From: Chamaesiphon minutus PCC 6605
GTDB lineage: Bacteria; Cyanobacteriota; Cyanobacteriia; Cyanobacteriales; Chamaesiphonaceae
Assembly: GCF_000317145.1 (NCBI RefSeq)
Contig: NC_019697.1
Span: 2,700,385 to 2,764,384, forward strand
Direction of reading: 5' to 3'
DNA: 64,000 nt
In this document: positions 1 through 64,000 of the stretch, one piece after another
Layout: every line of letters starts with the position of its first letter
How positions within the stretch are numbered: the first letter of the stretch is position 1
Made by a program: the position numbers and the translations under genes
Notes under the pieces: model-generated
The model's database searches: none
Seen by the model: only the letters and a program-made list of their open reading frames with translations
What the model was told of the DNA's origin: nothing

Positions 1-291
1 TGTAGGCGATTCTAAGCGAATTTCGATCCCTTTGGCGGTGGTACTGACTGTTATGCCCGTAATTTTGACTGTAGCGGCTTGTGCCAATAACTTGCGCGTC
101 GCGGGGCGATTTGCTGCCGATACAGAAGGCTGCCCTGAATCAGAATTATTCTCAATAACTGAGCGCGCATGAGCGGGAATGGAAATCGCGATCGCCAAAA
201 TGTTAATTACAAAGCACAGTGGCAAAAATGCACCAGTGGTGAAGATTTTTTGGCGCGATAGAGCGAGATTCATGGTTTTTTGATTAGACAT
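1..291 (-). CDS. TonB-dependent siderophore receptor, N-terminal part (AMIN type)
   Basis: Only the first 97 codons are present; the gene runs off the left edge. The ATG at 289-291 opens a frame with a hydrophobic stretch at residues 20-38 and a likely signal-peptidase site after PAHA (39-42). A low-complexity linker follows, then a strand-rich motif VKITGITVSTTAKGIEI (75-91) that matches the start of AMIN domains. In cyanobacteria this AMIN domain is typically found at the N terminus of outer-membrane TonB-dependent iron-siderophore receptors. The gene is divergent from FecCD-type permeases, which supports outer-membrane uptake of a ferric siderophore. The plug and barrel domains are outside the window, so another AMIN protein (for example an amidase) is possible. 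A second in-frame ATG lies at codon 7. Confidence 0.62.
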   Translation of the reverse strand, partial: MSNQKTMNLALSRQKIFTTGAFLPLCFVINILAIAISIPAHARSVIENNSDSGQPSVSAANRPATRKLLAQAATVKITGITVSTTAKGIEIRLESPT

Positions 292-1045
292 CGGATGTAA
301 TATTTTTTTAGATACTTCAATGATTTCGATTTATCTATTTCCGCAAACGATTTTCTGGCTAGAGGCTACTTGCGATCGGCGAAGTCGAAGTATGCCAACA
401 CGCAAACCCATTGCAGGCCAGCCCGATCGATATGCAAACGCGCGAAACCGCTCCCCGAAACCGATATGTATCGCTCGAAGAATGTAGTAGTTATATTTTT
501 AAAATACTAAGTAAAATCTTACATTTATTGATATTTACTTGCAACTAAATTGTGAAGATTATGACAATGCTCCAAAAACTTTTAGTACAATTTTTGAGTA
601 GGGACAATTCATGAATTGCCCGGACAGTATGGATCTCAGACATAATTAACGTCTCTATAACACTCGATCGACCTGCAAATCTAGAGTCCCCATTACGGCA
701 GCAAACGCCAGACAGATCTGCTGTAGGCATAGCTGTTGACAGAAACGATACTTACCACTGGGAGTACGATCGCACATTTCAAATAAGAACTATTATCAAC
801 AAAGTCTAGATTGTACACGAGCGATATCTGTATTGTCTATCCCCTGCCAGACTTTTATCACATACTTAGACCGTGTCTTTTTTGCTGTGACGGCAGCAGT
901 TAGCGTTCAAACATCGACTTTCAAAGGCCAGATCGGAGAGATTAACTGTTGAGAACTAGCAATAAGAGCTAGATCCGCCGAAAATACCATTGCAAATTAT
1001 TACTAATAGTTAGTAAGATTAAATGATTAACTTTAGCAAGTATTT
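292..1045. promoter_or_regulatory. Divergent intergenic region, receptor / permease operon
   Basis: About 750 bases without a convincing gene. It separates the receptor gene (minus) from the permease operon (plus) and must hold both promoters. It is AT-rich near both ends. It contains the palindrome CAATTCATGAATTG at 605-618, which belongs to a small repeat also present at about 24.0 kb, and a perfect inverted repeat at 1000-1016 described separately. The 61-codon open frame on the minus strand at 545-730 has no recognisable features and looks random. Confidence 0.5.
1000..1016. promoter_or_regulatory. Candidate Fur-type operator (perfect 7-3-7 palindrome)
   Basis: TTACTAA-TAG-TTAGTAA is a perfect inverted repeat ending 29 bases before the ATG of the first permease gene. 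An AT-rich palindrome of this size just upstream of an iron-uptake operon is where an iron-responsive repressor such as Fur would be expected. The match to the classical Fur box is weak, so the assignment rests on position and symmetry. Confidence 0.4.
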
Positions 1046-2068
1046 ATGCTCGACCCCACTGTTGCGAGGTTGTCTAAATATCTGAAACCCTCACCACTAT
1101 TCGGGCTAGGGCTAGGTGTGTTGGTGGCGATCGGTTGTGCGCTTTACAGCATTACTTTAGGCACTAGAGACATTTCGCTAGCAGTTATCTTCGACTCCTT
1201 TACCCAGTTCGATAATTCCTTCGAGCATCTGATTATTCAAACAGTCAGATTGCCCAGATCGCTGATGGCAATGGCTGTCGGTGCCGCGCTGGCTGTATCG
1301 GGGGCGGCGATTCAAGGCTTAACCCGAAACCCCCTTGCCGAAACTGGCATCTTAGGCATCGAAGCTGGGGGTGCCCTGGCGGTAGTCGGTACATCCTACC
1401 TGTTCGGTAGTACCCCTTCAGACTATGCCGGGGCAGCTTTTGTGGGTGCAGGCATCGCGGCGATCTTCGTCTACATCTTCGCATCCCTCGGCCCTGGGGG
1501 AGTCACCCCGCTCAACCTGACGATCGCTGGAGCCGCGATCGCCGCATTTATCGCCGCCGTCACTACCAGCATCCTGATCGTCAGCCAGAGTAGCTTAGAA
1601 GAACTTCGCTTCTGGCTGGCAGGTTCCTTGGTAGGGCGAGATTTCAACCTATTTTTACAGGTATTACCACTGCTGATCGTGGGGTTAATCCTGGCGTTTG
1701 CCCTCAGTAGCCAAATCGCCACCCTGAGCTTAGGCGAAGACGTTGCCACCAGTTTGGGACAGAACACCCTAACGATTAAGCTGTTAACGGTAACGAGTGT
1801 GGTGTTACTCGCAGGTAGTGCCGTGGCGATCGCTGGGCCGATCGGGTTTGTGGGGCTAGTCGTCCCCCACGGCGTGCGATTTTTTATCAAAACCGATTAC
1901 CGTTGGATTTTGCCCTACTCGGCAGTCTACGGTGCGATTCTCCTGTTAGTTGCCGATATCGCTGCCAGACTATTAATTCAGCCCCAAGAACTACCAGTCG
2001 GCGTAATGACGGCACTTGTCGGCGCGCCAGTATTTGTCTATCTCGCCAAAACGAAAATCCGCGCATGA
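1046..2068 (+). CDS. FecCD-family iron-siderophore ABC transporter permease (first)
   Basis: 340 residues, the normal length for a FecCD/BtuC-type inner-membrane permease. It is a polytopic membrane protein with many Gly/Ala-rich helices. Family-typical segments include QTVRLPRSLMAMAVGAALAV and the block [20 protein letters not shown] (residues about 86-105). The cytoplasmic coupling helix region with GPIGFVGLVVPH (about 264-275) contacts the ATPase in characterised homologues. It is the first gene of an uptake operon; its stop overlaps the start of the second permease (ATGA). The two permeases probably form a heterodimer that moves a ferric siderophore across the plasma membrane. The substrate is inferred from the biosynthetic genes downstream. 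Confidence 0.93.
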   Translation: MLDPTVARLSKYLKPSPLFGLGLGVLVAIGCALYSITLGTRDISLAVIFDSFTQFDNSFEHLIIQTVRLPRSLMAMAVGAALAVSGAAIQGLTRNPLAETGILGIEAGGALAVVGTSYLFGSTPSDYAGAAFVGAGIAAIFVYIFASLGPGGVTPLNLTIAGAAIAAFIAAVTTSILIVSQSSLEELRFWLAGSLVGRDFNLFLQVLPLLIVGLILAFALSSQIATLSLGEDVATSLGQNTLTIKLLTVTSVVLLAGSAVAIAGPIGFVGLVVPHGVRFFIKTDYRWILPYSAVYGAILLLVADIAARLLIQPQELPVGVMTALVGAPVFVYLAKTKIRA

Positions 2069-3108
2069 AAAACTGGTTAGCCATTCGCCCGCCGTTACCA
2101 GAGTCACGCCCCGATCGGCAGCAATTGCCAATCGTCCCCATCTTAGGGGGATTGAGCTTGGTAGCGATCGTCGTCAGTGTCGGGCAAGGTGAGTACCCGA
2201 TCGCGATCGGCAATCTTGTCGCAACTCTGCTGGGAATCGATACAGGCAATCCCGATCTACCATTTGTGATTCAAACCTTGAGATTGCCCCGTACCTTAGT
2301 CGCCTTTTTAGTCGGTGTCGCATTGGCGATTTCGGGGGCGATTTTTCAAGGCTTAACCCGCAATCCCCTTGCCGATCCGAGCATCATCGGCATCAATGCA
2401 GGCGCGAGTTTGGCAGCAGTTACGACGATCGTGTTATTGCCCGATGCCCCAGTTGTTGTCCTACCGATCGCCGCATTTTTCGGGGCATTATTGATGGCAG
2501 CCTCGATCTATAGTTTGGCAGGAACCGGGAAAAATTCACCGATGTTATTAATTTTGCTGGGCATTGGCTTATCGGCGATCGCTAGTGCCTGCACGAGTTT
2601 AATGATTTCCTTGGGTTCTATTTACCAAGTCAGCCAAGCTTTAGTCTGGCTGGCTGGCAGCGTCTACGCTCGCACCTGGTCGGATTTATTCGCCTTGTTG
2701 CCGTGGACGCTGGTTGGTACTGCCCTGGCATTGGGACTAACGCGAGAGTTAAATGTCCTCAACTTGGGCGATGAGATCGCCGCTGGATTGGGGAGTCGCG
2801 TAAGCTGGCAACGCGCCCAGCTCGTTATCGTCGCCGTGGCGTTAGCTGGCTCGGCAGTGGCTACCGCTGGATCGATCGGGTTTGTCGGACTGATTGCCCC
2901 CCACATCGCCCGCCAACTCGTCGGGGGCAATTATCGCCAGATTTTACCAGTCACCGCCCTCATCGGGGGCATTTTAGTAACGATCGCCGATACGATCGGG
3001 CGCACGATCTTTGCCCCGATCGAGTTGCCCTGTGGTGTCGTCATCGCCGCGATCGGCGCGCCGTTTTTCCTCTATTTACTGATTCAAAATCGCTACCGCC
3101 AATGCTAG
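2065..3108 (+). CDS. FecCD-family iron-siderophore ABC transporter permease (second)
   Basis: 347 residues from the ATG at 2065, chosen because it overlaps the previous stop by four bases (translational coupling) and gives the usual family length. An open frame extends upstream to 1903, but those codons lie inside the first permease and show no family similarity. The protein repeats the hallmarks of its neighbour: [39 protein letters not shown], and [20 protein letters not shown] before the last helices. The similarity of the two genes indicates an old tandem duplication, usual for this transporter class. It partners the first permease and the ATPase encoded immediately downstream. Confidence 0.93.
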
Positions 3109-3986
3109 AACTCGTCGCTCAAGATCTATCCCTGGCTTACCAAGGGAACGCGATTATTCACGATTTATCCTTAACGATTCCTGCCGAAAAAATTACTGTA
3201 TTAGTGGGGTCGAATGGCTGCGGCAAATCGACCTTACTCAAAGGGTTGGCAAGATTGCTCAAACCGACTAGCGGCGGGGTATATCTCGATGGTAAATCGA
3301 TCCTCGCCGGATCGACCAAAAGCGTCGCCCGCCAATTGGGATTATTACCGCAAAGTCCGATCTCCCCTGAAGGTTTAACCGTCAAAGATTTGGTGTCCCA
3401 AGGTCGTTATCCCTATCAAGATTGGCGGCAACAATGGTCGATCCAAGACCGTCAAATCGTCCGCGAAGCCTTGGAAATGACCGACTTAACAGCCCTGAGC
3501 GATCGCCCCCTCGATACCCTCTCTGGCGGTCAAAGACAGCGCGCCTGGATTGCCATGTCCCTGGCTCAAAATACCAAAATTTTGTTACTAGACGAGCCGA
3601 CCACATTTCTCGATCTCGCCCATCAAATGGAAGTTTTGGATCTGCTCTACCGACTCAATCAGCACCAAGGACGGACGATCGTGATGGTATTGCACGATCT
3701 CGATCGAGCCTGTCGTTATGCCGATTATTTAGTTGCCATTAAAGCCGGACGTGTATTTGCCGCAGGCACCCCAGCCGAGATCGTCACAGCAGAACTGGTC
3801 GAGGCGGTATTTAACCTCAAATGTCAGATCTATCCCGATCCGATCGCCGGAACGCCGATGTGTATTCCGATCGGTACCAAAACCTTCAATCCAGAAGCTA
3901 CCGATGGCAACCATCCAGTTCGACCCAATCTGCTCGGCAGCCTCAAACCGTTGGAAGCTGAAAAGGTGTTGAGAACAGAACTATAG
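3102..3986 (+). CDS. Iron-siderophore ABC transporter ATP-binding protein (FecE/FhuC type)
   Basis: 294 residues. Walker A is GSNGCGKST (residues about 37-45), the signature is [10 protein letters not shown] (about 141-150), and Walker B is ILLLDEPT (about 161-168), followed by the switch histidine in MVLHDLDRA. All catalytic motifs look intact. The start overlaps the end of the second permease, so the three genes form one operon. The protein powers import of the ferric siderophore. It is some 35-40 residues longer than typical FecE proteins because of a Pro-rich C-terminal tail after about residue 255; that tail is not recognisable. The binding protein gene lies 1.5 kb further on, separated by three unrelated genes. 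Confidence 0.93.
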
Positions 3987-4032
3987 AAACCAGTTGAGAT
4001 CTTTGAGGCGTGCGATAAGATTGGGATCGAAA

Positions 4033-4818
4033 ATGATATGGCTTGTCAATCATCAAATGCAGATCGAACAATTGACCCAAGAGCAAAACAGTCAAGTGCC
4101 TCAGTACCGTAGTAAGTGGGAAGAGATAGCACTTACGGAAATATTCGATCGTTCTAGCGCAGAGAAAGCTATTGGACTTGTTTATTCTGCGTTGAGTTTA
4201 TCGACACCAGATGTCTTCTTCGTACCCAGCCCTAAAGCTGCTGTAGAGATTATTACGTCTCAAGATTTTGGTAATCCGTTATCAGAGATGATAGCCACAC
4301 AGTTTGTACAAGAGCAGTTAGATAAGTTGCCAAGCCACATTCATCAGTCTTTGCTTCACAATCTAAATAAGAGGTTCTGCTTTTTACTAAATGCAAAAAT
4401 TAGTTCCATTGAAGATACTAATGGAGGAATTTTGAATCCAGTAACAAAGGTATTATCCAAAGACAAACAAAGTCGGGTTGAGAATTGCATAATTCCCTCT
4501 AGTTACGGGTGGATTCCAACAGTTGCGTTACTAGATTTCTGTGTGTCAGTTCTTCAGTGCGATCTTCATCAAACACGCTGGAATGCCCTTCAGTTAATGC
4601 TTCAACATTGTGGCAGAGTCTATCCTTTTAGGAGAGGTTGTATTGTCTGCGAACACCCTAACAGAATCAGAATGGAAGATGGAACCGACATTCAAAAGGC
4701 GAAGACAACGTTATCATATCGCGATGGGCAAAAATTTGAGTATTTATATGATGACACTCGTGGTTTTCATTGGAGAAGCAAGATAGTGCAAATGACATAC
4801 AAGAAATATGAATCTTAG
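4033..4818 (+). CDS. DUF6745-like protein of unknown function
   Basis: About 261 residues from the ATG at 4033; alternatives are a TTG at 3994 and an ATG at 4057. The ATG at 4057 would start right at the conserved-looking block MQIEQLTQEQNSQVPQYRSK. The N-terminal part (a charged helix followed by an acidic DVFFVPSPKAAVEI block) and the C-terminal Cys-containing block YPFRRGCIVCEHPNRI resemble cyanobacterial proteins annotated with DUF6745, sometimes attached to leucine-rich repeats. No catalytic motif is visible. The codon use is more AT-rich than in the flanking transport genes. It interrupts the iron-uptake gene set, so it probably arrived by insertion and need not act in iron uptake. Confidence 0.5.
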   Translation: MIWLVNHQMQIEQLTQEQNSQVPQYRSKWEEIALTEIFDRSSAEKAIGLVYSALSLSTPDVFFVPSPKAAVEIITSQDFGNPLSEMIATQFVQEQLDKLPSHIHQSLLHNLNKRFCFLLNAKISSIEDTNGGILNPVTKVLSKDKQSRVENCIIPSSYGWIPTVALLDFCVSVLQCDLHQTRWNALQLMLQHCGRVYPFRRGCIVCEHPNRIRMEDGTDIQKAKTTLSYRDGQKFEYLYDDTRGFHWRSKIVQMTYKKYES

Positions 4819-4893
4819 AAAACAGATCGAAATCTCACAAATTGAGAGAAGGCGTTAGGCTAAAATGAATCTATTACTACGATCTATATACTA

Positions 4894-5118
4894 ATGAAAT
4901 ACCAAGATATTCTCACAATAGAACCTGGAAAACGTAGCGGAAAACCTTGTATCCGAGGGATGCGAATTACCGTCTACGATGTCTTGTCATATTTAGCGTC
5001 TGGTATGACCCAAGATGAAATTTTACAAGACTTTCCGTACCTCACCGCCACTGACATTCTTGCTTGCCTTAGCTACGCCGCCGATCGGGAACAGATTACC
5101 CTCACGATCGCGGCATGA
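4894..5118 (+). CDS. DUF433 protein, putative antitoxin-like partner
   Basis: 74 residues, full length for a DUF433 protein. The core pattern RSGKPCIRGMRITVYDVLSY and the following AxGMTQDEILQDFPYLTATDI region are typical. DUF433 proteins carry a small winged-helix-like fold and are usually encoded directly before a DUF5615 PIN-like protein, as here, where the two frames overlap by four bases (ATGA). The pair is generally regarded as a toxin-antitoxin-like module; the antitoxin role of this member is inference from that arrangement. Confidence 0.88.
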   Translation: MKYQDILTIEPGKRSGKPCIRGMRITVYDVLSYLASGMTQDEILQDFPYLTATDILACLSYAADREQITLTIAA

Positions 5119-5447
5119 AATTACTTTTCGACCATAATCTTTCACCTCGCTTAGTTCTGATTCTTGCCGATCTCTATCCTAATTCTCAACATGTTTTTCC
5201 ATTACAAATGGATCGGGATGAAGATCGCCTCATTTGGGACTATGCGGCTCAAAATGAATATACAATTGTTACCCGCGACTCAGATTATAACGATCTGAGT
5301 ATTGTCCGAGGTTTCCCACCAAAAGTTATCTGGATTCGTCGGGGGAATTGCTCCACCAAAGAGATTGAAGTCATTCTCAGATCGTCAACTCAGGATATTC
5401 ATGAATTTTCCCAAAACCCATCACTTGGAATACTGACTTTAAGTTGA
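5115..5447 (+). CDS. DUF5615 PIN-like protein, putative toxin
   Basis: 110 residues. The start MKLLFDHNLSPRL has the acidic residue (D6) and the LSPRL motif characteristic of DUF5615, a PIN-domain relative. Further acidic positions follow in DRDEDRLIWDYA-like and TRDSDY segments, consistent with a metal-dependent nuclease site. It overlaps the DUF433 gene, so the two are co-transcribed and probably translationally coupled. It is likely the ribonuclease toxin of the pair, though chromosomal members are often of unproven activity. The FecB gene begins 21 bases after it. Confidence 0.86.
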   Translation: MKLLFDHNLSPRLVLILADLYPNSQHVFPLQMDRDEDRLIWDYAAQNEYTIVTRDSDYNDLSIVRGFPPKVIWIRRGNCSTKEIEVILRSSTQDIHEFSQNPSLGILTLS

Positions 5448-5468
5448 GATAGGTTCCATAGAATAACG

Positions 5469-6539
5469 ATGAAATTTACGAATTATTTTTATAAGCTGGT
5501 TGTGGCGATCGGCTTGCTGCTGACGATCGCTGCCTGTGCGGGCAAATTAGAGCATTCGATTCGATCGATCGCGCCAACTGCAAACCGCGCTAACTGCCAG
5601 CAAATCGAGCATACCGCCGGAACGACTCAAGTGTGCGATCGACCGCAACGGATTGTCGTATTAGGCCCATATATATTAGAACCATTACTGGCTCTCGGTG
5701 TTCAACCAGTAGCCTTTGGCGACTATGCTGCTTTGCACCGAGGCGAATATACCAAACCCAGCCAACAGATTCCCTATTTAGGAAAGCGGATCGCCGGATC
5801 TGTCGCCAATGTGGGCATGGCTGGTACCCCCTCGATCGAGGCAATTGTCAAAGCAAAACCGGACTTAATTTTGGGAATAGATATTGCCAATACCCAGCAC
5901 TATCAAACCCTGTCGAAGATCGCGCCCACACTAATTCTCAAATGGGGCGATCCCGATGGCAATCTCCAGACGATCGCCCAAGCCGTGAATCGCACCGAAC
6001 GCGCCGCAGATTTATTGCGGGAGACAAAACAACAAATTGCCACCGCCCGCCAAGCGTTTGCCCCCCTAGTTGCCACCGCGCCCAAGTTGCTAATGCTGAT
6101 TTCACCTGACTTACGCGAGGTGGGACTAGTCACCAAAATTCACAATCGCTGTAGCTCTTTACCCCAAGATTTAGGCTTTCAATTGGTCTACCCGCAACAA
6201 TTTGGACAAGCACAGCCTAAGACTTTCGCGCCGATTTCACTCGAAACATTCCCCGATCTCGATGCGGCTGATGCGATCGTGTTGCTAGGGCATAACTTCC
6301 GCAATGTCTCAGAACGTTCGATTTCCAATGGGTTTGAAGAATCTCAACTGACTAAACTCCAACAAACTTGGACGAGTAACCCGATCGCCCGATCGCTCAA
6401 AGCTAGCAAAGCAGGTAAGGTCTATTTCATCCCTAGCTATCTCTGTCTGGCATTACCTGGCCCAATTGGGACTCAGCTCTATCTTGAGGAGTTAAAAAAA
6501 CAACTATTAACAACATCAGGTTCGAGCCTCCTCCAGTAG
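5469..6539 (+). CDS. Iron-siderophore ABC transporter substrate-binding lipoprotein (FecB type)
   Basis: 356 residues. The N terminus has a hydrophobic signal and a lipobox LTIAAC (about residues 18-23), so the protein should be lipid-anchored at the plasma membrane. The rest matches class III periplasmic binding proteins: PQRIVVLGPYILEPLLALGV at the start of lobe one, IEAIVKAKPDLILG, and a long connecting helix before the C-terminal lobe. It delivers the ferric siderophore to the permease pair encoded at 1.0-3.1 kb. Its 3' end overlaps the convergent NRPS gene by 24 bases. Confidence 0.9.
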   Translation: MKFTNYFYKLVVAIGLLLTIAACAGKLEHSIRSIAPTANRANCQQIEHTAGTTQVCDRPQRIVVLGPYILEPLLALGVQPVAFGDYAALHRGEYTKPSQQIPYLGKRIAGSVANVGMAGTPSIEAIVKAKPDLILGIDIANTQHYQTLSKIAPTLILKWGDPDGNLQTIAQAVNRTERAADLLRETKQQIATARQAFAPLVATAPKLLMLISPDLREVGLVTKIHNRCSSLPQDLGFQLVYPQQFGQAQPKTFAPISLETFPDLDAADAIVLLGHNFRNVSERSISNGFEESQLTKLQQTWTSNPIARSLKASKAGKVYFIPSYLCLALPGPIGTQLYLEELKKQLLTTSGSSLLQ

Positions 6540-9500
6540 GTGTGCTACCGTGGCTGCTGGTGCGGTTATGAGTTTTCTCAGAATCGACTCGTAGCTAGCG
6601 AGGAGTCGATCGATCGACTCCTCCGTATACCTTTCGATCCCATAATTAACCATTACCCGCATCGGTTTGGACATTTCTATATAAAATTCTAGGGGCGTGC
6701 CAATATCGTCGAGTTCAGCAGAAATATCATCCCATTGTTGGGTGCGGGTTTGCATGACAACTAGTTCCCAATTGGGGATGGCAGCTAAACCCTGAGTGGA
6801 GTTAGTTACAGTCAGACTCGCCATCAGATCGATCGGCGCGTGACGCTCGATTTGGCTGAGTACCGACTCAAACGGCACATCTTTATGAGCGATCGCCTCG
6901 TAGATATCCAGTTGGAGTCGATCGAGTAACATCTTGCCAGTCAGATCGGGGCAAAGTTGTGATTTTAAGATCGTTTCATTGATAAAGCAGCCCAGCATAG
7001 TTTCGGTTTGGGGTACCGTTCGATTGCCGATCGTGGTGACAATCGCAATCTCTTCTCGTCCACTTTCAGCCGCTAGAGCCAGTTGTAAGCCAGTAGAGAG
7101 AATCGCAAAACTGGTAACGCCGAGGGTTTGACTCAAGGCGGCGATCGCCTCAGCTAGAGCATCGGGGAACGCAGTAAATCCATATTTAGACTGAGAAGTC
7201 AATGTTTTAGTTGAGACGGTGGAGTCAGCATTCCCATTACCATCAACTAATTTTTGTGACCAGTAGGCTAACTGGCGATCGATTTCAACTTGATGCTCTG
7301 GCTGCTGTTGCCAAGCCACAAAATCGGCATATTGCAGCGGGACAAGGGACAATGGTGAGGGCAAACCCCGTTCGTAAGCTTGGATGAGTTGATGCAATTC
7401 GTCAATTAGCAAACTAAAGGAAGAGCCATCGGTAATAATGTGGTGCATCGTCAGTAATAACCAATGCTCCTGGGGGGCGAGTTGTAATAAGTTGGTTCGC
7501 AGTAGGGGTGCGACGGCGAGATCGAATTCAGGAGTGGCAAGATCGATCGCGAGGTTAAATGCGGCTAATTCCCGCTCGTCTGGGGGTAAGGGTTGTAAAT
7601 CTTGATAACCTAATGGGAGGTGTAGTGTGGGTAAGATAGACTGGATCGGTCGTTCGTCAATCTCGCGAAATACCGTCCGCAAAATCTCATGGCGGCGGAC
7701 GATTTCATTAAAGCTGCGCTCGACGACGGCTCGATTGAGATCGCCTGTAATTCGCAACACGATCGAGCTATTGAGGGCGGAACTTTTACTCCCGGCATGA
7801 TGCCAAGCCCAAATCGACTCTTGGGAGAAGGAAAGGGGTGCAGATACTGAAAAGGTGCGCTCGATTGGGCGTAGGGATGATTTACGATCGATCGAGAGTC
7901 GATCGATCCGTTCTGCTAAACCAGCAACCGTCGGCGATTGAAACAGATCGACGATCGATAGTGGTACTTCAAAACTCGACAGCAATCGGGCGATTAATTT
8001 GGTAGCGAGTAAAGAATGTCCGCCCAACTCAAAAAAGTCATCATCGACACCGACTCGATTCTCTTGCATAGAGGCTATTGCTGGGGCAAACGCTCCGCTA
8101 CCGCCAACGAGATTTAATACCTCACCAAAAATGCGGGCGATTTCCGTCTCGATTGGAGTGCGTGGGGCGATAAATACGTTATCTAAATCCGATCGATCGA
8201 GTTCTGGAGCGGGTAACATTTGACGATCGATCTTGCCGTTACCATTGAGCGGGAAGGCGGCTAACAGTACGAATCCCGCTGGCATCATATACTTAGGCAA
8301 TCTGGTTTCCAGCAGACGGCGGAGACTGCGGATGGTTAGTTCAGAGTCAGATTCAGGCACGATATAGGCGACGATCTCTATGTCCCCGTTGGCATCTGGG
8401 CGATCGATAACCAGACTTTCGCGCACTTGAGGATGTTGAGTCAACAAGGCTTCAATCTCACCCAATTCGATCCGAAATCCGCGTATTTTTACCTGTCGAT
8501 CGATCCGCCCCAGAAATTCGATATTTCCATCCGCCCAATAACGCACCCGATCGCCTGTTTTATACAGACGGGCATTGGGTTTAAAGGGATCGGGAATAAA
8601 CGCTAGTGCGGTGAGATCGGGACGATTGAGGTAGCCTCGCGCCACACCTGCCCCACCGATATACAATTCCCCAGGAATGCCGCTGGGAGTCGGTTGGAGC
8701 GATGAGTCGAGGATGTAGGTACTGGCATTGGTAACTGGTGTGCCGATCGGTAGTTCGCGTCCGGTTAATTGTGCCTCTGTGAGCGCAGATAAATCGATCG
8801 TAGTGGTCACAATTGTCGCTTCAGTCGGCCCATAGCTGTTAACGAGGCGGACGTGAGGTTTAACCAGTTTTTGCCAGGTTATAAAGCGATCTCGCGCGGC
8901 TTTTTCACCGCCTAAAATTACCAACCGCACGGAGTCCGGTAGACTTAATTTCTGGGTTGACATTTCCGTTACCATCTGATGCCAGAAGGCGGTGGGTAAG
9001 TCTAAAACGGTAATTTGCCACTCATCGCAGGTATGGAGAAAAATCTCGATCGAACTGAGCATGGCTTCGGTTCGCAATACCAATGTCGCCCCACACGTCA
9101 AACAGGGAAAGATTTCTTCCGCCGCCGCATCAAAACTCAGTGAGGCAAATTGCAGCACGCGATCGCGATCGCTAATTGTATATTCCTCAATCGCTGCGGC
9201 GGTATAATTTGCCAAGGAATCATGCTGCACCATCACGCCTTTCGGTTGTCCAGTCGAACCAGATGTGTAGATAATATAAGCAAGCCGCTCGATCGGTGGG
9301 GAAACCGCTAAATCTGCGTCACTTTCTAAGTTAATCCGTTCCCAATCCCCATCGAGTAACACCACAGGAGCATCAAAATTATTAGTCCGCCTGCGCGTAC
9401 TTTGCAACACCAGCAGCGGTTTCAACCGCTGAAGCAGTGATTTTTTAGTTAATAATACCGACACTTGGGCATCGGCGAGGATAAACTCCAACCGCTCGGC

Positions 9501-11282
9501 GGGATAATTAGGATCGATCGGTACATATGCGCCGCCAGCTTTGATAATCCCCCATAAACCCACGATCGTCTCGATCGATCGATCCACACAGATACCAACT
9601 AAACTGTCTGCTTTAACGCCCAAATTCTGGAGATAATGGGCTAATTGATTGGTACGTCGATCGAGTTCGCGATAGGTAAGTTGTTCGTCACCACAGATTA
9701 CCGCCAGCGCATCGGGGGTGCGCGATACCTGTGCGGCAAAAGCTCGATCGATCCCAATGATGGGAAGATCGTTAACAGCACTCTGATTCCACGATTGTAA
9801 CTGCTGCAATTCGCTCGGCGCGAGCAGCGGAAGTTCTGCCAAACAGCAGTCGGGATTGGCGACGATTCCCGCAAGTAAAGTCTGGAAATGTGCCAACAGC
9901 CGCTCGATTGTCGATTCGTCGAATAGATCGGTGTTATATTCTAGTTTTCCAATCAGCCCGATCTCAGATTCTACCAGGTGGATGGTAAAGTCAAATTGAG
10001 ATGTATGATTGTCGATGCGATCGTGTTCGACAGCTAAATTTGGTAGTTCGATATTCTCGATCGAAAAGGCATTTTGAAATACCAACATCACCTGAAATAA
10101 CGGTGCATAAGTTAAATTTCGAGCTAATTGTAATTCCTCTACCAATTTTTCAAACGGCAAAGTTTGATGCGCCAACGAGCCTAATACAGTTTCTCGCACG
10201 CGATCGAGTAAAATCCGAAAACTGGGATTACCTGACAAATCGCTGCGGAATACCAAAGTATTGATAAAACAGCCGATTAAATTTTCTAATTCCGGTTGCT
10301 GACGATTGGCAATCGGCGCGCCGACGAGGATATCTTCTTGCCCACTATACCGAAATAGCAACGTTTGCAGAGCAGCTAACAGAGTAACAAAAGTCGTACA
10401 ACCTGTTTGCTGCGATAATGCCGAGATCGATTTAGTCAGCGGCTTAGGAATAGTAAAAGATAAGGTTTTACCTGTAAAAGATTGTACCGAAGGACGAGAT
10501 CGATCGCTCGGTAATGGCAATAAATCAGGAGCTTGATGTAATTTCTGTTGCCAATAAGCCAAATCTTCTGCTAACATTTGCCCTTGTAAATATTGCCGTT
10601 GCCAGATTGCAAAGTCGGCATATTGAACTGGTAACGCCGACAAAGGGGAAGGTTTACCACTAGCAAAAGCGGCATAAATTGCACTCAGTTCGCGAAAAAA
10701 GACCCCGATCGACCAGGCATCGACGCTAATATGATGCAAGGTTAATAGCAAAATATGTTCGGTAGGAGCGCAAATTAATAGACTCGATCGTAACAATACA
10801 TCGGTTGCTAAGTTAAATATTTGGCAGGCTTGGGCTTGGGCGATGCGTTCTATTTCTCGATCGCGCTCTAATGGATCTAACGATCGCAAATCGATAAAAG
10901 GAACATACCAATTACCGACAGGATGAATAATTTGAATCAGTTCGCCCGCAATAGTTTGAAAATTCGTCCGTAAAACTTCATGGCGATCGAGGATTTCAAC
11001 AAGGCTACGTTCGAGGGCATTGACATCGAGATTACCAGATATTTTTAGAGAAATAGAAACATTATTAGAAACTGCACTTTGAGTTCCTAATTGGTCTTGA
11101 AACCACATCCGTTGTTGCCCAAAGGAGACAGCGAATCGATCTTGCCCAGTTGTTTTATCTCGTTTAGGTATTGCCCAAACCTGAGTTGGCTGGCTCGTCT
11201 TTTGTTGGCTTAATCGTTGTTTTAATAATGCCTGTTGTTCTGGCGACAATGCGGCAATTCTTTTTGATAAATCGTTGGTCAT
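6516..11282 (-). CDS. Non-ribosomal peptide synthetase, C-A-PCP-C (terminal module)
   Basis: 1588 residues. Domains in order: condensation (about 45-480, motif HHISVDA at 183-189, with Ala where Gly is usual), adenylation (about 510-1030; core motif YTSGSTGQPKGV near 671; KIRGFRIELGEIE near 931), peptidyl carrier (about 1045-1130, FFELGGHS with Ser1090), and a second condensation domain (about 1145-1580, intact HHIITDG at 1280-1286). My alignment of the specificity pocket reads D-A-E-D-I-G-S-I-V-K; the two acidic positions suggest a basic side chain, most like lysine codes. A Gly/Ala-rich insert of about 20 residues (1059-1078) separates A from PCP. There is no thioesterase or reductase, so the last C domain probably releases the product. 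It is last in the predicted assembly order. Confidence 0.9.
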   Translation of the reverse strand: MTNDLSKRIAALSPEQQALLKQRLSQQKTSQPTQVWAIPKRDKTTGQDRFAVSFGQQRMWFQDQLGTQSAVSNNVSISLKISGNLDVNALERSLVEILDRHEVLRTNFQTIAGELIQIIHPVGNWYVPFIDLRSLDPLERDREIERIAQAQACQIFNLATDVLLRSSLLICAPTEHILLLTLHHISVDAWSIGVFFRELSAIYAAFASGKPSPLSALPVQYADFAIWQRQYLQGQMLAEDLAYWQQKLHQAPDLLPLPSDRSRPSVQSFTGKTLSFTIPKPLTKSISALSQQTGCTTFVTLLAALQTLLFRYSGQEDILVGAPIANRQQPELENLIGCFINTLVFRSDLSGNPSFRILLDRVRETVLGSLAHQTLPFEKLVEELQLARNLTYAPLFQVMLVFQNAFSIENIELPNLAVEHDRIDNHTSQFDFTIHLVESEIGLIGKLEYNTDLFDESTIERLLAHFQTLLAGIVANPDCCLAELPLLAPSELQQLQSWNQSAVNDLPIIGIDRAFAAQVSRTPDALAVICGDEQLTYRELDRRTNQLAHYLQNLGVKADSLVGICVDRSIETIVGLWGIIKAGGAYVPIDPNYPAERLEFILADAQVSVLLTKKSLLQRLKPLLVLQSTRRRTNNFDAPVVLLDGDWERINLESDADLAVSPPIERLAYIIYTSGSTGQPKGVMVQHDSLANYTAAAIEEYTISDRDRVLQFASLSFDAAAEEIFPCLTCGATLVLRTEAMLSSIEIFLHTCDEWQITVLDLPTAFWHQMVTEMSTQKLSLPDSVRLVILGGEKAARDRFITWQKLVKPHVRLVNSYGPTEATIVTTTIDLSALTEAQLTGRELPIGTPVTNASTYILDSSLQPTPSGIPGELYIGGAGVARGYLNRPDLTALAFIPDPFKPNARLYKTGDRVRYWADGNIEFLGRIDRQVKIRGFRIELGEIEALLTQHPQVRESLVIDRPDANGDIEIVAYIVPESDSELTIRSLRRLLETRLPKYMMPAGFVLLAAFPLNGNGKIDRQMLPAPELDRSDLDNVFIAPRTPIETEIARIFGEVLNLVGGSGAFAPAIASMQENRVGVDDDFFELGGHSLLATKLIARLLSSFEVPLSIVDLFQSPTVAGLAERIDRLSIDRKSSLRPIERTFSVSAPLSFSQESIWAWHHAGSKSSALNSSIVLRITGDLNRAVVERSFNEIVRRHEILRTVFREIDERPIQSILPTLHLPLGYQDLQPLPPDERELAAFNLAIDLATPEFDLAVAPLLRTNLLQLAPQEHWLLLTMHHIITDGSSFSLLIDELHQLIQAYERGLPSPLSLVPLQYADFVAWQQQPEHQVEIDRQLAYWSQKLVDGNGNADSTVSTKTLTSQSKYGFTAFPDALAEAIAALSQTLGVTSFAILSTGLQLALAAESGREEIAIVTTIGNRTVPQTETMLGCFINETILKSQLCPDLTGKMLLDRLQLDIYEAIAHKDVPFESVLSQIERHAPIDLMASLTVTNSTQGLAAIPNWELVVMQTRTQQWDDISAELDDIGTPLEFYIEMSKPMRVMVNYGIERYTEESIDRLLASYESILRKLITAPAATVAHLLEEART

Positions 11283-11516
11283 TAAATTAACCTATTAAAT
11301 AATGTTTTAAATAAATATTTGAAATATAGTTTGATATTTACTAGTCGGAAAAATCCCCTCCTCGGAGGGGTGCCCGTAGGGCGGGGTGGGTAGATCTCCG
11401 CCACATCTCCAATAACTCAAATTATCCTCGATCGATAGGTTAGCCAGCGGTTAAAACCGCCACTAGTGATGCAAAGTCCGCGTAGGCGGACTAATATTAT
11501 TAATTTGAATAACCCA
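11283..11516. repeat. Gene-free spacer with two dispersed repeats
   Basis: Between the NRPS and the membrane-protein gene. 11353-11394 carries a GC-rich repeat (CCCCTCCTCGGAGGGGTGCC, then GGGCGGGGTGGG) also seen at about 18289-18331 and 26055-26085. At 11447-11496 lies a half-copy of another repeat, with the palindrome GTCCGCGTAGGCGGAC, related to the element at 13436-13569. No gene or clear promoter was seen. Confidence 0.7.
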
Positions 11517-12269
11517 CTACTGTTCTACCCGATCGACAATTTCAACCGTTAAGATATTGCGTTTCAACCACCACAAAACAATCGCCGCAATCCCGCTATA
11601 AGCCAGCACGATCGCGGCAATCGCTAAATCCCCAAATAACCAATCAAAACCCAACCCCTCGCCCAACCAAAATGTCCCCAAACTACCTAATAAAATACCC
11701 GATCCTAACTTAATTAATAACTCCGGTACATTTAATAAATACTGGTGTAAAACCGTGACAATCAGTACTGAAAATACCAGCGCGATCGCCGTACCAGCTA
11801 AAGATTCATACCAAGCACCTGAAGCTAATCCTAATGTCACAACTAAAATGGCAACCTCAAAAGTTTCGAGGATTGCACTTTTTGCCATCACCCAGAAATT
11901 CAATTGATTGAATCCCAAATTCTGCCCATCTAATACTATTTCCTCAGCAGCAAGAGGATCTTCAGACATCCACCCTGCTCGTTTGCCTTTTGCCAGCCGT
12001 TTAATAGATTTATTTACCCATCGCGAACCAAACCAAAGTAAGGTTACGCCGACGAGAATTTCCAGCCAGTTGAGGGGAATCGATCGCAAGATACCGCCAA
12101 AGGGAATGGCAATTATTCCAACTAGTAATATGCCAAAAATACTACCCGCAATCGCTTCTTTTTGATAACCCGATCGCGCGATCGCATAGGCAATTACGGC
12201 AATCTCCAAAAAATCGATCGCAGCACCACCGATGGCGGCGATGAGAATGTTCCAGTTAATGTCTATCAT
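11517..12269 (-). CDS. Polytopic membrane protein, COG4280-like
   Basis: 250 residues with about six to seven predicted membrane helices. Two similar helices carry acidic residues: AAIDFLEIAVIAYAIA near the N terminus and SAILETFEVAILVVTLGLAS in the middle, pointing to an internal duplication as in small cation or exporter families. It resembles the uncharacterised COG4280 membrane proteins; I do not recognise a defined transporter motif such as the E-x-G-D-K/R of UPF0016. It lies between the monooxygenase (10 bases away) and the NRPS, in the same direction, so it is probably co-transcribed with the siderophore genes. A role in metal or siderophore transport is inference from this position only. 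Confidence 0.72.
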   Translation of the reverse strand: MIDINWNILIAAIGGAAIDFLEIAVIAYAIARSGYQKEAIAGSIFGILLVGIIAIPFGGILRSIPLNWLEILVGVTLLWFGSRWVNKSIKRLAKGKRAGWMSEDPLAAEEIVLDGQNLGFNQLNFWVMAKSAILETFEVAILVVTLGLASGAWYESLAGTAIALVFSVLIVTVLHQYLLNVPELLIKLGSGILLGSLGTFWLGEGLGFDWLFGDLAIAAIVLAYSGIAAIVLWWLKRNILTVEIVDRVEQ

Positions 12270-12278
12270 CTAGTTTAT

Positions 12279-13349
12279 TTAACTCACTAAAGTTTTGACT
12301 CGATCGATTGACGTATAACTATGTTTGATATCCTTGAGAAAATCCAAGCTTTCCATTACCCACTCAAATTCCACGCCAAAATCAATTAATGCAGCAACTT
12401 CATCGACTCCGGCTTGCTGTAAACTATCAATAATTGTTCGGCACTGTGTCGGCGTTCCCATCAGTACTTTGCCATTAAAATAAGTCTCGAAGCTAAATTC
12501 TAACAAATCATCGAGATCGCGGGCGGTCATAGTTTTTGGATCGATCGAGAATCGTAGATCGCCAGCAGATTTGACGACTAGATCGAAGTGAGTTTTTAGG
12601 TAGTTTTTGAATGGTTGTTTGACTTTAATTTTGACAGATTCTAGATCGTCACCGATGAAGGTATGAATCATCATGGATACTTTTCCACTCTGCGGATCGC
12701 GACCACTTTGGGCTAGGGCTTGACGATATAAAGTAATTTTGCAGAGGATTTCATCTAAGCTTTGATATAGGGGGGATGTGAGAATATTCGCGCCGATTTT
12801 ACCTGCTTCAATAAATGATTCATCGGATAGCGAAGTAATCCAAATTGGTACTTGTGGCTGCAATGGTTTGGGGAATGTATTGATGCTCACAGGTTTACCA
12901 TGCCCGCCGATTAGTTCGATCGATTCGCCCTGCCAAAGTTGTTGAACTACTTGAATATCGCGCCACATAATGGCTTTTTTGTCGGCGTATTTTTCGGGTG
13001 CGAGCACAAAATCATTGGGATGCCAACCAGGGGCAAATGAGAGTCCGACTCGTCCTTGAGAGAAGTTGTCTACCATTGCCCATTCTTCGGCGACGCGCAA
13101 GGGATCTTGCAAGGGCATGACGACGCTACCAGAGCGGATTTGAATGTTATCGGTAAGGGCGGCGATCGCGGCTCCAGCGACGGCTGGATTAGGGTACAAG
13201 CCACCAAAAGCATCAAAATGACGTTCGGGAATCCAAACTGCGGCAAACCCATGTCGATCGGCGAATTTCGCGCCTTCGATCAGTAGGCGATATTTGTCGC
13301 GGCTGGTGGTGGAGCCGTCTCCAGAAAAGTAAAACAAACTGAATTCCAT
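12279..13349 (-). CDS. Luciferase-like FMN-dependent monooxygenase (MupA/Atu3671 type)
   Basis: 356 residues with a luciferase-like barrel. The start MEFSLFYFSGDGS and the segments GFAAVWIPERHFDAFGGLYP, IQIRSGSVVMPLQDPLRVAE and GRVGLSFAPGWHPNDFVL are hallmarks of the flavin-dependent monooxygenase family found as stand-alone proteins or embedded domains in NRPS/PKS pathways. It probably hydroxylates a carrier-bound or released intermediate, using FMNH2 from a separate reductase; the site of oxidation cannot be read from sequence. It is followed 10 bases later by the membrane protein and preceded by the PKS after a 227-base spacer that contains a repeat. Confidence 0.9.
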   Translation of the reverse strand: MEFSLFYFSGDGSTTSRDKYRLLIEGAKFADRHGFAAVWIPERHFDAFGGLYPNPAVAGAAIAALTDNIQIRSGSVVMPLQDPLRVAEEWAMVDNFSQGRVGLSFAPGWHPNDFVLAPEKYADKKAIMWRDIQVVQQLWQGESIELIGGHGKPVSINTFPKPLQPQVPIWITSLSDESFIEAGKIGANILTSPLYQSLDEILCKITLYRQALAQSGRDPQSGKVSMMIHTFIGDDLESVKIKVKQPFKNYLKTHFDLVVKSAGDLRFSIDPKTMTARDLDDLLEFSFETYFNGKVLMGTPTQCRTIIDSLQQAGVDEVAALIDFGVEFEWVMESLDFLKDIKHSYTSIDRVKTLVS

Positions 13350-13435
13350 GCTTTAAATCCTCTATTTCAAAACTATATTTAACGCGAGTTTCTTCTTGCG
13401 GAGAGACTATGCCAACGGGTTAAGGATATTTGCTT

Positions 13436-13569
13436 CGTTCTAGCACCGCCAGCGATTGAAATCGTGCCTAGTGATGCAAAGTCCGCCTACGCGGACTGGG
13501 ATATTAGTCCGCGTAGGCGGACTTTGTATCATGAGCGGGGGTTTCCAACCCCACGGCGGTGTTAGAACG
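13436..13569. repeat. MITE-like palindromic repeat with CGTTCTAGCACCGCC ends
   Basis: A 134-bp element whose ends are near-perfect inverted repeats (CGTTCTAGCACCGCC at 13436-13450, GGCGGTGTTAGAACG at 13555-13569). Inside are nested palindromes: CGATTGAAATCG, GTCCGCCTACGCGGAC and a second copy GTCCGCGTAGGCGGAC. It lies between the PKS and the monooxygenase genes. The ends are shared with elements at 31309-31513 and, less well, 22069-22295. Its interior is the uninterrupted version of a repeat found inside the PKS gene at about 14935-15040. Confidence 0.8.
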
Positions 13570-13576
13570 GAGCTGA

Positions 13577-16500
13577 CTAACTTATTGCCTGTTCCCGATC
13601 TAATCGATCGCGTACTTCATCGATCGACAAATTTTCAATCTCGGCTAACAGGCGAATCATTTCATCAGGATCGTCTGGCTCACAGAGGAGATCGGCGATG
13701 ATGGCTGCCAATCCGGCTACGGTTGGGGCTTCGGATAGGAGGGTTCGCAGGGATAGATCGACGGGGTAGATTTCGCGGAGTTGGGAGACAATCCGCACGG
13801 CGAGGAGGGAATGTCCGCCAAGCTCGAAGAAGTTATCATTTGCACCGATTTGGGCGATACCGAGTTGGTTTTGCCATAGTTGGGCGATTCGTTGCTCGAT
13901 CTCGGTGCTGGGTGCGATGTAGGCGGTTTGAATCGATCGAGTGTGTTCCGCTGCTGTTGTCTGTTCGGGGCTAGGTTGGGGAGTTGCGGCAGTTGATACA
14001 GTGCGCTGCTGTTGTTGTTTCAGGACTGTTTGCCAGTCTTGAGTAGAGACGATCGCCCGATCGAGATCGCTGTGAAGGATACGCTGGAGGGCTTCCCATC
14101 CGGCGGCGGGGGCGATGCCTGTGGCGAGGGCTGCTAATCGTTCCTGTTTGAGATGGGTGGGTAGTCCGGTGAGATCGGCTCCCATACCGACTTCTTGCCA
14201 GATATCCCAGTCGATCGAGATGGTGCGATAGTTGGGGTTGCGGTTTTGGGCGAGGGCGAAGGCATCGAGAAAATTGTTGGCGGCGCAATAGTCAATTTGT
14301 CCCATCCCGCCGAGCAAGGCACTGTGTGAGGAGAATAAGACTAAGAAATCGAGGTGTTTGTCGCGGTAGATGCGCTCGAGTACTAGTGTGCCTTGGACTT
14401 TGGGGCGCATGACGTTGGCTGCGGTTTCGGGGGTTTTAAGTTGGATGATGCCGTCGCCTGGGATACCCGCTGTGTGGAAGATGCCGTTAATTTGCCCGTA
14501 GGTTTGCTGGATTTGCCCCTGAATGGCTGCCATTTGGGCTAGATCGGCAACGTCGGCATTTAGTACGAGTATTTCTGCCCCGATCGCTTGGAGGGATTGG
14601 AGTTGGCGGATTTTGATACTTGTTTTATCCGCTTCATCATGAGTTGTCAACCAGCTTTCCCATTTAGCTCGATCTGGAAATGGCGAACGACCGATTAGAA
14701 TAAGTTTTGGCTGTATTATCGTCTGGGCTAGATGTGTGGCGATCGTCAGTCCGATTCCACCCATCCCGCCTGTAATCAGATATACGCCCCGATTTCGTAA
14801 TGATGTTGGCGACTCGACGGGGTTTAAATACAGGGGTTCGGCGATCGGCAACCAGCGATAATTGCCCCGATAAGCGACGATTGGATCGCTCGATGTCTTA
14901 GCCTGAGTCAGAATCTCAGCGATCGTCCGATCTATATCCCAGTCCGCGTAGCGAAAAGTGCGTTCTTGGGGTTTCCCCAAGTGAAGCACCTTTTCAAGAC
15001 AGGCGGACTTTGCACCACCAGCAACGACTTCCAGTCGTTGTGCCATATCGATCGCACAGCAGCTAATATGTGGATATTCTTGAGGAATGACTCGACAAGC
15101 TCCCAAAATAGTCGCTGTTTCCGGTTGAATCGTTTCGGTGCCCGTGACATCTTGACTATTGCTAGTCACTACGCCAATGTGGATCGGATCGTTGCTATTT
15201 TGATGCCCGATCGCTTGAGCTAGATAGAGCAAACTATAGAAGCCCAAGGTTTGCGACTCTTCAAAGCACAGATCCGCGCCCAGCGTCCAGAGATGAGTAA
15301 TAATGGGTGCTCGATCTACAGATAACACTGATTGCATCAGTGTCTCATAGTGGCTGAGATCGCTAGGATCGATCGTATAAATATCGTTATTGTGGCTAAA
15401 TTGAGTACCAATTTCGACCTCAATTACTCGATCGCCCTGTTGCTGCAAGCGTTGTGCCATCGAGTCTGCGAATCCCAATCGGGCACTAAATATTACCCAA
15501 CAACGCGATCGATCTGTCGGCACGATCGCGGGTGAAACCGCCCGCTTCCAAGAGGGGACATAGAACCAGTCGCCGATATCCGCTTTTTTAACTGGCGTAA
15601 CTAGAGCGCGATTTAGCTCGTTTAGTGCAGGTGCGTCGATCCAGTACCGCTGTCGATCGAAGGGATAGGTAGGCAGGGGTACGCGCTGGCATTCCCGATC
15701 GGCATAAAAGCTAGTCCAATCAACTTCCACGCCACTCAACCACAGTTGCCCCAAGGTTTTCAGCATCAATTCTAGATCCGAAGATTTATCCTGGGGATGG
15801 GGGAGGGAATAAAGAATAGTCCGATCTGGTGCCTGTTGTTTGGTTAAGGTGCCCAGAGTTCGCCCTGCCCCGACTTCTAGGAAGATCGCCTCGGTATTGG
15901 TTAATAACTCTGCCATCCCTGCTGCAAATTGCACGGGCTGACGCAAATGCTGCACCCAGTAGCACGGATCGGTGGCGGCTGCGGGTGTTATCCAAGTTCC
16001 CGTAACATTGGAAATAAACGGAAGTTGGGGCGGATGGAGCGTAATCTGGCGCAAACATTCGACGAATGGCTCGATCGCGCCCTCCATCAGGGGCGAATGG
16101 AAGGCATGGGAAGTATGCAACGGACGGCAAGTAATCCCTCGCGTTGCCAGTAGGCTCTCTAATCCCGCGATCGCTTCAACTGTCCCCGAAACTACATTCA
16201 GAGTGGGACTATTATGAGCCGCGAGGTAAAGGGTGTCATCGAGTAAGGGCTGGAGATCTGCGGCGGCTAAATGGACGGCTAGCATCGTGCCCGTCGGCTG
16301 CTGCTGCATTAATATTCCGCGCGTGACAACTACCGTCAGCGCATCCTCCAGCGAGAAGACACCCGCTAAACAGGCGGCGACATATTCACCGATACTATGT
16401 CCGATCGCGCCTTGCGGGGTTACGCCCCAAGACATCCAGAGTTGGGCGAGGGCATATTCGATCGTAAATAAGGCAGGTTGGGCGATCGCGGTTTGGGTGA

Positions 16501-18247
16501 GTTGGTGGGTAGCTGTGGCGAGATCGGCTGAATCAGCAAATAATACCGATCGGAGATCGATATCGTGCTGGGATTGCAGGAACGTCAAACAGCGATCGAC
16601 ATCCGATCGAAAGGTAGCTTCGCTTTCATACAGTTCTCGTCCCATATTGACATATTGGGAACCTTGACCGGAAAACATCAACATTATCGGCGGATTGCTA
16701 GCTGTTGTCTGCCCTGTAAATACCTGCGGCGAATCTTCCGCTGATAAGGCTTGCACGGCATTATCTAAGCTAGAAACGATCGCAAATCGCCGTCGATCGA
16801 ATGCCCACCGCCCCATTTGTAATGTATAAGCAACATCGGCTAAATTCAGTTCGGGTGACTGTTTGAGTCGATCGCTTAAATTAACCGTCGATCGATCTAA
16901 TGCTGTCGCTGTTTTCGCTGACAGTGCCAACAGTTGATAAGCTCTCGGTTGTGAAGTTGCCGGATCGAGGGGCGGAGCTTCTTCTAAAATGGCATGAACA
17001 TTCGTACCGCCAAAACCGAAGGAACTCACCCCCGCTCGACGTGGAGTACCGTTAGTTTCCCATTCAGTTAACTTAGTATTGACATAAAAGGGACTACTAG
17101 CAAAATCAATTTGCGGATTGGGAGTTTCAAAATGAAGACTGGGGGGAATCCGTTTGTGATGCAGTGCCAACACCGTTTTGATGAATCCGGTAATCCCCGC
17201 CGCCGCATCTAAATGTCCGATATTAGTTTTGACAGATCCGATCGCGCAAAACTGCTTGAGATCTGTCGATGCGCGAAAAGCTTGCGTCATTGCGGCAACT
17301 TCGATCGGATCGCCCAATGCCGTACCCGTACCGTGAGTTTCCATATAGCTAATGGTTTCCGGCTCGACTTCCGCCATCAATTGCGCGGCGCGAATCACTT
17401 TAGCTTGTCCTTCCTGACTGGGTGCGGTGTAGCCGACTTTCATCGCCCCATCATTATTAATCGCCGAACCTTTGACTACCGCATAAATCCGATCTCGATC
17501 GGCGATCGCATCTTCCAGCCGTTTCAATACTACAATTCCCAGCCCGTTACCGCCCACAGTGCCATTAGCGTTACAGTCGAAGGCGCGACAATGCCCATCG
17601 GGAGACACGATTTCATCAGGTGAGAGGGTAGTTTCACTCTGCGGTACTTTCACCGCCACCCCAGCAGCCAGAGCCATGTCACACTCGCCACTGAGCAGAC
17701 TTTGACAGGCTAAATGCACCGCAACTAAGGAACTAGAACAAGCCGTCCCCATGCTGATACTCGGCCCCTTGAGGTTCAATTTATAAGAGACGCGAGTGGG
17801 TAAATAATCTTTATCAACTCCCACTAATGTGGGCAAAAATCCCCGCGATTCAATCAATCCTGGATTCGGGCTGAGGTTATATAACAGGTAAGTTCCCATC
17901 CCCACACCTGCAAATACCCCGATCGCGCGCTCCTCATTTTCCGAGCTATAACCCGCATTTTCGAGAGCTTCCCAAGCAGATTCCAAAAACAACCGATGTT
18001 GAGGGTCCATTGTTTCAGCTTCCTTGGGATTGAAACCGAAAAAAGCAGCATCAAATCGATCGACATCCTTTAGCACCGCCCCAAACCGCTCGATCCCATT
18101 AGAGCGCGTCTCACCATCAGTAAGTGGGGTAATTAATTCGACTCCATTTTCTAAATTTCGCCAAAAGTCCTCGATCGTCTCCCCGCCCGCAAATTTGCCA
18201 GCAAGTCCAATTACTGCTATTTCTAAACCGTTAAAATTTGAATTCAT
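13577..18247 (-). CDS. Type I polyketide synthase, KS-AT-KR-ACP
   Basis: 1556 residues. Ketosynthase (about 8-425) with active-site Cys170 in GTACSSS and the two histidines in HGTGT (305) and KTNIGH. Acyltransferase (about 520-820) with GHSIGEY (Ser618) and HAFHS near 714, the signature for malonyl-CoA. Ketoreductase (about 890-1330) with the NADPH motif ITGGMGGIG near 1158 and SSHSALLGGMGQIDYCAANN. ACP (about 1425-1500) with FFELGGHS. No dehydratase, methyltransferase or thioesterase was seen, so the module adds a beta-hydroxy two-carbon unit. Residues about 1070-1105, in the linker before the KR, are encoded by an inserted repeat with a second hairpin element nested in it. The position suggests it elongates the salicyl-thiazoline made by the NRPS encoded just upstream. 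Confidence 0.93.
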   Translation of the reverse strand: MNSNFNGLEIAVIGLAGKFAGGETIEDFWRNLENGVELITPLTDGETRSNGIERFGAVLKDVDRFDAAFFGFNPKEAETMDPQHRLFLESAWEALENAGYSSENEERAIGVFAGVGMGTYLLYNLSPNPGLIESRGFLPTLVGVDKDYLPTRVSYKLNLKGPSISMGTACSSSLVAVHLACQSLLSGECDMALAAGVAVKVPQSETTLSPDEIVSPDGHCRAFDCNANGTVGGNGLGIVVLKRLEDAIADRDRIYAVVKGSAINNDGAMKVGYTAPSQEGQAKVIRAAQLMAEVEPETISYMETHGTGTALGDPIEVAAMTQAFRASTDLKQFCAIGSVKTNIGHLDAAAGITGFIKTVLALHHKRIPPSLHFETPNPQIDFASSPFYVNTKLTEWETNGTPRRAGVSSFGFGGTNVHAILEEAPPLDPATSQPRAYQLLALSAKTATALDRSTVNLSDRLKQSPELNLADVAYTLQMGRWAFDRRRFAIVSSLDNAVQALSAEDSPQVFTGQTTASNPPIMLMFSGQGSQYVNMGRELYESEATFRSDVDRCLTFLQSQHDIDLRSVLFADSADLATATHQLTQTAIAQPALFTIEYALAQLWMSWGVTPQGAIGHSIGEYVAACLAGVFSLEDALTVVVTRGILMQQQPTGTMLAVHLAAADLQPLLDDTLYLAAHNSPTLNVVSGTVEAIAGLESLLATRGITCRPLHTSHAFHSPLMEGAIEPFVECLRQITLHPPQLPFISNVTGTWITPAAATDPCYWVQHLRQPVQFAAGMAELLTNTEAIFLEVGAGRTLGTLTKQQAPDRTILYSLPHPQDKSSDLELMLKTLGQLWLSGVEVDWTSFYADRECQRVPLPTYPFDRQRYWIDAPALNELNRALVTPVKKADIGDWFYVPSWKRAVSPAIVPTDRSRCWVIFSARLGFADSMAQRLQQQGDRVIEVEIGTQFSHNNDIYTIDPSDLSHYETLMQSVLSVDRAPIITHLWTLGADLCFEESQTLGFYSLLYLAQAIGHQNSNDPIHIGVVTSNSQDVTGTETIQPETATILGACRVIPQEYPHISCCAIDMAQRLEVVAGGAKSACLEKVLHLGKPQERTFRYADWDIDRTIAEILTQAKTSSDPIVAYRGNYRWLPIAEPLYLNPVESPTSLRNRGVYLITGGMGGIGLTIATHLAQTIIQPKLILIGRSPFPDRAKWESWLTTHDEADKTSIKIRQLQSLQAIGAEILVLNADVADLAQMAAIQGQIQQTYGQINGIFHTAGIPGDGIIQLKTPETAANVMRPKVQGTLVLERIYRDKHLDFLVLFSSHSALLGGMGQIDYCAANNFLDAFALAQNRNPNYRTISIDWDIWQEVGMGADLTGLPTHLKQERLAALATGIAPAAGWEALQRILHSDLDRAIVSTQDWQTVLKQQQQRTVSTAATPQPSPEQTTAAEHTRSIQTAYIAPSTEIEQRIAQLWQNQLGIAQIGANDNFFELGGHSLLAVRIVSQLREIYPVDLSLRTLLSEAPTVAGLAAIIADLLCEPDDPDEMIRLLAEIENLSIDEVRDRLDREQAIS
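14951..15001 (-). repeat. TGTCTTG hairpin element inside the PKS coding sequence
   Basis: A 51-bp element starting TGTCTTG and ending TTTTCGC on the minus strand, with outer stem GAAAAGGTGC/GCACTTTTC and inner hairpin CTTGGGG-AAA-CCCCAAG. It interrupts the palindromic repeat GTCCGCC|TACGCGGAC, whose intact form occurs at 13481-13496. Being 17 codons long and in frame, it adds residues 1083-1099 to the PKS without a stop. Removing it leaves the host repeat exactly, with no target duplication. Confidence 0.85.
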
Positions 18248-18490
18248 ATCACTATATGTCTATTGTTTTTGATAATCGATCGCTTAGAAAATCCCCTCCT
18301 AGGAGGGGTGCCCGTAGGGCGGGGTGGGTCAGATCTACGCTTCACACCAGCAACCCGATCGATGTTAATAGTGGGGTTGGGCAGGTTTGTACGAAAGTTA
18401 ATTGCACGTTTGAACTAATTGCATAAACCTGCCCCTACAGGTTATCTAGATCCCCGACTTCTCAAAGAAGTCGGGGATCTGATTCTCACT
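18248..18490. repeat. Spacer with three different repeats, including a 15-bp hairpin
   Basis: Between NRPS and PKS genes. It holds a copy of the GGAGGGGTGCCCGTAGGGCG repeat (about 18298-18330), an inverted pair built on GGGCAGGTTT/AAACCTGCCC (about 18378-18434), and a perfect 15-bp hairpin (18448-18480; arms AGATCCCCGACTTCT, loop CAA). The last could weaken read-through between the two biosynthetic genes, but it lacks a U-tract and looks like a dispersed repeat. Confidence 0.7.
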
Positions 18491-21400
18491 CTATTTACTA
18501 GCCAATTTCGATCGTTCCAACCGTTGCTTCAACCGATCTTTACCCTGACTTAACTTCTGCCGATTCTCAACACTTTGCTGACCCAAATTATTAACATCCT
18601 TAGCCTGCATCAACCGCTGCGTCAAAGCCCTCACCGTCGGATAATTAAACAAATCTACCAACGAAATAGATCCAATTTGTGCTGGTAAAACTTCTGCCAA
18701 CTTACGATAAACAGTAGTAATTAATAGTGAATTAGCACCGAGATCGAAGAAATTATTAGTAACTCCAATCTCCTCGATTTCTAATACTGATTGAAAAATG
18801 GACGTGATCGATCGTTCGATTTCATTCTGCGGAGCTGCATAAACTACCTCCCGCGATCGAAATAGATCCAATTGGGTGGGTAATGCTTGCCTGTCAACTT
18901 TGCCATTAACTGATAGCGGCAAAGCATCCAAAAACATGAAACTCGATGGCACCATATAATCGGGGAGTTTGCGCCCCAGAGAGTCGCTTAGTTCCTCGAC
19001 GGTGGGTAAATCTGGGTGTCCAGATACGATATAAGCCACCAACCGCGCTTGCTGGCTATCGCCGATCGCTTTGACGATCGCGGTTTGTACGGCGGGATGC
19101 TGCATCAGAGCCGCTTCCACTTCTCCAGCTTCGATCCGATAGCCGCGTAGCTTGATTTGGAAGTCTACCCGTCCCAAAATTTCGATCGTGCCATCTGGTA
19201 AATAACGACCGCGATCGCCTGTACGATAGAGCCTTTCCCCTGTGCGCGGATGAATGATAAAGTTAGCCTGCGTTCGTTCCTCGTCGCGCCAATAACCTTT
19301 GGCTACCTGTACCCCAGCGCAATACATTTCTCCCGCAACCCAGGTGGGACAGTTATTTAAAGCTGGATTTAAGATGTAATATTTAGCATTTGCCATCGGT
19401 TGCCCATAGGGAATGCTGTTCCAAGTAGGATCGACTGCGCCGATCGAATAGCCGATATTCCAAATTGTAGTTTCGGTGGGGCCGCCAATACTCAATAATT
19501 CGATGTCTGGTGCTACAAAGCGAATCCGCTCTGGCAGAGTTAATGGCAGCCAATCCCCACCTAAAATCGCCAAGCGTAAGTTAGTTGTAAATGGCGTATC
19601 GCCGACGGCATTTACCAACATTTCCATCATCGGCGGTACTGAGTTCCACAATGTCACCTGTTCGCGCTGGATTAATTCTGCCCAATGGTTGGGATCTTTA
19701 ATCAGCCGCGCATCGGGGATAACGATCGATCCACCCGCCGCCAACAGTCCGAAGATGTCATACACGGATAAGTCGTGATTGAGGGCGGTGAGAGCTAACA
19801 TGCGATCGGCAGATCCGACTTGAAACCGTTGGTTGGTATACACTACCACGTTAGCCACATTCCGATGTGTCACCATTACCCCTTTCGGTAAGCCAGTGGA
19901 ACCGGAGGTGTAGATTACATAAGCCAAATCGTCGGGAGTTTGGATGGATTCGAGCGGTGCATTACTTTTTGTTGTTAAATCTTCAGTATCGATCGATATT
20001 CGCTGAATCGATTCATCCCACTGTAATTTGTCCTCCAACCAAGATTGAGTTAGTACAGTCTCAATCTCACTATGTTTGAGTAAATACTGAAGGCGTTCCG
20101 GTGGTAAATCGGGTGCGATCGGCACATAAGCCGCCCCAGATGCTAAAATCCCGATCGCGGCGACGATCTGTTCCCAACCTTTTTCCATCACCACGCCGAT
20201 TAATCGGTTCGGCTGTGCGCCAAGCTGTCGCAAGCGATGAGCGATGCTATTGGCGCGATCGCTCAATTCTCCATAAGTTAGGGATTTACCCGCAGCGATA
20301 ACGGCGATATTATTGGGTGCTTGGAACACGCGATCGGCAAACAGTTCGTGTAATAATGCCTCAGAAATCGGTGCATCTGTCGCGTTAACTGCCTCCCGTG
20401 CTAGTAATTGCGCTGGGGGTAGCAGTTGGGGATTTTGCTCGTGCCAGATGGCATCATCATTTGCTAGCTGTTGGAGTAAATCGCAGTAAGCAGCAAACAT
20501 CTCGGCGATCGCACCTGCGGGAAATAATTCTTCCACAACATCCCAATTGAATGTCAGGGTTTCTTGCTCCTCCCACACTTGAATATCCATCCAAGCTTGC
20601 GAGGCTTGACTGATTCCATACACTAACTCCCCAAAATGGCTGAATGTCAAGGTTTCTTGACCGATTCCCGCAAATCCCAGCGTACTGGTAAAGATGACAG
20701 GCATCGCATTCGGGACATTCCCTTGACGGCGGGTGAGTTCCCGCGTCACTCGCACCCCACTATAGTAGCGGTGTTCCAAATCTTGCCAGAGTTGGGTTTG
20801 AATCCGCATCGCTCGATCGCGAAGCGTGCCAACTCCTTGGCAATCGCGAAATGATTCACCAGCAGAATTATCTACCCCTAGCAGCGTTACCGAAGTGAAA
20901 TCTCCCAACAAGTTATTGACTTGAGGGTGCATCGGCAATCGATTGAATAGTGCCAAATTGAGCGTGAATTGGGGATTCTGGCTCCACAGCGCGAGAATTT
21001 CCGCAAAAGCAGCCAGCAACATCCCTGAAGGAGTCAGCCCGATATTTTTGGCTTTCTGCTTCAGCCGTTGCCAGTCTGCCGTCTCCATTTGCGCGTTATA
21101 ACGCCGACAGCGATGCTGTTTGAGTTCCTTGGGACTTTTCGCCAAGGGTAAATCGGGCGCGGGTGGTAGCTTATCGATCCGCTCGATCCAATATGCCCGC
21201 GATCGCTTATATAGTTGGGTTTGACAGAGATTTTGTTCGGCGATCGCATAGTCCCGAAACGAGATATCTAATGCGGGCAACACGCAATCTGGCTGCTGAT
21301 AAACTTGAAACCATTCCTCAAACAGCCGAAACAAGCTCCAAGCATCAAATACCAGCAAATCGTAACTAATATGCAACCGTAATCGCGCACCATCCAACCG

Positions 21401-21985
21401 CGTCGCCCGAAAATCAAACAACGGAAAGCGATCGGCTGGTAATACCTGATGAGACATCTCCTCCCGAATCGCCGCCAATCCAGTCTCGATTTCAGTCTCA
21501 GTCTTACCCCTTAAATCCACAACAGGCATCTGGTAAAGCGGCACCTTCCGCAGAATCTGCTGCTGTCCATCCGGCATTACCACCGCCCGTAACATATCAT
21601 GTCGATCGATTAATCGTTGTAGCGCGATATTCAATCGATCGACATCCAGATCGTCGCCTTCAATTTCGTAATAACCATGATTGGAAACACCACCCAATTC
21701 CAAAATTCCACTTCGCCCAATCCAAAAAGCGTGCTGCATATCCGTCAGCGGAAACGGCTCATAACGCGATGCTGGATCGGGATCGATCGCAGGTAAATCA
21801 TTCACAGGCTGGCGATCGCGATGTTGATGCAACAACTCGATAATCTCGGCTTTCTGCTCTGTCAGAGCCTCACGCACTTCACTCGTTAATGTCCCCTTGG
21901 GCGCATCCACAATCAGCGCATCTCCCTCGATGGATAATTTAATACCGCGATCGGCTAGTGAATCAATTAGTAAATGTAGATTCAT
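18491..21985 (-). CDS. Non-ribosomal peptide synthetase, docking-Cy-A-PCP (cysteine-type)
   Basis: 1164 residues. An N-terminal TubC-like docking domain (about 1-53) precedes a heterocyclisation domain (about 70-500): PFPLTDMQHAFWIGR at its start and the diagnostic D-x4-D-x2-S as Asp209, Asp214, Ser217. The adenylation domain (about 540-1040) has YTSGSTGLPKGV and NHDLSVYDIFGLL; my pocket alignment gives D-L-Y-N-I-G-I-I-W-K, which shares the D-L-Y-N start and I-W-K end with cysteine codes. A carrier domain (about 1060-1130) has FFDLGANS. The protein should load cysteine, condense it with carrier-bound salicylate and cyclise it to a thiazoline. No epimerase, methyltransferase or release domain is present. 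It is upstream of the PKS in the same direction. Confidence 0.92.
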   Translation of the reverse strand: MNLHLLIDSLADRGIKLSIEGDALIVDAPKGTLTSEVREALTEQKAEIIELLHQHRDRQPVNDLPAIDPDPASRYEPFPLTDMQHAFWIGRSGILELGGVSNHGYYEIEGDDLDVDRLNIALQRLIDRHDMLRAVVMPDGQQQILRKVPLYQMPVVDLRGKTETEIETGLAAIREEMSHQVLPADRFPLFDFRATRLDGARLRLHISYDLLVFDAWSLFRLFEEWFQVYQQPDCVLPALDISFRDYAIAEQNLCQTQLYKRSRAYWIERIDKLPPAPDLPLAKSPKELKQHRCRRYNAQMETADWQRLKQKAKNIGLTPSGMLLAAFAEILALWSQNPQFTLNLALFNRLPMHPQVNNLLGDFTSVTLLGVDNSAGESFRDCQGVGTLRDRAMRIQTQLWQDLEHRYYSGVRVTRELTRRQGNVPNAMPVIFTSTLGFAGIGQETLTFSHFGELVYGISQASQAWMDIQVWEEQETLTFNWDVVEELFPAGAIAEMFAAYCDLLQQLANDDAIWHEQNPQLLPPAQLLAREAVNATDAPISEALLHELFADRVFQAPNNIAVIAAGKSLTYGELSDRANSIAHRLRQLGAQPNRLIGVVMEKGWEQIVAAIGILASGAAYVPIAPDLPPERLQYLLKHSEIETVLTQSWLEDKLQWDESIQRISIDTEDLTTKSNAPLESIQTPDDLAYVIYTSGSTGLPKGVMVTHRNVANVVVYTNQRFQVGSADRMLALTALNHDLSVYDIFGLLAAGGSIVIPDARLIKDPNHWAELIQREQVTLWNSVPPMMEMLVNAVGDTPFTTNLRLAILGGDWLPLTLPERIRFVAPDIELLSIGGPTETTIWNIGYSIGAVDPTWNSIPYGQPMANAKYYILNPALNNCPTWVAGEMYCAGVQVAKGYWRDEERTQANFIIHPRTGERLYRTGDRGRYLPDGTIEILGRVDFQIKLRGYRIEAGEVEAALMQHPAVQTAIVKAIGDSQQARLVAYIVSGHPDLPTVEELSDSLGRKLPDYMVPSSFMFLDALPLSVNGKVDRQALPTQLDLFRSREVVYAAPQNEIERSITSIFQSVLEIEEIGVTNNFFDLGANSLLITTVYRKLAEVLPAQIGSISLVDLFNYPTVRALTQRLMQAKDVNNLGQQSVENRQKLSQGKDRLKQRLERSKLASK

Positions 21986-21987
21986 AA

Positions 21988-22018
21988 ATTGAGAATTAAT
22001 AATTGATAATTGATAATT
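21988..22018. promoter_or_regulatory. TGAGAAT/TGATAAT-rich candidate Fur region upstream of the NRPS
   Basis: Directly upstream of the NRPS start: one TGAGAAT followed by two TGATAAT words in 31 AT-rich bases. Fur boxes are built from TGATAAT-like half-sites, so this could be an iron operator. The tandem ATTGATAATTGATAATT run is, however, also a common low-complexity pattern in cyanobacterial spacers. Confidence 0.35.
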
Positions 22019-22068
22019 AAATAACGTCAGACATCCTAAGTTACCAACTTGTAAGTAATAACTAGCTC

Positions 22069-22295
22069 CGTTTCAGCACCACCCTCAAATGAATTTGGGG
22101 CTAAGAGCAAAAGTCCATTGAAATGGACTAATTGGAATTGCTGTAAATACCTAGACAGAATTGACAAATAGATAATTTTTATCCACTACAGAAAAGATGT
22201 CCAAGCAAAATATTGTGTAATTAATTATGTCTACCTACTTAGTTCTCTGAAGAGAACTTATGCTATTAGCCCGAAATTCATTTCAGGGCGGTTGA
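22069..22295. repeat. Palindromic dispersed repeat (AAATGAATTT family)
   Basis: About 227 bp between the NRPS and the KAS III-like gene. The ends are imperfect inverted repeats (TTTCAGCACCACCCTCAAAT on the left; the right end carries ATTTCAGGGCGGTTGATGA). Subterminal GGGGCTAAGAGC/GCTATTAGCCC blocks and internal hairpins (GTCCATTGAAATGGAC, GTTCTCTGAAGAGAAC) match the organisation of the element at 31309-31513. No open frame of note. Confidence 0.7.
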
Positions 22296-22360
22296 TGACT
22301 AAGCAATAGTTTCAAGATCTGTAACTTGAGTTTCGCCCATCAATCCAATACCCCAAACCC

Positions 22361-23890
22361 TTACAAGCTAAACACCTCTCGCCCCGATCGATCCACATCG
22401 CCCTCATCCCTCACCACCCCTGAAATCGTTTCCGCCATCGCCATTCGATCGAGCAAAAACTCCGTCAGATCGCGAATATTCCGCTCCCCCACAAACTGCT
22501 CCATCGGTACCCGAATCCCCAAACTAGCTTCGAGTTGACTCCGAAAGATCGTCGCCACCAAAGAATCTAACAACGTCGTCAGCACCACTTGCGGATCGAG
22601 ATCCGCTGGCGAAACTTGGCGTAAATTGGCTAAGGATTCCACTAAATAAGGTTCGAGAATGGCATGACGATCGCCCGCAGGCACCGCCAGTAGCCGTTCT
22701 TTAATCCCAATCTCAGTAATCGCCACCGGATTACTAACTGGTGCTACGAAACTCTCGATCGCCTTGGTGGCGCGCTTCGCGTTCGTCGATCGAATCGGCA
22801 CCACTTCAGTATTACTAGTACCCAACGCCACATCACCCCAGCGGATAACCATCGCCGCCGCCGTCGCACCCGCACCATTGGCATACACCAGCACCAAATC
22901 GTCTGGACGAATTTTGCCACTAGCCGCCGCATGATAGAGATTGGCAAGGGGAAAAACTGGCCCGATATTGGCGTATGTCGGGTAAAGATCGATAACCCGC
23001 TCTGGATCGATTCCCAGTGCTTTGGCACAAACGCTGGCATACCAAGCTGTCGGGGTATTAAACGCAAAATAATCGATCCGATCGAGACTAATTCCCGCCG
23101 CTGCTACCGCTGACTGACAGCATTCGCGCACCGTATCGGCTGCTGTTACTGCAAGGCTGCTGACATTTTCCCCCGTTCCCGTTTGAATGCGGGGATTGCC
23201 GTGGGCATCGATCGTCAGTTCGTGGGTATATGCCCCGCAAGTCTCGATCGTTGGGACGATCTGCGTACTGAGAATGCCGCGATTCGCTCGCTCGGCACCA
23301 ACCACCATCGCTGCCGCACCATCACCCATCGACCAAGAAAGGGTATCGGCATCATTTACCGCCTGAGAGCCAATGTGGGACACCACAATTAAAATTTGGC
23401 GATAGGTGCCAGTTTGAATGAACGCCTGGGCGGTTTGGAGCGCGATTAATGCACTGGCACAAGTAGATTCTAGATTCCATGCCGGACAGCGCAAACCCAA
23501 TTGCTGGGCGAGATGAGTCGCCAAACCAGGGCCGACATCACTAGGAAACAGGGAAGAGACGATCGCCAAATCCACATCTGCCGTTGTCAGGTTTGCGGCT
23601 GTCAGAGCCGATCGCGCCGCTTGACATTCCAACAGCAGAGATGACTCATCACCCGCCAATACGCGCCGTTGGATGCTACCTCGGAACGGATCGGCTAAAA
23701 AAGGCGTAACTTCTTGCAACCACAGATCGATCCCACTGGGAGTAGGAATTAAGTCTGTAGCTGGAGTGTGCCTGACTTCTCGCTGTCGGGTTTGGGCAAA
23801 TAAATCGGGGAATTTTTCTAGCCAATAATCGTTGGTGCGAATAGTCTGGGGAAAGTTGATGGCAAGCGATCGAATACTAACTGGCTGCAT
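22361..23890 (-). CDS. KAS III-like ketosynthase/acyltransferase fused to an acyl carrier domain
   Basis: 509 residues. Residues 1-350 are a thiolase-fold KAS III-like enzyme: Cys144 in ESTCASA is the acylated residue, and the C-terminal half GIDPERVIDLYPTYANIGPV...DLVLVYANGAGATAAA is family-typical. The usual catalytic His of HQAN is replaced by Asn278 in FAFNTPTAW; the second catalytic Asn is kept (Asn308). From about 395 to 490 there is a carrier domain with LLDSLVA (Ser443 as phosphopantetheine site). The pairing suggests acyl transfer to or from the fused carrier rather than ordinary fatty-acid initiation. It lies between the salicylate genes and the NRPS, same strand. Its exact step is unknown. 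Confidence 0.82.
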   Translation of the reverse strand: MQPVSIRSLAINFPQTIRTNDYWLEKFPDLFAQTRQREVRHTPATDLIPTPSGIDLWLQEVTPFLADPFRGSIQRRVLAGDESSLLLECQAARSALTAANLTTADVDLAIVSSLFPSDVGPGLATHLAQQLGLRCPAWNLESTCASALIALQTAQAFIQTGTYRQILIVVSHIGSQAVNDADTLSWSMGDGAAAMVVGAERANRGILSTQIVPTIETCGAYTHELTIDAHGNPRIQTGTGENVSSLAVTAADTVRECCQSAVAAAGISLDRIDYFAFNTPTAWYASVCAKALGIDPERVIDLYPTYANIGPVFPLANLYHAAASGKIRPDDLVLVYANGAGATAAAMVIRWGDVALGTSNTEVVPIRSTNAKRATKAIESFVAPVSNPVAITEIGIKERLLAVPAGDRHAILEPYLVESLANLRQVSPADLDPQVVLTTLLDSLVATIFRSQLEASLGIRVPMEQFVGERNIRDLTEFLLDRMAMAETISGVVRDEGDVDRSGREVFSL

Positions 23891-23923
23891 GGTAAATGCC
23901 GATTTTTAATTTAGATTTTTGCA

Positions 23924-23939
23924 TATTATTCTCATTAAT
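23924..23939 (-). promoter_or_regulatory. Candidate Fur-type site upstream of the KAS III-like gene
   Basis: On the minus strand ATTAATGAGAATAATA lies about 35 bases before the ATG of the KAS III-like gene. It shares TGAGAAT with sites at 24285-24291, 29601-29607 and 21990-21996, all upstream of siderophore genes. Assigned by recurrence and position only. Confidence 0.4.
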
Positions 23940-24013
23940 TTTAGAGAAGATGGCTCGATATTTAAAAGTTATCTTGAGTTAGGGGCTTGAAAGCCTGAGT
24001 AAGGACGGAGGGT

Positions 24014-24098
24014 ATTGAAGTAGGGCAATTCATGAAGCGACGCGCGCTCCGGAGGAAACCTCCGGGTTTAGCGCGTCAAGACATTGCCCTACTTCAAT
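24014..24098. repeat. 16-bp inverted repeat enclosing a TGTCTTG hairpin element
   Basis: Perfect arms ATTGAAGTAGGGCAAT (24014-24029) and ATTGCCCTACTTCAAT (24083-24098). Inside, 24037-24083 is a 47-bp TGTCTTG element in minus orientation (inner hairpin CCGGAGG-TTT-CCTCCGG). Removing it restores the palindrome GGGCAATTCATGAATTGCCC, a close relative of which stands uninterrupted at 601-621. The rest of the 445-base spacer (23891-24335) shows only the promoter-like motifs listed; the open frame at 24032-24286 runs through this repeat and is not credible. Confidence 0.85.
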
Positions 24099-24281
24099 GG
24101 CCGAAGATCGCCATAAATCGCTTAAAGCAGTTGCTCTGCAAGCATTTTATATTCTTGGGAAGGAACGATGCTTTAGGGATGAAGAAAAATAATGTCCAAA
24201 CATCCTCTTCAGATCGATCGGGGAACAACGTCGATCTCATGCGCTCTCGATCGATCTCTAGTCTGGATCGGCAAAAGCATT

Positions 24282-24302
24282 ATTGAGAATTTATATTAAT
24301 AT
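24282..24302. promoter_or_regulatory. Candidate Fur-type site upstream of the MFS exporter
   Basis: ATTGAGAATTTATATTAATAT lies about 34-54 bases before the exporter ATG. TGAGAAT is shared with three other positions upstream of siderophore genes. The AT-rich stretch could equally be a -10 region. Confidence 0.4.
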
Positions 24303-24335
24303 CTATATCACGATCTAAAATACAATTGCAATAGC

Positions 24336-25712
24336 ATGGCGATCGATTATCGATATGTTGTGACATCCTTGTTAATCCTCAAAATTTTTGCCGTGCGTAT
24401 CTTTACAATTCTCTGGAGCGGGCAGATGGCATCGGCGATTGGGACAGAAATGACCCAATTTGCCCTCACGATCTGGATTTGGCAACAGACTCAAACCACA
24501 ACGGCGATCGCGCTACTGAGTTTCTTCTTTCTACTCCCACAGATTTCGATCTCCCTATTGGCAGGGATAATTATCGATCGCTTCAATCGTCAGAAATTGA
24601 TGATTTTTAGCGATGTCTGCGTGGGCGCATGTACGATAACGATCGGGTTGCTACACTCGATCGGCTCGCTCCAGATCTGGCACCTGTATGGTTTAGCCGT
24701 CATCTATGGCTGTTGCGGACAACTCCAAGGGCTAGCTTTTTCCGCATCGATTTCGTCGATCGTGGACAGAAAACACTACAGCCGCGTCAGCAGCATGAGA
24801 ACACTGATTATGTACGGCGGGACAATTATTGCCCCCGCCCTGGTGGGTAGCTTGTATCCAAGCATCGGGTTAATGGGCATCATCGCGATCGATCTGGCAA
24901 CCTTTATCATCGGGATTAGCACCGTGCTGATAGTGCGGATTCCGCAAGTCAAAAGTTCGCCTAGCGATCGAAACGACGGTAAAACCATCTGGCAACAACT
25001 GTTCTGGGGGATCGACTACATCCGCGCCAGACCCAGCCTAGTCGCCATTACCACCATCTTTTGCCTGTTCCTATTTGCCTATCAAACCAGCGAAACCCTA
25101 TACCCGCCAATGATTTTGGCACGGACGGGTAGCAATGCCCAAATCCTCAGTACCGTCGCCATCTCCGCCGGAATCGGCGGTGTCGTCGGTGCAGTAGTTC
25201 TGAGCATCGTCGGCGGCGTACCGCGCCAAATTCAGGGGATGTTAATCGCCTTTATCGGAGTCGGCTTGGGCAGTCTAGCGTTAGGTTTGGGGCAAACCCA
25301 AGCGGTGTGGATGTTAGCCCAATTCTTCGCCGCCTGTTGTATCCCCCTCGCCTACAGTTCCACCGATGCGATCTGGTACACCAAAGTCGAGCCAGCAGTG
25401 CAAGGGCGAGTATTAGCCGCCGCCCACACGATCGGGTCGATCGTCGGTGCCTTAGCCAGCCTCATCGCCGGAGTATTAGCCGATCGCGTTTTTGAACCAC
25501 TAATGAATTCAGGCAACTCGATCGCTCTAGCCTTATCACCGCTATTCGGTACGGGTAAAGGATCGGGCATCGCCTTACTCGTGACAATCTCCGCCATTGC
25601 AATGGTATCGATCGGCATCGGCGGTAATGCCTTTCCCAACCTCCGCAATGCTGAAGCCCTGCTACCAGACTGCGATCGACCTAACCCCGACAGTGGCGAA
25701 CTTAATCTATAA
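24336..25712 (+). CDS. MFS transporter, probable siderophore exporter
   Basis: 458 residues with about twelve membrane helices. The start ILWSGQMASAIGTEMTQFAL and the loop IIDRFNRQKLMIFSDVCVG (cytoplasmic loop between helices 2 and 3) match the MFS_3/EntS-like group, which exports siderophores and other small molecules. It is the only plus-strand gene within the biosynthetic block, divergent from the KAS III-like gene with a 445-base spacer, and convergent with the salicylate synthase. Export of the finished siderophore is the natural role, inferred from position. An ATG at 24426 (MASAIGTEM) would cut into the first helix, so the upstream ATG is preferred. Confidence 0.85.
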   Translation: MAIDYRYVVTSLLILKIFAVRIFTILWSGQMASAIGTEMTQFALTIWIWQQTQTTTAIALLSFFFLLPQISISLLAGIIIDRFNRQKLMIFSDVCVGACTITIGLLHSIGSLQIWHLYGLAVIYGCCGQLQGLAFSASISSIVDRKHYSRVSSMRTLIMYGGTIIAPALVGSLYPSIGLMGIIAIDLATFIIGISTVLIVRIPQVKSSPSDRNDGKTIWQQLFWGIDYIRARPSLVAITTIFCLFLFAYQTSETLYPPMILARTGSNAQILSTVAISAGIGGVVGAVVLSIVGGVPRQIQGMLIAFIGVGLGSLALGLGQTQAVWMLAQFFAACCIPLAYSSTDAIWYTKVEPAVQGRVLAAAHTIGSIVGALASLIAGVLADRVFEPLMNSGNSIALALSPLFGTGKGSGIALLVTISAIAMVSIGIGGNAFPNLRNAEALLPDCDRPNPDSGELNL

Positions 25713-25790
25713 CTGTGTCTACTTGCTAGGGAATGAATCAGCCCTGCTTCATATGAGGAAGGCTGGGGTGGAAAATCCCCTCCTCTCCTT

Positions 25791-26024
25791 CTACCGTGTA
25801 TACACAAGTCCAGTAACAAGCGCAAATGGTCGAAATCCCCCTGTCTTGTCTCCCTAATCCGTCGGGGAACCCGACGTTGGCGCAGCCACTCCAAAGGAGT
25901 TACGGGAGCCGCTAAATCCCCCTTAAAAAGGGGGACTTTGGCTGGATCTTAGCCCCCTTTTTAAGGGGGTTTGGGGGATTTAGATCTAAAAACGAAGTCA
26001 ACCATACTTGTGTACACACCGTAG
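25791..26024. mobile_element. MITE-like element with 19-bp ends and about 9-bp target duplication
   Basis: 234 bp with ends CTACCGTGTATACACAAGT and, inverted, ACTTGTGTACACACCGTAG (17 of 19 positions pair). It is flanked by TCCTCTCCTT (25781-25790) and CCCTCTCCTT (26025-26034), which fits a 9-bp target duplication. It interrupts a GC-rich dispersed repeat known from 11353 and 18289. Inside it lie a 71-bp TGTCTTG element (25842-25912) and CCCCCTTAAAAAGGGGG-type hairpins. There is no transposase, so it would be non-autonomous. The remainder of the 380-base spacer is repeat DNA. Confidence 0.75.
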
Positions 26025-26093
26025 CCCTCTCCTTAGGGAGAGGCTACGCCAACGGAGGGGTGCCCGTAGGGCGGGGTGGGTAGATCTCCGCAG

Positions 26094-27446
26094 CTACTCC
26101 GATTTCAACACCAAATTTGTCAACATCGTATTCATCTTATTCACCGACTCCACATACTCATTTTCTGGTACCGACTCAGCCACAATCCCCGCACCAGCAT
26201 TGAAATGAATCGTGTCACCGTACTGATAAGCCGATCGAATCGCGATCGCCAGATCCGCCGTACCGCGACTATCGATCCAGCCAATCCCGCCCGCATATAG
26301 CCCCCGTGGTTCCGTTTCCAAGCGATCGATCCACTCCAATGCCGATCGTTTATTAATGCCCGAAACCGTAATCCCAGGGAATAACACCTTCAACGCATCC
26401 CAAAGTGTCTTATCGGGTTGCAGTTCCCCACCAACGCGAGAAGACAGATGTTGGACGCAGCGGTATTGCTTGACCTCCATAAAATCAAACACCCGCACGG
26501 TTTCCGGCACACAGAGCGAAGTTATTTCATCTTGAGCCAGCCAGATCGAGAGGGCATGTTCTTTTACCTCTTTGGCATCGGTAAATAACTCGCGATTTAA
26601 CTGCTCGTCTCGCTCCAGATTTTCAGATCGGGGACGAGTTCCCGCGAGTGGGTTGGTAATTGCAAATCGATCCGCATCCACCGTCATCAAAATCTCAGGG
26701 CTGAAACCCACCGCGCTGACATCATCGAATTGGAAACAATACGATCGCGCTGAATTATTACTCTCAGTCCCCAGACGATAGGTACCCAACAGATCCATCT
26801 GTCCCTTAACTTTGACCGATCGAGCGATAATAGCTTTGTGCAAATGTCCGGCTTGAATTGCCTCTACCATTTCGCTCACTTTGGTTTGATAATCTTCGCG
26901 ATCGGCAAAATCCAGAGTGGGTGGGGTGGCGGTATAATTCCGCAATGGAGACTCGATCGCTAGAGCTTCGATAATTTTAGTTAGAGATTTGACACTTTTA
27001 ATCCGAATCCCTTTATCGGTAATCTGGAGTTCGGTTTCAGGAATCGAAAAATATAATAAGGGTTGCTCGATCGCCTTACTATAACTCGAATAAAACCGCG
27101 CCATATCGAAACCCACATAGCCATACGCCGTCCAATTTTCGATCGGTAATGATGCCAGCATCTTCTCTACCTGCTGGAGCGGATCGCCAACAATTCTCGT
27201 TCCGAGAGGCTCCGCCAACGATCGCGACTCGATTTCACCTAAATAATCTAAGGTTACAGTATCAGTACTCACCGCAATACTGGCTAAGGTATTCCCCGCA
27301 ATCCGCGTCTGCCCATCGCCCTCGTAGAGCATATAACTGGAAAATAAACCAATATCTAACAAATTTTGTAATAAAGATTGCGGATCTTTGGTTTCTGGGA
27401 CGAATAATTCATGGTAAACGAGCGGCTGAGTGTCGGTGGAAAACAT
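26094..27446 (-). CDS. Salicylate synthase (MbtI/Irp9/YbtS family)
   Basis: 450 residues, the usual length for single-domain salicylate synthases. It belongs to the chorismate-binding fold: GHLHKAIIARSVKV has the conserved lysine near the N-terminal part of the site, NPLAGTRPR and ELFTDAKEVKEHALS are core motifs, and the C-terminal block EPRGLYAGGIGWIDSRGTAD followed by AIRSA is typical. The family converts chorismate to isochorismate and then salicylate plus pyruvate in one active site, which fits the aryl ligase and carrier encoded next to it. An isochorismate synthase lacking lyase activity is the main alternative, but no separate lyase gene is present. Confidence 0.88.
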   Translation of the reverse strand: MFSTDTQPLVYHELFVPETKDPQSLLQNLLDIGLFSSYMLYEGDGQTRIAGNTLASIAVSTDTVTLDYLGEIESRSLAEPLGTRIVGDPLQQVEKMLASLPIENWTAYGYVGFDMARFYSSYSKAIEQPLLYFSIPETELQITDKGIRIKSVKSLTKIIEALAIESPLRNYTATPPTLDFADREDYQTKVSEMVEAIQAGHLHKAIIARSVKVKGQMDLLGTYRLGTESNNSARSYCFQFDDVSAVGFSPEILMTVDADRFAITNPLAGTRPRSENLERDEQLNRELFTDAKEVKEHALSIWLAQDEITSLCVPETVRVFDFMEVKQYRCVQHLSSRVGGELQPDKTLWDALKVLFPGITVSGINKRSALEWIDRLETEPRGLYAGGIGWIDSRGTADLAIAIRSAYQYGDTIHFNAGAGIVAESVPENEYVESVNKMNTMLTNLVLKSE

Positions 27447-27533
27447 AAGTAATTATTTAGTGGATAGTAAATAGTGGTTGTCAACGACTGGAAACCGCGC
27501 GGTTAAAAACCGCAACGGTTCGTAACCGCATCG
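27447..27533. other. Short spacer with a hairpin
   Basis: 87 bases between salicylate synthase and ligase genes on the minus strand. It contains GAAACCGCGCGGTT and GGTTAAAAACC-type inverted words (about 27490-27515), a small dispersed repeat. No gene. Confidence 0.5.
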
Positions 27534-29069
27534 CTAAATTTTCAACAATGCTTGACGATGTACTTTGCCAGTCGGTGTGCGTGGCAGCGCGTCCAAAAAC
27601 TGGATGCTTTTGGGAACCTTAAATGGGGACAATTGCGCCTTCACCGCTTGGCGGATACTGCGCTCTAACTCGATCGAGGGTGCAAATTCAGATTTGAGAC
27701 TCACATAGGCAATTACCTGCGTTAAATCTCCATCTAGCTCAGCACTAGGCACAACCGCCGCATCGAGGATACTTTGATGCTGGAGCAATACATCCTCCAC
27801 TTCAAACGGAGATACCCACATCCCATTCACCTTAAAGAAGTCATCATTTCGCCCCATGAACCGAAAATAACCATCGGCATCGCGCACATATTTATCTCCC
27901 GTCCGCATCGTCGTCCCATATAAAGCCGATCGCGTTGCCGACAAACGGTTCCAGTAACCCAACATCAGGCTCTCGCCCGATACTTCTAATGCGCCAATTT
28001 CACCATCTGGGGCGGTGACTCCGCGATCGTCTACAACGCGCACATCATAGCCTGGTACCGGAAGACCTGAAGTACCCGGACGACATGCCCCCGGTTGATT
28101 AGAGAGAAATATATGCAGTAACTCCGTCGTCCCAATCCCCTCGCAAATCTCCAACCCATACATTTCTCGCCACTTGAGCCAGATGGTAGTGGGTAGCTGT
28201 TCGGCAGCCGACAGGCACAACCGTAATGAACTGGTATCCAAAGGCGCAATCTCAGCTAGTGACAGGATGCCAGCATAAATACCTGGAATGCCAAATAACA
28301 CCGTCGGTTGGTAAGTTTGAATATCCGCAATAATATCAAACGCATTCGCCGCATCGGAGAGAATAGCCGCCGCACCTACCGACATCGGCATGTACAAGGT
28401 ATTCCCCAATCCATAGGCAAAGGGGATTTTGGCAACGGAGTAGATAATGTCATCTGCCTGTAAACCGACCAACTCCTTGCCATAATTTTCGGCACAAACC
28501 ACCATACTTTGATGCAGATGAATTACACCTTTTGGTCGTCCGGTACTGCCAGAGGTATACAGCCAGAATGCAGGTTCTTCGCGATCGGTTTGCACCCAAT
28601 CGACGGATTCATCCTGTTGCTTCAGTAGAGAAATTAACGATCGATCGCCATCGGTTTGCACAACATGTTGCAGAAATGGCGACTCGACCGCCCCCAACCG
28701 TTCCAACCACGATCGATCTGTTACCAACACTTGAGCGCGACAGTCTTGGAGAATATACCGCACATCTTCCAACGTACAAGCTGTATTGATCGGGACTGGT
28801 ACTACTCCCAACCAAATCGCCCCCCAGAAGGCAAACACAAATTCTGGCGTATCTGGTAATAAAATTGCGATCCGCCGTTCGCGATCCACGCCCAATTCGG
28901 CTAAAAATTTAGCCATCCGCCGCACCCAACTATGCACCTGAGCGTAAGTGTAAGTATCATCGCGGTAGTAAATAGCCACGCGATCTCGCCGATCTGGTGC
29001 TAAGTTGGCTTCAAGAAAATAAGCTGCCACGTTAAAGATATCGGGCAAGCTGGTAGATATAGTTTTCAT
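27534..29069 (-). CDS. Aryl acid-activating ligase (benzoate-CoA ligase-like), probable salicyl-AMP ligase
   Basis: 511 residues, ANL superfamily. The N terminus (FNVAAYFLEANLAPDRRDRV, then YTYAQVHSWVRRMAKFLAEL) is like benzoate-CoA ligases. The nucleotide motif YTSGSTGRPKG is near residue 172, GIGTTELLHIF lies mid-protein, and the hinge MRTGDKY plus the C-terminal Lys in TPTGKVHRQ (about 502-510) is intact. Placed between a salicylate synthase and a free carrier protein, it most likely adenylates salicylate and loads it onto that carrier. It is not the classical DhbE/YbtE type, so the aryl substrate is inferred from the neighbour. The carrier gene lies 24 bases upstream. Confidence 0.85.
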   Translation of the reverse strand: MKTISTSLPDIFNVAAYFLEANLAPDRRDRVAIYYRDDTYTYAQVHSWVRRMAKFLAELGVDRERRIAILLPDTPEFVFAFWGAIWLGVVPVPINTACTLEDVRYILQDCRAQVLVTDRSWLERLGAVESPFLQHVVQTDGDRSLISLLKQQDESVDWVQTDREEPAFWLYTSGSTGRPKGVIHLHQSMVVCAENYGKELVGLQADDIIYSVAKIPFAYGLGNTLYMPMSVGAAAILSDAANAFDIIADIQTYQPTVLFGIPGIYAGILSLAEIAPLDTSSLRLCLSAAEQLPTTIWLKWREMYGLEICEGIGTTELLHIFLSNQPGACRPGTSGLPVPGYDVRVVDDRGVTAPDGEIGALEVSGESLMLGYWNRLSATRSALYGTTMRTGDKYVRDADGYFRFMGRNDDFFKVNGMWVSPFEVEDVLLQHQSILDAAVVPSAELDGDLTQVIAYVSLKSEFAPSIELERSIRQAVKAQLSPFKVPKSIQFLDALPRTPTGKVHRQALLKI

Positions 29070-29093
29070 CTGAAAATTTCTGGCGAGCGGGAA

Positions 29094-29351
29094 TTATGAA
29101 GATCGAGCTGGCGAAGGTGCGACTACCATCTGACAAATTTCCGCCAATGTGAGATCTTGACGCGTTCCTAGCTTGAGATCGAGATCTAATTGGCGTTTCA
29201 ATTCGAGAGATAGTTTGACTGTCTCGACCGAATCTAGCCCCAGATGTGCGTGGATGAGAGTGTCTTGGGCGATCGTGTTTTCAGGAATGCCCAAACCGAC
29301 CAAAATCGCTTTGAGCGTATCCATTACCGTTAAGTCGTTCGTTCCTGTCAT
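29094..29351 (-). CDS. Stand-alone acyl/aryl carrier protein
   Basis: 85 residues with the phosphopantetheine motif HLGLDSVETVKLS (Ser41 or nearby) and the helical pattern of carrier proteins. It is the first gene of the minus-strand siderophore unit and is followed directly by the aryl ligase, so it should hold the salicyl starter as a thioester and present it to the cyclisation domain of the NRPS. A general fatty-acid ACP is unlikely because it lacks the acidic DADSLD-type context and sits in this operon. No phosphopantetheinyl transferase gene is in the window. Confidence 0.88.
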   Translation of the reverse strand: MTGTNDLTVMDTLKAILVGLGIPENTIAQDTLIHAHLGLDSVETVKLSLELKRQLDLDLKLGTRQDLTLAEICQMVVAPSPARSS

Positions 29352-29928
29352 AGCGCATGATGAGTTTAAATTTTGAATTGTAAATTATGGCTGTGAAGTA
29401 GTATTGACTCTTACTCTCACTAAGCAGAGTAAGATAATCCGACGCTCGGACTGCCAAAATGCTGGCATCGATTTGGCAAAGCCAACGCTACGCGAACGGC
29501 AGATGAGAGCACGAACATGGGGAAGTACTGGAAAATCCCGGATTGGAGCGGTAACGCCAATAGTTTTTGCAATCGAACTAAAGAGCGCGCTCTCAACTAT
29601 TGAGAATTATTTTTGATAACTAGAAAGAGTCTAGTACATTTTCTTGATTTTTGGCAAGTATGTTCGATCGCTTAATTCCGCAGCCATAATTGCCAAATAA
29701 CCGATAGAAGTAGCTCTAATTGCTTGCAGCTAGTGTTTTCAACCCGATCCCATACTTTAGATGACCATTTGAAATTAGGCTCGCTCTGCGACATCGCTCG
29801 GCGATCGTCGCTAGTATCCAACCCCAGTTTTTGTAAATAGGGGAGCTATTATTTGCATACAATTCTCAATTTAGGAGATCGATCGCTCTGATAGCGTAAT
29901 TATTTTTGGATGCAAGTTAATAGGTCGT
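29352..29928. promoter_or_regulatory. 577-base spacer upstream of the siderophore unit
   Basis: No credible gene; the open frame at 29404-29616 lacks any family-like content. It contains a small dispersed repeat with CCAACGCTACGCGAACGG (29480-29497), the 10-bp palindrome GAGCGCGCTC (29583-29592), and a Fur-box-like sequence at 29600-29619. It should hold the promoter for the carrier-ligase-synthase genes and the 3' end of the next group. Confidence 0.5.
29600..29619. promoter_or_regulatory. Candidate Fur box upstream of the aryl carrier operon
   Basis: TTGAGAATTATTTTTGATAA combines TGAGAAT with an inverted or direct TGATAA word in a Fur-like arrangement. It is about 250 bases upstream of the carrier-protein start, so it would need a long leader if it governs that gene. 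It is the best single match among the TGAGAAT sites of this locus. Confidence 0.45.
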
Positions 29929-30132
29929 TTAATTTGAGGAGCCTGCGGATCTCGATGCTTTAGATTTATCAGTTAGTTGGCGAAGATAAGTCCATCGATC
30001 GATTGCTGCCGATCTGTTAAATGTCAATCTATAGACTTGGCTAGAATCTATCCCCCATAGTAATTTTAGCGATCGACAATCGACATCGTTGCGGGTAATA
30101 AGTTCTCTTAATTCGGTTTCCGATAGTGGCAT
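29929..30132 (-). CDS. Small hypothetical protein downstream of the MoxR ATPase
   Basis: 67 residues, starting MPLSETELRELITRNDV and ending in a Ser/Lys-rich tail. It begins 12 bases after the MoxR-type ATPase stop on the same strand, so it is probably in that operon. The sequence has a predicted helical start and a WTYLRQL helix. I do not recognise a family. Its codon use is similar to that of neighbouring genes, but a short frame of this size could still be spurious. Confidence 0.5.
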   Translation of the reverse strand: MPLSETELRELITRNDVDCRSLKLLWGIDSSQVYRLTFNRSAAIDRWTYLRQLTDKSKASRSAGSSN

Positions 30133-30144
30133 ATTAAGCTTCTT

Positions 30145-31257
30145 TTAGACTAAATGTTTACCCGCTTCATAATATTGATGCCACCTCTCTCCCTTACGGC
30201 CCTTCACCACGAGATTGAAATAGTGCTGAAGTTTTTTCACATCTTCAACCGAATCCTTAATCGCACTCCCCAACAAACTTTGAACTAAATGCTCCGCTGT
30301 CACCTGCGCGTCGTTATAGTAAAAACCATGCATCCCAGCGGCATAGCCCACAGAGACGGCTTCGGCAGTACTCATGACGGTACTGAGTGGCTCCAAAGCC
30401 TTGCCATCGCTGGTTTTACTCGTCCGCAGTTCGTGGAAGGTGGTAACGAGGATTTCTGTCAGTTCTGGGGGCAATGTCAGGGGAATATTAGCTTGGGCGA
30501 GGAGTTTGTCGGTTTGAGTTTGGACGAGTTCGAGTTCTTGGCGGAGATTATTAATCGGTGGAATCGTTTCAAAATTAAAGCGGCGTTTGAGAGCGGCACT
30601 CATTTCATTCACTCCCCGATCGCGGGTACTCGCCGTCGCAATTACATTAAAACCCATCTGGGCGTACAGATTGCGCCCCTCATCTTCCATTTCGGGAATT
30701 GCCATCACGCGATCGCTCAAAATCGAAAGCAAGGTATCCTGCATTTCCAAGGGACAGCGGGTAATTTCTTCAAACCGGACGATTTTACCCTGTTGCATTC
30801 CCCGATGGAGTGGGGCGGGGACTAAGGCTCGATCGGTTGCACCTTCGGCTAATAATAGGGCATAGTTCCACGAGTATTTCATCGCATCTTCGGTGGTGCC
30901 CGCGCTACCTTGAATCGTCAGGGTAGAATCGTTACTAATAGCAGCGGCTAGCAGTTCGCTCAGGTAGCTTTTAGCCGTACCTGGTTCGCCGATGAGCATC
31001 AAGCCGCGATTGGTGGCGAGGGCGACGATACAGCGTTCGAGCAGGCTGCGAGTACCGACGAATTTGGGGGCGATCTTCAAGTCGGCATTGCCGAGGATAA
31101 AGTCGAGGACGGATCTGGGGGTGAGTTGCCAGTTTTGGGGGCGAGGCGCGATCCCATCGCGATCGCGCAGTTGTTGCAGTTCTGCGGCGTGGAGGATTTC
31201 GGCAGGAGGACGTTGGATTTGGGAGAGGGTGGGGCTTTTTTTTGTTTTGGGGGGCAT
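30145..31257 (-). CDS. MoxR-family AAA+ ATPase (YehL-like)
   Basis: 370 residues. Walker A is GEPGTAKS near residue 91, Walker B lies in [20 protein letters not shown] near 155, and sensor 1 is in [19 protein letters not shown]. An arginine-finger region ALKRRFNFE follows. It matches the MoxR branch that includes E. coli YehL, whose gene neighbours encode WGR-DUF4132 (MolR-like) and vWA proteins. Here a WGR-DUF4132 gene lies directly upstream on the same strand. Such ATPases are thought to act as chaperones for vWA partners in stress or conflict systems; the substrate is unknown. The N-terminal 40 residues are basic and Pro-rich. Confidence 0.88.
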
Positions 31258-31308
31258 GATTTAAGCTATTTGATGTGGCTGGTGAAGGGGTGAAATTGTG
31301 TGACTGGC

Positions 31309-31513
31309 TTCGTTCTGACACCGCCCTGAAATGAATTTCGGGCTAATAGCGAAAGTTCGTTAAAACGAACTAAGGGATGAGGGTTAAATAACATTTATAC
31401 TCTTACTCCCAAGCTCACGTTATCTATCAGTTCTCTTCAGAGAACTTGAGCTATTAGCCCCGAATTCATTCGTTCGCGTAGCGTCTGCCTTCGCAGAGGG
31501 CGGTGCTAGAGCG
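31309..31513. repeat. Palindromic dispersed repeat with nested small repeat
   Basis: About 205 bp between the MoxR and DUF4132 genes. Ends: TTCGTTCTGACACCGCCCTG and, inverted, GGGCGGTGCTAGAGCG. Subterminal GAAATGAATTTCGGGCTAAT and CTATTAGCCCCGAATTCAT pair; internal hairpins are GTTCGTTAAAACGAAC and GTTCTCTTCAGAGAAC. The right arm is interrupted at about 31471-31497 by CGTTCGCGTAGCGTCT..., a small dispersed repeat of cyanobacterial type. Same architecture as 22069-22295. Confidence 0.75.
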
Positions 31514-31576
31514 CAGCTAGGAAGTATTAAGTGGATATCTTTATACTTCATTCATCAATTTTATATATATGCCCAG

Positions 31577-33223
31577 TTAGTTAGCTTTCGCCGCGATCGA
31601 GGTTAAATCCCTGAGTACTTCGCTAATAACCAAAGGATCGACATTCCCTAACCCGATCGCCTTGTCTCGATTGCCGTATATATTTGTAGAAATACCTGAC
31701 ATCAAATAACAACGCTCGATCGATTGGTCGTCCCAACCATCCATATAACCGATAGGCACGCCTTCGTATTCAACGATTGCCGTCACATTCGCACTCGGAA
31801 ATGATTTGAAATGCTCGGAAAAAATGCCCGCATCTTGCGGCGTTCCCCGTACCCAACCAGATTTCTCTAACATGCCCACTAGAGCGAGTGCCGAAACTTT
31901 GGCATCCTTAAAGCGAGTAATTTCTGTTTGCAGTTCTTCCCCAGATTCGAGTGCGTAAATCGATCGACCGATCTGTTGAAATGGCGGCATAATCTCATAA
32001 TCACTCAAGATTTCACCCCAATTAGCCAGTTGTGCTGCCGATAAATATAACGGATGAACGATGCCAATGCGATCGAGTCCAGTTAGTTCGTAAGTTTCAT
32101 CGCGATCGTTTGCATAGGTGCGATCTTCGGTAACGCGAAACGTGCTAATTAACTTACCAGATCCATCGTAACCACCCCAAACGATCCGACGTACCAAATG
32201 CGTCATCAATGGGTGTCGCACCAGCAGGGTGACAAATTCATCCACTTGCCAGCGTCGCCCTGTCACCATTGCCCGTTCTAATCTGGCTGGTTGAAGCTTG
32301 AGGAGTTCGTTAACTTGTTTCTTTAATAATTTCCACTCAGCGATCGCATTTTCTGATTTTTCCTTATCATCTTTAGCATTAGGTTTGGGTAAATCAGTTT
32401 TAATTTTACCCGCAGCATCTTTCACCATCGGTTTGAGATTTTCGCTCAAAACAAACTGAAATTGTCGCGCTCCAAAGTCAAATATCCGCGTACCGTTGTC
32501 GTCTAAATCGCAATCGGGTATAATTCGATCTTCCAATTGTTCGCGGCTCATCTTGCGTTCTTTAGCGATCGCTTCCATACATTCTTGGGCTTGTTGTTTG
32601 ATACCCTTAAATTTGACTTTTTGAGCGATGCCATGAATTTGCATCAGGGCGATATCTGTCCCGATCGATCGCAAACATAATAATCCCGATACAGCCCGCG
32701 AATGCTGACTGACTCCCGGCCAAATCCGAATTAACGGAGCTAGTTTTAGTACGCAGACATCGCCACCAAATATGCCGATCGTTCTCAATGCCCAATATTC
32801 CTGAGTCGGCGATCCATCTGCTCGCCAGCGTTCAAATAATTTCCACGCAAATGTATCTAATTCGGGGAGAGCGGCATGGGTTTTAATCGCGATCGCTAGC
32901 GGATGGGTTTTGTGCAATTCGCTTTGTCTCAAGGCATTTAAGACGGCTTCTATCTGTCGATCGTTCAAACAATAATCGCCACAAACGATCGGCGGTAAAT
33001 CCACAGGTTCGATCTGCCAAGTTACCTTTTTATTCGCTGCGATTTCCAGTGTTGCTAGCGATTCCTGCAACCATTTTGGGGTGGTGTTCTCATCAAATGG
33101 AATATAGGATTTTTCCTCGAAATCCAAGACGGGCGATCGAATCTTCTCAGCAATTTCAGCCGATTCACGTTCGAGACAGGTTTGAATAAAGTCCGTGTAG
33201 CCTTTGCGTTTCATCGATCGCAA
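31577..33223 (-). pseudogene. DUF4132 (MolR-like) C-terminal part of a frameshifted WGR-DUF4132 gene
   Basis: 548 codons from the first ATG of this frame, but similarity continues upstream to about 33290: the frame reads AIAGLIPVATERGKLADAAI before that ATG, a block normally internal to WGR-DUF4132 proteins. The C-terminal half has the DUF4132 features: a WGG-type motif in RRIVWGGYDGSGKLISTFRV, then GLDRIGIVHPLYLS, and the terminal DPLVISEVLRDL. Together with the frame at 33274-34911 it would make a single protein of about 1111 residues if one base were restored near 33290. It lies in the same direction as the MoxR ATPase. It could be translated on its own from the ATG at 33223, but there is no obvious ribosome site. 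Confidence 0.75.
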
Positions 33224-33273
33224 GAACTCGATCGCAGCATCGGCTAGTTTTCCGCGTTCTGTGGCAACTGGAA

Positions 33274-34911
33274 TTAAACCCGCGATCGCTGGGCTGGATT
33301 ATCTTGCAGCCATTTCCGCGCCACTTGAGGAACACAAGAATCTAGCATCAATTCCAGCATAAATGGGGCTGCTTCAGGTGCTCTAACTAAAGCGAATGTT
33401 TTCAATAATTGCTCGGCTCGTTCCTTTTGCCATACATCTAAAATTGTGTCTTGAATTATATCTAGTGCTGAATATTCAGTATGAGCTAGCCAAGCTCGGA
33501 TTCGATCTGTGGAATTAAGATTTAAACCCAGCCTTCTGAAATGCTTCTCAACTAGAGCCGCATCTTTCAACCCAAAAATAATTTCTTGTGGCTCATGATG
33601 GTAAGAGTAAGGATCGCTAAAGATATCGTCATTCCAACTTTCTACTAAAGAAAGTAACTCATCATACAATCTCAGTCCAGCAGCAAGTTGAAAATCTACG
33701 GCTACTTCTCTATAAGTTCCTGAAGTAGGCCACTTAGTCATATCTAATCGCGAGCTAAAGTACGAACGCAGGCTTTCAAGTTGTGACTGCGTTAAATATG
33801 GTAAGATATAGTGTCGAAATCCCTCAACTATAATTAGTAAAGATTTCTGTTCAATATTATCTACAAATTTAACAAACTCTTCAGTTGTTAAAATATTAAT
33901 TAGAGGAGAAATTTCGGAAAGATGATAATTTCTGGAAAAGGAGGAATGAGGCGGACAAGCTCTCTTTGCTTGTTCGTGTGATATATTACTGTCAAAAACT
34001 CGATTAGAAATTCTCTCAGCTATATCTTTTGGTTTTAACCAAACAGTACAATTGTTCTCATTGGTAATTGTTTTAGGCTCTGCCATCGCACAGCACCAAA
34101 AATGAGCTTCGGCGCGTGATAATGATGGCGCAATTTTAGCTTTCGACCAATCCCAATTTTCCGTGACTTTGAGTAGGCGTTTCAAACAATCTTGCAGATC
34201 GAACGGTTTGGGTTCGGGTCGTGGGAGTGGGGGGAGATTGCGCCAGGTTGCCCAATACCAATCTTCGGGATCGAGATTGATCGAGCGTTCTGTATTCAAC
34301 TCAATTTGTTTTTGTTCGATAACTGGAACTGATGCTAATTCTGGAGTAGGTTCTATCGATGATGAGGTTAAAGTTGATGCTGGAGGATCGATCGATGGAG
34401 TCGAATTAACTACCGAAACAGGGGTCGAGAAAGTACGAGTGTCGATGATTTTTTGTAATTCTTCCACCAATAAAGTCCTGTAAGATTCCATAAATACAGG
34501 TAATTGGGCTGCGACGGCTTCGAGATAACTAGTTCTCGGATCGGATATTCTACCCGCCGCAATTTCTCGTTCTAGTTGCCTTGCAAACTTCTCATAACAC
34601 TTATTCAGCAAAAACTTAGGGAGTCTAATATCCTGCACGTATCCCCTGTTCAACTGCTCCCCTAACTGTTCGTATGCAGCCTGTGTTACTGGTGAAATCT
34701 TGACATCATCTACATATCCCTTCTTCAGCTTTTCCGCGACCAGCTTCTCATAGGACTTCCGTGCGGCGGCTTCGGTAGGAAACTCCTTTGTTTGGTCTTG
34801 TCCGTCCGTACCATAACGCCCGTATTCGACTGTGTGGCTGCATCCTGAAAGTAGGATCGACCAAAACTTATCCGACTTATCATCCGTGTATCGTAGCGAT
34901 CTCCACTCCAT
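33274..34911 (-). pseudogene. WGR-domain N-terminal part of a frameshifted WGR-DUF4132 gene
   Basis: 545 codons. Residues about 1-80 are a WGR domain (SGCSHTVEYGRYGTDGQDQT with the conserved G-R-Y-G-T-x-G-Q), followed by helical repeats and an acidic low-complexity linker (about 150-215). The frame ends in DNPAQRSRV just after the point where similarity passes to the next frame; the junction coincides with a HIP1 octamer at 33282-33289. The total span 31577-34911 is 3335 bases, one short of a whole number of codons, as expected from a single-base deletion. WGR proteins of this kind accompany MoxR ATPases and vWA proteins; the exact role is not known. Confidence 0.75.
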
Positions 34912-35093
34912 AAACCTTCTCCCTAAGCCATGACTGACATACCTAGAGTACCCAGCCCGTACACTTCAACTGTATTCGATTTTTTAGTACAAGTCTACTG
35001 GGCTATCTGAATTTGGGCGCGAGATATTTGCCTAGCTCTAACATGGTTTTCGGCGATCGGAGATAGTATTATCGGACTATAACGCTCCTTAAA

Positions 35094-35615
35094 TTAAGGC
35101 CCATAGGATAAAATACCTGTAATTTGCTCGGTATTCTTACCTTGAATAATTGTCACTAATACTTCTAATTCACCACCCTCGATTCCATCTGCATTCGTTT
35201 TTTTAATCGATCGAATTTCTTTGACATTAACTCGAATGCCTTTACCCACGAACGATCCGGTGAGATATGGCGGACGATTTAAGCTTCCTCCTGTCCGTTT
35301 GAGCTGATATTCGATGCCATTAATACCGATAAAATAGATGCCTTTACTACCACATCTATCGGTAAAGAACGTGACTTGTTTTTGTTCGGCAAGGTTTTGT
35401 TGACATGCCCGAACTTTCTGACTATTTCCAGGATTGTTTTTAGTGCAGTATTGTCGATCGAATCTCTGATGAGCGGTTGTTTTTGATGTCGATATAATTG
35501 GTGCAACGCAGTCGCCAGTGGCAATTCCGGTTGGCACTATTCGTTCTTGAGCGAATCCAGGTGCGATATTACCCAGTGTCAAGAACGTCGCGGTGCAGAC
35601 TAATCTGAGCGTCAT
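35094..35615 (-). CDS. Secreted hypothetical protein
   Basis: 173 residues from the ATG at 35615; an in-frame ATG at 35678 adds 21 residues. The inner start is preferred because it opens a normal signal peptide (MTLRLVCTATFLTLGNIAPG, cleavage likely after GFAQ). The mature part has six Cys residues (in TGDCVAPI, RQYCTKNN, RACQQN, TDRCGSKG and nearby) and a beta-rich second half. No family is recognised. It is probably periplasmic or exported. It stands alone, divergent from the DUF1838 gene. Confidence 0.6.
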   Translation of the reverse strand: MTLRLVCTATFLTLGNIAPGFAQERIVPTGIATGDCVAPIISTSKTTAHQRFDRQYCTKNNPGNSQKVRACQQNLAEQKQVTFFTDRCGSKGIYFIGINGIEYQLKRTGGSLNRPPYLTGSFVGKGIRVNVKEIRSIKKTNADGIEGGELEVLVTIIQGKNTEQITGILSYGP

Positions 35616-35871
35616 GTTGGCGATCGCTTTATGGTATTGTCGGCGATGAAAATCGCTAGCAGACAGTAGTAAGGACATTAAATACTTGGTGCTATTGGTG
35701 GTTCGATCGATCGAGATCGGCTGTCTTTCCAGTATACGATCGGGGCATAACAGGTTAAATAACTTTACAATTTAAAGTAGGTTCGAGGACAATCGGCACC
35801 AAAGCAAGAACCGAAAATACTTGCAAAGTCGATCGTCAGGCATGTGTAGTTAAATACTGAGGAATCTGGAG

Positions 35872-36690
35872 ATGGTTGCTAAAAGCCAAGACTTTGACGC
35901 TAGCTGCTGGGTAAAGGCGCGCTCGTCGCTAGATCCAAATCAATCGAGCTTCCTGAGCTGGACGGGGGCGATTTATGCCATGGTGCCAGGTGGCAAGCGC
36001 AATCGTCTATTTAAAATGGTCGGTGTCAGTGTCAGCCGCTGTGTTCCAACCGGAGAAGAAGGAAGTTGGGATTTTACATCTAGGGAATTGACTTACTATC
36101 TGCACCCCGAAACTGGTGAAATCTTGCATAAGTGGGAAAATCCATGGACGGGGGAATTACTGACAGTGATGCACGTTGCCAACAATCCCGTTCAGGGGTT
36201 CTTTAAGGGCAAGTTTCCCGCTCAGGTAAATGGCGACGATACCACCTTCGTCTTCGACTTATTTTCGACTTACCCCAATCCACTGGCTACGGATTCTAAG
36301 TTTGCCGATTACAGCCCAAATCATACTTACCAAGCTGCCGAGTTATTCAAACTTACCGTGCCGACGGCAGAACTTTTGAATCCCGAAATCCTCTCGGTGT
36401 CTAAGCTCCAATTGAGCTGGGATCGAATTGGCCCCTGGGTACCGTGGATGAAGATGGGCGATCGAGCGGGTCAATTGATCTATAGTGCTTATGGTGGCAA
36501 AGTTAGCGGCGTAGATGAATTGCCGCAACTGCTGCAAGATGAAATTAATACGCGCGTGCCTTTATATCAAAATGCACCTAAATCTTATTTAGATGTAGAA
36601 GGGATTACCTCGTGGGTATATTTTCAGCAGCACTTTAATGATTATCTCGCTGGAGCGACTTTTCCCTTGCCACAACCAGCGGAAGTTTAA
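35872..36690 (+). CDS. DUF1838 family protein
   Basis: 272 residues. The pattern FLSWTGAIYAMVPGGKRNRL, then TSRELTYYLHPETGEILHKW with NPWTGELLTVMHVANNPVQ, is characteristic of DUF1838, a family of uncharacterised bacterial proteins that often carry a Tat signal. No signal peptide is visible in this member, which starts MVAKSQDFDASCW. It includes the usual C-terminal region with WVYFQQHFNDYL. The function is unknown; the fold may bind a small ligand. It is a single gene with a short upstream spacer. Confidence 0.8.
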   Translation: MVAKSQDFDASCWVKARSSLDPNQSSFLSWTGAIYAMVPGGKRNRLFKMVGVSVSRCVPTGEEGSWDFTSRELTYYLHPETGEILHKWENPWTGELLTVMHVANNPVQGFFKGKFPAQVNGDDTTFVFDLFSTYPNPLATDSKFADYSPNHTYQAAELFKLTVPTAELLNPEILSVSKLQLSWDRIGPWVPWMKMGDRAGQLIYSAYGGKVSGVDELPQLLQDEINTRVPLYQNAPKSYLDVEGITSWVYFQQHFNDYLAGATFPLPQPAEV

Positions 36691-36733
36691 CAGTTTAGTA
36701 GTGCTGAATTTAGGTTTAAAGAGATTCAAAGTT

Positions 36734-37198
36734 TCAGAGGGAAGCAAAGTAAAAGGTATCAGTATTGGGGTCGATCGCAAAGCGGATTCTTTCTAAAAAT
36801 CCCGCTAAACCAATAAAGCAGGGGAAGTTATCCCATGCAAATTCAGAATCAGGCACAAATGTTGTTGCATCGACTGTGAGATTTTGTCCCCGAACGGCTA
36901 CCAATGTAATATTCAATCTAATCAAACTTCCCTCTAACTTTTTACCTCGAACCAATATCGAGATTCTTTCGATCGCTAGCTCCGAACTAAATCCGATCGC
37001 TTTAGCAATGGCAGGATCTAAAATCGGATAAGGTGCGCCTGTATCTAAAACTGCCAAAACCTCAACCGATTTTTCAATTTATAGCAGAATCAGTAATTGG
37101 ATGCGGTTAGTTGTTTCATTTGCTGTGGCAGGGGCATAAAGATACTGAATTGCTCCATCAGTCCTACCATTTTCTGAGACATTTGTAGATAGACTCAT
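36734..37198 (-). pseudogene. Retropepsin-like aspartic protease gene with an in-frame stop
   Basis: An ATG at 37198 opens a frame (MSLSTNVSENGRTDGAIQYL...) that meets TAA at 37079-37081 after 39 codons; the same frame then continues with IEKSVEVLAVLDTGAPYPIL to the stop at 36734. The DTGAPY motif is the active-site loop of small retropepsin-like proteases common in cyanobacteria. Reading through the stop gives about 153 residues, a normal length for the family. Either the gene has a nonsense mutation or translation restarts at a TTG (37057) just before the active site. In either form the N-terminal strand that precedes the active site is compromised. Confidence 0.65.
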
Positions 37199-37317
37199 GC
37201 TGCTTCCTCTTCATGATATTAGCAGGTCGCTTATTTCTATAAGCAGTCGCGATTTGTGGCGCGGCAACTAAGCTAATGATAACATCATCAGCTTGAAGCT
37301 GTGTTTGGAGGAGGTTA

Positions 37318-38358
37318 TTAAGATGACAGCAATGTCCAAACATAGCCATCTGGAGCTATAAAAGATAAACTACTTTCGCCAAATTCATTAGTAACTATCT
37401 CAGTAATATTTTTAGCTTGACTCGCTTTAAGTCGATCGAGATATTCGTTCAATCCATTCACCTGGTAAGTGTACAAACACATTCCCAAACAACCTGGTTT
37501 AGCTCGATCGAACCGCTCCTTTAATACTAAAGAATCGGGAAATCTAATAATATACAATCGCCCCGGACGTGCTGCCAAAAAGTCGGTTGGAGAAGACCTC
37601 GGCTCGTCAAAAGCAGTGACAAAAAACTTTTCGCCCGGTGCTAGATCGAAAATCTCGCGTCCGGCTAATGATGATTCATAACTAGTTTCGATATCATCTC
37701 GCACTCGCAATAAACCCAAAACTTCTTCATAAAATTTCAGTGTTTGTTTGCTATCGTCCTGAATTACCATCCCCATGTGGGTAAATTGACTGGTTTGAAA
37801 TGCTGCGGTTTGGTTAATTTGTCCGTAATGCGGCATGGTATAACCAAACCGTTGAAATAAAACTTGTCTGGCTAATGGTTGGATTAATAACATTTCGCGC
37901 ACGCCAATGGCAGGATCGAGAAATGGGCGGCTGGCGCGCTCTTTGTGATAGATAATTTCCCAGTGCGGAATGGTAGATTTAATCGGCAAATCTGCTTTAG
38001 CGGCTTCGGCGGCATGATTGGCGATATTTAAGACATCTGCTGTAAGGGTGGTTGCCCAGCGATTGCCCTTAACTTTCATCGACTCTAGCCCCAAACCATC
38101 GTTGGTAGGTGCATCCCACACCATCAACCGAATTAAGCCACAATCGGCATGTTGATGAGCGAGGCGAATCGATCGCAAGCCAGAATTTACGCCATATAAT
38201 TGCTGGGCTGCTGGTGCCGATAGCTCGCCAATTCGATCGATCCGATAGCCAAATTGCTGCCAATATTGAATCGCTGCCAGCGGTTCTGGCACGCCAATAC
38301 ATACCTCATAGACACCACCAATTGAAGCTGCGTGGCTGGAAATTTGTTGCTGATTCAT
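37318..38358 (-). CDS. VOC (glyoxalase/bleomycin-resistance) superfamily protein
   Basis: 346 residues with two VOC-type halves: ASIGGVYEVCIGVPEPLAAI near the N terminus and TSQFTHMGMVIQDDSKQTLK from about residue 188. The first segment pairs with a strand containing IRLAHQHADCGLIRL; the second half ends in SLSFIAPDGYVWTLL. Such proteins use paired beta-alpha-beta modules to bind a metal and a small substrate. The substrate is not predictable. The C terminus overlaps a short, unsupported minus-strand frame. It is monocistronic. Confidence 0.82.
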   Translation of the reverse strand: MNQQQISSHAASIGGVYEVCIGVPEPLAAIQYWQQFGYRIDRIGELSAPAAQQLYGVNSGLRSIRLAHQHADCGLIRLMVWDAPTNDGLGLESMKVKGNRWATTLTADVLNIANHAAEAAKADLPIKSTIPHWEIIYHKERASRPFLDPAIGVREMLLIQPLARQVLFQRFGYTMPHYGQINQTAAFQTSQFTHMGMVIQDDSKQTLKFYEEVLGLLRVRDDIETSYESSLAGREIFDLAPGEKFFVTAFDEPRSSPTDFLAARPGRLYIIRFPDSLVLKERFDRAKPGCLGMCLYTYQVNGLNEYLDRLKASQAKNITEIVTNEFGESSLSFIAPDGYVWTLLSS

Positions 38359-38539
38359 AATTTGCCATGAGTTTTAAATGCTGCTATGAGACGATCGAAT
38401 GCGATCTTTGGCGGGCATTCTCGATCGACGATCGCTACATTAATCATAGTGGAATTGGCAATTATGGTGCTAGGTCTGGGAGGATGGTAAAATAATGCCT
38501 TTGTACATAAAATTGCCAATCTCAATCGGTAATTTTATA

Positions 38540-38797
38540 ATGAATTTATTCTGGCTTTACGAGCTTCCAAATACTGTATTTGCGGCGATCGTCATCGGAT
38601 TTGTTGGTTCGATCGGTTTAATCGGTCAACAATTAACTCGTAGGTGGGTCAAGCGCATTCCTAATAATGATGGAAGATACAACGAATTAGTCAATACAAC
38701 GATCGCGATATCATGCGTATTTTTTAGCATTACTTTGGGGTTGATTTCGGTTGGATCTGGGCAAAATTCTAGCGATATCAATGTAAATACCATTTAG
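38540..38797 (+). pseudogene. Truncated DUF4239-like membrane protein
   Basis: 85 residues from the ATG at 38540, chosen because the family begins with a LYELPN-type segment; an ATG at 38495 adds 15 codons. Two membrane helices are visible (FAAIVIGFVGSIGLIG and ISCVFFSITLGLISVGSG), separated by a basic segment TRRWVKRI. This matches the N-terminal third of DUF4239 proteins, which are usually some 250 residues long. The frame stops soon after the second helix and the convergent DUF4419 gene starts its 3' end there, so the C-terminal part is missing. It may be a remnant or a small functional derivative. Confidence 0.5.
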
Positions 38798-40362
38798 ATA
38801 TCGATCGAATGTTGAAAATTAGGATCGTCAAAATAGTAAGCTCCATCTGCTGCTAGAATTCGCTCGAATAATTCGATCGCGCTAGTGGCAATGAGCTTAG
38901 AACTGGCAAATTCGTCCTCTTTGTTACCAACTAGAAACCAACATTTTTGAGAACGAAAATTAAAGTTATAGGCGATCGAGCGACCGTCGCTAAGATCTAT
39001 AACCGGATTGATGACAAAGTAACAAAAATTGGCTGGTAATTTGTCGTCGTATTTGCAATACTCCACCCACAAATGAGCTGGTAAAATGCGCCAAGCCCGA
39101 TCGCGATCGACATAAAGATTTGCTCCATCAAATCGCTCCAGCATTTGCACCAATTCGCGTGGGATCGAATCAAACCGCGTACTCGACCAATCGAGCGGCG
39201 GTTCGGTCTGATGTTCTTGTTGAATGCGATCGAGTAATTGACTGAAACCGTCAGTTTGTTCTCTCACGCCCCAACCAATTTCCGGCTGTAATATTCCCTG
39301 TGAATCTTGATGGATACCGATAAATCCGCCGATTAATTCTAGTTCTAAAGTGGTACTGCGATCTGTAAGTTTAAAATCAACTTGAGATATTCCCAGTGGT
39401 AAAGCTGTCAGCGCGACTCCATTATTCGGTCGTCCAAACAAAAATGCGAGTCGATCTTCATCACCCTCTTTAGGTGGTAATTCACAGCGATCGAGAGCTA
39501 ATATGTGATTGCGAAGGGTGGGAGATTTGGTAACTCCATGGCGAAGATATGGAAATAGATCCGCCAGCCAACCCGTCATATATTCAGCTCCATAAACTGG
39601 CTGCGGTTTATAAATACATTGCCAAAAATCTCGATCGGGTTTACCCACCGCTGTATTAATAAATTCCTGACAAATTGGCAGCAATCGAGCCGTCCACCAG
39701 CCCAAATTGTACCGTTCTAAACTCGCCACGCGATCGTAAATACTCTGCCAATCTGCTACCGTTCCGAGTAGCGAAATCTCTGGAATCCCACACACGCACA
39801 TCACCACAAAGTCAAAGTATTTCTGAAAAGCATCCATCATCACCACATGGCTGGCAATGCGCGTAATTGACGTAGTGGTACTAAAATTGCACTCCATCAA
39901 TCGATAGACATCTGCACCGACTCGATCGCGTAACTGCAATGTCCACTGTTCGATAATTTCTGCCCATTGTGTCGGTAAAGTGGGTAGATTATCAATTTCG
40001 GCTACCAGTTTCTCTTTACCCTGATGGCTGACAAAATTAGCGCGTAATTCTGCCGCATGATTATTAATATGTTGAGCCAATCCCTGGGCGATCGTCAACC
40101 AAATAATATCGGGTGTCAGTACTAACGGACGATGTTCGCTAAAGGCAGTATGTACTGCTAATGCTAATGGATGAATCTCACGAGCGGCGATCGTCTCAAA
40201 TGTATCTTCGTGACTGAATGCTAGCAACGGCGTCGTCAGAATTTGCTCGAATTGAGAGCGGGCAAATATCGTCGGTAATCGATCGACAGCAGGTTTGACA
40301 TCATCGACTCCAAATCGGATTTTACCCGTGTTACGTTCTAAAATTGGCGCGATCGAGGACAT
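38794..40362 (-). CDS. DUF4419 domain-containing protein
   Basis: 522 residues. The N-terminal half has the family blocks RPLVLTPDIIWLTIAQGLAQ and INNHAAELRANFVSHQGKE; the central region includes MECNFSTTTSITRIASHVVM and a Cys-containing strand (FDFVVMCVCGIPEISLLG). A second module from about residue 395 (EHQTEPPLDWSSTRFDSI...) resembles a small SMI1/KNR4-like or unknown extension. DUF4419 proteins occur in fungi and bacteria, without an assigned function. The gene is convergent with the truncated DUF4239 frame and overlaps it by four bases. Confidence 0.8.
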   Translation of the reverse strand: MSSIAPILERNTGKIRFGVDDVKPAVDRLPTIFARSQFEQILTTPLLAFSHEDTFETIAAREIHPLALAVHTAFSEHRPLVLTPDIIWLTIAQGLAQHINNHAAELRANFVSHQGKEKLVAEIDNLPTLPTQWAEIIEQWTLQLRDRVGADVYRLMECNFSTTTSITRIASHVVMMDAFQKYFDFVVMCVCGIPEISLLGTVADWQSIYDRVASLERYNLGWWTARLLPICQEFINTAVGKPDRDFWQCIYKPQPVYGAEYMTGWLADLFPYLRHGVTKSPTLRNHILALDRCELPPKEGDEDRLAFLFGRPNNGVALTALPLGISQVDFKLTDRSTTLELELIGGFIGIHQDSQGILQPEIGWGVREQTDGFSQLLDRIQQEHQTEPPLDWSSTRFDSIPRELVQMLERFDGANLYVDRDRAWRILPAHLWVEYCKYDDKLPANFCYFVINPVIDLSDGRSIAYNFNFRSQKCWFLVGNKEDEFASSKLIATSAIELFERILAADGAYYFDDPNFQHSIDI

Positions 40363-40691
40363 CTTTTACAACCTCACTAGATCTGATGAATTTTGCCAGT
40401 TGTTCTCATTAATAATCGATCGAGCGAATTTGGATAGTAGTGCAATCTCATCCGCTCGATCGACGATCTGACTCACTCACACAACGCGATCGGCTACAAC
40501 AATAGGCTCGTACTACCATTAGAACCGATAATTTCGCGAATCGGTTGGTAGTTATCCGTACCTTCAGCGCGATCGAGATCGGGACACCCACACAATTAAC
40601 CTGTAGGGGTACCCCTTGTGGGTACCCTGGATCTACACTAAGCACTAATATAGTTAAACTGATTCAAGATGCGATCGATCGAGAGCGACTA
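40363..40691. repeat. Spacer with a GTAGGGGTACCCC repeat
   Basis: 329 bases without a convincing gene. 40603-40655 holds a dispersed repeat (GTAGGGGTACCCCTTGTGGG, then TACACTAAGCACTAATATA). Its relative at 53888-53976 is interrupted by a TGTCTTG element exactly between CCCC and TTGTGGG, so this copy (junction 40615/40616) is the empty site. Otherwise HIP1-type CGATCG words only. Confidence 0.7.
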
Positions 40692-42227
40692 TTACCGCGT
40701 CACCAAACAGCGAATTGCTTCGAGCAATCCTCTGGCTTTATTTAAAGTTTCCTCGTATTCTGTCACCGGATCGGAATCGGCAACCAATCCTGCACCAGCT
40801 TGCACGGACACGGTATGATTTCCCTGTCCGTCGGGACGCACCACCATCGTGCGGAGGGTAATTGCTGTATTGAGTTGCCCTTCAAAATCATAGTAGCCAT
40901 AAACGCCCGAATAAGCACCCCGCCGACAGCCTTCTAAATTGTGGATGATTTCTAGCGCGCGGATTTTGGGTGCGCCGCTGACTGTCCCTGCGGGGAAACA
41001 GGCTTTGAGCAAATCCCAGGCGGTTTTACCTGGTGCGAGTTGTCCGATAGCATTGCTAACGATGTGCATCACATGGGAATATCGCTCGACTGTCATTAAT
41101 TTATCGACTACTACTGTACCACTGGCACAGACGCGCCCCAAATCGTTGCGTCCCAAGTCTACCAACATTACATGTTCGGCGACTTCTTTGGTATCTGCCA
41201 GCAATTCGAGTCCTAGAGCTTCATCCTCTTGGGGGGTTTGTCCGCGCCGTCGGGTACCAGCAAGGGGGCGCAGGGTGGCTTTGAGCGTGCCATCATAATT
41301 GCGATCGGCTCTCACCATTACTTCGGGACTAGAACCGATAATTTGCCAATCCCCAAAGTTAAAATAAGCCATATAGGGCGATGGATTGACTAAGCTTAAC
41401 GATCGATATAAATCGAACGGATCGCCTGTATAACCTGTGGATAAGCGTTGGGAGACGACGACTTGGAAAATATCGCCTGCGGTAATATGTGCCTTAGCTT
41501 TTTCCACATTCGCGCAGAATTCCGCCTTGGAAGTATTGCTGGTATAGGCAGCGGGAAGTTCGGTGAGTGCGGGGCTGGGTTGGGGTGGCGTCCACTCTAG
41601 GAATTTGGGTGTCAGCGGTTGTTGGAGTTTGGCAACTAAGGTATTAATTCGATCGCACGCCTGAGTATAAGCAAGTTCCAGATCGCCATTACAACCTTGC
41701 AAATCGGCATACGCGATCGCCCAAATTTTGCGCTTGACTCGATCGAAGACGATCAGATGATCGACTTGCATCCACAAGCCATCTGGCAGGTCTTCAGCGG
41801 TAGCTGGATGGATCGGAACTCTAGATTCGATCCATTTCATCAATTCGTAACCCCAGAAGCCAAATAAACCCCCAATCCCGCCGGGAAGTTGCGGGAGTTT
41901 GACGGGTTTGTAAGGTTCTAAGCAGTCGGCCAATGTCTGAAACGGATCGCCTGTAAATGTCGTGACGGTGCCATCGCGGTGCGTTTGCGTGGTGACATCG
42001 CCACGATTTTCTAACACCCATAAGGGATTGCACCCCAGAAAACTATAGCGTCCTACAGTCTCCCCACCTTCGACGGATTCGAGCAAGAAGCTATAGGGCT
42101 GACCCGCACAGACTTTATGCCATGCCGAGACGGGCGTATCGAGATCGGCAACCCATTCTTGATACAGGGGGATAAAGTTGCCTTGGCTAGCTAGCTGACT
42201 GAATCGATCGAAACTGGGGAAAATCAT
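40692..42227 (-). CDS. trpE: Anthranilate synthase component I
   Basis: 511 residues, normal for TrpE. It has the tryptophan-binding LLES motif near residue 48 (SFLLESVEGGETVGRYSFLG), GSSPEVMVRA and LRPLAGTRRRGQTPQEDEAL in the catalytic domain, NDLGRVCASGTV, and the C-terminal FPAGTVSGAPKIRALEII with the GAG loop (VQAGAGLVADSDP). It converts chorismate and glutamine-derived ammonia to anthranilate with a TrpG subunit encoded elsewhere. It shares chorismate with the salicylate synthase at 26 kb. It is monocistronic here; no leader peptide or attenuator was seen. Confidence 0.95.
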   Translation of the reverse strand: MIFPSFDRFSQLASQGNFIPLYQEWVADLDTPVSAWHKVCAGQPYSFLLESVEGGETVGRYSFLGCNPLWVLENRGDVTTQTHRDGTVTTFTGDPFQTLADCLEPYKPVKLPQLPGGIGGLFGFWGYELMKWIESRVPIHPATAEDLPDGLWMQVDHLIVFDRVKRKIWAIAYADLQGCNGDLELAYTQACDRINTLVAKLQQPLTPKFLEWTPPQPSPALTELPAAYTSNTSKAEFCANVEKAKAHITAGDIFQVVVSQRLSTGYTGDPFDLYRSLSLVNPSPYMAYFNFGDWQIIGSSPEVMVRADRNYDGTLKATLRPLAGTRRRGQTPQEDEALGLELLADTKEVAEHVMLVDLGRNDLGRVCASGTVVVDKLMTVERYSHVMHIVSNAIGQLAPGKTAWDLLKACFPAGTVSGAPKIRALEIIHNLEGCRRGAYSGVYGYYDFEGQLNTAITLRTMVVRPDGQGNHTVSVQAGAGLVADSDPVTEYEETLNKARGLLEAIRCLVTR

Positions 42228-42292
42228 TGCAAGGATTGCGGCAGGATATCTATCTTATTGTCCCTGCTGAGGTAGTTATCGAGCAAATTATT

Positions 42293-42781
42293 TTAGGGTA
42301 TTTGCTGAATTCCTAAAAATAGCCAACTTACGACTATGCCTAAGATCGAGCCAGCGATTACTTGTACTGGCGTGTGTCCGAGTAATTCCTTGAGTTTTTC
42401 TTCATTAAACTTATGATCCTCTGAGAACAATTCGTCCATCATTTGATTGAGGATGCGCGCTTGTTTGCCTGCCGCCTGACGAACTCCAGCCGCATCGTAC
42501 ATCACCACGATCGCAAAAATTGTCGCGATCGCAAATTCTGGACTTTTCCAGCCCAAAACTTCACCGACGCCAGCAGCTAACGCGGTAACTAGTGCAGAAT
42601 GCGCGCTCGGCATTCCACCTGTAGTTGTCAAAACTTTGACGCTAAATTTACCATTTTGAATTGTATCGATAATCAGTTTGAGAACCTGAGCGATTAGACA
42701 AGCAGCAACCGCCACTAATAAAATCCGGTTGTCGAGAATCTGACTGATGTCATCGATCGCAGAGGTTGTCTGACTAACCAC
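42293..42781 (-). CDS. Divergent PAP2-family membrane protein (DUF212)
   Basis: 162 residues with four to five membrane helices. The motif TTGGMPSAHSALVTALAAGV, with the SAHS of PAP2 phosphatases, and YDAAGVRQAAGKQARILNQ followed by ELLGHTPVQVIAGSILGI are characteristic of the DUF212/acid-phosphatase-like group. It lies directly downstream of crtE, an arrangement common in cyanobacteria. A phosphatase acting on an isoprenyl or lipid phosphate is plausible but unproven. Confidence 0.9.
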   Translation of the reverse strand: MVSQTTSAIDDISQILDNRILLVAVAACLIAQVLKLIIDTIQNGKFSVKVLTTTGGMPSAHSALVTALAAGVGEVLGWKSPEFAIATIFAIVVMYDAAGVRQAAGKQARILNQMMDELFSEDHKFNEEKLKELLGHTPVQVIAGSILGIVVSWLFLGIQQIP

Positions 42782-42891
42782 GTAAATAACCTAGAATAAG
42801 TAAACAACTGAAGCAATATCTAATAAGTACCACAGAAAAGAGCTGGTTAAGAGTCAGAATTAGAATCGAAAAGCTCGTTTCAATAACTAAG

Positions 42892-43809
42892 TTAATTTTT
42901 GCGATCGGTAATGTAGTCGGCAAGAGCCTGGAGCGGACGCGCTCGATCGCCAAATTCGGCCAAAATAGCTTTAGCCTCTGCCACTAGTTTATCAGCTTGG
43001 CGTTTGGATTCTTCTAATCCCCAGAGTTTGGGATAGGTCGCTTTTTGAGCTTGAATGTCTTTGCCTGCGGTTTTGCCAAGTTCGGCTTGGGTGGCGGTGA
43101 TATCGAGAATATCATCGATAATTTGGAATGCCAAACCGATATTGTGGGCGAATTTAGACAGTTTTTCGAGCTGTGCTTCGGTGGCTCCAGCGAGGATTGC
43201 CCCGCAGACGACGCAAGCTTTGAGCAGGGCACCTGTTTTGTGGTTATGAATATAGGTGAGTGTTTCGACAGATATATCCGGTTTGCCTTCGGATTCGAGA
43301 TCGACTACTTGTCCGCCGACTAAACCGTTAGCACCGACAGCTTTGGCTAAATGCGCGATCGCTTTGAGTACTCGATCGGCACTGACGCCCTGAGTCTGAG
43401 TCGCGATATACTCGAATGAATAAGCCAGCAAGCCATCCCCCGCAAGGATTGCAATATCTTCACCATAGACTTTATGATTTGTCAGCTTACCCCGCCGATA
43501 ATCATCATCATCCATTGCTGGTAGATCGTCGTGGATCAGTGACATGGTATGCACCATTTCGAGCGCGCAAGCCATTGGCATCACGGAATCCAGACTACCC
43601 CCAATCAGTTCGCAACTAGCAAGGCATAACATCGGGCGCAGCCGCTTACCACCAGCTAGTAGTGAGTACCTCATCGCATCATAGATCGTGTCTGGGTAGC
43701 CAGGACGAATCGCCGCGTCTAAGGCTGCTTCGATCTGCGGCTGACGCTCGGTGAGATAAGCTACCAAATCGAAGGTAGCGGGGTGAGAAATTTCCTGGTG
43801 GGTAGTCAT
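42892..43809 (-). CDS. crtE: Geranylgeranyl diphosphate synthase
   Basis: 305 residues from the ATG at 43809; an upstream in-frame ATG at 43854 adds 15 residues unlike the family. It carries both aspartate-rich motifs of trans-prenyltransferases: [16 protein letters not shown] (first, about 90-105) and [20 protein letters not shown] (second, about 225-245), plus GGKRLRPML near the start and the [12 protein letters not shown] segment. The residue pattern before the first motif is typical of a GGPP chain length. It feeds carotenoid, phytol and quinone side-chain synthesis. Downstream is the DUF212 gene. Confidence 0.93.
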
Positions 43810-44117
43810 TAGTGCTAGAGGATGGAGGGACAATCTATACAGCTCTTGTCTCAACTATTTTACGAGGGATTGGCTCTTTTTAGGAAATAGGGGTAGGGGA
43901 TGGGTAGAAGGTAATGGGTAATGGATTTTGGATTTTGGATTTTGGATTTTGCGGCTCGCAGCCGGGAGGTTCCCTCCCGGATTATGCGAGACAAGACAGG
44001 ATTTTGGATTTTGGATTGAGAAGAAAATCCGCCTAGTCTCCCAGTCTCCCCGTCCCCCCGTCCTCTCGCCTCCCCGTCTCCCCGTCCCCCCGTCTCCCCG
44101 TCCCCTCGTCTCCCGTT
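43810..44117. repeat. Low-complexity spacer with a TGTCTTG element and pyrimidine tract
   Basis: 308 bases. A GGATTTT heptamer array (43923-43950) is interrupted by a 48-bp TGTCTTG element in minus orientation (43951-43998; inner hairpin CCGGGAGG-GAA-CCTCCCGG) and resumes in register at 43999. From about 44035 to 44115 follows an almost pure pyrimidine tract built on TCTCCCCGTCCCC-like units, reaching the ATG of the next gene. No ribosome-binding purine stretch was seen there. Confidence 0.8.
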
Positions 44118-45173
44118 ATGCAATCTGCTCCCAGTCTGACTCCATCTCAACTCGCGCCCTTTTTACTCAATGTCGCGCCAGTGTTACCCGTGTTCATTTG
44201 GGGTCCACCAGGAATTGGGAAATCGGCACTGGTGAGGGAGTTTGCTGAATCGGTGGGGTTGTCGTGTATTTCGTTACTCGGTTCTCAACTCGCGCCGGAA
44301 GATATTATTGGCGTACCGCAGATTGTGGATGGTAAATCGAGGTTTTGTCCGCCGACGACGATCGCGCAAGATAAGCCCTATTGCTTGTTTTTAGACGAAC
44401 TCAATGCCTGTTCGCAAGAGGTTCAAAAGGCATTTTACTCGCTGATTCTCGATCGCCGAATTGGGGAGTATGAATTACCACCAGGTACGATCGTGATTGG
44501 GGCGGGAAATCGTGCCGAAGATGCGGCAATTACGCGCCCTCTATCTTCGGCGTTAATCAATCGATTGCTGCACGTTCAATTGCGGGTATCGGCTAAGGAC
44601 TGGCTAAATTGGGCTGGAAGTGCCGATATTCATGAGTTGGTAGTCTCTTATATCGGCAATCGTTCCGACCATTTGTGGTCGAAGCCACCCAAGCATGAGG
44701 AGACTTTTTCGACGCCGCGTGCTTGGGAAATGCTCTCGCGGGCACTGCATTCGTATGGGAGTTCGGCGACGGTGGAGGAAATTAGGACGATCTCGACTGG
44801 GTTGTTGACTCCGAGCCACGCGCAGCAGTTTGTGGCGTTTGTAAAGTTGCGTGAGCGGGCGCACGATCTATCGGCGATAATTAAGGGGGATGCTAGTTGG
44901 CCGGAGAAGCCGGAGGAGCGGGATATTCTCTATTTTCTGACGCAACAGTTACGCGATCGATTGATTAAGGAGTTACCGGAGGATGAGTCGAAGGTACGGC
45001 GGGAGACGCGTGAGTTGGCTAATCGGTGTAAGGAGTTAATTGTATTGCTGGCGAGGGTTTCGACGGAGTTGGCGCAGTTGGTGGTGACGGAGACTGAAGG
45101 AGGTGCGACTTTGCCTGCTTGGTATACGATCGAGTTGGCGCGGGCGTTGCCGAGGTTGGCGATGCAACGGTAG
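44118..45173 (+). CDS. MoxR-family AAA+ ATPase, partner of the vWA protein
   Basis: 351 residues. Walker A is GPPGIGKSALVR near residue 32, Walker B is YCLFLDELNACSQEVQKAF near 90, and sensor 1 is GTIVIGAGNRAEDAAI, followed by arginine-containing PLSSALINRLLHVQ. The C-terminal part is helical and acidic. It belongs to the MoxR group usually encoded next to a vWA metallopeptidase-like protein, as here (next gene, about 446 bases on). It likely remodels or loads its partner at the cost of ATP. It is distinct from the YehL-like ATPase at 30 kb. Confidence 0.9.
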   Translation: MQSAPSLTPSQLAPFLLNVAPVLPVFIWGPPGIGKSALVREFAESVGLSCISLLGSQLAPEDIIGVPQIVDGKSRFCPPTTIAQDKPYCLFLDELNACSQEVQKAFYSLILDRRIGEYELPPGTIVIGAGNRAEDAAITRPLSSALINRLLHVQLRVSAKDWLNWAGSADIHELVVSYIGNRSDHLWSKPPKHEETFSTPRAWEMLSRALHSYGSSATVEEIRTISTGLLTPSHAQQFVAFVKLRERAHDLSAIIKGDASWPEKPEERDILYFLTQQLRDRLIKELPEDESKVRRETRELANRCKELIVLLARVSTELAQLVVTETEGGATLPAWYTIELARALPRLAMQR

Positions 45174-45619
45174 GTTATTGGTTATATATGTGCTTAGTCT
45201 TTGGTTGCTGGTGCTGGGAGAACCCGGATCTGGGGGTGCCGACCCCCAGACCCCCCGTTGAGGGGCGGGACGCGTCTTGACCGAAACGCACGCTGAGGAG
45301 ACCTCAGCGCGATTTCGGTCGCCGCCCCTCAAACTCCCCTGCGTATGTAGGTTGTCTGTCTTAGTTTAATCTGGGTCGGTTTGACTTAGTTGCTACGGGG
45401 TAGGGTTGGACTAGTGCTTTGTTAAATGGGTTGAGCACGAAGCCCTCCCCTACACATAGATCTGTATTGGTTTCCATCTTCTCCGTTCCGCGCTGTGCGC
45501 TCCCCACTCTCCCCACTCTCCCCCTCTCCCCCTCTCCCACTCTCCCCCTCTCCCCACTCCCCGCTCCCCGCTACCTGCTCCCCGCTCCCCGCTCCCAACT
45601 CCCAACTCCCAACCCCACG
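45174..45619. repeat. Spacer with a hairpin repeat and pyrimidine tract
   Basis: 446 bases without a gene. 45257-45330 is an inverted GAGGGGCG/CGCCCCTC repeat enclosing a diverged TGTCTTG-type element (about 45273-45322; outer stem GACCGAAA/TTTCGGTC, inner GCTGAGG-AGA-CCTCAGC). From about 45500 to 45612 a C/T-rich tract (CTCCCC repeats, later CTCCCCGCTCCC) leads to the ATG of the vWA gene. The extended open frame from 45419 is translated low complexity. Confidence 0.8.
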
Positions 45620-47452
45620 ATGAGTGCAAAACGTCCGCCACAACAGAACCTTGCTGCAATTCAGGATGGATTGGGAATCTTGCACAACCATCCGATTTTT
45701 GCGTTTATCGATCGTTTTGCGAGTACGACGATGGGACAGAATTTCGATCGCGATGGGTATGCGCGGATTTTGGTGAAGAATGGTTACGATAAAGAGCCGA
45801 TGATGTCGATCGAGTTGAATCCTTGGCAGCGGGCGAGTGGGGGTGAATGGGCGTATGCGATCGCGCAGTGTCATTTACATATTGCTTTCAATCATGTCGA
45901 TCCGGTGCGGGTGGATGAGGGGTGGCGGTTGGCTTGCGAACTGATTGTGGTAGATTGGCTCAAGCAAATCGCGGTGGGCGAACCGATTCATTCGCTAGGG
46001 TTGCCGCTACCCGCCCAAAATCTGGCAGATCTGGCGGAGTTATTGGGGCGCGATTTGGTGGCTGCACGGGCGAAGTATGGCAATCTCAGCACTGCTGGTA
46101 GCGAACCCAGTTGGAGCATCGCTCCAGAGGTGCAACCTTTTACCGCCGCATTCCGGCAAAAACATAGTGATGCGTTTGCTAATGGCATTCGGAATGCGGT
46201 AATTAAGGCGGTGGAAACTGCGGGCGATCGATCGCGCCAGACGACGCGCAATGCTAATTCGCTGGCGGAAAGAGCGCGGCGGTGGTTTGTGGCAAATTAT
46301 CCGCTGTTGGCGTCTTTGGCGGCGACGTTTGAGATTGTTGAGGATGCAGATTTATGTCAGCAGATGGATATCTCTTTAGCTGCTGTGAATACCGAAATTC
46401 AGCGGATTTATATCAATCCTAAGTTTCCCTGGACTTATCCGCAGCTTCAGTTTGTGGTGGCGCACGAGTTGCTGCATGTGGGTTTGCGCCATGAGGAACG
46501 GCAACAGGGACGCGATCGATTTTTGTGGAATATTGCTTGCGATTATGTGATTAATGCTTGGCTGGTGGAAATGGGGATCGGGGAGCTTCCCACGCCATCT
46601 TTAATGCTGGATCTGGGTTTGGGTTTCGAGCATGAATCGGCGGAGGCTTTGTACGATCGGATTGTCAAAGATCTGCGCCTGATGCGCCGTTTGAAGAAGG
46701 AGCGCACTTTGCGGGGGACTGGGAAAAGCGATCTGCTCTCAGAGCGTCCTCCTTCGTGGTGGACGGGTGCTGGTTGCGATTTGGATACTTTTTATCGTCG
46801 CGCGCTGGCAGATGGGTTAGATTTGCAAATGGCGCAGGTTAAGCGCGGTTTTTTGCCTGGGGATCTGGTGGAGGAAATTAAGTCGATTTCGCAACCGCCG
46901 ATTCCGTGGGATGTCAAGCTGGGACAATGGTTGGATAATTATTTTCCACCGATTGCGGCGCGGCGGAGTTTTGCGCGGGCTAGTCGCCGTCAATCATCGA
47001 CTCCCGATATTCCGCGTGCTGTTTATATCAAACCGTTGGAGCTAATGGCGGCGCGGACTTTTGGGGTGGTTCTAGATACTTCTGGCTCGATGGATAGTGG
47101 CACGTTGGCGAGGGGGTTGGGTGCGATCGCTAGTTATGCTTTGAGTCGAGAGGTACCGCAGGTGCGAGTCATCCAATGCGATGCGGGGATTCACGATATG
47201 GGTTATGTGGAGCCAGAACGCTTGCTGGAAACGGTGGAGGTTAAAGGTAGAGGCGGTACGGTATTGATGCCTGCGATCGCGCGATTAGAGGCGGCTGAGA
47301 ATTTCCCCAAGGATGCGCCGATTTTAGTTATTACCGATGGTGAGTGCGATTCACTCACTATCCGCCGCGCTCATGCATTCTTGTTGCCAGTAGGCGGACG
47401 ATTGCCTTTCGATACCCGCGCGCCGCTCTTTCATTTCGATCGATCTGAATAA
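45620..47452 (+). CDS. vWA-domain protein with zinc metallopeptidase-like domain (DUF2201)
   Basis: 610 residues from the ATG at 45620; codons upstream back to 45419 come from the pyrimidine tract and were rejected. The central region has a zinc-type motif in VVAHELLHVGLRHEER (HELLH). The C-terminal domain is a von Willebrand A fold with a MIDAS motif DTSGSMDSGTL and ITDGECDS. The N-terminal 330 residues are helical. This is the usual architecture of the vWA partner of MoxR ATPases. Whether the metallopeptidase-like part cleaves anything is unknown. The preceding gene encodes the ATPase. Confidence 0.87.
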   Translation: MSAKRPPQQNLAAIQDGLGILHNHPIFAFIDRFASTTMGQNFDRDGYARILVKNGYDKEPMMSIELNPWQRASGGEWAYAIAQCHLHIAFNHVDPVRVDEGWRLACELIVVDWLKQIAVGEPIHSLGLPLPAQNLADLAELLGRDLVAARAKYGNLSTAGSEPSWSIAPEVQPFTAAFRQKHSDAFANGIRNAVIKAVETAGDRSRQTTRNANSLAERARRWFVANYPLLASLAATFEIVEDADLCQQMDISLAAVNTEIQRIYINPKFPWTYPQLQFVVAHELLHVGLRHEERQQGRDRFLWNIACDYVINAWLVEMGIGELPTPSLMLDLGLGFEHESAEALYDRIVKDLRLMRRLKKERTLRGTGKSDLLSERPPSWWTGAGCDLDTFYRRALADGLDLQMAQVKRGFLPGDLVEEIKSISQPPIPWDVKLGQWLDNYFPPIAARRSFARASRRQSSTPDIPRAVYIKPLELMAARTFGVVLDTSGSMDSGTLARGLGAIASYALSREVPQVRVIQCDAGIHDMGYVEPERLLETVEVKGRGGTVLMPAIARLEAAENFPKDAPILVITDGECDSLTIRRAHAFLLPVGGRLPFDTRAPLFHFDRSE

Positions 47453-47574
47453 TAGTCTGTTCGTTTTTTGGATCTGTAGGGGTGGGTTTATGCAATTTAA
47501 TGTCGATATTACTGTTCGACATCGGACAAAACCCACCCTCCACCACCAGGATCTAAAAAGATCTCAAATGCGTT

Positions 47575-48279
47575 CTATAAATGAGAGGAACCAGCTAGAA
47601 ATCGATCGACTAAAAATGCCAAACCCGCACTACTTAGAGGTACAGTCAGATTATCTAGACCCCATTGCGCGATCGATTCGACACCTGTAGCTACAATTGC
47701 CACCGGGATTCCGACTACCCAGGTTTGCCAAGTATTACCATGGACTGTTAGTAGTACCAGTGACACGATCGCATAACTCACTATTAGCATTGTCAATGTT
47801 CCTTCCCAGCTTTTAGTATTGCCTAAGATCGTATAGGGATGTTTGCCAAATCTTTGGCCGATAATTGCTGCTAAACCGTCACCCCAAGCCATAATTAGAA
47901 TGCCAATTACACCAAAGTAAGGCAGATCCAAAGTCCAAAATACGGCTGTAACAATGCCAATACTCACAGCATAAAAAAATGTTCCCAAACTCTTGCGTCC
48001 GACACTATTTACACCGGGTAAAATAGGTAAGCGATAAGAAATTAAGGTAATTATCGCCGCTAAAATTCCAGAAGTTATGCCCACCCAAGCAGGTAGATCG
48101 AGCAACCACGCCAGTATAATTACATTACCCGTACCGATATGCACGACTTTACGAACTTGTTCGGGTGCGGTATCTGTATAGCGATGCAAGAGTTCGGCAG
48201 TTAGCACGATCGAGCCAACATATACTGGAACTGTGGCAATACGCCACCAAAGATTGGAATCTGCAAAAAGTGTGGGCAT
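47575..48279 (-). CDS. Phytol/dolichol kinase-like (diacylglycerol/polyprenol kinase family)
   Basis: 234 residues, six or seven membrane helices. The family blocks are RKVVHIGTGNVIILAWLLDL, GRKSLGTFFYAVSIG, and the CTP/phosphate-binding region MAWGDGLAAIIGQRFGKHPY followed by TKSWEGTLTM. This matches cyanobacterial CTP-dependent phytol kinases, which recycle phytol for tocopherol and chlorophyll metabolism. The exact isoprenoid substrate is inferred from cyanobacterial relatives. It is convergent with the vWA gene; the 120-base spacer has a GGGTGGGTTT/AAACCCACCC inverted repeat (about 47479-47537). Confidence 0.85.
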   Translation of the reverse strand: MPTLFADSNLWWRIATVPVYVGSIVLTAELLHRYTDTAPEQVRKVVHIGTGNVIILAWLLDLPAWVGITSGILAAIITLISYRLPILPGVNSVGRKSLGTFFYAVSIGIVTAVFWTLDLPYFGVIGILIMAWGDGLAAIIGQRFGKHPYTILGNTKSWEGTLTMLIVSYAIVSLVLLTVHGNTWQTWVVGIPVAIVATGVESIAQWGLDNLTVPLSSAGLAFLVDRFLAGSSHL

Positions 48280-48392
48280 ATCGCTCGGTTGACAGTTGAC
48301 AAGGGCTAGCGATCGCCAGCGTCCTTCTAGATTAGCCCAGACCAGACTGCCATTTGCAGAAATTAACCGCTTTCCCCCATCAATCCGCTCTG

Positions 48393-48617
48393 ATGAAGAC
48401 TAGTTTAGTTCGATCGATCCGCATTTATCGGCGATTTATCTCACCTCTATTTCCCCCTAGCTGTCGCTTTACTCCCACTTGCTCGCAATACGCAATCGAG
48501 GCGATCGATCGTTTCGGCGCGCTGCGCGGTAGCTATCTAGCCACAATGCGAATTTGTCGCTGTCACCCCTTCCATCCCGGCGGCTACGATCCAGTTCCAG
48601 AGGTTCTAGATAAATAA
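48393..48617 (+). CDS. yidD: Membrane protein insertion efficiency factor
   Basis: 74 residues from the ATG at 48393; an upstream in-frame ATG at 48354 adds 13 unusual residues. The pattern [20 protein letters not shown], with [18 protein letters not shown] and then [17 protein letters not shown], is diagnostic for YidD, including its conserved cysteines. It assists insertion of membrane proteins by YidC. It is a single gene between the kinase-like gene and an UPF0114 gene. Confidence 0.94.
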
Positions 48618-48635
48618 TGTCAAACTACTTACTCG

Positions 48636-49160
48636 CTAACTTTCGTGGCTCGATCGCAGTAAATAACCGCTAGCTGATATCAATAGAATTGCAACCGCCA
48701 AATATAGTATGTCTGTCACCGATTTAACATCGATCTCCATCACCCGCTTGAAAAAACTCACAACGAGAACTACTACAATAACTTTAAGAATTTTGTCTTT
48801 GAGCTGATCGAGCGATCTCACTTCTAGGATATTTAACTCATCAGACTCTCGCGCTACATCAATTTTTGAGATAAATAATTCGTACACCCCAAAGCTAAAA
48901 ATCATCAGAACGATGCCGATGAGATAAAGGTCGATCCCACCGATAACTCCACTCATAATTTTATTGACAGCATCGCTGGAGAGCTTGTTACCGATAAAAA
49001 TATTTTGATATTCTCCTAACACCGTCAAGATTTCCAGACTACCTAAGATAAATAAAGAGAAAACGCTAATGATTCCGAAAATGACTGGGACGATTGCCAA
49101 AAATCTAACCGTCCACAATGAGGTTTCGACAATGTGTTCTAATTTCTCTTTCGGAGTCAT
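48636..49160 (-). CDS. UPF0114 (YqhA-like) membrane protein
   Basis: 174 residues with four membrane helices (about 15-40, 75-95, 125-143, 150-168). The block VYELFISKIDVARESDELN, together with RSLDQLKDKILKVIVVVLVV, is the signature of the UPF0114/YqhA family. The function is unknown. It is convergent with yidD with an 18-base gap. Confidence 0.85.
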   Translation of the reverse strand: MTPKEKLEHIVETSLWTVRFLAIVPVIFGIISVFSLFILGSLEILTVLGEYQNIFIGNKLSSDAVNKIMSGVIGGIDLYLIGIVLMIFSFGVYELFISKIDVARESDELNILEVRSLDQLKDKILKVIVVVLVVSFFKRVMEIDVKSVTDILYLAVAILLISASGYLLRSSHES

Positions 49161-49458
49161 GGTTTAATTTTGAGATGATAAGTAGTCTACCGACCACGAT
49201 TGGGAATAAATGAGCAACTTCTGGGCGACTGCTCCCGCATCAGCGTAACAGTTAGCACTAAATCTCGCGCTCTACCAGATGGGGTAACTATCTGTTTCCA
49301 GCTTAGTTAGCTACTCTAGAGATATCTCGATCGTCGATCGACTAACTTTCATCAGTTGTCCACTTATTATCCTGTTTTGTCACATTAAAAAGGCTAGCAC
49401 TGCCCACCCGACAGAGCCACAGAGCTAGAATCTAAAGTCTAACGCCTAATGCCTAATC
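49161..49458. other. Gene-free spacer
   Basis: About 298 bases between divergent genes (UPF0114 and the dipeptidase). It should hold two promoters, but I see no clear operator or hairpin. There are HIP1-core CGATCG words and an AT-rich patch around 49365-49400. Confidence 0.4.
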
Positions 49459-50163
49459 ATGAAACCTTACCGCCAAGTCCCCATTCAAGAATGTCACGAA
49501 CCATTAGTCGCAATTCCTTTAGAATTATTTGCGATCGAAACACCGCATCCATATCTAAAATGTGGGGCAGATTATCAGGGTCGATCGCCTTATTATCTCC
49601 GACAAGGGGTACTCGATCGAGTTATTCAAGCCCAAATCGGATTGCAGCAAATACATCCCGGTTGGCAAATCCAAATTTTTGATGCTTATCGTCCGGTGGA
49701 GGTACAGCAGTATATGGTGGATTATACTTTCAATCAAACAGTGGCGCAGCGAAAGTTAGATTTAGCAGAACTTTCTAATGTGCAGATCGATCGCATTTGG
49801 CAGGATGTATATACAATTTGGGCGATTCCTAGCTTCGATCTCAAGACACCCCCACCACACAGCACCGGAGCGGCGATCGATATTACCCTCGTCGATGAGC
49901 GTGGTAATCTAGTAGATATGGGTTCCCCAATCGATGAAATGTCCGATCGATCGCGTCCCGAATATTTTGCTAACTGTCAAGATCCAGTCGATCGACAATA
50001 TCACCATCACCGCCAACTCTTATGTCAAATTATGACTGATGTGGGATTTGCGCGTCATCCAGACGAATGGTGGCATTTTTCGATCGGCGATCAGCTTTGG
50101 GCGTGGTTGCGCGATCGCGATCGCTCTGAGTCAAAGACCTTAGCTTACTATGGTAGGGCATGA
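49459..50163 (+). CDS. M15D D-alanyl-D-alanine dipeptidase (VanX/DdpX-like)
   Basis: 234 residues. The active-site motif STGAAIDITLVDERGN (the S-x-H-x4-D variant of the family is partly visible as HSTGAAID) and the C-terminal DEWWHFSI, with the second zinc ligand and catalytic Glu, identify a VanX-type zinc dipeptidase. IFDAYRPVEVQQYM contains the conserved Arg. No signal peptide is present, so it acts in the cytoplasm, probably recycling D-Ala-D-Ala from cell-wall turnover. There are no vancomycin-resistance genes nearby. Confidence 0.88.
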   Translation: MKPYRQVPIQECHEPLVAIPLELFAIETPHPYLKCGADYQGRSPYYLRQGVLDRVIQAQIGLQQIHPGWQIQIFDAYRPVEVQQYMVDYTFNQTVAQRKLDLAELSNVQIDRIWQDVYTIWAIPSFDLKTPPPHSTGAAIDITLVDERGNLVDMGSPIDEMSDRSRPEYFANCQDPVDRQYHHHRQLLCQIMTDVGFARHPDEWWHFSIGDQLWAWLRDRDRSESKTLAYYGRA

Positions 50164-50310
50164 TAGACGTTCGATCTAACCGCAATTGGTGCTGGCGGTG
50201 AATCGATCGTCGCGATCCCCGATACCCCATTCCAGCTTATGATGGGATAAGCTAGAGATTATTCAGTGAATAGTCGTAGACTAAGTAACAAATAACAAAC
50301 CACAAATTCC

Positions 50311-50679
50311 ATGAGTGTTTTTGTCTTATTATTTAATGCGCGAACTGATAACGAGGGGATCTATTCAACTCAGGTTGGCGAGCGTAATGTCATTTTAATG
50401 TTCGAGCAAGAGGATGATGCCGTGCGTTATGCCGATCAGTTGGAAGCGGAAGATTTCCCTAAGCCGACAGTCGAAGGCATCGATCCTGAAGAAATTGAAG
50501 AATTTTGTCAAGATTCCGACTATGACTGCATCCTGGTAACTGCGGAAATGTTGGTAACGCCACCTTCTCAGCATATTGAAGAGACAGATTGGCAACCAGA
50601 AGGGCGCAAGCAATCTCAACCAGAAGATGACGAAATCGATCTCGATGCCATGCGCCAGCGTCTAGAGCGACTACTGTAG
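50311..50679 (+). CDS. DUF3110 domain-containing protein
   Basis: 122 residues. The N-terminal 80 residues match DUF3110: MSVFVLLFNARTDNEGIYST followed by EDDAVRYADQLEAEDFPKP and FCQDSDYDCILV. An acidic tail follows. The family occurs in cyanobacteria and plastids and is uncharacterised. It is the first of two plus-strand genes and ends 51 bases before hen1. Confidence 0.9.
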   Translation: MSVFVLLFNARTDNEGIYSTQVGERNVILMFEQEDDAVRYADQLEAEDFPKPTVEGIDPEEIEEFCQDSDYDCILVTAEMLVTPPSQHIEETDWQPEGRKQSQPEDDEIDLDAMRQRLERLL

Positions 50680-50730
50680 CAGGTTCGAGACTACATTAGA
50701 GATAGATTCGGCTAGACAAGAATTATTGCC

Positions 50731-52119
50731 ATGCTCCTCACTATTTCTACTACTCATCAACCTGCTACAGATTTGGGATATTTGTTATTCAAACATCCCG
50801 ATAAATGTCAGGAATTTAATCTCTCCTTTGGTACCGCGCGAGTCTTTTATCCCGAAGCTAGCGATACTAAATGTACTGCGGCGTTGGTATTGGACATCAA
50901 TCCGGTAGATCTCGCCAGAGGTAAGGCTGGAGCCAAAAGGCAGACATTAGAAGCATATGTCAGCGATCGACCCTATGCCGCATCATCTTTCTTAAGTGTG
51001 GCAATTTCTCAAGTGTTTCGCACGGCGATGACGGGTAGGTGCGAACAAAAGCAGGCTGTCGCCGATACGCCGATTCCCCTGGTTGTCAAGATTCCCGTGC
51101 TACCCAGTCGGGGGCGAGAAGGCTTTTTACGGGGCTTATTCGAGCCGTTAGGTTACGATGTTAGCGTGCGCCGATTGGCACTCGATGAAACGTTTCCTGA
51201 TTGGGGTAACAGTTCGTATTTTGATGTGGAGCTAAGTCATACGATTAAGCTCTGCGATTTGCTCAGTCATCTCCATGTGATGATTCCCGTTTTGGATGAT
51301 GACAAGCACTATTATGTCAACGAAGATGAGATCGAAAAGCTCCTCCGTCATGGCGAAGGCTGGTTGAGCACTCATCCGCTCAAAGAGGAAATTACCAGCC
51401 GCTATCTCAAACGTCAGCGCGGTTTAACTCGCGATGCTTTGGCGCAGATTGCAGTTGAGGAAGTAATTGAAGAAACATCAGATCTAGAAACGCAAGAAGA
51501 AATCATCGAAAAGCCGATTAGTCTCAATCAGCAACGGATGGAAACTGTCGTTGCAGCTTTGAAAGCTAACGGCGTTCAAAAAATTGTCGATTTGGGATGC
51601 GGTGAAGGAAAGCTGCTCAAATTATTACTTAAAGAGCCAACTTTCCAAGAAATTTTGGGAATGGATGTCACTTATAAGTCTTTAGAATTTGCCCAAGAAC
51701 GAGTTCTCGACAAATTACCCACGCATCAAAAAGGCAGGCTGCAATTAATTCAAGGTTCTCTCAATTATCGCGATGCTAGAATTACAGGTTACGACGCAGC
51801 GACAGTTATCGAAGTTATCGAACACATGGAACTCGATCGATTGATAGCTTTCGAGCGGGTACTATTTGAATTTGCTAAACCAAAAATTGCGATCGTGACG
51901 ACGCCAAATGTCGAATATAATGTCAAATTTGAGAATCTCCCCACAGGCAAGTTACGCCATCCCGATCATCGCTTTGAATGGACAAGGGTCGAATTTAAAA
52001 CTTGGGCGCAATCGGTTGGCGACCGTTATAAATATAGCTTGGAATTTAGCTCGATCGGAGATGTAGATCCTGTGGTAGGTTCGCCAACTCAAATGGCAAT
52101 GTTTATAGCTACAGTTTAG
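50731..52119 (+). CDS. hen1: 3'-terminal RNA ribose 2'-O-methyltransferase Hen1
   Basis: 462 residues. The N-terminal half (about 1-240; MLLTISTTHQPATDLGYLLF, with RAFFPEA-like and GREGFLRGLFEPLGYDVSV) is the bacterial Hen1-specific domain. The C-terminal half is an SAM methyltransferase: VDLGCGEGKLLKLLL binds SAM and VIEVIEHMELDRL supplies the metal-binding Glu/His of Hen1. It methylates the 2'-OH at the 3' end of cleaved RNA so that repair by the kinase-ligase Pnkp marks the site. No pnkp gene is adjacent, which is unusual. A pseudogene fragment begins 13 bases downstream. Confidence 0.93.
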   Translation: MLLTISTTHQPATDLGYLLFKHPDKCQEFNLSFGTARVFYPEASDTKCTAALVLDINPVDLARGKAGAKRQTLEAYVSDRPYAASSFLSVAISQVFRTAMTGRCEQKQAVADTPIPLVVKIPVLPSRGREGFLRGLFEPLGYDVSVRRLALDETFPDWGNSSYFDVELSHTIKLCDLLSHLHVMIPVLDDDKHYYVNEDEIEKLLRHGEGWLSTHPLKEEITSRYLKRQRGLTRDALAQIAVEEVIEETSDLETQEEIIEKPISLNQQRMETVVAALKANGVQKIVDLGCGEGKLLKLLLKEPTFQEILGMDVTYKSLEFAQERVLDKLPTHQKGRLQLIQGSLNYRDARITGYDAATVIEVIEHMELDRLIAFERVLFEFAKPKIAIVTTPNVEYNVKFENLPTGKLRHPDHRFEWTRVEFKTWAQSVGDRYKYSLEFSSIGDVDPVVGSPTQMAMFIATV

Positions 52120-52131
52120 AGGATAGATGTT

Positions 52132-52221
52132 GTGAGCAAACAACAATCTGCTACAGATCGGCTTGTCGATTCATTTTTGTTATGTACGCTACCCAAAAAT
52201 GAATGGACTCATCACGCCCAC
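52132..52221 (+). pseudogene. 5' fragment of a gene interrupted by a MITE-like element
   Basis: A GTG start and 30 codons of protein-like sequence (SATDRLVDSFLLCTLP, then NEWTHHAHLR) that resembles the beginning of a conserved uncharacterised family with a TLPKxEWTHxAHL motif. After codon 30 the sequence enters a 217-bp repeat element; the open frame to 52350 is repeat DNA. No continuation of the family was found on the far side of the element (52439-52478), so the rest seems lost. Confidence 0.55.
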
Positions 52222-52438
52222 CTTAGAGGATGTCTGAAAAGTCTAATTGCTTCGTTTGCAGTGGGTAAATCCCCCTGTCTTGTCGCACACAAACGGGAGG
52301 GAACCTCCCGTTCGATGCGACTCTTAGTCCCCCTTAAAAAGGGGGACTAAGAGTCGGTTCCCCCCTTTTTAAGGGGGGCTAGGGGGGATTTTCTAGGGTT
52401 TAAGCTTAACGGAATTGAGTTTTCAGACATCCTCTAAG
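52222..52438. mobile_element. MITE-like element with perfect 19-bp inverted ends
   Basis: The ends CTTAGAGGATGTCTGAAAA (52222-52240) and its exact reverse complement (52420-52438) enclose repeat DNA with no transposase. The outermost bases TTAG/CTAA suggest insertion at a TA-centred target, as with IS5- or IS630-type ends; I cannot decide which. A TGTCTTG hairpin element sits at about 52276-52322 and CCCCCTTAAAAAGGGGG hairpins at about 52330-52390. It separates the 30-codon gene fragment from the GrpB-type gene. Confidence 0.8.
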
Positions 52439-52478
52439 TGGTGGCAAGAGGTGTCATCGTGTATGCAAATCTTGAGCT

Positions 52479-53006
52479 ATGACTAGGAAAGTAGAAGTCG
52501 TTCCACACGATCGCAATTGGCAGAGTGCATTTGCAGATGAAGCACAACAATTATCGATCGCCTTTGGCGATAATGCGATCTCGATCCATCATATCGGTAG
52601 TACGTCAATTGAGACTATTTATGCCAAACCGATAATCGATATCCTAGTTGAAGTCGAAGATATTCATCAAGTTGACGATCGAAATCCAGAGATCGAATCA
52701 TTAGGATATACTGCAATGGGCGAATTTGGCATAGCGGGTCGCCGTTTTTTTCGGAAAGATCGTAGTGAGGGAATTAGAACGCATCATATTCATACATTTG
52801 AAGTTGGTTCTGCTCAAATCGATCGTCATTTAGCCTTTCGAGATTACCTGCGCGCTCATCCTGAAGATGCAAGTAAATATAGCGAACTTAAGCAACAACT
52901 AGCCCGACAACATCCAACTGATATTCAGGCATATATGGAGGGGAAGCATGACTTCATTCAAGCGATCGATAGGTTTGCATTAGAGTGGCAAAATCGCGAA
53001 CTCTAG
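52479..53006 (+). CDS. GrpB/UPF0157 nucleotidyltransferase-like protein
   Basis: 175 residues. VVPHDRNWQSAFADEAQQL, IHHIGSTSIETIYAKPIIDI and the following DILVEVEDI form the nucleotidyltransferase-like core of the GrpB family; HHIHTFEVGSAQIDRHLAFR with DYLRAHPEDASKYSELK completes it. These proteins resemble dephospho-CoA kinase C-terminal extensions and are uncharacterised. It is full length and stands alone. Confidence 0.92.
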   Translation: MTRKVEVVPHDRNWQSAFADEAQQLSIAFGDNAISIHHIGSTSIETIYAKPIIDILVEVEDIHQVDDRNPEIESLGYTAMGEFGIAGRRFFRKDRSEGIRTHHIHTFEVGSAQIDRHLAFRDYLRAHPEDASKYSELKQQLARQHPTDIQAYMEGKHDFIQAIDRFALEWQNREL

Positions 53007-53111
53007 GATAGTGATTACCGAAAGTATCGGGTGGAACTTTCTCGATCGATCTACTGTCCTAATCTAACAAGATACACCTGTTAAATCCTCACCCAGTGTG
53101 AAATCAAACCT

Positions 53112-53810
53112 ATGAAAATATCCCTCAAAATTTGGAGCTGGGCCATCTTAGGTGCTGTATTGACAGCAAGTAGTGCTGGGGCGCAATATGGCCCGCCTAC
53201 GCCGCAGACAAGCGTGCCATCGGGTGGAAATCAGACTCGCTTTAGATGTGAATCGGTGAATAATCAGTCTACCGTCACTTATTATCCGATCGATCGTCCT
53301 GGCGATCGCTATCCTTGGGCAGTTCCCAGCACGATGGGTAATAATTGGAATGCCAGCAAACGCTGTACCGAAATCTCGCGGAGATTGGAAGAATATCGTC
53401 GCGATGGACTCAAAGAACTACGGACTGAGTTCAAAAATAACTACGATACCGTCTGCGTCACTACCGAACGCAATGACGAGTGTCGGATTGTCTTTACCGT
53501 ACCCAAAGGACAAGACGCCATCTCTACTAGAGATTCAGTTTTTCGGAACTTAACCATGGCCGATAGCGGTCAAAGAACTACAGGTGTAAGTACCTTTGCC
53601 GATGGTGGCAACAGTGGATTTGGTGATATTTTAGGCGTGTTGGGTGGTAATAATTCCACTTCACTACCAACCCAAAATCGCGATAGTATCGATCTGCGTC
53701 CGTTCCTATCGACTACAGATGGCGGTACTGCTACACAACTCCGCTCGCCAACGGCTAGTCAACAGTCAACTAACGATGCCAAAAAACTCAATCCAGAGCG
53801 GTTTCGCTAG
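53112..53810 (+). CDS. Secreted COP23-domain protein
   Basis: 232 residues with a signal peptide (MKISLKIWSWAILGAVLTAS, cleavage near SAGAQ). The COP23 core follows: TRFRCESVNNQSTVTYYP, RCTEISRRLEEYRRDGLKEL and TVCVTTERNDECRIVFTVPK, with the conserved Cys residues. The C-terminal 80 residues are Ser/Thr/Gly-rich. COP23 proteins were first linked to circadian-regulated 23-kDa proteins of cyanobacteria and are membrane-associated or exported. No partner gene is evident. Confidence 0.87.
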   Translation: MKISLKIWSWAILGAVLTASSAGAQYGPPTPQTSVPSGGNQTRFRCESVNNQSTVTYYPIDRPGDRYPWAVPSTMGNNWNASKRCTEISRRLEEYRRDGLKELRTEFKNNYDTVCVTTERNDECRIVFTVPKGQDAISTRDSVFRNLTMADSGQRTTGVSTFADGGNSGFGDILGVLGGNNSTSLPTQNRDSIDLRPFLSTTDGGTATQLRSPTASQQSTNDAKKLNPERFR

Positions 53811-54100
53811 GCGTTAGGTTTTAGGTTTTAGTAATTGGCGTAAATTTATGAGGGCACCCACAAGGGGCACCCCTACACCATTAATTTGTAGGGGTGCCCC
53901 TGTCTTGACGCCAACAACCTCCAGGTCGATGCGTCGCTTGTGGGTACCCGACTATCTACACTCGCACTAATATATTTGTGCTAACACAATCTGTGAGTAT
54001 ACTCATATTTACCGAAAAAACTGTAAAAAAGTAAACAAATGTTGCAGTCTATTTGTTAGGCTTACTTAAAGACGTTTTTTGGAAGAAGGTCGGAGCGATC
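53811..54100. repeat. Spacer with a GTAGGGGTGCCCC repeat interrupted by a TGTCTTG element
   Basis: 290 bases. An inverted pair GGGCACCCACAAGGGGCACC / GGGGTGCCCC spans about 53850-53900. At 53901-53937 a 37-bp TGTCTTG element (outer stem GACGC/GCGTC, inner ACCT-CC-AGGT) interrupts the host repeat exactly between CCCC and TTGTGGGTACCC; the intact form is at 40603-40627. The last 150 bases before the next gene are AT-rich and presumably hold its promoter. Confidence 0.85.
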
Positions 54101-55264
54101 GTGGATATTCAAATTGGGAAAGGGAAAACAGCTCGGAGAGCATACGGCTTTGATGAAATAGCCTTAGTGCCTAGCGGCAAAACACTAGATCCCAGTTTGG
54201 CAGATACTAGCTGGCAAATTGGTGGCGTCAAGCGCGATATTCCGATTATTGCTAGCGCAATGGATGGGGTAGTTGACGTGCGCATGGCGATTGAGTTATC
54301 AAAACTCGGCGCGCTCGGCGTACTCAATTTAGAGGGGCTTCAAACTCGGTATGAAGATCCCAATCCCATTCTCGATCGAATTGCGGCTATTGGGAATGAT
54401 GGTTTTGTGACCCTGATGCAGGAACTCTATGCCGAACCCATCAAACCAGAATTGATCGAACGCCGCATTGCGGAAATTAAAGCTGGCGGTGGGATTGCCG
54501 CAGTAAGTGCGACTCCTGCGGGAGCGGCGAGATTTGGCGATGCGGTGGCTAAAGCAGGCGCGAATCTGTTCTTCATTCAAGCGACTGTCGTCTCGACAGA
54601 ATTTTTGGCTCCAGATGGCATTCAACCGCTCAATCTGGCTAAATTTTGTGCAGAAATGCCAATGCCTGTAGTACTGGGCAACTGCGTTACTTATGACATT
54701 ACGCTCGAATTGATGCAAGCAGGGGCAGCCGCTGTCCTCGTCGGTATCGGCCCTGGAGCGGCTTGTACCTCGCGTGGGGTGTTGGGTGTCGGCATACCTC
54801 AAGCAACTGCCGTAGCGGACTGTGCAGCGGCCAGAGATGAGTTCTTCAAGCAGACGGGTAAGTACATTCCTGTGATAGCTGATGGCGGATTGGTAACTGG
54901 TGGCGATATCTGTAAATGTATCGCCTGTGGTGCCGATGGTGTGATGATTGGTTCGCCGTTCGCGCGCGCGGCAGAAGCTCCCGGACGCGGTTTTCACTGG
55001 GGTATGGCCACTCCTAGCCCAGTTCTACCCAGAGGTACGCGGATTAAAGTCGGTACGACTGGCTCCCTCGAGCAGATTCTCAGAGGGCCAGCTAAATTAG
55101 ACGACGGTACTCACAACCTCCTGGGTGCATTACAAACTAGTATGGGTACTCTTGGTGCAAAAACCATTAAGGAAATGCAGCAAGTAGAAGTCGTGATCGC
55201 GCCTTCGCTCTTAACTGAAGGTAAAGTATATCAGAAAGCTCAACAGCTAGGTATGGGTAAATAA
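54101..55264 (+). CDS. guaB3: IMP dehydrogenase-related protein GuaB3
   Basis: 387 residues from the GTG at 54101, which gives the usual cyanobacterial start (MDIQIGKGKTARRAYGFDEI). A TTG at 54053 would add 16 residues with no match. The barrel shows the IMPDH elements: SAMDGVVDVRMAIELSKLG, VGIGPGAACTSRGVLGVGIP with the catalytic-type Cys, and GVMIGSPFARA. CBS domains are absent, as in this subfamily. It probably acts in purine metabolism; whether it oxidises IMP or reduces GMP differs between members. The sRNA Yfr1 follows. Confidence 0.93.
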   Translation: MDIQIGKGKTARRAYGFDEIALVPSGKTLDPSLADTSWQIGGVKRDIPIIASAMDGVVDVRMAIELSKLGALGVLNLEGLQTRYEDPNPILDRIAAIGNDGFVTLMQELYAEPIKPELIERRIAEIKAGGGIAAVSATPAGAARFGDAVAKAGANLFFIQATVVSTEFLAPDGIQPLNLAKFCAEMPMPVVLGNCVTYDITLELMQAGAAAVLVGIGPGAACTSRGVLGVGIPQATAVADCAAARDEFFKQTGKYIPVIADGGLVTGGDICKCIACGADGVMIGSPFARAAEAPGRGFHWGMATPSPVLPRGTRIKVGTTGSLEQILRGPAKLDDGTHNLLGALQTSMGTLGAKTIKEMQQVEVVIAPSLLTEGKVYQKAQQLGMGK

Positions 55265-55441
55265 CTGGCCTTTTTGAGGTAGGTTTGGACAATTGGTAGG
55301 TGAGGAATCAAAACGAGCTGTAGCAATGAGAATTCAGGTTGTAGCTGTAATAAATATTTACCTGTAAATACTATCGAAATTCAGCCGATCTGAGCCAGAT
55401 CTTCCTCCCCGATTTTTGGTGGTGCTGTTACAATTAAGATC

Positions 55442-55522
55442 GACGGAAGCTGATGTTTCCGTTCACTCCTCACACCACATCCCGCCTGAGACACTTAACC
55501 GTGTCTTGGGCGGTTCCTTTTT
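55442..55522 (+). ncRNA. yfr1: Yfr1 small regulatory RNA
   Basis: The unpaired core ACTCCTCACAC (55465-55475), an invariant signature of cyanobacterial Yfr1, lies between two hairpins: ACGGAA...TTCCGT before it (about 55443-55462) and CCGCCTGAGACAC/GTGTCTTGGGCGG after it (55482-55513), the latter followed by a U-rich run as terminator. Yfr1 is known to lie downstream of a guaB-type gene and is needed under several stress conditions, pairing with porin and other mRNAs through the core. The position after guaB3 fits. trxA, its usual downstream neighbour, is not present. No protein gene occupies 55265-55789. Confidence 0.92.
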
Positions 55523-55602
55523 AGGTATTAGGTTTTAAGTTTTAGAAATTAGAAAGTAGGGTCGGCAGTCCCCACCATCTGGACTTCAGATTTAGTACAT
55601 AT

Positions 55603-55641
55603 AATAAAAAAGGACAATCGATTCGATCGTCCTTTTTTATT
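55603..55641. terminator. Bidirectional terminator-like hairpin
   Basis: AATAAAAAAGGAC and GTCCTTTTTTATT form a perfect 13-bp stem extended by four pairs and one mismatch around a three-base loop. A-tracts and T-tracts flank both sides, so it would work in either direction, between yfr1 and the end of rplY. Confidence 0.75.
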
Positions 55642-55789
55642 GCGAAATTCGGGTCAGCAATAGAATAGTAAGTATGTCGGTACAATTAATTATCAGAACA
55701 ATTAATTATCAGATTTATAATGTCTGAAACCTAAATGGTGGGAACTCCCCACCCTACAGTTAAAACTACTAAGACCTAAAGCCTAAAAC

Positions 55790-56086
55790 CTAATTCTGAA
55801 CTGCGTGAAAGCTTAAGTGATACGGAAAATTTTTCCAAGGATGGGTTTGAATTTCCTTAATTACAGTCGTACCTTTCCAGGATAATTCGGGGATACTGAC
55901 TTCCACTGGAGTTTTGTTAATTCTGGCTTTTTTAATTAAATTCTCAACGCTCTTGGCATCGAGAGTCAGCAGTAGAGATTTGTCGCCGTCGTGTCCGTAA
56001 AGATTGACAGGGATGTGTCCGCTCCGGCGTAAGGCATTAGGTTTGGTACCAGCGGCGCGTTGTTTCAATTCGACTGAGATTTCCAT
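55790..56086 (-). CDS. rplY: 50S ribosomal protein L25 (short form)
   Basis: 98 residues. It starts MEISVELKQRAAGTKPNALR, with RRSGHIPVNLYGHDGDKSLL and a C-terminal WKNFPYHLSFHAVQN; these are L25/5S-rRNA-binding features. It lacks the C-terminal CTC domain of the longer bacterial form, as in other cyanobacteria. The gene lies 90 bases after purA on the same strand, a common cyanobacterial neighbourhood. Confidence 0.93.
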   Translation of the reverse strand: MEISVELKQRAAGTKPNALRRSGHIPVNLYGHDGDKSLLLTLDAKSVENLIKKARINKTPVEVSIPELSWKGTTVIKEIQTHPWKNFPYHLSFHAVQN

Positions 56087-56176
56087 AGTTTTTAGTTGTA
56101 GTAATTTGGTTAAATGTTCGCGATAAATCGAATCTAAAACTTCAGATTAATTAAAGTTTAGATTCGATTTATCGGT

Positions 56177-57848
<1,672 letters not shown>

Positions 57849-59201
57849 ATGACTCCGATCGATCGTAGCTATCACATCACCACCTTTGGCTGTCAGATGA
57901 ATAAGGCTGATTCCGAGCGGATGGGTGGGATACTAGAAGATATGGGATTTCAATGGTCGGACGACCCATTTACAGCAGATCTCGTTCTCTATAATACTTG
58001 TACGATCCGCGATTTAGCCGAACAGAAAGTTTATTCCTACTTGGGCAAACAAACCCGCCGCAAAAAAGATAATCCCGACTTGGTGTTGATTATGGCTGGC
58101 TGCGTTGCCCAGCAAGAAGGAGAAGCCCTTTTGCGCCGCATCCCCGAACTAGATTTGATTATGGGGCCACAACACGCCAATCGGCTCGAAGACCTATTAC
58201 AGCAGGTATTTAGCGGTGCTCAGGTCGTCGCTACCGAGCCGATCCATATTATCGAAGATATTACCAAACCGCGTCGCGATAGTAGCGTCACAGCGTGGGT
58301 AAATGTTATCTATGGTTGCAACGAACGCTGCACTTATTGCGTGGTGCCTAACGTGCGGGGTGTCGAGCAGTCGCGCACGCCAGAAGCAATTCGGGCAGAA
58401 ATTAAAGAATTAGCGCGTCAGGGATATAAGGAAGTAACCTTGCTGGGTCAAAATATCGATGCTTACGGACGCGATTTACCCGGCTCTACTGTCGAAGGTC
58501 GCCATTCACATACACTCACTGACTTACTCTACTATATTCACGATATTGAAGGGATCGAACGGATTCGGTTTGCAACCAGTCATCCGCGTTATTTTACCGA
58601 GCGATTGATTAAAGCTTGTACCGAATTGCCCAAGGTGTGCGAACATTTTCACGTACCATTTCAGTCGGGCGATAACGATATTCTCAAGGCAATGTCGCGG
58701 GGTTATACGCATGAAAAATATCGGCGAATTGTCGATACGATTCGTAAGTATATGCCCGATGCGTCGATTAGTGCCGATGCGATCGTCGGATTTCCGGGCG
58801 AAACAGAGGAACAATTCGAGCGGACGTTAGAATTAATTGCCGATGTCGGTTTCGATATGGTAAACACGGCGGCTTATTCACCGCGTCCGAATACACCTGC
58901 GGCATTGTGGGCTAATCAATTAAGTGAAGAGATCAAACTCGACAGGTTGCAGCGGATCAATCATCTGGTTTCCCAAACGGCGATCGAGCGATCTGGGCGG
59001 TATTTCGATCGGGTAGAATCGGTGTTAGTGGAAGAACGCAATGCTAAAAATACCGACCAAGTTTTGGGCAGGACTAGAGGCAATCGGTTGACGTTTTTTA
59101 ATGGCGATATTGAAGAATTGCGCGGTAAAGTCGTCCCTGTCAAAATTACAGAAGCGCGGGCATTTAGTCTCACTGGCGATAGGGTGACGAAGATAGAATG
59201 A
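57849..59201 (+). CDS. miaB: tRNA-2-methylthio-N6-dimethylallyladenosine synthase
   Basis: 450 residues from the ATG at 57849. The N-terminal UPF0004 domain starts [20 protein letters not shown] with the first cluster cysteine. The radical-SAM motif is in [20 protein letters not shown] (C-x3-C-x2-C). A C-terminal TRAM domain follows ([13 protein letters not shown]). It methylthiolates i6A37 of tRNAs. The upstream in-frame ATG at 57720 would translate repeat-like DNA. It is monocistronic. Confidence 0.96.
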
Positions 59202-59311
59202 TTTTACTAAATTTAAATAGCGATCGAGACATTAAGTAACAAGGCATTCATCATCGACCGATCGAATCTAGTATCATTAGGTCGATCCTAAATATATATA
59301 GGTGAGAAGCT

Positions 59312-59884
59312 ATGACTGTTGCAACTAAATTTATGAGTCTTGAGGAGTACCTCAACTATGATGATGGTACGGATAACCTCTACGAACTTGTGAATGGAAA
59401 ATTAATTCCTATGCCCCCAGAAAGCGATCGAAATCAGCAAGTATCTATTTCTTTGTTAGCTTACTTTTTACAAATAGGACTACCGCCACAATTATTAAGA
59501 ATTCAAGTTGCAATCGCTGTCACTGGTGGCAGAGCGACGGCAAGAATACCAGATCTGACAGTTCTTTCTGAAGATTTAGCACTGGAATTAAGAGAAACTA
59601 ATCGATCGACAATTTTAGCAGATATGCCACCACCTACGTTGGTTGTTGAAGTAGTAAGTCCCAACCAAGATAAACGAGATTATCGCTATAAAAGGTCGGA
59701 ATATGCCGCCAGACAAATTCCTGAATATTGGATTGTCGATCCGATCTTAGCTAAGGTGACAATCTTAGAATTGGTCGAAGGATTGTATGAAGAAAAAGTT
59801 TATACGGGCGAAGAAGTTATCGAATCGCCGCAATTCGATCGATTCAAATTAACTGCCCAACAGATTTTAACTGGTATTATGTAA
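59312..59884 (+). CDS. Uma2-family (DUF820) endonuclease-like protein
   Basis: 190 residues, full length for the family. SLEEYLNYDDGTDNLYELVN, the central IPDLTVLSED and PTLVVEVVSPNQDKRDYRYK (the PD-(D/E)xK-like core, with E-V-V and a following Lys), and IPEYWIVDPILAKVTILEL are typical. The family is strongly expanded in cyanobacteria. The biological role is unknown. It is a single gene. Confidence 0.9.
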   Translation: MTVATKFMSLEEYLNYDDGTDNLYELVNGKLIPMPPESDRNQQVSISLLAYFLQIGLPPQLLRIQVAIAVTGGRATARIPDLTVLSEDLALELRETNRSTILADMPPPTLVVEVVSPNQDKRDYRYKRSEYAARQIPEYWIVDPILAKVTILELVEGLYEEKVYTGEEVIESPQFDRFKLTAQQILTGIM

Positions 59885-60121
59885 CCAAGGATTTGCGATC
59901 GATAAAAGGCGAACGAGATAATTTTAGTTCCAAACGATCGACAACTGCTGAGAGTTTAAAGTTGTTGTAAGCCATATTGTCTAGGCCCGAACTCGAAAAT
60001 CAGAACAAATATACCATGTCGATCGAGCCAGCCTGGGAGTTTGGCAAGCATGAGAATAGAAGTTGGTGACTTGCAGAATTCGGGTACCCTAGAGAAACAG
60101 TGTATCGATCCAACCACATTC

Positions 60122-61237
60122 ATGCTGAATCTCCAGAATATTTTGTCCGTTTTCCTGATATTTATCCCAGTGTCGATCGCGGGACACTTTCTACATTGGA
60201 GCGATCCAGTTGTATTTATCACTTCTGCGCTGGCAATTATCCCCTTGGCGGCATGGATGGGCACCGCGACCGAAGAAATCGCTGTGGTGATGGGGCCAGC
60301 CTTGGGTGGGCTGTTAAATGCCACTTTTGGCAATGCTACCGAATTAATTATCGCCCTCGTCGCGCTCAATGCTGGCTTGATTGATGTTGTCAAAGCAAGT
60401 ATTACTGGCTCGATTATCGGTAACTTGTTATTGGTAATGGGCTTTTCGATGTTGCTCGGTGGTTTGAAATACAAAGAACAGACATTTCAACCGATCGTGG
60501 CGAGAGTGAATGCCTCTAGTATGAATCTAGCTGTGATTGCGATGTTATTACCGACTGCGGTAGATTATACATCTACTGGGATCAGTACAGATGCGATTCA
60601 GAAACTCTCGATCGCGGTATCGATCGTGTTAATTGGCGTATATGGTTTGACGTTATTATTTTCAATGAAAACTCACACTTATTTATACGACATCGATGCC
60701 GATATGGACTTAGAAGAACTCGCTGACTCAAATCTAGACGGCGAGACCGAACATGGAGACGTCAATTTACCGTTGTGGATTACGGTGCTGTTAGGCTGTA
60801 CGTTATTAGTTGCTGTCGAGTCGGAATTTCTGGTTTCGACGCTAGAAGTTGCGACCGAACAGTTAGGTTTGACGGCATTATTTACTGGGGTAATTTTAGT
60901 GCCGATCGTGGGTAATGCTGCCGAACATGCGACGGCGGTAACAGTTGCGATGAAAGATAAAATGGATTTATCTGTATCTGTTGCACTGGGTTCGAGTTTG
61001 CAAATTGCCCTATTTGTTGCGCCAGTATTAGTATTAGCAGGATATATTATGGGTAAACCGATGAACCTAAACTTCAATCCGTTTGAATTGGTAGCTGTCG
61101 GTGTTTCGGTATTAATCGCCAACTCGATTAGTTCCGACGGTCGATCGAATTGGCTCGAAGGTTCTCTACTATTAGCGGCTTATGTGGTATTGGGTTTTGC
61201 TTTCTATTTCCATCCCGTAATTGACGGGATCGGTTAA
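60122..61237 (+). CDS. Calcium/proton exchanger (CAX family)
   Basis: 371 residues from the ATG at 60122; an open frame extends to 60041, but those residues are not family-like. There are about eleven membrane helices. Both alpha-repeats are visible: ALGGLLNATFGNATELIIAL and VGNAAEHATAVTVAMKDKMD, with an acidic cytoplasmic loop between them (DIDADMDLEELADSNLDGET). These motifs identify a CAX-type Ca2+/H+ antiporter. It probably exports Ca2+ and may help with salt or alkaline stress. Confidence 0.92.
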   Translation: MLNLQNILSVFLIFIPVSIAGHFLHWSDPVVFITSALAIIPLAAWMGTATEEIAVVMGPALGGLLNATFGNATELIIALVALNAGLIDVVKASITGSIIGNLLLVMGFSMLLGGLKYKEQTFQPIVARVNASSMNLAVIAMLLPTAVDYTSTGISTDAIQKLSIAVSIVLIGVYGLTLLFSMKTHTYLYDIDADMDLEELADSNLDGETEHGDVNLPLWITVLLGCTLLVAVESEFLVSTLEVATEQLGLTALFTGVILVPIVGNAAEHATAVTVAMKDKMDLSVSVALGSSLQIALFVAPVLVLAGYIMGKPMNLNFNPFELVAVGVSVLIANSISSDGRSNWLEGSLLLAAYVVLGFAFYFHPVIDGIG

Positions 61238-61540
61238 TTGAAACTAGCATAATCTGGAGATCGCCGCATCCGGTCTGTAGCTTTTTGCTATCTCAAAAAC
61301 CGAGCGGCAAATATAGCCTACAAATCCCCCTGCTCCTAACTGTTAACATAATTATAATTACTATATAAAGTAATCTTATAGAATCCTTAAACAAGTGTTA
61401 ACCTAAACATAATCGATATATAAGTGTGGTTGCGCTAAGATGCTGCTGGTATCAAAAAAGTTAACATAAGCATCACTGCTATCGTCAAAACTTAAAATTT
61501 TGAAATCACTCTCTTTGCAATCAACTTGACAAATATAGGT
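61238..61540. promoter_or_regulatory. pst promoter region with Pho-box-like repeats
   Basis: 303 bases upstream of pstS. CTTAAACA (61386-61393) and GTTAACCT (61397-61404) are spaced 11 bases apart, the period of cyanobacterial Pho boxes; related GTTAACAT words lie at about 61342 and 61460. The layout fits control by the SphS-SphR phosphate system. A weak third repeat may follow at 61408. Confidence 0.6.
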
Positions 61541-62566
61541 ATGTTATCCAAAAATTTCGGTCGCTTTACCACTCTCACCGCAGTAGCAGTAGCATTTTTC
61601 GGGACTCAATTTGCAGCGGTGGCGCAACAAGTGACTCTTAGTGGTGCCGGAGCGACTTTTCCTCAACCTTTGTATGAGAGATATACTCGGGAGATGCGGA
61701 AGGCTCACCCAGATATAAAGGTTAACTATCAAGCAATCGGTAGTGGTGGTGGAATCAAACAAACGATCGCTGGCACAGTAGACTTTGGCGCGAGCGATGC
61801 CGCGATGACCGATAGCCAAATGTCACAGGTCAAAGGTGGGGTATTGTTGATACCGACTGCGGGCGGGCCTGTGTCTGTAGCGTACAATCTTCCTGTCAAA
61901 GGTCTCAAACTATCTAACAAAGCGTTAAGCGGAATTTTCTTAGGCAAAATTACGACTTGGAACGACCCCCAAATCGCGCAAGACAACAAAGGTCTTAGCC
62001 TCCCCAATACCGCGCTTAAGCCTGTCGTCAGAGCTGATGGTAGCGGTACTGCCTTCATTTTCACCAATCACGTCAGCGCAATTAGCCCAGAATTTAAGTC
62101 AGCAGTTGGTGCTAGCACAGAACCCAAATGGTCGTCAGGCTTTTTGAAAGGTAAAGGAAATCCTGGCGTCTCTGCTTTAGTTAAGCAAACTCCTGGCGCA
62201 ATTGGCTTCATGGAGTATAGCTTTGCGCTCAGAAATGGACTCAACTCGGCTGCCGTTCAAAATGGTAGCGGCAGGTATGTAGCTCCATCACTAAAAGCTG
62301 CCAATCAAGCACTAGCCGATGTCCAATTTCCAGCAAATTTTCGCGCATTTGATGTCAATTCCAATCAAGGCTACCCCATTGTCGGCCTAACATGGTTGTT
62401 GATTCCTAAAAATCAAAAAACTCCAGCTAAAGCTCAAGCCATCAAGACAATGGTCAGATGGATGCTGACCAGCGGACAGCAATTTAACGACGATCTCGGT
62501 TACACTTCCATTCCGAGCAGTGTTGCTGCTCGCGCGATCGAAGCTGTCGAATCCGGCGTGAAATAA
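61541..62566 (+). CDS. pstS: Phosphate ABC transporter substrate-binding protein
   Basis: 341 residues from the ATG at 61541; a TTG at 61526 was rejected because the ATG opens the signal peptide (cleavage after VAQQ-like residues near 30). Mature-protein motifs are LSGAGATFPQPLYERYTREM, YQAIGSGGGIKQTIAGTVDF and RADGSGTAFIFTNHVS, the phosphate-binding loops. It captures phosphate for the PstCA permease encoded after it. Confidence 0.95.
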   Translation: MLSKNFGRFTTLTAVAVAFFGTQFAAVAQQVTLSGAGATFPQPLYERYTREMRKAHPDIKVNYQAIGSGGGIKQTIAGTVDFGASDAAMTDSQMSQVKGGVLLIPTAGGPVSVAYNLPVKGLKLSNKALSGIFLGKITTWNDPQIAQDNKGLSLPNTALKPVVRADGSGTAFIFTNHVSAISPEFKSAVGASTEPKWSSGFLKGKGNPGVSALVKQTPGAIGFMEYSFALRNGLNSAAVQNGSGRYVAPSLKAANQALADVQFPANFRAFDVNSNQGYPIVGLTWLLIPKNQKTPAKAQAIKTMVRWMLTSGQQFNDDLGYTSIPSSVAARAIEAVESGVK

Positions 62567-62579
62567 TCTAAATTTAACA

Positions 62580-63560
62580 ATGTCTTCCCCACAACACCTA
62601 TCTGCGCCTGTGCCTACCGAAAGTATCTTAGGTAGGCGCAATCGACCGCCTAAAACCGATCTAGCCGATCGATTATTCCGCTATCTGATGTATGCAGCTA
62701 GCGGGATATCGGCGGCTATTCTCTTTCTGATGGTCTGGACGATCCTCAAACATTCATTCCCAGCAGTACAGCAGTTTGGGGTGGGTTTCTTGGTAAGTCA
62801 GGAATGGAATGTCACTGATAATAAATTTGGTGCCCTTCCGTTGATTTACGGTACGCTGGGCAGTAGCACGATCTCGCTGATCCTCGCCGTACCGATCGGG
62901 TTGTCAGTAGCACTCGTAACGAGTGAAGATCTCCTCCCACAACGGTTGCGAACTTTTATTGCTTTCACGATCGAATTAATTGCGGCTATTCCCAGCGTCA
63001 TTTTTGGCTTATGGGGATTCTACACCTTCATTCCACTGCTGTTACCATTCCAACAATTTCTCCATGCCAAGTTGGGTTTTATTCCCTGGTTTGGCAAAGA
63101 ACCTACTGGCTCTGGATTGATGACTGCTGGCATTTTATTGGGCATCATGATTTTGCCGACGATGGCTGCTGTCAGTCGCGAAGTCCTCTTGGTGGTGCCT
63201 ACTTATTTACGTACTGGCTCCATGGCATTGGGTGCGACACGCTGGGAAACAATTTTTAAAGTTGTTTTACCCAAAGCTTTTTCAGGAATTATCGGTGCGG
63301 TAATGTTGGCATTAGGCCGCGCTCTGGGCGAGACGATGGCGGTGACGATGGTCATCGGTAATGCCGAAAACATCAGTTCTTCACTATTTGAACCAGCTAA
63401 CTCAATTCCCGCTATTTTAGCAACTAAGTTCGCTGAAGCTGATGGTATGCATTCTGCCGCGCTGACTTATTTAGTATTGATTTTATTTGCAATTACTCTG
63501 GGTGTAAATGTTGGCGCGATCGGGTTAGTGAGATTGGTCGAACGTAAAGGGAAATCTTAA
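62580..63560 (+). CDS. pstC: Phosphate ABC transporter permease
   Basis: 326 residues with six membrane helices. The permease signature includes TMAAVSREVLLVVPTYLRTG, then SMALGATRWETIFKVVLPKA (EAA-like loop) and LGRALGETMAVTMVIGNAE. It starts 13 bases after pstS and ends two bases before pstA. It forms the inner-membrane channel with PstA. Confidence 0.96.
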   Translation: MSSPQHLSAPVPTESILGRRNRPPKTDLADRLFRYLMYAASGISAAILFLMVWTILKHSFPAVQQFGVGFLVSQEWNVTDNKFGALPLIYGTLGSSTISLILAVPIGLSVALVTSEDLLPQRLRTFIAFTIELIAAIPSVIFGLWGFYTFIPLLLPFQQFLHAKLGFIPWFGKEPTGSGLMTAGILLGIMILPTMAAVSREVLLVVPTYLRTGSMALGATRWETIFKVVLPKAFSGIIGAVMLALGRALGETMAVTMVIGNAENISSSLFEPANSIPAILATKFAEADGMHSAALTYLVLILFAITLGVNVGAIGLVRLVERKGKS

Positions 63561-63562
63561 TT

Positions 63563-64000
63563 ATGAACGAGTCACCAAGAACTACTAATTTAACGACACC
63601 TTTATCTCCAGCTCGAAGTTTATTCGATCGGGGGATGACGGTATTAGCGTTTTGCTTAACTATAGTCGGGATACTGCCACTAATCTCCGTATTGTGGAAT
63701 ATTATCGTCAAAGGATTTCCGGGTTTGACAGCCACCATGTTTACCAAAGAAATCATCGATGATGGATTTGCTAACGCCATTGTCGGTACTCTGACCATGG
63801 TGGGAATTGCCTCGCTGTTGAGCATTCCGATCGGGATTGCAACTGGCATCTATCTATCCGAATACACACCCCATAGTAAGCTCAATCGGACGATTAGATT
63901 TTTGACAACAATTTTGACTGGCGTGCCCTCGATCGTGGTCGGGATTTTTACCTATGATGTCATCGTTTTAACTACCAAACAATTAGATGCGCCATTCTTT
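63563..64000 (+). CDS. pstA: Phosphate ABC transporter permease, N-terminal part
   Basis: The first 146 codons; the gene runs off the right edge. The ATG is at 63563. A first helix (TVLAFCLTIVGILPLISVLW) and the GTLTMVGIASLLSIPIGIAT segment match PstA, with YLSEYTPHSKLNRTIRFLTT following. It pairs with PstC; pstB would be expected beyond the window. Confidence 0.95.
   Translation, partial: MNESPRTTNLTTPLSPARSLFDRGMTVLAFCLTIVGILPLISVLWNIIVKGFPGLTATMFTKEIIDDGFANAIVGTLTMVGIASLLSIPIGIATGIYLSEYTPHSKLNRTIRFLTTILTGVPSIVVGIFTYDVIVLTTKQLDAPFF

Follow-up and report, generated by a model that had tools for sequence, protein, structure and literature searches.

A mobile 51-bp hairpin nested in a palindromic repeat, both in frame within a type I PKS gene of Chamaesiphon minutus PCC 6605

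The type I PKS gene P0001 of Chamaesiphon minutus PCC 6605 carries one mobile hairpin inside another repeat, and both are read in frame. The gene lies in a window of 64,000 nucleotides (contig NC_019697.1, positions 2,700,385 to 2,764,384), which is the whole stretch of DNA analysed, and the source genome has 6.76 Mb in three contigs with a completeness of 100. With a probability of about 0.8, we propose that one arm of the outer repeat was fixed in frame, was later split by the inner hairpin, and has been retained as a tolerated passenger.

The PKS gene and its outer repeat

The PKS gene, the three parts of the nested repeat and two outer copies beside the gene are located in the window as follows:

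13577..18247, minus strand: type I PKS module KS-AT-(pseudo-KR)KR-ACP, P0001, an ORF of 1556 aa with Pfam domains
15002..15040, minus strand: outer dispersed repeat, 5' part, with hairpin CGACTGGAAGTCG then TGCAAAGTCCGCC, encoding about QRLEVVAGGAKSA from residue 1070
14951..15001, minus strand: inner 51-bp TGTCTTG...CGC hairpin element, residues 1083-1099 (CLEKVLHLGKPQERTFR), with an empty site in C. polymorphus
14934..14950, minus strand: outer repeat, 3' part, TACGCGGACTGGGATAT, residues from 1100 (YADWDI)
13475..13528, no strand assigned: complete two-arm (REPIN-like) outer copy beside the PKS gene, TGCAAAGTCCGCCTACGCGGACT...AGTCCGCGTAGGCGGACTTTGTA, direct-repeat family D4, with two opposed cores
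11443..11492, plus strand: single-arm outer copy, intergenic, direct-repeat family D4, with a core match

P0001 shows the Pfam domains ketoacyl-synt, Acyl_transf_1, PF21394 (919-1070), KR (1154-1352) and PP-binding, and the insert falls in the linker between PF21394 and KR, ahead of the ketoreductase, where an earlier note made from the sequence alone had placed it. The extent which that note gave to the inner element (residues 1083-1099, 51 bp, 17 codons) is exact to the base: the element comprises exactly 17 codons, is inserted at a codon boundary and splits the outer repeat at its palindrome centre, and the frame, described as staying open, is uninterrupted over 1556 aa. The matching repeat that it saw at about 13450-13500 is the complete two-arm copy at 13475-13528. 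The outer repeat in the PKS gene is a single arm, whereas many intergenic copies, such as this one, are complete inverted pairs. Folded as single-stranded DNA, the 60-nt outer half repeat without the inner element shows a z of -5.26 and the PKS copy of the inner element a z of -3.55. An Rfam scan of the 64-kb window matched neither repeat, and its only match was the small RNA Yfr1 (RF01116), at 55443-55515.

A search of the own genome with the 106-bp composite as query gave 61 matches at E<=10, with many copies of the outer half and a second whole composite, L002 (94% over 104 bp). The outer core, AAGTCCGCNTNNGCGGACT, shows 125 matches in the own genome and, across the eight congeners, 6-81 per genome, while the reversed-pattern control shows 0 in all nine genomes. 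Two inverted REP arms were found at window 13475-13528, L006 and L014. A peptide search of the nine genomes tallied 184 matches; among the matches listed, three lie in stop-free frames of at least 1400 aa (the PKS in two species and one NRPS), two others in frames of about 500 aa interrupted by a stop, and the remaining ones in frames of 162 aa or less. The outer repeat is therefore, as in RPEs, a dispersed palindromic repeat of both coding and non-coding places. This NRPS, which belongs to the own genome, translates the outer repeat in the same frame within a condensation domain, as SQRLEVVASDAKSAYADYEDWD (L009/L237, G000:C1:952605-952664). By eye, the DNA downstream of this NRPS copy resembles a decayed second arm. 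Among L001-L030 and L068-L097, L029 also lies within an open frame, of 443 aa, in another reading frame. A separate dispersed family, CGGAGGGGTGCCCGTAGGGCGGGGTGGG, has three copies in or beside NRPS/PKS genes, at window 11363-11413, 18301-18351 and 26053-26103.

The TGTCTTG...CGC family and its insertion

Three further copies of the inner 51-mer are present in the own genome, at 98, 98 and 92%. The family pattern gives 113 matches there and its control none; one element may score repeatedly among the 113 via alternative CGC ends. In a census of 386 cyanobacterial genomes, taken outside the congeners G001-G008, 61 genomes show at least one match and only seven show at least eight (146, 113, 17, 14, 13, 9 and 8). 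Single census matches mean little, because the control also scores in 17 of the 386 genomes, with a maximum of 2 each. The genome with 146 matches, more than the source genome, is G368, which belongs to another family of the same order.

Elements were defined by a TGTCTTG string and a CGC end giving at least four stem pairs, and 37 were found with their flanks among the loci examined. Their lengths range between 37 and 64 nt, with 32 of the 37 at 47-51 nt, and the pattern list additionally has subtypes of 55-61 nt. Each element opens with a fixed TGTCTTG, followed by a variable stem. Next come a second stem with a GGAA/ACC-type tip and the segment that pairs with the first stem, and a fixed CGC ends the element. 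Besides the PKS copy, the window contains the following members:

24037..24083, minus strand: TGTCTTG...CGC element, 47 nt, inside palindrome AAGTAGGGCAA^TTCATGAATTGCCCTACTT
43951..43998, minus strand: TGTCTTG...CCGC element, 48 nt, end set by eye
25842..25883, plus strand: TGTCTTG-family element, TCTCCC subtype, repeat and pattern match
52276..52335, plus strand: TGTCTTG-family element, a 60-nt stretch around the element with a loose 3' boundary
53901..53937, plus strand: shortened TGTCTTG-family element within AGGGGTGCCCC^TTGTGGGTACCC

Covariation was analyzed in 28 elements, after those of 37, 45, 46, 58 and 64 nt and those ending in GAGCCGC were dropped. In this set 98.5% of the cells are paired and 11 of 12 pairs are altered on both sides, with the search rule of at least four stem pairs partly selecting for the pairing of helix 1 and leaving helix 2 unaffected. 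None of 500 shuffles equalled the pairing, the covariation score or the tally of cells in which both sides had changed, one in 500 reached each of the two other measures, and sliding the stem partners lowered the pairing to 26-46%. An earlier count on 25 elements (three of the 28 omitted by eye) showed 95% paired, with 12 of 500 shuffles reaching its number of pair types. Either selection for the hairpin or a replication process that copies one arm from the other could have produced these compensatory changes.

The inner family has a conserved hairpin, nests in itself, and prefers palindrome centres, its own included; at the PKS site it inserted precisely and without duplication. There, the C. 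polymorphus orthologue reads GTCCGCCTTCGCGGAC unbroken where the PKS gene reads GTCCGCC-element-TACGCGGAC. Judged from this empty site, the inner insertion shows no target duplication, one of the characters of MITEs; terminal inverted repeats, another of them, are also missing, the TGTCTTG and CGC ends lying outside the counted stem and the energy fold pairing just the last base of TGTCTTG with the first base of CGC. Other inner subtypes occupy the same position in other outer repeats at L013 and L018, and elements within elements were found at L030, L021 and L072. The arrangement at L030 (G000:C1:1283055) has three nesting levels, a TGTCTTG element in a TGTCTTG element in a GGAGGGG^TGCCCGTAGGGCGGGG repeat. 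Target sites were joined for 26 insertions, with the 58-, 64- and 37-nt items dropped and sites differing at no more than 3 of 16 bases merged. A hairpin of at least six perfect pairs is present in seven of them, against 5.1% when positions are picked at random from the same loci (p=0.00024). The other 19 targets have no such hairpin, therefore the preference for palindrome centres is not a rule.

Y1 transposases were considered as the mover and rejected, since none of the five Y1_Tnp genes of the genome is flanked by either repeat. The outer 7-mer AGTCCGC was found at none of the five loci, within about 1.5 kb and on either strand. Inspected by eye, neither of the two TGTCTTG strings close to L153 and L155 forms a hairpin. 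The RAYT association of REPINs is likewise absent, at 0 of 5 Y1_Tnp loci.

Homologues, linker structure and repeats in other hosts

The closest relative of the PKS is the orthologue of C. polymorphus CCALA 037 (L257), with 1339 of 1529 aligned residues identical. It contains the outer peptide and lacks the inner element, leaving an exact empty site. The earlier note expected the insert to be missing in most homologues, and indeed the 17 inner residues were found in 0 of 80 and the outer peptide in one, that of C. polymorphus; distant homologues encoding the same residues by other codons, which would have spoken against a repeat origin, were not seen among them. Measured between the invariant Asp and the AYR motif, the linker has 25-35 residues in 74 of the 80 homologues, and 38, 40, 44 (C. 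polymorphus), 53 (L283), 64 and 67 in the others, against 58 in P0001. In a second homologue set, likely to overlap with the first, linker length was readable by pattern in 15 of 21 rows, and the 13 measurable besides P0001 and C. polymorphus range between 24 and 35 residues. Alignment A1 was made without L134, L136 and L139.

Between the PKS genes of the two Chamaesiphon species, Ka/Ks is 0.149 for the whole gene and 0.272 for the KR, with catalytic motifs intact and an interspecies synonymous divergence of 0.48. These ratios, which also average the time preceding the inner insertion, indicate purifying selection on the gene. The comparison shows that the outer repeat entered before the split of the two species. 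By parsimony and by its near-identity to other copies, the inner element would have been gained after the split and not precisely lost in C. polymorphus.

The linker was modelled with AlphaFold2 on residues 901-1400, using 42 sequences (P0001 and 41 of the 80 loci). The model has a mean pLDDT of 90.9 and a pTM of 0.91, and its best match among solved structures is the PKS ketoreductase 5d2e (TM 0.73). The sole segment with pLDDT below 50 is model residues 173-191 (P0001 1073-1091), which covers most of the repeat peptide and falls in the loop that joins the strand at 161-168 to the helix at 202-218 (model numbering), and residues 191-200 average 55. The structure prediction proposed in the earlier note thus puts most of the peptide, at very low confidence, in a predicted linker loop. 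The repeat peptide is most likely a flexible loop, low confidence being no proof of disorder.

Repeats of other families were found in the same KR linker in three other genomes. Cyanosarcina radialis (L334) and the cyanobacterial genome G070 (L130) show an in-frame CTCTCCTACGAGGAGAGGGG-type repeat there, with 43 and 7 genome matches, respectively, each including itself. A Desulfatirhabdium MAG (L291) shows an in-frame CGTTACGAGG...CCTCGTAACG repeat with 83 genome matches, many places being counted on both strands of the palindrome. The L291 PKS contains two in-frame copies at domain junctions in the same reading frame (2383-2494 and 3056-3181); one is the copy in the KR linker, and the other is at the AT-to-pseudo-KR junction. 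Further CTCTCCTACGAGGAGAGGGG-type copies lie in an NRPS ORF of G070 (L340) and in an RPE65-type ORF of the Cyanosarcina genome (L339), therefore megasynthases are not the sole hosts. Across a 500-residue region in 81 sequences, inserts of at least 15 residues occur in the KR linker in four (P0001, L283, L291 and L334) and after the KR in L334 and L307. This suggests a special preference of such repeats for PKS linkers, in a small set in which L283 is counted by length alone. The insert after the KR in L334 is of 19 residues, EDAASTEQIVGWVERSETQ, encoded by an imperfect palindrome, GTTGGGTT...AACCCAAC.

Origin of the insert and relation to known repeats

Two steps would account for the nested insert. 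As its distribution shows, one arm of a REPIN-like repeat abundant in the genus was fixed in frame in the pseudo-KR/KR linker before the species split. Later, as the empty site shows and by parsimony in the lineage of this strain, a 51-nt hairpin entered the palindrome centre GTCCGCC^TACGCGGAC, adding 17 sense codons. The inner element may move in trans as a folded single strand, often picking exposed hairpin tips, and the insert may have been retained where the linker, as a flexible surface loop, tolerates added residues. Because 51 nt equal 17 codons, and two of the three forward frames are open in the 51-nt subtype, survivorship offers the best explanation of the open frame: just in-frame events in tolerant loops would remain. 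The peptide is thus most likely a passenger, selected only to remain open and in frame, and no evidence was found for a function of the peptide itself.

The composite might instead have come in one step, by recombination that converted the PKS copy with a nested copy such as L002, which has the same nested arrangement and the 94% similarity given above. We consider this unlikely: the PKS inner element differs from L002, at the same site of another outer repeat, at 3 of 51 bases and from each of L003 and L004, which lie in other contexts, at 1 of 51, and the outer flanks of L002 are unlike those of the PKS copy. As the PKS copy is nearer to L003 and L004 than to L002, the outer-repeat site was probably hit more than once. 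The same single difference from L003 or L004, despite the interspecies synonymous divergence, makes it quite improbable that the insert is ancestral and was precisely lost in C. polymorphus, even if excision of a hairpin by replication slippage is plausible on general grounds.

Co-option of the peptide, for instance into a KR loop with a docking or regulatory role, would fit its retention in frame, the frame of the outer repeat shared by two genes, and the inserts in the same linker in other lineages. However, the loop has very low model confidence, and the inserts of other lineages are different repeats, as mere tolerance predicts, so that we hold co-option to be highly improbable. Hardly any credence is left for a decaying pseudogene or an assembly artefact, for which the ORF, the genome data and Ka/Ks gave no support; a complete genome in three contigs, a frame open throughout with its catalytic motifs, and the low Ka/Ks all argue against it. 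The preferred history remains fixation of the outer arm, splitting by the inner hairpin and retention as a tolerated passenger.

In-frame palindromic repeats in ORFs have been described in Rickettsia conorii, O. terrae, Thauera, Xanthomonas and others, and many intragenic REP inserts encode 20 to 30 residues, some more (PMC3733652). Besides the protein-coding palindromes of Rickettsia, intragenic REPs have been found in several further genera (PMC3733652 and PMC10969869), and the view in the earlier note that coding palindromic repeats are known mainly from Rickettsia does not hold, as they are described well beyond this genus. Like RPEs and intragenic REPs, the repeats studied here are palindromes that occur dispersed and became fixed in frame within protein genes, but a second, different element is nested and the hosts are PKS and NRPS; they are set apart from RPE families by description. 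Many intergenic outer copies resemble REPINs in having two inverted arms, each with its own palindrome (PMC3116915), whereas the PKS copy is single-armed and no RAYT neighbour is present at the five Y1_Tnp genes. Palindromic repeats (REPs) are also hot spots for insertion sequences, according to Tobes and Pareja 2006 (PMC1525189); the likeness lies in the target, but the mobile unit here is a 51-nt gene-free hairpin.

The TGTCTTG family shares self-nesting (L030, L021 and L072) and covariation with the cyanobacterial SDRs. These, which Elhai et al. are said to have described in 2008, are reportedly tiny (21-27 nt) and structured, show compensatory changes, and are inserted in other repeats and in their own copies. 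TGTCTTG elements differ by their prevailing 47-51 nt and by their fixed TGTCTTG/CGC ends, and are set apart by this reported size, not by consensus.

Among four diagnostic strings of both repeats searched in the accessible literature, only TGTCTTGAAAAG matched, in a sheep SNP study. Neither the nested coding arrangement, nor the empty site of the sister species, nor the recurrent inserts in one synthase linker were found among the literature matches listed, in the accessible parts of these sources. The earlier judgement that an in-frame nested case in a PKS is unusual therefore stands for the nesting, and falls for its isolation, given the other palindromic repeats in three other genomes. Coding palindromes are already known; what would be new is that they are nested, that a sister species keeps the empty site, and that one synthase linker has taken up repeats recurrently.

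Tentatively, and with more doubt than conviction, TGTCTTG...CGC hairpins may be a gene-free mobile class present in several cyanobacterial families, which recognizes structure instead of sequence and inserts at hairpin tips, and PKS/NRPS linkers may be preferred niches in which such palindromic elements survive across phyla, with mobile repeats helping to shape these linkers between biosynthetic domains. The nested insert would represent a two-step history of selfish hairpins turning into protein, with the intermediate still alive in the sister species. A specific inter-domain linker of assembly-line enzymes would be a tolerant landing pad in several lineages, and may serve as a natural guide to spots where engineered PKSs may take added sequence. 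With the structure-conserved, sequence-variable TGTCTTG family, the movement of gene-free hairpins of about 50 nt becomes directly testable.
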